Origin: Bacteroidales bacterium
GTDB taxonomy: Bacteria > Bacteroidota > Bacteroidia > Bacteroidales > UBA932
DNA: 24,265 bases
Assembly: GCA_017429205.1 (NCBI GenBank)
Contig: JAFRPH010000034.1
Location: 1-24,265, forward strand
Reading direction: 5' to 3'
Shown here: positions 1 through 24,265 of the stretch, in pieces
Layout of the letters: the number at the start of each line of letters is the position of its first letter
Position numbering within the stretch: position 1 is the stretch's first letter
Notes under the pieces: model-generated
What the model saw: only the letters and a program-made list of their open reading frames with translations
The model's database searches: none
What the model was told of the DNA's origin: nothing
Position numbers and translations under genes: made by a program

Positions 1-744
1 ATAGGCCATCAAGTTGGAGAATTTCTCCCGGTTGTTCCGCGTCCAGTTCGCTGAGAAATAGTTGTAGGAATAAGGCTTCAGATACACGTTGCCGAGGGTC
101 AGCCGGGACGGGTTCGCGATGTTCAGCACGGGCAGCATCCGTTCCGCGGAAGGCCGCTGGCTGTAGGCGGAGGAAGAGATCATGAGCCGGTCGAATCCCT
201 TGTTATACTGGAAATTGAGGGACGGCGCTACATACCAGTACCACTGGTCCTTGCCGGTGGTGTCCTCGATACCATAGCTCTTGGAGAACGTCTCGTTTTG
301 CGTGCCGATCGCGCGGGCGCCGAGCGAGATCCAGCTGCCCGTCCCGAGCTCGTACTGGGCCGTGACGTCGTATTGCTGGCTCAGGTAGTTGGATCGGCTG
401 ACCGACGAGTAGTAGTCGTTCCGGCCCGCCGGATCGAAGGCGTCCCGGACCCGGTTGCGGCGGGACCAGTCGAGGTTCGCCGAGGTGGAAAGCGTCCATT
501 TTTTGCCGAGCGGCTCCGTATACCGGATCCGGCCGTTCAGCGAGGAGGTCCTCCCGTCGGACTGGTAGGTCATGGACCGGACATCCTGGATGCCTGACAC
601 GGTCAGGATGGTGTTCTCCGCGCTCTCTCCGCCGGTTTCATCATAGGAGGTGCCCCCGCTCAGGTAGATGGTCCGCCCCGTTTTTCCTCCCACCTCCCGG
701 AAGGTAAGATCCGCGTCCACTTGCGCCCACCTATAATCAGCAAA
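1..744 (-). pseudogene. Host outer-membrane beta-barrel protein, 3' fragment disrupted by the prophage
   Basis: The minus strand reads open from about 744 down to base 1 and continues past the window edge. The translation is rich in alternating hydrophobic/aromatic strands (for example LTVSGIQDVRSMTYQSDGRT and SLNFQYNKGFDRLMISSSAY) and has the look of the C-terminal barrel of a TonB-receptor-like or OMP_b-brl family protein of Bacteroidota. It would sit in the outer membrane and take up or bind a substrate I cannot name. No start codon or plug region is present: the frame meets an in-frame stop (745-747) inside the AT-rich phage end. The 5' half should therefore lie beyond the other prophage end. 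Family assignment rests on residue pattern only. Whether the truncated product is made is unknown; no promoter for it is visible. Confidence 0.75.
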
Positions 745-801
745 TCAAAAAGCATCACTTTCTAAAAACAAAACGCACAAACTAGGCTAAAATCAAAAAG
801 C
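722..801. other. Prophage end with candidate transposase-binding repeats
   Basis: The GC-rich host reading frame gives way to AT-rich non-coding DNA here. Two exact copies of AAATCAAAAAGC lie at 742-753 and 790-801, 48 bp apart, with a partial copy (AATCAGC) at 735-741. Repeated short sites just inside the termini are what MuA-type transposases bind in Mu-like phages. Such phages end in 5'-TG; the TG at 722-723 is one candidate terminus, but I cannot fix the exact base because the other end and the target duplication are outside the window. Confidence 0.45.
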
Positions 802-857
802 GTGTTTTATTCCACACACACGAACTAATAACGAGCGTTCTCCAGGCTCGACAAGTC

Positions 858-900
858 AAAATGGAGCCCCGTCGGTGATTTGTGAACGGGGCTCCATTTT
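858..900 (-). terminator. Strong bidirectional intrinsic terminator at the end of the late operon
   Basis: A perfect 15-bp inverted repeat (AAAATGGAGCCCCGT at 858-872, ACGGGGCTCCATTTT at 886-900) encloses a 13-nt loop. T-rich sequence follows on both strands, so it can stop transcription in both directions: the phage late operon on the minus strand, and any host transcript entering from the plus side. It lies between the last phage gene and the phage terminus. Confidence 0.85.
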
Positions 901-966
901 TCGTTTTGTCGGGCCTCGAATGAACCCTATTAAAACACTGTTTTATGAACGCTCTTCAAGTTCTAC

Positions 967-1032
967 CTAAAGGAGCAGCAGCCCCAGCAGGTTCTGCGGG
1001 AGCTGCCAGAGATATAGCAGGACGATCGTCAT
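967..1032 (-). pseudogene. Truncated hydrophobic ORF (21 codons) coupled to the amidase
   Basis: An ATG overlaps the amidase stop as ATGA and opens a 21-codon hydrophobic ORF containing LWQLPQNLLG, ending at TAG 967-969. The stretch resembles the N-terminus of longer Bacteroidota proteins that I recall carrying a HExxH-type metallopeptidase motif further on; that recollection is not verified. Nothing recognisable of such a protein follows in any minus-strand frame before the terminator. It may be a remnant, or a genuine very short membrane peptide acting in lysis. The overlap with the amidase would give translational coupling. Confidence 0.35.
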
Positions 1033-1571
1033 TTTTTTTTCGCTTTGCAGATCGGAAACTCGGCGCGGACCTCGAAGCACGGACAGCCCTTTATCCATTC
1101 GTATCGGTTGATGAAGCCGTCCCCGTTCCGATCCGGCGACGTGTCCCGGTGGCCAATGACCTCCTTGATGTTCGGGTACTTGTCGATGAGCTCGTACACC
1201 AGCTTGACCATTGCCTTTTTCTGCTCCGGCGTCCTGGTGTCCTTCTCGATGGGCTTGCCGCGCTTGTCCTTCTTCTCCACGATTTTCCCGTTCTCGTCCA
1301 GCTCGCCTTCGACGCCACCGATATAGCAGATGCCGATGGAGTGCGTATTGTAGGGCTTCCCAGACAGCCCCGGGGTGTTCGCGTGTGCGCCGTCCCTCGT
1401 CAAAGGGCGGCCCTCCCTGACCTTTCCGTCCAGCTCGATCACGTAGTTGTATCCTACCATCGCCCAGCCCTTTGCCCGGTGCCACCTGTCGATGTCCTCC
1501 AGGGTGATAGGAAGTCCTTCCGGCGTGGCGGAACAATGGATCACTATCGCGTCGATGTCTTTCTCCTTCAT
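1029..1571 (-). CDS. N-acetylmuramoyl-L-alanine amidase (T7 lysozyme-like, Amidase_2)
   Basis: A 180-residue enzyme that would cleave the amide bond between N-acetylmuramic acid and L-alanine in peptidoglycan. Zinc ligands can be placed by comparison with T7 lysozyme: His12 in IVIHCSAT, His141 in IGHRDTSPD and Cys163 in GCPCFEV. The segment DRNGDGFINRYE (147-158) has the spacing of an EF-hand-like calcium loop, often seen in Bacteroidota relatives. There is no signal peptide, so export would depend on a holin. It is the last full gene of the minus-strand late operon, about 70 bp after the receptor-binding gene, far from the holin/M15/spanin cassette. It is a second lysin, and could also aid entry if packaged. 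A very basic tail (KAKKK) ends the protein. Confidence 0.9.
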   Translation of the reverse strand: MKEKDIDAIVIHCSATPEGLPITLEDIDRWHRAKGWAMVGYNYVIELDGKVREGRPLTRDGAHANTPGLSGKPYNTHSIGICYIGGVEGELDENGKIVEKKDKRGKPIEKDTRTPEQKKAMVKLVYELIDKYPNIKEVIGHRDTSPDRNGDGFINRYEWIKGCPCFEVRAEFPICKAKKK

Positions 1572-1643
1572 TAGTGCGAAAATTGCATTTTCAGTGGGCA
1601 GTCGGGATGATTACTCCCTGTTTTTCGTGGGGCTATGGCTATT

Positions 1644-4298
1644 TCAATACGCTTCACATTTTATCTCATGGTTCGCATAGTCAATGCAAATAGAGTTCTT
1701 GTGTCTGCCATATTTATCAACATTTGCCCCCACCTTGAACAATTTGATTGTTTTGGTGTAAGTGTCAATGCTGATTATCTGGAACTCATCTTGGTCACGG
1801 GTGCCGACCACATGGTTATAATCTCGCATTTCCCCCGACTTTGTGGCACCAATAGTGTATATCCATTGTTTATTGTCGGTCCCTTTCTTTCCGATATAAT
1901 CATAATGGGCATGACCACAAATGTAACCGACAAAATTCCCACCGTTGGAAATAAAAGCGTCAACCGCGTCAATCATGTGGTATGCGTAAGAGTTATAAGC
2001 GTTAGTCTGCTGAGCAGTTGCGGCGGTTGCGTATAGTGACGAATAATTGCAGTCCACTTTGGTTAACGGTGTGTCACTGTCGTTAGGCATGAATCCAGCC
2101 ATGTGTGCAGCGATAACAACGTCATAGGAATTGGCAAGAGCGTCCGTCAAAACAGAACGCAGCCAGTCATCTTCCTTCACATCATAGGACATAACATCAA
2201 CCATGACCAATCGCAAACCCTGCTCGGCGAAATCTTTATAACAGTAACATGGGTAATAGTCGTCAACCCCAATATTCGATGGCTGCACAACTCCCCAAGA
2301 CGCCACATTTTTATAGAATGCGTCATATAATTCCTTTGTTCCAGAATACAGTTGCCAATCGGTTTGTGTTCCAATATATCCTCTGGTATCATGGTTTCCA
2401 ATGACATTGATAATATTCTCGACACCGGAGATAGCATCATATCCTTCAATACCATCTACGAACTTGTCAAGCACAGTATCCCCTGTATTAAGTTTTAGGT
2501 CGATATATTCCGCATATTCATCGCAAAACTCCAGAAAACGAGAAACATTTGTCCAATTAGAGTGGATGTCTGATAGGTGCATAAAAACTATCGGTCTGGG
2601 CAAATTATTTATGGAGGAGGTATAATATCTCTTCTTGGCCGACATGAACTTCGGAATAAACTCTTCTTTTGGATTGAGTGACAGTATTGAAGACCCATAA
2701 GATTCTCCGACCGCCTCTTGTGGGAGAATCAACGCAGAAAGGCTCTCGTCAACATTCACTCGACTACCGAAGGCAATATACGGATAATCGGCATCCACCG
2801 TAAAATCGAAAAATGATGGGACTATGACGCCAGAAGCCCACACTTTCACGACTTTACGATCACTCCCGTCAATAGTCGAGTACGCATAGATGCCGAGTTT
2901 ATAATTGGCGCTTGCATAAGAACCAAAAGAAGGGTTTGAGAATATTACCCTATACCTCTTGCCAGCGTCAAGTTTAATTCTTGTTGTATAAGTATATGAT
3001 GCTCCGTCCGCTATTATAGGCAATAAAATATTCTTATACAGAAGAGGGAACTCTTCTTGCATCTTGGTAACACCATCCGTATTTGTAGAAATGTCCTTCT
3101 CCTGGTCGGCGTTTTTTGTCAAAATATTGGCGAGAATATCTCCAATAGAAGAATATACGAACAATACTCGATAAGTATTGTCTACATTATTATGATGACA
3201 TACACGAACATATTTTGCATTCTCTGGAATATCTATTGTAATATTGTCCGTGTTTGAGGCGCTTGGGTTCGGGATGGCAGAAATAAAAGTTTTTTCGCTA
3301 TTGTAAAAGGCGACACACGCAGTTCCAGTAGCTCCACATGCATTGTACACAATAATTTTTGAAACACCATCAATGCCGATATACTCGCTTCTTTTGTAAG
3401 AATTATTTGAGGACCCAACGCCAGTTTCTGTTCTTACTAAGGAATTTTCGTGCGAGGAAACGACTTCATCCGTCAGACAAATGTTCAAAGGTATATACCG
3501 GAAAAGTGTCGGAATAAAAGTAAATGGAGATGACCCTACATAAAATGCAAGCCCCACACACCCCGTCGGGATTGTCACTTTCTTCCCACTTCCATAAGGA
3601 ATTTCTTCAACTACTGTTCCGGGAACAAGCGGTAATGTACCACCAGATACGGGTTCGGCATCTGAATTGAAAAAAGCATACCTCGCGCCGGATGACCCGC
3701 TACCAAAGATATAGTATTCCTCTCCTTCGTTTACTTTGAACAATTTATGCTTATAGCCGGTGCTTGTCCCGTATGTTCCATCGGTTTTTATAGAATAATC
3801 ACGCAAACCGACCGATGTTGGGAATCCAAGTTTTTCTGTGTTTACTTCCTGGCCCAATTGACTAATATCGGTATTCACGTCCTGCTGGAGCTGGTAGACG
3901 GCTCCGCTGGTGATGCCGTTTGAGGATCCTTCGGTCGGGACGGTGTCCATGGGGAGGCCGCCGACCTTCCCGACATACGTCCAGCTGCCGGGACCGTTGT
4001 ACCGGTACTCGGACCCCATGTCGGAGGATGATGCGTCAGAAGTGACGATAACGACGAGCTGGCCGGGCCTGAGGGCGCGGCCGGTGAGGTCGGACGTGGG
4101 GGTCGTGTCGGCCTCCATGGCCGCCACGCTGGAGTACACCTTGCTGATCAGGAGGGAGCCGCCCTCCAACTGCATCTGGTTGATGAGGATCAGCGTGTCA
4201 TACATGATGCCGCCTGCCCGGTCAGGCGTGATGCTGTTCAGCGCATTCTCCTGCCTGAGGGACTGCGCACGGGTGAGGACGTCCAGGATATTAGGCAT
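1644..4298 (-). CDS. Tail fibre / receptor-binding protein with C-terminal metallophosphoesterase domain
   Basis: 884 residues. The N-terminal ~140 residues are GC-rich and phage-like and probably attach to the baseplate. The middle (about 145-560) is beta-rich with two repeated-looking segments typical of carbohydrate-binding modules. The C-terminal ~320 residues form a calcineurin-like metallophosphoesterase with all core motifs: D577-x-H579, G-D607, G-N635-H636-D637, H732 in AAHMAG, and GH796-A-H798. Intact metal ligands imply an active phosphodiesterase or phosphatase, perhaps acting on phosphorylated surface glycans or teichoic-like decorations; the substrate is unknown. Base composition changes abruptly near 3870, from GC-rich N-terminal code to AT-rich code, which indicates that the distal part was acquired as a module. 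It overlaps the upstream tail gene by 8 bp and precedes the amidase. Confidence 0.85.
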   Translation of the reverse strand: MPNILDVLTRAQSLRQENALNSITPDRAGGIMYDTLILINQMQLEGGSLLISKVYSSVAAMEADTTPTSDLTGRALRPGQLVVIVTSDASSSDMGSEYRYNGPGSWTYVGKVGGLPMDTVPTEGSSNGITSGAVYQLQQDVNTDISQLGQEVNTEKLGFPTSVGLRDYSIKTDGTYGTSTGYKHKLFKVNEGEEYYIFGSGSSGARYAFFNSDAEPVSGGTLPLVPGTVVEEIPYGSGKKVTIPTGCVGLAFYVGSSPFTFIPTLFRYIPLNICLTDEVVSSHENSLVRTETGVGSSNNSYKRSEYIGIDGVSKIIVYNACGATGTACVAFYNSEKTFISAIPNPSASNTDNITIDIPENAKYVRVCHHNNVDNTYRVLFVYSSIGDILANILTKNADQEKDISTNTDGVTKMQEEFPLLYKNILLPIIADGASYTYTTRIKLDAGKRYRVIFSNPSFGSYASANYKLGIYAYSTIDGSDRKVVKVWASGVIVPSFFDFTVDADYPYIAFGSRVNVDESLSALILPQEAVGESYGSSILSLNPKEEFIPKFMSAKKRYYTSSINNLPRPIVFMHLSDIHSNWTNVSRFLEFCDEYAEYIDLKLNTGDTVLDKFVDGIEGYDAISGVENIINVIGNHDTRGYIGTQTDWQLYSGTKELYDAFYKNVASWGVVQPSNIGVDDYYPCYCYKDFAEQGLRLVMVDVMSYDVKEDDWLRSVLTDALANSYDVVIAAHMAGFMPNDSDTPLTKVDCNYSSLYATAATAQQTNAYNSYAYHMIDAVDAFISNGGNFVGYICGHAHYDYIGKKGTDNKQWIYTIGATKSGEMRDYNHVVGTRDQDEFQIISIDTYTKTIKLFKVGANVDKYGRHKNSICIDYANHEIKCEAY

Positions 4299-5067
4299 TT
4301 TCTACGCTGTTAAATACCGGTAAAACGACCTGCGCATAGCTGGTGCCGGCAGCATAGCTCGACTCCACCAGGTCCATGAGGATGTGCAGATCTCCGTCGT
4401 TCGTACGGCTGTAGTTGACCGCGAGCGGTTCCGATGTGATTCCGGAGGCCCCGTCAATAAAAACCGTTGTTGGGACAAGTGTGTCAACTGTCGGGAAGGA
4501 AAGCAGGTCGGAGCTCTGGATTCCGGGCACGTCAATCTCAAAAAAGTGTTCATCCATCTGCGTCATAGCAACTCGCCGGATTGTTGCGATCCATACCAAG
4601 CCGCTCTTGACAAGATAGAAGTCTACGCCGCCCTGCTCGTAGTGCCACCGCTGGGATCCGAAACCTCCACGAAGGCGGCGGAAAGCGGACAGAGGATAGT
4701 CGGTCACGTCCTTCGTCACTTCGACGCTCCTCGTCTCCCAGCAGCTGTGCGTCTCGCCGTCCTTGAAGGTACGGGAGCCGCCGTAGGTGGATTTTATCCG
4801 GAAGTAGAACGTGTCGGAGATGGATCCGGACACCAGGCTTGTCTCGACGGGAAGGATTTCGCCATCGATGGACACGACGCCGGCGGAGAAAGATACGGAG
4901 GAGCTCCGCGTGGAGGGAGCGACGCCACGAAGGATGGCGTTTGCCGAATCACTTCCCGTGAGGCCACGGAGCACCAGCTTGAAGGCATCCCGGATAGCCT
5001 GCGACGCAAAGTCGACATCGCCCAGATAGAGGGGCTGCTGCCCCTGGAACGTAAGGAATTTATTCAT
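4291..5067 (-). CDS. Phage tail/baseplate-associated protein of unknown role
   Basis: 258 residues starting at MNKFLTFQGQQPLYLGD. A longer frame reaches 5163, but its extra N-terminus is the antisense-like read-through of the previous gene, so the ATG at 5067 is preferred; it overlaps that gene's stop by 8 bp. The N-terminal segment (LGDVDFASQAIRDAFKLVLRGL) and the middle, with aromatic and charged beta-rich segments, suggest a fibre-connector or collar protein. No catalytic motif or membrane segment is visible. Its position between the gpI-like baseplate protein and the receptor-binding protein, with short overlaps on both sides, supports a role in attaching the fibre. I do not recognise a named family. 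Confidence 0.7.
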   Translation of the reverse strand: MNKFLTFQGQQPLYLGDVDFASQAIRDAFKLVLRGLTGSDSANAILRGVAPSTRSSSVSFSAGVVSIDGEILPVETSLVSGSISDTFYFRIKSTYGGSRTFKDGETHSCWETRSVEVTKDVTDYPLSAFRRLRGGFGSQRWHYEQGGVDFYLVKSGLVWIATIRRVAMTQMDEHFFEIDVPGIQSSDLLSFPTVDTLVPTTVFIDGASGITSEPLAVNYSRTNDGDLHILMDLVESSYAAGTSYAQVVLPVFNSVENA

Positions 5068-5548
5068 AAGTCTCGATAGTAAACAATGTCCCTGCAAACT
5101 TGTAATACTCCACCCACTGGCGGACGGTCGCGATATCCGCGTCGGACATCGTCGCCGGAACATGCACGACGAACTGTCCTACGGTTTCTCCGGGCGGCCA
5201 GCTGTTGAGCGTGAACCCGGCGTCCGGAGTTTCATCCTGAAAGGACATGTACTCCGGGTCGAATCCTTCCTCCTGGAAAGCCAGGGCGACCACCGGATCA
5301 ACGACGTCCGTGATGTAAATGGTGTCCTCCGGATAGAAGAACAGGTCGTTCAGGAAGCGCCCGAGCGAGTTGCTGAAGCCGTTGAACGACAGCTGCCGGT
5401 CCACACGCTGCTTGTAGGCATACAGCAGCTGCGAGAGCTGCTTGAGCGGATAGAGCAGCACACGGAGGAAGGCGTATATCGTCTTCCGCCGCAAGATGGG
5501 AGGAAGCTGGTGGATGATCCACCGGTCAACATCAAAGAGATAGAACAT
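5060..5548 (-). CDS. Baseplate protein, gpI/gp48-like
   Basis: 162 residues. It begins MFYLFDVDRWIIHQLPP, and its ATG overlaps the end of the baseplate J gene by 17 bp. The C-terminal part (FVVHVPATMSDADIATVRQWVEYYK, discussed as a pattern of small beta strand plus helix) is typical of proteins following gpJ in Mu and P2-type tail clusters, where gpI links the wedge to the fibre. The assignment rests mainly on order (J, then I, then fibre genes) and size. No enzymatic motif is seen. Confidence 0.6.
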   Translation of the reverse strand: MFYLFDVDRWIIHQLPPILRRKTIYAFLRVLLYPLKQLSQLLYAYKQRVDRQLSFNGFSNSLGRFLNDLFFYPEDTIYITDVVDPVVALAFQEEGFDPEYMSFQDETPDAGFTLNSWPPGETVGQFVVHVPATMSDADIATVRQWVEYYKFAGTLFTIETYE

Positions 5549-6392
5549 AGCTGATTCCGCTTGTGAGGTTGGACGTGACGAAGGAACCGCCGACGCTCCG
5601 GTAGTTATTTCCGGTTACGGTGACGAAGGCGGAGCCGTTCGCGGGCTTGACGGCCACCGAGTCCAGCACGACATCCAGGACCCCCTGGGCTCCCTGAACT
5701 GCGTCCACGAGCTTCGTCTTGTTCAGTACGCCGCCGTACACGATTCCGCGAAGGTAGGCCTCGACGGACGCCTCCACGGGTTTGACGGACGGATCCGCGA
5801 TGAGCTCGCCGGACGAAGTGAGGACCTGCGGGTCATACTGGACGGTCAGCTGTAGGCGCACCTGGTCCGGGTTGTAGGACCGGACGTCCAGGAGGACACC
5901 TGCAGGCTTGCGTTCGCGCAGGTAAGACTCGAAGGCGGTGAGGACGGCGGAAGAGAGGGCGACGGGGTTGCCGTCCGCATCCGCGCCGGACACCAGGACA
6001 TACACGCCGCCGCCCATGTCGCGGCAGGAGGCGAACTTGACCAGCTGCTTCGACGTGTCGACGGTCGGATAGACGAAGCCCTGCGTGGCCTCGTCGAAGA
6101 CAAGGCTGTCGCCATACTGGAACTCCAGGGCGATCTTATGGTACCAGGGGATGGAGGCGACCACCGCCCCGGCGATCTTCGCGTCGACATCCTCGCGGAA
6201 AACGTCGAAGATGCTCTCGAGCACATAGATGGCCGACGCCACGATGCCGAACCAGATGGACTCCAGCGACACGGCGCTGAAGGTATCCTCGAAGACGGCC
6301 CCTTCCTGGAGGCCGTAACGGTCTATGATGGTGGCGTCCGCCATGAACTGCTGCGTCATCGCAGCCTTGATCTGTCTGATTGTCCTTGCCAT
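5532..6392 (-). CDS. Baseplate J-like protein (Mu gp47 type)
   Basis: 286 residues starting at MARTIRQIKAAMTQQFM. The frame is open upstream to 6623, but that extension lies inside the LysM gene, and the ATG at 6392 gives the usual 7-bp spacing after the LysM gene stop. The protein has the two-domain pattern of baseplate J proteins: a helical N-terminus, a central segment with GGGVYVLVSGADADGNPVA, and the C-terminal YNPDQVRLQLTVQYDP strand characteristic of the family. In contractile-tailed phages it builds the wedge that holds the spike and triggers sheath contraction. It overlaps the gpI-like gene. Confidence 0.85.
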   Translation of the reverse strand: MARTIRQIKAAMTQQFMADATIIDRYGLQEGAVFEDTFSAVSLESIWFGIVASAIYVLESIFDVFREDVDAKIAGAVVASIPWYHKIALEFQYGDSLVFDEATQGFVYPTVDTSKQLVKFASCRDMGGGVYVLVSGADADGNPVALSSAVLTAFESYLRERKPAGVLLDVRSYNPDQVRLQLTVQYDPQVLTSSGELIADPSVKPVEASVEAYLRGIVYGGVLNKTKLVDAVQGAQGVLDVVLDSVAVKPANGSAFVTVTGNNYRSVGGSFVTSNLTSGISYVLSL

Positions 6393-6399
6393 GGTATGG

Positions 6400-6678
6400 T
6401 TAAGAGAACTCGAGGGTGAACTGCTCCGTGAACGTCCGCTGGCTGATCTCGCCGAGCCCGTCGTAGAGCGTGGCGGGCCGGATGCCGTTGCGACGGACAT
6501 ACGTCTGCAGATAGTTGTCGTACACGACTTCCGGGCATTGGAGCAGCTGCCCGGGAACCAGGTCGGAGGTGACTGACAGGCCGTTCGCCCTGGCGATGGC
6601 CACGACGCCGGAAACATCCCCATACACCTGGAGAGCTATGTCCGAGAGGCTCTGCCTCCGCTGTACCGTAACCTTCAT
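6400..6678 (-). CDS. LysM-domain tail protein (gpX-like)
   Basis: 92 residues. The N-terminal ~48 residues form one LysM module (VTVQRRQSLSDIALQVYGD, then IARANGL and LVPGQLLQ), a fold that binds peptidoglycan glycan chains or acts as a structural clamp in tails. The start ATG overlaps the spanin stop by one base (TAATG). Small LysM proteins (P2 gpX, Mu-like equivalents) sit at the tail tip or baseplate. Here the gene lies between the lysis cassette and gpJ, so a baseplate role is favoured over lysis. Confidence 0.8.
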   Translation of the reverse strand: MKVTVQRRQSLSDIALQVYGDVSGVVAIARANGLSVTSDLVPGQLLQCPEVVYDNYLQTYVRRNGIRPATLYDGLGEISQRTFTEQFTLEFS

Positions 6679-7199
6679 TACAATTTCATTTTACTCCATT
6701 TCTTGCCACGAATGGCCAGCACGAGCCCAATCAACAGGGCTCCGACCAAACCGGTCACGTAAACATACCAGGGCATCCAGCCGGACACACGGCCGGCGAT
6801 GCGTTCCTTCTCTTCCGTCAGCGCCTCCCCGTGAGAGGACGAAACCGACGAGCTGTCAGTCTCGGATCTGGCCACCTCTTCCCTGACGGAGTGCGAACCG
6901 GCCGTGGAGACGGAGCTTCCGCGGGTGCGTGTCGTGCTCCGGGAGGTGACGTGCTGGCCTCCGGACGAATCCGGCGAGGAGAGTGTCTCCTGGACGGTCT
7001 CCAGCTCGAAGCTCGTCACCGTCTCGACCTGCTGCTTCAGGCTCTCGCGGACCTCCCGCTCCAGCCACCGGCGCAGGGCCGAGCTGTCGGCCGCGTCGCT
7101 GACGTAAGAGCACCGGGCCACCCGCTCCACGGAGAATTGCTTCGGGGAGCAGGCCGCCAGGGCCAAATAAACACACAAAAAAACTACACTGTTACGCAT
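6678..7199 (-). CDS. Unimolecular spanin (u-spanin) lipoprotein
   Basis: 173 residues with both features of a u-spanin: an N-terminal lipoprotein signal with lipobox L14-A-A-C17, and a single C-terminal transmembrane helix (MPWYVYVTGLVGALLIG region, about 142-165) followed by basic KKWSKMKL. The lipidated end would sit in the outer membrane and the helix in the inner membrane; the ~120-residue Ser/Thr/Glu-rich linker spans the periplasm. Fusion of the two membranes is the last step of lysis in Gram-negative hosts. The gene directly follows the M15 endolysin and the holin, which completes the cassette. Assignment is by topology and context rather than sequence family. Confidence 0.8.
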   Translation of the reverse strand: MRNSVVFLCVYLALAACSPKQFSVERVARCSYVSDAADSSALRRWLEREVRESLKQQVETVTSFELETVQETLSSPDSSGGQHVTSRSTTRTRGSSVSTAGSHSVREEVARSETDSSSVSSSHGEALTEEKERIAGRVSGWMPWYVYVTGLVGALLIGLVLAIRGKKWSKMKL

Positions 7200-7201
7200 A
7201 G

Positions 7202-7633
7202 CTATATCTTTTCGCCTTTGTACCGGCGGTTGTACAGGATCTGGCCGCGCTGCTTACCCTCCAGCTTATGGCTGACGTGGACGAACGCAGGGTAAAGGAT
7301 GAGCTGGTCGAACGGCAGCTCCAGGCTGACGATCAGCCGGGCGAGCTCCAGCGGCGTAAGCAGGCGCGACATGATGTCGGCCGCCTCTCCCGTCTTGTGC
7401 TGGGATGTAGGCACGCCGCCGACCAGCTCGTTGAGCTCAGGGCACCGGTAACCGCTGCTGATGATGACGGCGGCGCCGGAGGCCTCGCGGACCGGCTCCA
7501 GGATGGAGAGCACGAGCGCCCGGATGGCGTCCCGCACGCGGACGGACGTGACCACGTTCGTGATGCCGGCGTTGCGGGCGTCATGGCTCCACTCGAACTC
7601 GTGATAGGAAAAGTGCTTGCTGATCGTTCCCAT
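7202..7633 (-). CDS. Endolysin, M15 family peptidase (D-Ala-D-Ala carboxypeptidase-like)
   Basis: 143 residues beginning MGTISKHFSYHEFEWS, the usual start of phage Peptidase_M15_3 proteins. Zinc ligands are visible: His79 and Asp86 in SQHKTGEAADI, and His119 or His122 in FVHVSH. ISSGYRCPELNELVGG is the conserved fold-stabilising segment. It would cut peptide cross-bridges of the cell wall. No signal sequence is present, so the preceding holin must let it out. It lies 2 bp after the holin and 2 bp before the spanin. Confidence 0.92.
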   Translation of the reverse strand: MGTISKHFSYHEFEWSHDARNAGITNVVTSVRVRDAIRALVLSILEPVREASGAAVIISSGYRCPELNELVGGVPTSQHKTGEAADIMSRLLTPLELARLIVSLELPFDQLILYPAFVHVSHKLEGKQRGQILYNRRYKGEKI

Positions 7634-7635
7634 CG

Positions 7636-8106
7636 CTAGTCCTCCTTGATACCCTTTTCGACCTCATCCTTGCGATCCTGATATTGCTGCAGGTAGGGGA
7701 TCTTCTTGATGATCTCGAAGCTGAGGACATAGAACAGGAATTTCACCCACTTGTTCTTCGGGAACAGGGTGTGGATGTTCCGGAGGATGTTCACGGCGTA
7801 GAAGTAGATGATCGCGTAAACGACGCCGCTGATGCACTGGAGCGCCCCGGGCTCGTTCCCCATCTTCTCGCCGACCACATAGATGCTCAGGACGATGACG
7901 TAGAAGACGAAGGTCTCCATGATGCACCGGAAGAACTTCTTCAGGTTGAACCGCTCGCCCTCCACGCCGACACCTGCCACGAGGCCGAAGATGCAGTTAA
8001 GCAAAAAGACGAAGAATATGACGAAGACGATGTCACCGAGCGGGCTGAAGTACCCGATCAGGACGCTGCAGATGGTGACGATGAGATTTCTGATTGTTTC
8101 CCACAT
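7636..8106 (-). CDS. Phage holin
   Basis: 156 residues with about four hydrophobic segments (approximately 8-22, 25-48, 60-82 and 92-112), a basic middle loop (RFNLKKFFRC), and a charged C-terminus (DRKDEVEKGIKED). This matches Bacteroidota phage holin-family proteins. It forms inner-membrane lesions that time lysis and release the lysin encoded 2 bp downstream. The gene begins right after the gpW-like baseplate gene, so the lysis cassette is embedded within the tail genes. Confidence 0.85.
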   Translation of the reverse strand: MWETIRNLIVTICSVLIGYFSPLGDIVFVIFFVFLLNCIFGLVAGVGVEGERFNLKKFFRCIMETFVFYVIVLSIYVVGEKMGNEPGALQCISGVVYAIIYFYAVNILRNIHTLFPKNKWVKFLFYVLSFEIIKKIPYLQQYQDRKDEVEKGIKED

Positions 8107-8108
8107 GG

Positions 8109-8414
8109 CTAATATGCTGCTTTAATGATGATCTGCTTGTCCGTGATCCGGACATCCTCGACCTTCTGGCCGTCCATCTCCAACTGCTCCCGGATCTCCC
8201 GGGTCCAGGAGAGCCGCTCGTTGTCGAGCAGCATCCGGTCGATGCCGACGCCCACGGAGACGTCGGACTTGAGGTCGCCCTTGTGCAGGACGACGATCAG
8301 CGCCTGGTTCTGGTGCAGGATATCCCCGAGGACCAGTCCGGACGTGACGAGACCGGAAGCGTCGCGCTGCACGTCGACCGCTATGTCGTAGTCTATGAGC
8401 TGGATTCCTGTCAT
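8109..8414 (-). CDS. Baseplate wedge protein, gpW/gp46-like
   Basis: 101 residues (MTGIQLIDYDIAVDV...), predicted mixed alpha/beta with a WTREIREQLEMDG segment like the conserved helix of gp25/gp46-type wedge proteins. The family call depends on synteny: in Mu and P2 the order is hub D, spike V, wedge W, J, I, and this gene occupies the W slot directly after V. It is also the right length. Sequence evidence alone would be weak. Confidence 0.5.
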   Translation of the reverse strand: MTGIQLIDYDIAVDVQRDASGLVTSGLVLGDILHQNQALIVVLHKGDLKSDVSVGVGIDRMLLDNERLSWTREIREQLEMDGQKVEDVRITDKQIIIKAAY

Positions 8415-8417
8415 GGT

Positions 8418-8933
8418 CTAGTGCTCTATGGTTGTGTCCTCGTAGTCCTTCCTGGAGAGCCTTGATGCCGGGGCGAGGACCTTCGGGACAACGATGGGGT
8501 TGTAATTGACCATCGGGGCGGACGGGACGCCTACGATGACGCTCCCGCTTCCGATGATGTGGGTGTGGGCATTGAATGCGTCCACGAGTTCGTTGATCTT
8601 CGCCGTCAGCGCCTCGATGTTGACGAGCCCGCCCAGCTTCCCTCCGTTGATCTCGATGCGCTCCACGGCGTCGACAGACAGCACTGCGAGCTGGGAGAGA
8701 TCTCCGGAAAGGGACCCCACGATGACCGCCGTGCCCACACGGGGGACCAGCAGGATCTGCGCGTCGTTCTCGGCCTCGGATGCGCGGAGCCGGACTCCGG
8801 AGACGTCCTGGTCGCCGAAGGACACGGTGCACGTGATTCCTTCCACCGAGGCGACGATGCCCTGGTAGACGGTGATGGGAGTCGGCCCCATCACCGCGTG
8901 AAGATTTCGTATGAGTCTCTGTTCCGGCTGCAT
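8418..8933 (-). CDS. Baseplate spike / assembly protein, gpV (Mu gp45)-like
   Basis: 171 residues. The N-terminal half has an OB-like strand pattern (GIVASVEGITCTVSFGDQD, LVPRVGTAVIVGSLSG) typical of gpV/gp45 spike proteins. The middle segment AFNAHTHIIGSGSVIVGVPSAP has the HxH that coordinates metal at the spike tip in relatives. The trimer would be the membrane-piercing tip of the contractile tail. It starts just after the hub gene stop. Confidence 0.82.
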   Translation of the reverse strand: MQPEQRLIRNLHAVMGPTPITVYQGIVASVEGITCTVSFGDQDVSGVRLRASEAENDAQILLVPRVGTAVIVGSLSGDLSQLAVLSVDAVERIEINGGKLGGLVNIEALTAKINELVDAFNAHTHIIGSGSVIVGVPSAPMVNYNPIVVPKVLAPASRLSRKDYEDTTIEH

Positions 8934-8935
8934 GG

Positions 8936-9889
8936 CTATTTCAGTCTGTACCCCAGCTCGACGGTGCGGACGCCGCCCGCCGCGCTGAACTCGGTGATGA
9001 CCCCTTTGACGTAGTAGGAGCCGTCCTTGAACTGGTAGTCCCGGTCGTGCAGCTCCGCCGTATCGCCGGGCTTGATGTAAGGGACGAGCCAGGTCACGAT
9101 ATTCCCGTCGTAGCCGTCGAAGGTGAGCCGCTTGTGCTCGCTCTCTCCGCGCAGGCGCATGGACTCGTCGTCCGACGCCGCGCTCTTGACGGTCACCTTG
9201 TCCCCTCCGGTGGTGCCGTATTCCTTCACCTTGACCTTCCCGTCCGGAAGCAGCGCCTTCACGACCACGCGGACGCGGCGGTCCTCCGTGCGCCTGTAGG
9301 TGAGGTCGCAGTCCTGGACGTTCCGGAAGAAGTCATAGATGACCGTATTCCCGACCTTCTCGCCGGGCGCGTGGACGTGCAGGGTGTCTCCGTCCACGTA
9401 GATGTCCGCACCGCTCTCCTCCTGCACCTTCTTCAGCACGTCGAATCCGGTGGCGGAGTTGATGACGAACTTGTCGTAGGTCCAGCTGTAGGAGCAGTCG
9501 ATCCCGAATCCTCCGCCGACGCCCTCGACGACCCTCTCCAGGAGGGAGGCCAGGGAGACCTTCGCGAGCTGTGCGTCGGGAACGGCCTTCCGGAAACGGA
9601 ACAGGTCGTCCTCGCACTCCAGGGTGATGGCGCCGTTGTCGGTGCCGATGCGCTGGAGCCAGCCCACGAACTCCTGGACGACGCCGACCTCCTCGTACCC
9701 GAGGTTGATCACGATGCGGTCGCCCCGGCGGATCTTCTGCTCCACGTCCAGCGCCGCGTTGTACTCCGCACCCGGGAGGGTGATGATGGCCGTGTCGGCG
9801 AGCTGCTCCACGGAGCGGCGCACCTCGACCTTCTCGACCATGCCCAGCCGCCAGTCCCCGACGGTTATGTCAAAACGCATCGTAAACAT
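8936..9889 (-). CDS. Late control D / tail hub protein (Mu gp44-like)
   Basis: 317 residues. The pattern is that of gpD/gp27-type hub proteins: an N-terminal beta domain with GDRIVINLGYEEVGVVQEFVGW, a central helical/beta insertion (VSLASLLERVVEGVGGGFGIDC), and a C-terminal segment with IKPGDTAELHDRDYQFKDGSYYVKGV, which is the family's usual end. It forms the central ring joining the tube to the spike. It precedes the spike gene by 2 bp. Confidence 0.82.
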   Translation of the reverse strand: MFTMRFDITVGDWRLGMVEKVEVRRSVEQLADTAIITLPGAEYNAALDVEQKIRRGDRIVINLGYEEVGVVQEFVGWLQRIGTDNGAITLECEDDLFRFRKAVPDAQLAKVSLASLLERVVEGVGGGFGIDCSYSWTYDKFVINSATGFDVLKKVQEESGADIYVDGDTLHVHAPGEKVGNTVIYDFFRNVQDCDLTYRRTEDRRVRVVVKALLPDGKVKVKEYGTTGGDKVTVKSAASDDESMRLRGESEHKRLTFDGYDGNIVTWLVPYIKPGDTAELHDRDYQFKDGSYYVKGVITEFSAAGGVRTVELGYRLK

Positions 9890-9893
9890 CGTT

Positions 9894-10499
9894 TCAGAGC
9901 TGTTTTAGGTCCTCGCGTCGGAGTAGCAGTTTGTAGATGTCGTCGCTCAGGGCGCTGATGGTGTACGCCTGGTTGGCCTGGCCGGCGGTGAAGGGGATGC
10001 TCCAGGACTCCACCACGATCTGGTTGATCGAGAAGAGCTCCAGGAGCGGGGACTTGACGAGGATCTTCCCGCCCTCCAGGAAGGCGCGCAGACGCTTCAC
10101 GTCATCCTCCGGATACTTCCCGTCGGTGCCGATGAGGATGCCGGCGATGTTGACCTGGTAGTCGCCCTGGCTCCAGCGCTCCTTCACGGTCCCGCGGACG
10201 GCGCCCTTGGAGACCTGCTTCTTCGTGATGACGTTCGATCCCTGGAGGGTGACCTGGGGCTCGTACGGGAGCAGCCACCAGTCTCCGCCCCCCTCCTTGA
10301 AGTAGAGCGGAAGGACCATCGGGACGCCGATGGCGTTGGCGACGATCTGCTCGGCGAGCTCGCCGTCCGTGAGGGTATCGATGCTGTAGCCCTCCGGATC
10401 CACGCCCGCCTCGGCGGGTGCGTTGAACAGGAAGTACGGGGGCATGACGCGCCTCGTCTTCCGGTAGAGATCCTCCAGTATGAGCCTGTATTCGGTCAT
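9894..10499 (-). CDS. DUF6046-type tail protein
   Basis: 201 residues (MTEYRLILEDLYRKTRRV...). The central part (WWLLPYEPQVTLQGSNVITKKQV) and the closing PEDDVKRLRAF...SPLLELFSINQIVVES pattern fit the Bacteroidota-phage DUF6046 family, which always sits between tape measure and hub. It probably joins the tube end to the hub, like Mu gp43. Its ATG overlaps the tape measure stop by 4 bp. The biochemical role is unproven. Confidence 0.7.
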   Translation of the reverse strand: MTEYRLILEDLYRKTRRVMPPYFLFNAPAEAGVDPEGYSIDTLTDGELAEQIVANAIGVPMVLPLYFKEGGGDWWLLPYEPQVTLQGSNVITKKQVSKGAVRGTVKERWSQGDYQVNIAGILIGTDGKYPEDDVKRLRAFLEGGKILVKSPLLELFSINQIVVESWSIPFTAGQANQAYTISALSDDIYKLLLRREDLKQL

Positions 10500-12166
10500 C
10501 GCGCTGCGCTTGTCGCTATCTCGAGCGACCGGTTGATGCTCTCCAGAACTGCATCCTGCAGCTGCCGGAGGTCGCGGCCGTCGGTGTTGGTTATGTTTAC
10601 GTCCTCGAAGAACTTGCCGATGTTCAGAACGATCGAGGTATTCCTGGTGCCTCCGGTGGTGATTGCGTTCGCCGTGGTTTTCGCGGAGGACGTCCCTGTG
10701 CCGGTTCCGGTGCCGGTCCCCGCGGCGCCGGTGCCGGCGGCCGCCTTCGGGTCCTCGATGGCGTCCTTCGCGGCCCGCTTCGCCCGCTCCTCGGCCAGAT
10801 GGCGGTCGTACCGTTCGCCGAAGCCGGAGGCCACGGAACGCATGCTGGCAGCCGCCTTGCCCCCGGCGCCAAGTCCGGAGAGGGAGACGAAGGCACTCTT
10901 CGCGCTCTCAGCCGCTCCGGAGAAGTCACCATGGACGAGGCGCGAGAAGGCCTCGCCGATCAGGCCGAGCCCGGCCACGATGCCCGTGAGACGGTCCAGG
11001 ACATACTGCTTCAGAGCATCTCCGAACCCCTTGATGGTGTCCCAGACGGTCAGGATGACCGCCCGGAAGCCCGCGAACTTGTTCCAGCAGACCGCCACGC
11101 CGGCGGCGAGGGCCGCGATGCCGGCCACGATGAGCCCGACGGGGTTCAGAGACATCGCGAGGTTCACGAGCTTCTGCCCCTTCTCGAGCAGCAGCAGGGC
11201 GATGTACTGCGCCCTGGTCGCGATGGTCCATCCCTTGGTCACGGCCGTAGATACGGCCACGGCCGCGTTGTAAGCGAGGATGCCAGCTCCCAGGACGGCC
11301 ACGATGTTGATGGCCGGACGGGCGATGGACACGAGGAGGTCGATGCCCTTGCCGAGCGCCTGGATGGCCGGGACGACCAACGGCTGGATGATCTCGTAGA
11401 GCTCCAGCAGGGCGCTGAGGAACTTGCCCTTCAGCTGCTCGAAGGCGCCGAAGGAAGTCTGGGCGATCTGCTCCGTCATCCGGTTGAACTTCCCGCCCTC
11501 GCCGGTGGCGCGCTCGAAGGCCTTGTGCACCATGTCGAAGGTGATGAGTCCCTTGGACATCTCGTCCTTCAGGGTGGCCACGGACTTTCCGGTCAGGGCG
11601 GAGATGTCCAGGAGCGGGTTGTATCCTGCGTTGATGAGCTGCAGGAGGTCCTGCCCCTGGAGCTTGCCCGCCGCGCTGATCTGGCCGAAGACGAGGGCCA
11701 GCTGCTGGAGTCTGTTATTGTCGCCCATCGCGACGTCGCCGAGCATCTTGAGGTCCCCGACAACCGACTCGGCGCTCACGCCGAAGCCTAGCATGGTCTT
11801 TGCGGCCTCCTGGGTGCCGGCGCGGTCCCAGAGGGTCTCGTCGGCGTATTTGTTGATCTCTCCCAGCATCTTCGCCGCCTTGGACTCGTTGCCAACGAGG
11901 ACGTTGAATGCGGTGGCCGTCTTCTCGGTCTCCATCCCCAGCTTCGTGACGACACCAACCCCCGCGGTCATGGCCACGATGGGGTTGGTGAAGAACTCGG
12001 CCCCGGGGATCGTCCGGAAGGCATCGCCCAGGCCACGGACCAGGCGCGAGGTGAGGCCGGCAGACCGGTTGACGGCGTTCAGCTTCCCCTGCACCGCATC
12101 CAGCCTGGAGACCGCCTGGCGGTCCCCGGAGGTGCCGATGTCTATGATGTACTGGGCTTTGTTCAT
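10496..12166 (-). CDS. Tail tape measure protein
   Basis: 556 residues, short for a tape measure and therefore implying a relatively short tail. The N-terminal part has the tape_meas_nterm pattern (TATAFNVLVGNESKAAKMLGEINKYA and GQDLLQLINAGYNPL). Two hydrophobic segments (about 285-305 and 350-372) match the membrane-inserting helices of the family. Near the C-terminus lies a low-complexity Gly/Thr/Ala run (about 475-495) encoded by GGTACC-like repeats at about 10695-10740. It follows the tail chaperone frame, whose extended product ends 10 bp before this start. Confidence 0.92.
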   Translation of the reverse strand: MNKAQYIIDIGTSGDRQAVSRLDAVQGKLNAVNRSAGLTSRLVRGLGDAFRTIPGAEFFTNPIVAMTAGVGVVTKLGMETEKTATAFNVLVGNESKAAKMLGEINKYADETLWDRAGTQEAAKTMLGFGVSAESVVGDLKMLGDVAMGDNNRLQQLALVFGQISAAGKLQGQDLLQLINAGYNPLLDISALTGKSVATLKDEMSKGLITFDMVHKAFERATGEGGKFNRMTEQIAQTSFGAFEQLKGKFLSALLELYEIIQPLVVPAIQALGKGIDLLVSIARPAINIVAVLGAGILAYNAAVAVSTAVTKGWTIATRAQYIALLLLEKGQKLVNLAMSLNPVGLIVAGIAALAAGVAVCWNKFAGFRAVILTVWDTIKGFGDALKQYVLDRLTGIVAGLGLIGEAFSRLVHGDFSGAAESAKSAFVSLSGLGAGGKAAASMRSVASGFGERYDRHLAEERAKRAAKDAIEDPKAAAGTGAAGTGTGTGTGTSSAKTTANAITTGGTRNTSIVLNIGKFFEDVNITNTDGRDLRQLQDAVLESINRSLEIATSAAR

Positions 12167-12175
12167 GGCTTGAGT

Positions 12176-12642
12176 CTATCTCTTCCCGGCCTCCGCGCTG
12201 CGGATGTGCCGCAGCTGGGCGATCATCGTGACCCACTGCAGGTCCGACAGGCTTTCCGGATCGACGTGCAGGTAATACCTGAGGAGCGTGTCGAAGTAGC
12301 CGATCCAGTCCGCCTCCGGTCTTCCGTCGGCCTGCTCTAGAGCTTTTTTATTTCGGCCTCCTTCGTCTCGACCAGAGCCTCCAGGACGGGTACCACGGCG
12401 AAGAAGTAGTCATCGTTGTCGATGATCTCCCGGTCGCCGTCGATCCAGCACTGCTTCAGGATGATCTCCGTGTACTTGATCGAGTCCTGCGCCCGGTTGC
12501 TTCCGGCGGAAGCGTAGGAGATATCCTGGCGCCGGGGCTTGTGGAGGATTGCCTTCTTGTCTCCAGCGACGACCTCGAAGACATTGCCGTCGCCGTATTC
12601 CTTCTTCCAGCCTTCCAGCTGGTCCTGCGTATAGGTGTACAT
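12176..12642 (-). CDS. Tail assembly chaperone, long form by -1 frameshift (gpG-T type)
   Basis: The 101-residue short form occupies 12337-12642. Its last sense codons ATA AAA AAG form an in-phase A AAA AAG heptamer at 12343-12349. Slipping back by one continues for 55 residues (starting ALEQADGRPEADWIGYF) to the TAG at 12176-12178, with no start codon of its own, giving a 155-residue product. Short-plus-long chaperone pairs made by -1 frameshifting are known from lambda, Mu and P2, and coat the tape measure during tail assembly. The position directly before the tape measure gene is the expected one. Confidence 0.85.
12312..12349 (-). other. Programmed -1 frameshift signal of the tail chaperone
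   Basis: Slippery heptamer A AAA AAG at 12349-12343 (minus strand), an 11-nt spacer containing the zero-frame stop, then a hairpin at 12331-12312: GCC-GA-CGG-AAGA-CCG-GA-GGC. The opposing GA/GA steps could form sheared pairs, giving a continuous stacked stem with an AAGA tetraloop. Confidence 0.8.
12337..12642 (-). CDS. Tail assembly chaperone, short form (gpG type)
   Basis: 101 residues (MYTYTQDQLEGWKKEYGDG... to AEIKKL). It is a small mixed protein with an acidic/basic C-terminal helix, located between the tail tube and tape measure genes, where gpG-type chaperones are always found. It would be the abundant product; a fraction of ribosomes shifts to make the long form. It starts 64 bp after the tail tube stop, with a terminator-like hairpin in that gap. 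Confidence 0.8.
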   Translation of the reverse strand: MYTYTQDQLEGWKKEYGDGNVFEVVAGDKKAILHKPRRQDISYASAGSNRAQDSIKYTEIILKQCWIDGDREIIDNDDYFFAVVPVLEALVETKEAEIKKL

Positions 12643-12670
12643 GGTTTAGTGTGTGTTTAATCGGTTTTTC

Positions 12671-12699
12671 AAAAGGGCGGGGCCGGGCTGTCCGGCCCC
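12671..12699 (-). terminator. Hairpin terminator/attenuator after the tail tube gene
   Basis: Perfect 8-bp GC stem (GGGGCCGG at 12679-12686, CCGGCCCC at 12692-12699) with a 5-nt loop. On the minus strand it is followed by GCCC and four Ts. It lies 7 bp after the tail tube stop. Downstream genes have no evident promoter, so it more likely acts as a partial terminator or 3'-end stabiliser that raises tube protein output. Confidence 0.6.
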
Positions 12700-12706
12700 T
12701 TCCCTG

Positions 12707-13120
12707 TTACTTGTAGTCGTGGACGATGCCGAGCGCGATGAAGGGCAGCTCGATCTCCATGAACTTGTCGTTCTGGTTCAGGCCCTTCGGCACGGAGGTG
12801 AACTCCGCGCCGCGGATCAGGTCCGTCTTGACGATGTCGCCCCGGGTGGGGTTGCCGTACGCCACGACGATATTGATGCGGGCATCGAGGACGTCACCGC
12901 CGGCGGCGGTGGTGAGCGCGTCCAGCTCGGACTGCAGGATCCGGATGGATCCGGAGCAGGACTTGTTCCCGCGCTGGATGCCGTGCGGCTGGTTTCCCTT
13001 CGCGTAGAGCGCCTCCTTCTCCTGGTCGGAGTTGTAGCTGACTCCCCGGATGCCGGTCACGTCCCGGCCGGCCATCACAACGGTCACGTCGGACCATTCG
13101 TATTCTCTGGTGTCAAACAT
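12707..13120 (-). CDS. Tail tube protein
   Basis: 137 residues (MFDTREYEWSDVTVVMAGRDVTGIRGVSY...). The pattern of an early DVTGIRGVSY strand, central LDARINIVVAYGN and final MEIELPFIALGI is that of Bacteroidota Mu-like tail tube proteins. It stacks in hexameric rings inside the sheath. The gene follows the sheath gene by 6 bp, the usual order. Confidence 0.8.
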   Translation of the reverse strand: MFDTREYEWSDVTVVMAGRDVTGIRGVSYNSDQEKEALYAKGNQPHGIQRGNKSCSGSIRILQSELDALTTAAGGDVLDARINIVVAYGNPTRGDIVKTDLIRGAEFTSVPKGLNQNDKFMEIELPFIALGIVHDYK

Positions 13121-13126
13121 GGCGGT

Positions 13127-14308
13127 CTAGTTTTCGAGGTTGGTAAGGAAGCCGATGTTCGCGACGATCTCGCGGGCGTAGCCGAACGGACGGACGCGCA
13201 GGGTGCCCTCCACCTTGGAGGTCGCCAGGACGTTCTGGGTGGCGTCGATGAAGAAGCGGCATCCGCTCCCGTCCACGACGCTCAGCTCGCCGTTGGCGGT
13301 CATCTGGGTGTCCACGGCGGTCTCGACGGCGGCCTGCCATCCCTTCAGGACGGGGGCCTGCATGGTGCCGTCCGTGGTCACCTCGATCTCGTCCAGGAGG
13401 AACTGGAGCAGGGTCGCATAGGCGATGCGGGCGGCCTTGTCGGCCGTGCGGCGGGCGGTGAGATGCGCGTAGTCGTCGGTCTTGGCGACGGCCATGCAGT
13501 CGTCGGTGAAGTAGTAACCGGTCAGGCCGGTGTAGATCCGGGGCGTGATGTAGCCCTTCGCGTAGGCGTCGTCCACGGCGTCCATCGCATCGTCCACCAG
13601 GGCGGAGCCCAGGTACATCGATGCGGGCGCGAGCGGGCCGGAGGCCACGCGGCCGATGTTCCGCTGCACGGGGACGGACGCGATCCGGCCGGCCAGCGTG
13701 CCGACGGCGGCGCCCTTGGAGCCGGAGGCGGTGTCTCCGATGAACACGGCGACACGGTTGCAGTCCAGCGCGGTGAGGTCCTTCAGCGTCGAGGATGCCG
13801 TATAGGAACGGCCCTCGATGACGGCGAAGACCGGCGCGTACAGGTCGTCGGCCATATGGTCGGCAAGGGCCTGCGCCTTGGGGACGGCCGCGAAGACGTC
13901 CGGGTCCAGCCCTTCCGTCACCGTCGGCGTCGTAGTGGCGGCGGAGGCGACGATGAGCCCGCGGACGGCGCCGCGGAGGCCTTCCAGGATGCCCTTGACC
14001 GAACCGGTCGAGACGTCGCAAGCGGACGCCATCGAGGAGCCGGAGACGCCCGCCACATAAAGGGGCGTGCCCTCCTCGGCCTCGGCGTAGAACTGACCCA
14101 CCAGCTCATGCACCCGGGCATTGTTCGTCGCGGTCACGCCCAGCGACGCGAGGGAACCGGCGCTCACCAGGCGGTAAGCCTTGCCCAGCTCGAACGTCGT
14201 TCCGACGGCCGCGGCGCCAACGACCACCATCAGCAGCAGGCCGTCCTGATTGTCAGGGGCTGCGCCGATAAGGCCGTTCAGGTAGTTGATCTTGACTCTC
14301 GGAAGCAT
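13127..14308 (-). CDS. Tail sheath protein (DUF2586-like)
   Basis: 393 residues starting MLPRVKINYLNGLIGAAP. The features include LLLMVVVGAAAVGTTFELGKAYRL near the N-terminus, the long middle NRVAVFIGDTASGSKGAAVGTLAGRIASVPVQRNIG region typical of sheath proteins, and a C-terminal closing domain (IVANIGFLTNLEN). Its presence shows the phage is a myovirus with a contractile tail. It lies 60 bp after the capsid gene, separated by a GC hairpin. Confidence 0.85.
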   Translation of the reverse strand: MLPRVKINYLNGLIGAAPDNQDGLLLMVVVGAAAVGTTFELGKAYRLVSAGSLASLGVTATNNARVHELVGQFYAEAEEGTPLYVAGVSGSSMASACDVSTGSVKGILEGLRGAVRGLIVASAATTTPTVTEGLDPDVFAAVPKAQALADHMADDLYAPVFAVIEGRSYTASSTLKDLTALDCNRVAVFIGDTASGSKGAAVGTLAGRIASVPVQRNIGRVASGPLAPASMYLGSALVDDAMDAVDDAYAKGYITPRIYTGLTGYYFTDDCMAVAKTDDYAHLTARRTADKAARIAYATLLQFLLDEIEVTTDGTMQAPVLKGWQAAVETAVDTQMTANGELSVVDGSGCRFFIDATQNVLATSKVEGTLRVRPFGYAREIVANIGFLTNLEN

Positions 14309-14324
14309 TTAAGAGGTGTTTTAA

Positions 14325-14344
14325 GGCCCCGACGGAGCGGGGCC
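14325..14344 (-). terminator. GC hairpin between capsid and sheath genes
   Basis: Perfect 6-bp stem (GGCCCC at 14325-14330, GGGGCC at 14339-14344) with an 8-nt loop, 24 bp after the capsid stop. On the minus strand it is followed by TTAAAACACC, not a clear T-tract, so it is better seen as a weak terminator or RNA-stabilising stem. Confidence 0.4.
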
Positions 14345-14368
14345 GGTTAGACTTCGCGCGGGCCTGGA

Positions 14369-15289
14369 CTAGGAGGCGGGGCCGTTGATGATGGCATACA
14401 CGCCCTTCTTGTCGTACCGGCGGATGGCGCCGCCGACGCGGACGAGGAAGGAGTAGATGTCACCGTAGTACAGCGGGTTGTCAACGCTGTCGAACATCTT
14501 CACCTCGCCGAGAGCGCGGGAGACGCAGTCCTCCTGCCAGGCCAGGGCGCCGGCGTTATCGGCCGCCGCACCCGCATCGCCGGAAGCCTTGGGGGTGCCG
14601 TTGAGCGGATCGGTCGCGGTGGCGAAGCGCAGCGCGGTGGCACGCATCATGATCTCGAAGCCATAGAGCATGCCCATGACGCCGCGCTTGACGTCGGCGG
14701 CCTGAAAGAAGCCGATGGCCTGGGACTCGGTGAGCTGCTTCAGGAGCGCCTCGTACTGGTAGGCGTCCAGGAGGAGGAAGCGTCCAGTGATCGGGACGTT
14801 GTCGGCGTTCATGCGCGTCTGGAGCGCAGCCACGTCGGCCGGGGTGATGGCCTTACGGTTGCCGGTGGCGGAAGGGGTCCAGGCGGCCTGGCCGCTGCCG
14901 GTCGCCAGCACGCGGTTGGCGGCTGCGGGGCACCAGTAGCCCAGCATCGCCTCGGCGGCCTTCTCGATGAGCTGCTTGCGGTCCTGGTCGACGACGCTGT
15001 TCCGCTTGTTGTAGGACAGCTCGACGGTGTCCGCGAAGGGGATGTACACCGGGTCGGTCGTGAGCTCGCCCAGGGTGTACTCGATGTCGGTGTCTTTGCG
15101 CTTCACGGCGGTCGCGGGGACTTGGGCGCGGTTCAGCACGACGGTGCTGGGGGCGCCAGCGTTGGGGATGTGAACCTTCTTTCCCTCGTTGACGTACATG
15201 TCGTCGTTGACGGCCTTCGCCATGAAGGTGTTGTCGGCAAAGAGACCCTCTACGATGGTCCTCTGCCAGATTTCTTTCTGTACTGCCAT
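14369..15289 (-). CDS. Major capsid protein (HK97-fold)
   Basis: 306 residues (MAVQKEIWQRTIVEGLFADNTFMAKAVNDD...). The features of HK97/P22-type coat proteins of Bacteroidota phages can be seen: an N-terminal helix, the VHIPNAGAPSTVVLNRAQVP beta-rich segment, the PADVAALQTRMNADNVPITGRFLLLDAYQYEALLKQ spine-helix and strand region, and YSFLVRVGGAIRRYDKKGVYAI at the end. Hundreds of copies form the head shell. It lies 24 bp after the protease/scaffold gene, which matches the order protease-scaffold-capsid. There is no visible cleavage site. Confidence 0.85.
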   Translation of the reverse strand: MAVQKEIWQRTIVEGLFADNTFMAKAVNDDMYVNEGKKVHIPNAGAPSTVVLNRAQVPATAVKRKDTDIEYTLGELTTDPVYIPFADTVELSYNKRNSVVDQDRKQLIEKAAEAMLGYWCPAAANRVLATGSGQAAWTPSATGNRKAITPADVAALQTRMNADNVPITGRFLLLDAYQYEALLKQLTESQAIGFFQAADVKRGVMGMLYGFEIMMRATALRFATATDPLNGTPKASGDAGAAADNAGALAWQEDCVSRALGEVKMFDSVDNPLYYGDIYSFLVRVGGAIRRYDKKGVYAIINGPAS

Positions 15290-15313
15290 AGATAGACTTG
15301 ATTGATGGTTAGA

Positions 15314-15784
15314 CTAGGCGCCGAACTTCTCGGCGAACTTCGCCTTGTACAGCTCGGGGTACTTGTCCTTCAGCTCGGCGAGGCGCTCGGCCTTGTCGAT
15401 CTCGTCCCAGCTCATCTTCGCGAGATCCTGGGAAGCGCCGGCGCCGGCGGCACCGCCGTTCAGGAAGTCATTGATGGAGTGGGCGGCCTTCTTCGGGAGG
15501 GCGTCGATGACGGCACGGGCGGAAGCCTCGTCCGCGATCATCAGCTTGCGGAATCCCTCGAGCTGCGTGGACTGGATACGGCCGTCGGACACGGCCTGGT
15601 TGAGATAGGCATCGACGGCCTGCTTCTTGGCCTCGGTCTTCTCCGCCTCCAGGGCGGCGACCTTGGCCTCGAGGGCGTCTACCTTGGCGGCCTGGTTTGT
15701 GGCCGTCCGGATCTTGGCGAGGATCTGTTCCTCGGTCAAGTTCGCGAAGGACTGATCCTTCTTGAGTTCTGCGATAAGGTCCAT
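15314..15784 (-). CDS. Nested scaffold protein from an internal in-frame start
   Basis: An in-frame ATG (15784-15782, residue 215 of the protease) begins MDLIAELKKDQSF, exactly where the protease domain ends and the coiled coil starts. The sequence just upstream (CCTAAACAACCTCAT) resembles the AT-rich leader of a separate gene. The 156-residue product would be a free scaffold, as in the lambda C/Nu3 arrangement. It is inference: no Shine-Dalgarno is expected in Bacteroidota to confirm the start. Confidence 0.5.
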   Translation of the reverse strand: MDLIAELKKDQSFANLTEEQILAKIRTATNQAAKVDALEAKVAALEAEKTEAKKQAVDAYLNQAVSDGRIQSTQLEGFRKLMIADEASARAVIDALPKKAAHSINDFLNGGAAGAGASQDLAKMSWDEIDKAERLAELKDKYPELYKAKFAEKFGA

Positions 15785-16426
15785 ATGAGGTTGTTTAGGA
15801 GTTGATGCGTAGCTGTTGGCGAACTCGTACACCTGCTCGGCCGTGGGAGCCGGCCCGAGGGCCTCTCCGCCGTCGACGTCGTAGATGTAGTCGCACAGGT
15901 GACGGTCGAACGCCTCCTGGGCGGTGAACCAGTGGTCCACACCGTCGAAGTACGTGGTCCGGACCTCCTCGGCGCTCATGCCACACTTCCGGCTCACCAT
16001 GGAGGCGAGCGTCTCTTCCAGGGACTCGATCAGGTCCGCGCACTCGCGCATCTCCTTCGCTCCGCCTGCGCAGCCGCCGGACACCTGGTGGAGCATAAGG
16101 CGCGAGTACCTGGACATGTGAAGCGGCTTCCCGCACAGGGCGATCACCCCGGCGATGGAGGCGGCGAGCCCGTCCACGTAGATGTTGATACGGGACTTCG
16201 CATCCTTGAGGGCGTTGAAGATCGCGATGCCGGCGAAGACCTCGCCGCCGCGGGAGTTGATGTGCACGTCGATGTCGGGATAGTCCTGCTGCAGGGACAT
16301 CAGCTCGGCGACGGCCCCCTCGGCATCCACGCCGTCCTTGCCGCCGATCTCTCCGTAGAGCATCAGCGACGCACGGGAGGGCCCGAGAACGGTCACGTTG
16401 AAAAACTTGTATCTGCTGTCCTTCAT
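15314..16426 (-). CDS. ClpP-type head maturation protease fused to scaffold
   Basis: 370 residues from MKDSRYKFFNVTVLG. A longer frame reaches 16531, but that region holds the promoter, so the ATG at 16426 is preferred. Residues 1-200 form a ClpP-like serine protease: oxyanion segment NSRGGEV (57-63), Ser90 in GLAASIAG, His113 in MLHQVSGG, Asp164 in DHWFTAQEA. Residues 215-370 are scaffold-like: a long charged coiled coil (KVDALEAKVAALEAEKTEA) and a C-terminal acidic/basic helix. The protease should digest the scaffold after shell assembly. It is the first gene of the minus-strand late operon. Confidence 0.88.
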   Translation of the reverse strand: MKDSRYKFFNVTVLGPSRASLMLYGEIGGKDGVDAEGAVAELMSLQQDYPDIDVHINSRGGEVFAGIAIFNALKDAKSRINIYVDGLAASIAGVIALCGKPLHMSRYSRLMLHQVSGGCAGGAKEMRECADLIESLEETLASMVSRKCGMSAEEVRTTYFDGVDHWFTAQEAFDRHLCDYIYDVDGGEALGPAPTAEQVYEFANSYASTPKQPHMDLIAELKKDQSFANLTEEQILAKIRTATNQAAKVDALEAKVAALEAEKTEAKKQAVDAYLNQAVSDGRIQSTQLEGFRKLMIADEASARAVIDALPKKAAHSINDFLNGGAAGAGASQDLAKMSWDEIDKAERLAELKDKYPELYKAKFAEKFGA

Positions 16427-16457
16427 AAGCAAATCTTTTGGCCAAACGATTCCGACG

Positions 16458-16502
16458 CAAAGATGCAAGAAAAAACGAAGGTTAGAAAAAGTCAAAATAA
16501 CG
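16458..16502 (-). promoter_or_regulatory. Leftward late promoter with upstream activator-like box
   Basis: Reading the minus strand: CGTTATTTT (16502-16494), 28 nt, then CATCTTTG (16465-16458), followed by about 31 nt to the protease ATG. CATCTTTG differs by one base from the Bacteroidota -7 consensus TAnnTTTG; no TTTG stands at the normal -33 spacing, as expected of an activator-dependent promoter. Confidence 0.65.
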
Positions 16503-16544
16503 CCATGAATTTGCAGTTTCTTCTTACTCACAGAAACGTAGTGC

Positions 16545-16589
16545 CGTTATTTTCAAATTCCCAAAAGAGGGCGGAAAAAATCATCTTTG
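16545..16589 (+). promoter_or_regulatory. Rightward late promoter with upstream activator-like box
   Basis: CGTTATTTT (16545-16553), exactly 28 nt, then CATCTTTG (16582-16589), 15 bp before the small terminase ATG. The elements and spacing are identical to the divergent leftward promoter, which points to one common phage activator (a Mor/C-like protein by analogy). Confidence 0.65.
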
Positions 16590-16604
16590 CAAAAAGTTCC
16601 GCTT

Positions 16605-17048
16605 ATGGCAAACACGATCAAGAACGAACAGAAGAAGGCCATCGCCAAGGACCTATACCTGTACGGAGACCTCACCTACGAGGAGATCGCCTCCAAGGTG
16701 AGCTCGACGCGGCAGACCGTCTCCAAGTGGGCCCATGACGGCGACTGGCCGTCCATCAAGGCCGGGATGACCGTCGGCAAGGAGAAGATCCTGAAGAACC
16801 TGTACGCGCACGTGCAGAGCATCAACGAACTCGTCCTGGAGAGCGAGGACCGCACGCCCACGCCCGCCCAGGCCGACACCCTGTCGAAGCTCTCGGCCTC
16901 CATCGCCAAGCTGGAGGGTGACTCCGGCATCCGCGAGTACGTGAGCGCCGGAATGGCCTTCCTGACCTGGCTCCGGAAGACCGAACCCGCAAAGGCGGTC
17001 GAGTACGTCGAATTCTGGGACGCCTTCATCAAGGAGAAACTGCGCTAG
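16605..17048 (+). CDS. Terminase small subunit (HTH, DUF1804-like)
   Basis: 147 residues from MANTIKNEQKKAIAK. A TTG-initiated extension to 16587 would overlap the -7 box and is rejected. A helix-turn-helix occupies about residues 15-45 (YGDLTYEEIASKVSSTRQTV). The remainder is a long helix (LSASIAKLEGD) and a short C-terminal domain that would contact the large subunit. It recognises phage DNA for packaging. It lies 2 bp before the large subunit gene. Confidence 0.82.
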   Translation: MANTIKNEQKKAIAKDLYLYGDLTYEEIASKVSSTRQTVSKWAHDGDWPSIKAGMTVGKEKILKNLYAHVQSINELVLESEDRTPTPAQADTLSKLSASIAKLEGDSGIREYVSAGMAFLTWLRKTEPAKAVEYVEFWDAFIKEKLR

Positions 17049-17050
17049 CC

Positions 17051-18577
17051 ATGAAGGAACTCGACAAAAGGGCCATCCTGGACTGGGAGGCCTTCAAGAA
17101 CAACATCCGGAAGCAGACCCCGGAAGAGCACCTGGAGCAGACCGAGCTCCTGAAGAAGAAGGCGTGGCTGGAGGCGCGTCCCGTGGAATGGATGAAGTAT
17201 TTCTTCCCGAACTACGCCGCCTGCCCCTTCGCCGCCTTCCAGGTGACCGCCGTGAACCGCATCTGCAGGAACGACGAGTGGTACGAGGTGTGGTCCTGGT
17301 CCCGCGAGCTCGCGAAGTCCACCATCGCGATGATGCTCGAGCTCTACCTGATGCTCACCGGGAGGAAGCGCTACCTCGTGATGGTCAGCGCGACCCAGGA
17401 CGCGGCCGTCCGGCTGCTGGCGCCCTACCGGGCCAACCTGGAGGCGAACGCCCGCATCGAGCAGTTCTACGGCGAGCAGCAGGGCTCCGTCAAGTGGGAG
17501 GAGGACCACTTCGTCACCAAGGGCGGACTCACCTTCCTGGCCGTGGGCTTCGGGAACGCCCCGCGAGGCACCCGCAACGAGAACGTCCGCCCGGACATCA
17601 TCGACATCGACGACTACGACACCGACCGCGACTGCAAGAACCCCGTCACCCTGGACAAGAAGACGGAGTTCATCGAGCGGGCCGTCATCCCCACCAGGTC
17701 GGTCAGCACCCCGACGCTCATCCTGGCGAAGGGCAACCTCATCGCGAAGGACACCGTCATCGCCCGCCTCGGAAAGAAGGCCGACAAGCACATGGTCGTG
17801 AACATCGTCGACAAGGACGGGAACAGCACCTGGCCGGAGAAGAACACCCTAGAGCACATCGAGCGCGTCCGGGCGACCATCTCCACCGGAGCCTTCCAGG
17901 CGGAGTACATGAACAACCCGATCAGCGAGGGGAAGGTGTTCAGGAACCTCCCGGTCGGGAAGATGCCCGCCCTGTCGAAGTTCAAGTTTCTCATCTGCTA
18001 CGGCGACCCGTCGACCTCCAACAAAGGCAAGACGGCGAGCTCCACCAAGGCGGTCGTGCTCGTCGGCAAGATCCGGACGACCTTCTACATCCTGAAGGCC
18101 TTCGTCTCCCGTCCCTCGAACGCCGAGTTCATCGACTGGTTCTACCAGTGCCGCGACTGGGTGGGCGGGCGCGTCCCGGTCTTCTACCTGGTCGAGAACA
18201 ACAGCCTGCAGGACCCGTTCTACGAGCAGGTCTTCCTCCCGCTCATCCGCGAGGAGAACCGCCGGAGGGGGGACCAGCTGTTCATCACCGGCGACACCCG
18301 ACCTAAGACCGACAAGGCCGCCCGCATCGAGGCGAACCTGGAACCGGTGGACCGCAACGGCGCCTGGCTGTTCAACCAGGACGAGGCCGACAACCCGCAC
18401 ATGGTGGAGCTGCTGGACCAGCTGAAGCTCTTCGAGATGACCCTTCCGTACCCGGCCGACGGCCCGGACGCCCTGGAGGGCGCGGTCGCCGAGATCAACC
18501 GGCGCACGATGACCGACATGGCCGCCATCGACACCATCTCCAGGGATGACCTCATAGACCAGTCAAAGCGCCTGTAA
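17051..18577 (+). CDS. Terminase large subunit (Mu gp28-like)
   Basis: 508 residues. The ATPase domain has a Walker-A-like SRELAKS (84-90, Lys89) and a Walker B PDIIDIDD (181-188). The C-terminal nuclease domain opens with the acidic residue Asp319 in ICYGDPSTS and has a second acidic cluster near its end (PYPADGPDALEGA). It cuts concatemeric or integrated phage DNA and pumps it into the head; Mu-type phages fill heads from integrated copies, taking flanking host DNA. It is 22 bp from the gp36-like gene. Confidence 0.9.
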   Translation: MKELDKRAILDWEAFKNNIRKQTPEEHLEQTELLKKKAWLEARPVEWMKYFFPNYAACPFAAFQVTAVNRICRNDEWYEVWSWSRELAKSTIAMMLELYLMLTGRKRYLVMVSATQDAAVRLLAPYRANLEANARIEQFYGEQQGSVKWEEDHFVTKGGLTFLAVGFGNAPRGTRNENVRPDIIDIDDYDTDRDCKNPVTLDKKTEFIERAVIPTRSVSTPTLILAKGNLIAKDTVIARLGKKADKHMVVNIVDKDGNSTWPEKNTLEHIERVRATISTGAFQAEYMNNPISEGKVFRNLPVGKMPALSKFKFLICYGDPSTSNKGKTASSTKAVVLVGKIRTTFYILKAFVSRPSNAEFIDWFYQCRDWVGGRVPVFYLVENNSLQDPFYEQVFLPLIREENRRRGDQLFITGDTRPKTDKAARIEANLEPVDRNGAWLFNQDEADNPHMVELLDQLKLFEMTLPYPADGPDALEGAVAEINRRTMTDMAAIDTISRDDLIDQSKRL

Positions 18578-18600
18578 CGCAGTTTAAACGCCATTCGAAT

Positions 18601-19041
18601 ATGAGCAATTTCATCACGCCGGAGGACTACGACGCCTCCATCCACCGGGAGATCCTGGACGCGCTGCTCCGTCATGACAGCGACGTCTCCGACTCCGCCA
18701 TCGTCGAGATTTGCGAGGACCGCGCCGTCTCGGAGATGCGCTCCTACCTGGGCAAATACTACGACTGCGACGCCATCTTCAGCGCCACCGGCTCCGACCG
18801 GCACCCGCTCGTCCTGATGATGGCCATCGACATCGCCGTCTATCACATCTTCTGCCAGCACAACCCCTACAAGATAAGCGAGATCCGGAAGGAGCGCTAC
18901 GAGAGGGCCGTCGAGTGGCTCAAGGCCGTCGCGGCCGCGAAGGTCACCATCGACGGGGCGCCGAAGCTCCCCGATGAGGAGCTGCACGCGAACTCACCCT
19001 GGCAGATCGAGTCCGAGGTCCTCAGGGATACCCGCCTTTAA
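18601..19041 (+). CDS. gp36-like protein (DUF1320), head-tail connector
   Basis: 146 residues of largely helical sequence (FITPEDYDASIHREILDALL ... LVLMMAIDIAVYHIFCQHNPYKISEIRKERY), which is the DUF1320 pattern. Related proteins are head completion/adaptor factors between portal and tail. In Mu the gene lies after the capsid gene; here it is between terminase and portal, a rearranged order common in Bacteroidota Mu-like phages. Confidence 0.78.
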   Translation: MSNFITPEDYDASIHREILDALLRHDSDVSDSAIVEICEDRAVSEMRSYLGKYYDCDAIFSATGSDRHPLVLMMAIDIAVYHIFCQHNPYKISEIRKERYERAVEWLKAVAAAKVTIDGAPKLPDEELHANSPWQIESEVLRDTRL

Positions 19042-19060
19042 CCGCTAAACCGAACCAGCC

Positions 19061-20434
19061 ATGGCAAACAAGAGAGGCCGCCCGGCGGCCAAGAAGACCA
19101 TCACCCAGACCAGCGTGACCGGCATTTTCCCCGGACAGGGGAATCCTTCGATCATCCTGCAGAGCCCCGAACTCTTCCACTTCGACATAGCGAAGTACCG
19201 CTCCGCGCTGGAGAGCGCCGAAGCCATCGACTTCCACAACCGGTCGGAGCTCTACGACATCTACCACTCAATCCTCCAGATGGACGGCCATCTGTCCGGC
19301 ATCGTGGAAAAACGCCTGAGCGCGGTGAGCCGCGAGCGGTTCGAGTTCCTGCGAGACGGCAAGCCCGTGGACGAGGTGAACCGCCAGATCCGCTCGCCCT
19401 GGTTCCGCAGCTGGGTGAAGGATGCCGTCGCTTCCAAGCTCTGGGGCTTCTCCCTCTTCCAGTTCCGCCGGGACGAGAAGGGGTGGATCACCTACGAGCT
19501 CGTCGACCGGAAGCACTTCGACCCGACGACCCGTGAGGTGCTTCTGTACGAGACGGACGTCAACGGCGCCCCGCTGGACGTCTTCGAGAACTGCCTGCTC
19601 GTCTGCGACGACCCGCGCGGACTCGGCAAGCTCGCGAACTGCGCGCCCTATGCCCTGTACAAGAGGGGCAACCTCGGAGACTGGGCGCAGTTCTGCCAGA
19701 TCTTCGGCATGCCCATCCGCGAGTACACCTACAGCGCCGGTGACGAGGACGCCCGGAAGCGCCTGCTGGCGGACGCCCGCAAGCAAGGCGCCAACGCCGT
19801 GTACATCCATCCGGAGGGATCCTCCATGACCCTGCACGAGGCCGCCGGCAAGAGCGGCACCGTCGACCTGTACGAGCGCTTCCTGGACAACTGCAACGAC
19901 GAGATGTCCATCTCCGTGCTCGGCAACACCCTCACGACGAAGAGCGAAAACAACGGCACCCAGGCGCTCGGCACCGTCCAGGCGAAGGAGCAGCTGAAGA
20001 TCACCGACGACGACGTGCAGTTCATCCTGGACCTGCTCAACTACGACATGACGGACATCTTCGCCGCCCTGGGCGTCAGCACCGAGAACGGGGAGTTCGT
20101 CCGCGTCGAGCAGAAGTACCAGGACAAGCAGGTCCAGATCAACGTCGTTTCCAAGCTCAGGGAGATGGGCCTTCCCATGTCCGACGACTACCTGTACGAG
20201 ACCTTCGACGTGGCCAAGCCGGACGATTACGACGCCCGCAAGGCCGCCATCGACGCCGAGAGGGAGGCCGCGGCCGAGCAGCGGCGGATCCTCGCGCAGC
20301 GGCTCAACGAGGGCGCCCGGGAGACGCGCCAGGAGCCGACATCCGAAGAGCGGCGCACCTTCTATGACCGCTTCCGGAGTTTTTTCGGCCTGGCCCCGCG
20401 GGACGGGGCGTCCGGAGATCCTTTGCCCTTCTGA
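19061..20434 (+). CDS. Portal protein (Mu gp29-like, DUF935)
   Basis: 457 residues. The central part is typical DUF935: LVDRKHFDPTTREVLLYETD, YALYKRGNLGDWAQFCQIFGMPIREYTY, then a catalytic-free helical C-terminus. It forms the dodecameric DNA channel at the head vertex. The basic N-terminus (NKRGRPAAKKT) is unusual for the family but present from the first ATG. The final codons contain an AGT TTT TTC run, out of line with the gene's strong C/G third-base preference; this is a potential frameshift site into MuF. The TGA stop is at 20432-20434. Confidence 0.88.
   Translation: MANKRGRPAAKKTITQTSVTGIFPGQGNPSIILQSPELFHFDIAKYRSALESAEAIDFHNRSELYDIYHSILQMDGHLSGIVEKRLSAVSRERFEFLRDGKPVDEVNRQIRSPWFRSWVKDAVASKLWGFSLFQFRRDEKGWITYELVDRKHFDPTTREVLLYETDVNGAPLDVFENCLLVCDDPRGLGKLANCAPYALYKRGNLGDWAQFCQIFGMPIREYTYSAGDEDARKRLLADARKQGANAVYIHPEGSSMTLHEAAGKSGTVDLYERFLDNCNDEMSISVLGNTLTTKSENNGTQALGTVQAKEQLKITDDDVQFILDLLNYDMTDIFAALGVSTENGEFVRVEQKYQDKQVQINVVSKLREMGLPMSDDYLYETFDVAKPDDYDARKAAIDAEREAAAEQRRILAQRLNEGARETRQEPTSEERRTFYDRFRSFFGLAPRDGASGDPLPF
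20380..20409 (+). other. Candidate programmed -1 frameshift signal between portal and MuF genes
   Basis: Heptamer T TTT TTC at 20380-20386 is in phase with the portal frame (agT TTT TTC). A 6-nt spacer is followed by a 6-bp GC hairpin (GCCCCG 20393-20398, loop CGGGA, CGGGGC 20404-20409). A -1 slip enters the MuF frame, which has been open since 20368. The portal frame terminates 15 codons later. Confidence 0.6.
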
Positions 20435-22557
20435 TTGACCGGCAATACAGCTGCACCTGCGGGGCCTGCGGAGGCCTCCGGAACGAGGGGGCCGACCTGG
20501 GCGTCACCTTCAGCGCCGAAGCGCTCACGCGGGGCCTGCGCGCCATCTGGAACCGCAACATCGACGTCCGGACGGAAATCGAGCGAAGCATCTTCGACGA
20601 GACACTGCGCCTCTTCAACGAAGCGACCGCGAAAGGCCTCTCGGAGAGCACGGACCCGGCGGCCGTCACCGACCGCTTCCTGGAGGAACTGAGGACGAAC
20701 AATGCCGTCTTCTCGGCCTTCAAGACCCACCGGATGCAGAACGACATCGCCCGGCTGCTCATCGACCAGGAGACGGGACGCCTGAAGAGCTTCGACCGAT
20801 GGCGCCGCGACATCCAGGGGATGACCAGCCACTACGTGGACAGCTGGCTGAAGACCGAGTACGACACGGCCGTCAACCGCGCCCATCAGGCCGCCGACTG
20901 GAAGCACTTCCAGGAGGAGGCCGACGTCTTCCCGAACGTCCGCTGGATGCCCACGACGTCCATCACGCCGGACCCGCTGCATGAGCGCTACTGGCAGCTG
21001 AAGCTCACCCTTCCGGTGAACCACCCCTTCTGGGACGAGCACCACCCCGGCGACCGCTGGAACTGCAAGTGCACCCTGCAGCAGACGGACGAACCCGTCA
21101 ACGCGGAAGCCCTCGACGGCTGGACCCCGCCCCTCCCGATGCCCGGACTGGACAACAATCCCGCCAAGGACGGCAAGATCTTCAGCGACACCCATCCATA
21201 CGTCACCGAAGCGTATCCGGGGGCGGCTGGAGCCGTGAAGGCGACTGTAAAGGGCGCGCACGTCCCGTCTCCAACCATCCAGGACGCAGAGGCCTTTGCC
21301 GAGCGATTCGTCCAACAGAGCATGATGGACCGGACCTTCAAGGGGAAGGTGTCCTACAAGGGAATCAGCGTGGACGTGGCCGACAGGATCAACGAGGCCC
21401 TGGTCGAAGCCTTCGACCGGCTGGAGATGCCCAAGATATCGGGTATCAAGGCGATATCCGCAAAGACGGCCACCGGGAGGAAAGTCTTCTCCGGAGCGGA
21501 TGCCGTAGCCGCGTACGACCCTGTCCAGAAGGGCATCTACCTGAACTCGGACATCCTCGGCTCGATGGACAAGTTCGACGAGTATGTCCGGAAATCCCGG
21601 GAAGCGTTCCGGAAGGTGAAGGAGAACCTGGACAAGCTGCCGCCATCCAGGCGGGCCATCGCGGAAAGGTACATCAAGGCAGGGCGCGAGCTGGTCGACG
21701 ACAGCCTGGAGGGGATGATCACCCACGAGCTCGGCCACCATGTCCAGTGGAACGTCCTTCCCACCCAACTGTTCAACGAACTGGGCGACCGGGAAATGGA
21801 GCGCTTCGTGACCAGGATATCCGGTTACGCCGGCGCCAGCAAGAGCGAGTACGTCGCCGAGTCCTTCGTCTCATGGATGAGGCGCGAGGGGCGCATCGAC
21901 CCGCGCCTGCAGGCATTCCTGGACGCCCAGGCAAAGAAACGCACGGCTGAACACGTCCTTCCGGAAGCACGCGGCCGGAAATCGGACCTCGTGAAGCCGA
22001 AGGCCGGGAAGATCCTGCGGAGCAAGGAAGGAATAGCCGCCGATATGGAAAGGCTGCATGAGCTGGAGGGGGAAGCGTACTGGAAGCAGCTGAAAGCTAT
22101 CACCGAAAGGAAGGAATTCAAGAAGGTGAAGAAGAACATTTTTTCGGCAGCGGGCGAATCCGACCAGGACTATACCCACCTCCTTGAGGCCGCAACAAAA
22201 GCCGTAGAGCAAGGCTTCAAGGCCTTCATTCTGCCGAACCCGAAAGGGCTCCGGAGCGCTGATTTAATCCTGGAGAGAAAGGGATTCTACCGGATGTACG
22301 ACGTCAAGACAATCACCGGGAAGGCCTCTGTAAGCAACAGACTCAAAGAGTCGATCGGTCAATCCCAGAGAGTGATCCTCTCGATCAACACGGAGGTGAA
22401 CCCCCGTATCCTGGCGAGTGACATCACCGCTTTCTTTGAGCAATCGGACGCAAAGGAGGTGATGGTATTTAAGGGAGGGAAAATGCTGGTCATAAACCGC
22501 GAATATGCTTTAGCAAGCGATTTCATGGTAAAGTTCAGAAAGGCGTTCACCAGATGA
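20431..22557 (+). CDS. MuF-family head protein with zincin peptidase and C-terminal CdiA-like nuclease toxin domain
   Basis: About 708 residues if counted from the CTG overlapping the portal stop. Residues 1-230 are the MuF minor head domain, ending with HHPGDRWNCKCTLQQ, a family hallmark. The start is odd: no ATG, GTG or TTG occurs in frame until 20734, which would remove ~100 conserved-looking residues (YSCTCGACGGL...). Start is by CTG, ATT or -1 frameshift from the portal gene. The middle carries a zincin with H432-E-L-G-H436-H437 and Glu477 (YVAES), a gluzincin arrangement. The last ~130 residues have Asp611 (SADLIL), Asp624-V-K626 (YDVKTITG) and GQSQRVIL, like PD-(D/E)xK CdiA C-terminal tRNases. 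MuF proteins enter the head in small numbers and can be injected with DNA, so toxin domains could act in the recipient. GC falls in the final ~400 bp. No immunity gene follows. Confidence 0.8.
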   Translation: MIDRQYSCTCGACGGLRNEGADLGVTFSAEALTRGLRAIWNRNIDVRTEIERSIFDETLRLFNEATAKGLSESTDPAAVTDRFLEELRTNNAVFSAFKTHRMQNDIARLLIDQETGRLKSFDRWRRDIQGMTSHYVDSWLKTEYDTAVNRAHQAADWKHFQEEADVFPNVRWMPTTSITPDPLHERYWQLKLTLPVNHPFWDEHHPGDRWNCKCTLQQTDEPVNAEALDGWTPPLPMPGLDNNPAKDGKIFSDTHPYVTEAYPGAAGAVKATVKGAHVPSPTIQDAEAFAERFVQQSMMDRTFKGKVSYKGISVDVADRINEALVEAFDRLEMPKISGIKAISAKTATGRKVFSGADAVAAYDPVQKGIYLNSDILGSMDKFDEYVRKSREAFRKVKENLDKLPPSRRAIAERYIKAGRELVDDSLEGMITHELGHHVQWNVLPTQLFNELGDREMERFVTRISGYAGASKSEYVAESFVSWMRREGRIDPRLQAFLDAQAKKRTAEHVLPEARGRKSDLVKPKAGKILRSKEGIAADMERLHELEGEAYWKQLKAITERKEFKKVKKNIFSAAGESDQDYTHLLEAATKAVEQGFKAFILPNPKGLRSADLILERKGFYRMYDVKTITGKASVSNRLKESIGQSQRVILSINTEVNPRILASDITAFFEQSDAKEVMVFKGGKMLVINREYALASDFMVKFRKAFTR

Positions 22558-22594
22558 AAAAAGTGGGAGACACCGTAACGGCAACTCTCCCACT
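22556..22594 (-). terminator. Intrinsic terminator of the minus-strand RNA
   Basis: On the minus strand: AGTGGGAGA (22594-22586), a 15-nt loop holding an inner CCG-TTA-CGG hairpin, TCTCCCACT (22570-22562), then a T-run to 22557. There is no T-tract on the plus strand, so it acts leftward. The T-tract overlaps the MuF stop codon. Confidence 0.85.
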
Positions 22595-22660
22595 AAGGTT
22601 TGGCGCGACTCGAATTGGAACTACGCCCCACAGTAATACTCACCGGCTAGTCACTAAGGA
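22557..22660 (-). ncRNA. Candidate antisense small RNA (~104 nt) at the 3' end of the MuF toxin gene
   Basis: A consensus promoter and a strong terminator on the minus strand bracket about 104 nt without a coding frame. The RNA can form a 10-pair hairpin, GGCGUAGUUC (22627-22618) with GAGUCGCGCC (22611-22602), loop CAAUUC, with one A-C mismatch. It uses G-U pairs that would be mismatched in the plus-strand RNA, which supports function as a minus-strand transcript. It is antisense to the intercistronic region between the MuF and gpG genes. I do not recognise it. Possible roles: control of toxin mRNA, or an unrelated moron RNA. Confidence 0.6.
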
Positions 22661-22665
22661 CACTG

Positions 22666-22696
22666 CAAATGTAACTAATTATTAACAAATAACAAA
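22666..22696 (-). promoter_or_regulatory. Consensus Bacteroidota promoter for the minus-strand RNA
   Basis: Minus strand reads TTTG (22696-22693), 19 nt, TACATTTG (22673-22666), a full match to the TTTG-N19-TAnnTTTG vegetative consensus. Transcription should begin near 22660. It needs no phage activator, so it should be active in the lysogen. Confidence 0.75.
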
Positions 22697-22713
22697 TTTT
22701 TGACCGAAAAACT

Positions 22714-23307
22714 ATGCCTGCACCGGATTTCGCCGGAATGATCAAGAATGACCTGGCCGATCTTCAGAGGCTCAGGGAGCGCACCCTGCCCGTCAAGGTG
22801 GGGCGGGCCGTCCAGGCGTCCGTCCGCGAGAACTTCCGGAAGGGTCAGTTCTACGACGGCGAGAAGTGGGTCACTCCGCTCCGGACCACCCTGGGCTTCC
22901 GGGGTGCCAGCGGCCAGTACGGGCCGCTGCTGTCCGGATCCAATCACCTGATGATGTCCACGGACTACTACGTCCCCCGCCCGGGTACGGTGGTCATCTT
23001 CAACAACGAGGTGTATGCGGCCACGCACAACGACGGGAAGCAGATCGGCGTGACGCCCAGGATGCGCAAATACTTCTGGGCACGCCACCTGGAAGACAAG
23101 AAGCGGTACGGCCCCGAAGCTCCGGAGACGGAGTTCTGGAAGCGCATGGCCTTGAAGAAGCCGGGGAGCCGCATAAAAATCCCCAGGAGACACTTTCTCG
23201 GCCCGGACAAGGTAGTTGACCGGACCGTCACGAATATCATCAACAAGGAGCTGGAAGGCTTCATCAAAACGCATTCCCATGGAACAATTACTTCTCGATC
23301 TCATTAA
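22714..23307 (+). CDS. Virion morphogenesis protein, gpG-like
   Basis: 197 residues (MPAPDFAGMIKNDLADLQRLRERTLPVKVGRAVQASVRENFR). The N-terminal amphipathic helix, the WVTPLRTTLGFRGASGQYGPLLSGSNHLM segment and the RIKIPRRHFLGP end are the Phage_tail_S/gpG pattern. In Mu, gpG is needed for tail or head completion and follows gpF directly, as here. Its 5' leader contains the minus-strand RNA promoter, so the two transcripts run from opposite sides of the same ~50 bp. It overlaps the next gene by 29 bp. Confidence 0.85.
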   Translation: MPAPDFAGMIKNDLADLQRLRERTLPVKVGRAVQASVRENFRKGQFYDGEKWVTPLRTTLGFRGASGQYGPLLSGSNHLMMSTDYYVPRPGTVVIFNNEVYAATHNDGKQIGVTPRMRKYFWARHLEDKKRYGPEAPETEFWKRMALKKPGSRIKIPRRHFLGPDKVVDRTVTNIINKELEGFIKTHSHGTITSRSH

Positions 23308-23821
23308 CCTCCTGAGCACGAAGATGCCGGAACTCGTCACGGTGGACGAGGACTACGGCCAGCTGGAGATGATCAACCGCGAGGACCGGAGCACCTACCC
23401 GCTCCTCTTCCCGGCCGTCCTCGTCGATGCGCCGGACGTGGGCTGGTCGAACATCGGAGGCCTTTCGCAGAAGGGCGATGCGACCATCCGGGCGCGCCTG
23501 ATCATCGACTGCTACGACGACACCCACGCAGGATCCGGAACCACCCGGCTCATCGAGGGGCGCAGCGATATGCGCTCCAAGGTCCACCGGCTGCTGCAGG
23601 GCTACCGCGTGGACGAGAGCTCCACCCTCATCCGGACCGCCAGCCGGTTCTATACCTGGGACCACGGCATCAAGGTCTACGAGCAGACCTACACCTGCGT
23701 CGTCACCGAACTCATCCAGCCGGACACCCAACCCGTCAAGGCCACCCCGAAGGTCACCGTCCAGGTGCCCCGACTCGGCGAGCGCTCCTTCACCGACGAA
23801 TACACGAAGCAGTACGATTGA
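23279..23821 (+). CDS. gp37-like tail terminator / head-tail joining protein
   Basis: 180 residues from MEQLLLDLINLLSTKMPELVT. The frame is open to 23216, but the ATG at 23279 avoids a long overlap with gpG and gives a sensible N-terminus. A pattern of helix, then LLFPAVLVDAPDVGW, then alternating strands with RARLIIDCYDDTHAG and VYEQTYTCVVTELI, resembles small terminator/adaptor proteins such as Mu gp37. The C-terminus is basic and Pro-rich. It is the last gene of the rightward operon, followed by a terminator. Confidence 0.6.
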   Translation: MEQLLLDLINLLSTKMPELVTVDEDYGQLEMINREDRSTYPLLFPAVLVDAPDVGWSNIGGLSQKGDATIRARLIIDCYDDTHAGSGTTRLIEGRSDMRSKVHRLLQGYRVDESSTLIRTASRFYTWDHGIKVYEQTYTCVVTELIQPDTQPVKATPKVTVQVPRLGERSFTDEYTKQYD

Positions 23822-23842
23822 CCACCCGTTTTTCCGGTTTCT

Positions 23843-23864
23843 ACCGGTTCGGATCCGGTTTTTT
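23843..23864 (+). terminator. Intrinsic terminator of the rightward late operon
   Basis: ACCGG (23843-23847), loop TTCGGAT, CCGGT (23855-23859), then T-run to 23864. The stem is short but GC-rich. A further CCGG at 23834 offers an alternative pairing. It begins 21 bp after the last stop codon of the operon. Confidence 0.65.
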
Positions 23865-23894
23865 GGGAAAAATGTTGGATTTTCAACCAAATGC

Positions 23895-23925
23895 TTTGGT
23901 AATTGGTGCGAATCTTGTAATTTTG
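23895..23925 (+). promoter_or_regulatory. Consensus Bacteroidota promoter for the small ORF at 23950
   Basis: TTTG (23895-23898), 19 nt, TAATTTTG (23918-23925): a full match to the vegetative consensus. Start of transcription is expected near 23932, about 18 nt before the ATG at 23950. Confidence 0.7.
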
Positions 23926-23949
23926 CAAGGCACACTGAAACCTTGATGC

Positions 23950-24159
23950 ATGAAAAAGTCATTCTACAGAACCGATTATCTGTTCCCGAATACAGATTTT
24001 CTTACCGGAATAGGAAGCATCTTGGACCTCTATGCCTCATATTTCCGTTTCAATGAGTCCCACTCCGAAAGGCAAGCTGATGCTACGGCTATCGAATGTG
24101 ATTTCGGCGTTGTCGGAGAAGATATCGGGACACTTGCAAACTTCCGTGGCATAATGTGA
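23950..24159 (+). CDS. Small protein of unknown function, Bacteroidota type
   Basis: 69 residues. It has an N-terminal basic/aromatic stretch (MKKSFYRTDYLFPNTDFLTG), a short hydrophobic segment (IGSILDLYASYF) and an acidic C-terminal part (ADATAIECDFGVVGEDI). No signal peptide or catalytic motif is clear. I have an unverified impression that similar short proteins occur in Bacteroidota genomes next to a second small gene. Its own promoter, lower GC and separation by a terminator set it apart from the late operon. It may be an early/lysogeny gene, a moron or cargo. Confidence 0.65.
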   Translation: MKKSFYRTDYLFPNTDFLTGIGSILDLYASYFRFNESHSERQADATAIECDFGVVGEDIGTLANFRGIM

Positions 24160-24214
24160 CATAAACATATACTTGAAGGTAGGTTTGTGTATCAAAAGAC
24201 CTTACCTTTGAAGT

Positions 24215-24265
24215 ATGGAAGACAACACATCTGCAAAGTTTGAGTTCCTTGCGAGCTTCATCCTG
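24215..24265 (+). CDS. Partial ORF cut by the window edge
   Basis: Seventeen codons (MEDNTSAKFEFLASFIL) run off the window. A TACCTTTG at 24203-24210 matches the -7 element, but the nearest TTTG upstream (24184-24187) is only 15 nt away and the ATG follows 4 nt later. The promoter is thus uncertain or the start is further downstream. Too little is visible to name a product. Confidence 0.35.
   Translation, partial: MEDNTSAKFEFLASFIL

Follow-up and report, generated by a model that had tools for sequence, protein, structure and literature searches.

A conserved putative −1 recoding signal joins the portal and MuF genes of Bacteroidota phages

In a Mu-like phage locus from a Bacteroidales bacterium, a conserved putative −1 recoding signal joins the portal gene to the MuF gene behind it, and comparison with relatives shows its heptamer, phase, spacing, stem, reading frame and conservation. 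We consider it very likely that a programmed −1 frameshift at U_UUU_UUC gives a 1,165-residue portal–MuF protein beside the 457-residue portal and sets the ratio of the two. Ribosomes on the portal gene would meet U_UUU_UUC with a hairpin 6 nt downstream; some would slip one base back, bypass the stop at 20434 and continue in the −1 frame through MuF, while the remainder would terminate and release the 457-residue portal. From the sequences we infer the slippage itself, its rate, the entry of both products into one portal ring and the role of the C-terminal domain, in that the fusion would hold MuF, together with a variable C-terminal domain that is CdiA_C-like here, at the portal vertex in a fixed ratio.

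The portal–MuF junction in the window

The window, to which all coordinates refer, is a 24,265-nt stretch of the Bacteroidales bacterium contig JAFRPH010000034.1 (Table 1). Its portal scores 256.6 bits against Portal_Mu (PF06074), above the gathering cut-off of 23.9. The PF04233 score of MuF is sub-threshold, but its position next to the portal and the PHROG matches agree with a MuF assignment. The flanking genes, which encode a gp36-like adaptor (18601–19041) and Phage_tail_S (22714–23307), identify the locus as a Mu-like phage head module. PHROG 35074 and PHROG 220 each match both the window portal and the window MuF, and fused portal–MuF forms therefore exist in databases. The C-terminal domains vary among relatives (eight scanned), being CdiA_C-like in the window and, more weakly, in L029, and Gln_amidase in L005, L008, L027 and L033.

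Table 1. Features of the portal–MuF junction and their positions in the window
Feature	Position	Strand	Evidence
Portal protein gene (Portal_Mu / DUF935), zero frame	19061..20434	+	PF06074 5.2e-76; phrog_113 portal 2e-62
Putative slippery heptamer T_TTT_TTC, portal phase	20380..20386	+	Sequence; in-phase TTTTTTC in 28/29 close relatives with the junction, seven T in the other (L010)
Spacer, 6 nt	20387..20392	+	Differing-codon fraction 0.59 and 0.42 in its two codons (28 portals): normal synonymous variation, unlike heptamer and stem
Putative stimulatory hairpin GCCCCG / CGGGA loop / CGGGGC, 6 bp	20393..20409	+	Stem test against control positions; fold
CTG, suggested alternative MuF start; rejected	20431..20433	+	Not kept as a start; ATG in 0/98
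Portal stop TGA, terminating unshifted ribosomes	20432..20434	+	Sequence
MuF coding in the −1 frame, as a shifted ribosome would read it (frame open from 20368)	20386..22557	+	No ATG/GTG/TTG before 20734
Phage_Mu_F domain, below Pfam cut-off	20794..21078	+	PF04233 24.0 bits versus 29.6; phrog_19194 9.6e-69; phrog_220 minor head protein 7e-15
CdiA_C-like toxin domain, MuF C-terminus, below cut-off	22297..22482	+	PF18451 22.7 bits versus 26.6

The 3′ end of the portal gene reads AGT TTT TTC GGC CTG GCC CCG CGG GAC GGG GCG ... TGA, with the heptamer codons AGT, TTT and TTC starting at 20378, 20381 and 20384; the hairpin comprises GCCCCG at 20393–20398, the loop at 20399–20403 and CGGGGC at 20404–20409. 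An earlier note on this DNA had described the in-phase T TTT TTC, the 6-nt spacer and the 6-bp GC hairpin, and its description is exact to the base. The two codons that it had called atypical are each unique in the portal, AGT at 20378 being the sole AGT among 27 Ser codons and TTT at 20381 the sole TTT among 24 Phe codons. An open −1 frame spans 20368–22557, and its earliest ATG, GTG or TTG is indeed the ATG at 20734, as had been reported, with a CTG at 20431. The predicted slip product comes to 442 + 723 = 1,165 residues, matching the length of ~1,165 given before. In terms of the features by which frameshift signals are recognised, the window has an in-phase X_XXY_YYZ heptamer, an overlapping −1 open reading frame without a start of its own, conservation at the RNA level and, for a stimulatory structure 5–9 nt downstream, a 6-bp stem at 6 nt, the overall minimum free energy (MFE) being not unusual.

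TTTTTTC is not rare in itself, with eight occurrences on both strands of the window versus 1.6 expected, and the MFE fold of the window junction alone is no better than that of shuffles (z +0.34; 115/200 shuffled sequences fold as well or better). The weight of evidence for the putative signal is carried by phase, geometry and conservation. Rfam families gave no match up to E 1 within 20200–22720, which rules out a known Rfam element at the junction.

Conservation of the element among relatives

A portal search of viral contigs returned 32 loci, three of which (L024, L026 and L030) end short of the junction. MuF lies in the −1 frame in all 29 junction-bearing close relatives, including L027, L028 and L031 at 51% portal identity. 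Synonymous constraint was measured in 28 aligned portals (the window and 27 others, not dereplicated) as the fraction of same-residue pairs with differing codons. This fraction is 0.00 at the Ser of the heptamer, 0.00 and 0.07 at its two Phe, and 0.00, 0.00, 0.13, 0.00, 0.00 and 0.20 over the stem. As the spacer, where codons differ freely, shares the same double-coding stretch, frame overlap alone does not explain the synonymous pattern. Among 439 nine-codon windows of these portals, the three lowest and 10 of the 12 lowest fall at the slip element; the remaining two, nearly as low, cover the motif DWAQFCQIF. At 25% portal identity, Elizabethkingia phage TCUEAP3 keeps the heptamer with a different and longer stem, and the deposited MuF genes of this phage and of Winogradskyella phage Peternella_1 start late. 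A viral-contig scan with the Elizabethkingia portal gave four stretches and none was confirmed, and a 16-sequence alignment scanned against genome contigs had too little conserved to yield anything.

For a survey that did not use the motif, we looked for PF06074 in 395 genomes of the phylum, in 296, 393 and 194 genomes of three orders and in 101 of one family, sets that partly overlap and were chosen around genomes carrying the motif. Loci were taken for all PF06074 matches save short or partial ones, with G111, G146, G262 and G681 left out. All loci together gave 364 portals, or 273 representatives at 90% identity; 26 of these were dropped as too short, and the FastTree tree of the other 247, several branches of which are weak, splits with a support of 99 into a recoding clade (219) and a classical clade (28). 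We defined as element-blind the survey loci L318–L474 without L426, the protein-found loci L001–L039 and L160–L190, and the window; all pattern loci were kept out, as were L308–L317 and L426 from seed genomes chosen by pattern. One of the six search peptides, KNAYNWLK, sits just upstream of the slip site. State A denotes MuF in the −1 frame with an in-phase heptamer, and state B a frame-0 fusion with a candidate slip site and an early −1 stop; junctions of states B and D were placed by HMM with loose criteria.

The 134 element-blind members of the recoding clade include 91 in state A, 15 in state B and nine fused without a convincing site; in the rest, MuF is in another frame (seven), in −1 without a heptamer (one) or not seen (11). 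By a motif-free criterion, 92 of the 99 separate MuF genes in this clade are in the −1 frame, a bias versus 1/3 with p 1e-35 on the assumption of independent tips, which tips are not. The classical clade (28 tips) has six of 12 in −1, six in other frames and 16 with MuF unseen. With MuF in −1, heptamers in the other two phases occur in 23/73 and 17/73 survey representatives and in 3/30 and 0/30 viral ones, to be set against the in-phase counts given below. The seven of 99 genes in another frame, the nine siteless fusions and the Flavobacterium phages pippi8-1 and FPSV-S1, which have separate genes and no convincing slip site, show that the signal is not universal.

Across lineages the putative heptamers exchange type yet remain slippery. 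Element-blind clade members in state A carry TTTTTTC (60), AAATTTT (13), TTTTTTT (5), AAAAAAG (3) and AAATTTC (3), and more rarely GGGAAAG (2), AAAAAAA (2), AAATTTA, AAAAAAT and TTTTTTA (1 each); among the 15 element-blind B tips the counts are TTTTTTC (6), AAATTTT (4), AAAAAAG (3), AAAAAAA (1) and TTTTTTG (1). AAATTT- sites make up 17 of 98 A sites. Our test for a strong stem 4–8 nt downstream is passed by 78/98 A sites, versus 5.4% of control positions within those genes, and by 8/15 B sites, versus 5.3%. The stem starts at 6 nt (52), 5 (22), 4 (10) or 7 (2) across the 86 passing sites, the range searched being 4–8, and these sites hold 34 outer six-base stems, some mere register shifts of each other. 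AAAAAA- (2/10) and GGGAAA- (0/2) are weak classes in this test, and the 68 T6 A sites have a moderate median MFE z-score of −1.56. The earlier note's proposal of a programmed −1 frameshift linking portal and MuF is thus supported by a phase, heptamer, spacing and hairpin kept down to ~25% portal identity, and further by the exchange of heptamer and stem types, the frame bias and the synonymous constraint. Aligning the junctions of relatives, the check that it had advised, found the in-phase heptamer within the final 60 nt of the portal gene with MuF in −1 in 67/73 survey and 30/30 viral representatives, and a strong stem at 78/98 A sites.

Inverted polarity in frame-0 fusions

A new observation is that frame-0 portal–MuF fusions in other relatives carry what appears to be the same element, leading to a −1 stop soon afterwards. 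Scanning viral contigs for the motif gave at least 120 stretches, with 71 in state A and 29 in state B among the matches listed; the other stretches listed were three with a portal only, two seven-T fusions and 15 without a portal match (some cut contigs). The same scan of genome contigs gave at least 117 stretches with 129 positions: among the matches listed, 22 A, six B and one portal only, all 29 in Bacteroidota organisms, and 100 positions matching neither portal nor MuF. Of the 22 A, two (L235 and L246) are seven-T loci with portal and MuF in one frame. Seven-T fusions of this in-frame kind occur at L073, L134, L310 (the L246 region) and L315/L426 (the L235 region), and may be genuine or due to sequencing errors.

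Porphyromonas gingivalis phages have a single portal–MuF gene of ~2,560 nt; in 5/5 records examined (of 10 matching) its junction bears the same T_TTT_TTC and hairpin, and the −1 stop lies 63–78 nt further on. The −1 stop of T6 B sites in the viral-contig scan is 36–96 nt away, roughly the chance expectation, so the argument there is the retained element; in seven element-blind B cases it falls within 12 nt of the first base of the heptamer. In E. coli dnaX, unshifted ribosomes make the long product and those that slip soon terminate. The B set resembles dnaX tau/gamma in that its zero frame gives the long product and a slip would lead to a stop (≤12 nt in those seven cases), a dnaX-like early termination that is seen in the B relatives and not in the window, which has the opposite polarity. 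Unlike dnaX, the gene is a phage structural one, usually with T_TTT_TTC or A_AAT_TTT.

Translated, the element gives approximately FFxxAPxxGA in one frame and FFRxSPxxRG in the other, and the roles of these two frames as the bare-portal end and the MuF link are swapped between A and B. Parsimony gives at least 10 state changes over 145 A and 38 B tips, a count that includes pattern-found tips and leaves out B tips with a T run other than TTTTTTC. Because in B relatives the unshifted product would be the fusion and the slipped product the bare portal, what selection keeps may be the making of both forms. The earlier note envisaged a fusion made in limited copies, which would place a few toxin-bearing subunits at the vertex; the repeated inversion even suggests that the ratio of fusion to portal need not be very low, and if a switch from f to 1−f was tolerated about ten times, our guess is that f may not be very small. 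On balance we lean slightly towards an element kept across Bacteroidota phages, with frame roles inverting repeatedly, through selection for a mixed portal ring in which the slip rate would set the number of MuF (toxin) arms per vertex.

Alternative explanations and known systems

MuF could instead be initiated on its own by stop–start coupling, with CTG 20431, ATT 20434 or some other weak start close to the end of the portal gene. The CTG overlaps the portal TGA, an ATG, GTG or TTG lies within 12 nt of the portal stop in 19/98 relatives, including Bacteroides p00, and such a codon occurs in frame in 53/98 A sites over the stretch from the heptamer to 10 residues into the MuF match (none in 45/98); Bacteroides p00 and its kin have ATG or GTG at −4, so MuF may also be started separately there. 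However, the stop-overlapping codon is TTA in 28, GTA in 25, CTG in 15, ATA in 13, CTA in nine, GTG in six and TTG in two of 98 relatives, i.e. NTA in 75 and ATG in none, which led us to reject CTG/ATT initiation and with it the alternative in the earlier note of a CTG start derived from ATG. Moreover, MuF stays in −1 even where the portal stop falls 10 nt after the heptamer start, and the heptamer and stem would be left unexplained, making a separate start very unlikely. Still less likely is transcriptional realignment, whereby slippage of RNA polymerase on the T run inserts an extra base to give an mRNA with a one-frame fusion. Many junctions do carry 6–7 T or about 10 A, and this process may apply in A-run lineages; six T, though, is short for RNA polymerase slippage, and A_AAT_TTT/C and, twice, G_GGA_AAG hold the same place. 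AAATTT- sites are not homopolymers and are therefore not explained by it, non-homopolymer heptamers at the same place rule out pure transcriptional slippage as the general cause, and the phase with a stem ~6 nt downstream fits ribosomes. We give the least credence to the idea that the stem serves some other function, as a local feature of RNA or protein, and that the frame relation is inherited by descent: the conserved portal C-terminal peptide FFxxAPxxGA could be under protein selection, but heptamer and stem codons are nearly invariant synonymously while spacer codons vary, many stems share spacing rather than sequence, and in-frame fusions retain the element despite the swapped peptide roles.

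In the lambda G/GT tail assembly chaperones, whose −1 frameshift is conserved across many phages, a −1 slip shortly before the end of a gene for virion assembly likewise gives a minor C-terminally extended product (PMC5009743), but here the genes are portal and MuF, the stem is usually strong and the polarity inverts between lineages. Recoding also yields a C-terminally extended subset of capsid or tail subunits in phages A2, T3, PSA, A118 and A500, with the shift direction, or in-frame decoding instead, varying by phage (PMC5009743); by contrast, the extension here would be MuF, a minor head protein whose toxin-like ends vary, carried by the portal, and a single slip element would serve both polarities. 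MuF polymorphic toxins (PMC5576092; Bxa, PMC11699363) share the position of MuF downstream of the portal and exchangeable C-terminal toxin domains, but in the text consulted MuF is a separate gene, and "frameshift" is absent from the main text of both papers. SPP1 gp7 binds the portal in 1–2 copies (PMC5576092). Neither "portal" nor "MuF" occurs in the first 300,000 of 475,107 characters of the recoding review PMC5009743 or in the text consulted of the hankyphage paper PMC12135933. A near precedent comes from PRFect (PMC10885494), whose false positives include VIP2 ADP-ribosyltransferase and MuF-like genes that are elsewhere a single fusion gene, in a text whose consulted part does not use "portal". 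Among the papers listed from the open-access literature, including PMC10299305, we recognised no portal–MuF frameshift, subscription papers being mostly outside this scope.

If true, the frameshift would supply a mechanism for an assembly gap, with the few MuF copies at the single portal vertex fixed by translation and not by assembly. The portal and MuF genes of many Bacteroidota phages, isolated ones included, are probably misannotated, through missing N-termini or a "portal" that is a fusion. The natural pairs of A and B polarity would offer a ready comparison for the ratio favoured by selection.

Slip sites and reading frames in relatives

In two named phages, Elizabethkingia phage TCUEAP3 and Winogradskyella phage Peternella_1, the deposited MuF start lies approximately 100–280 nt 3′ of the portal stop, and the MuF frame is already open and matched upstream of it. 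The slip site of Peternella_1 is an A run. Four portal–MuF loci of relatives (L317, L442, L446, and L468) are fused in frame and carry a ten-A run, with the −1 stop 9 nt past the first base of the heptamer, a combination that closely resembles dnaX; transcriptional slippage at this run is possible. In L310 (Flavobacterium covae), L315/L426, L073, and L134, the slip site has seven T instead of six, so that portal and MuF share one frame, which may reflect either a real switch or a sequencing error.

Motif copies and a predicted tRNA in the window

TTTTTTC occurs eight times in the whole window when both strands are counted, compared to 1.6 expected. Our analysis covers the copy at 20380; that at 22139 is not in MuF phase. 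ORFs on both strands overlap the tRNA predicted by ARAGORN, and this prediction may be a false call.

Candidate tRNA in the window
Feature	Position	Strand	Source
tRNA-Thr (tgt), predicted	13408–13498	+	ARAGORN

MuF C-terminal ends

No immunity gene is evident in the gap following the toxin-like MuF end (22558–22713), which contains an inverted repeat, GTGGGAG/CTCCCAC. The MuF C-terminal domain varies among the window (22297–22482) and the relatives L005, L008, L027, L029, L031, and L033. The types found are CdiA_C-like, Gln_amidase, and, by a weak match in L031, metallopeptidase-family.
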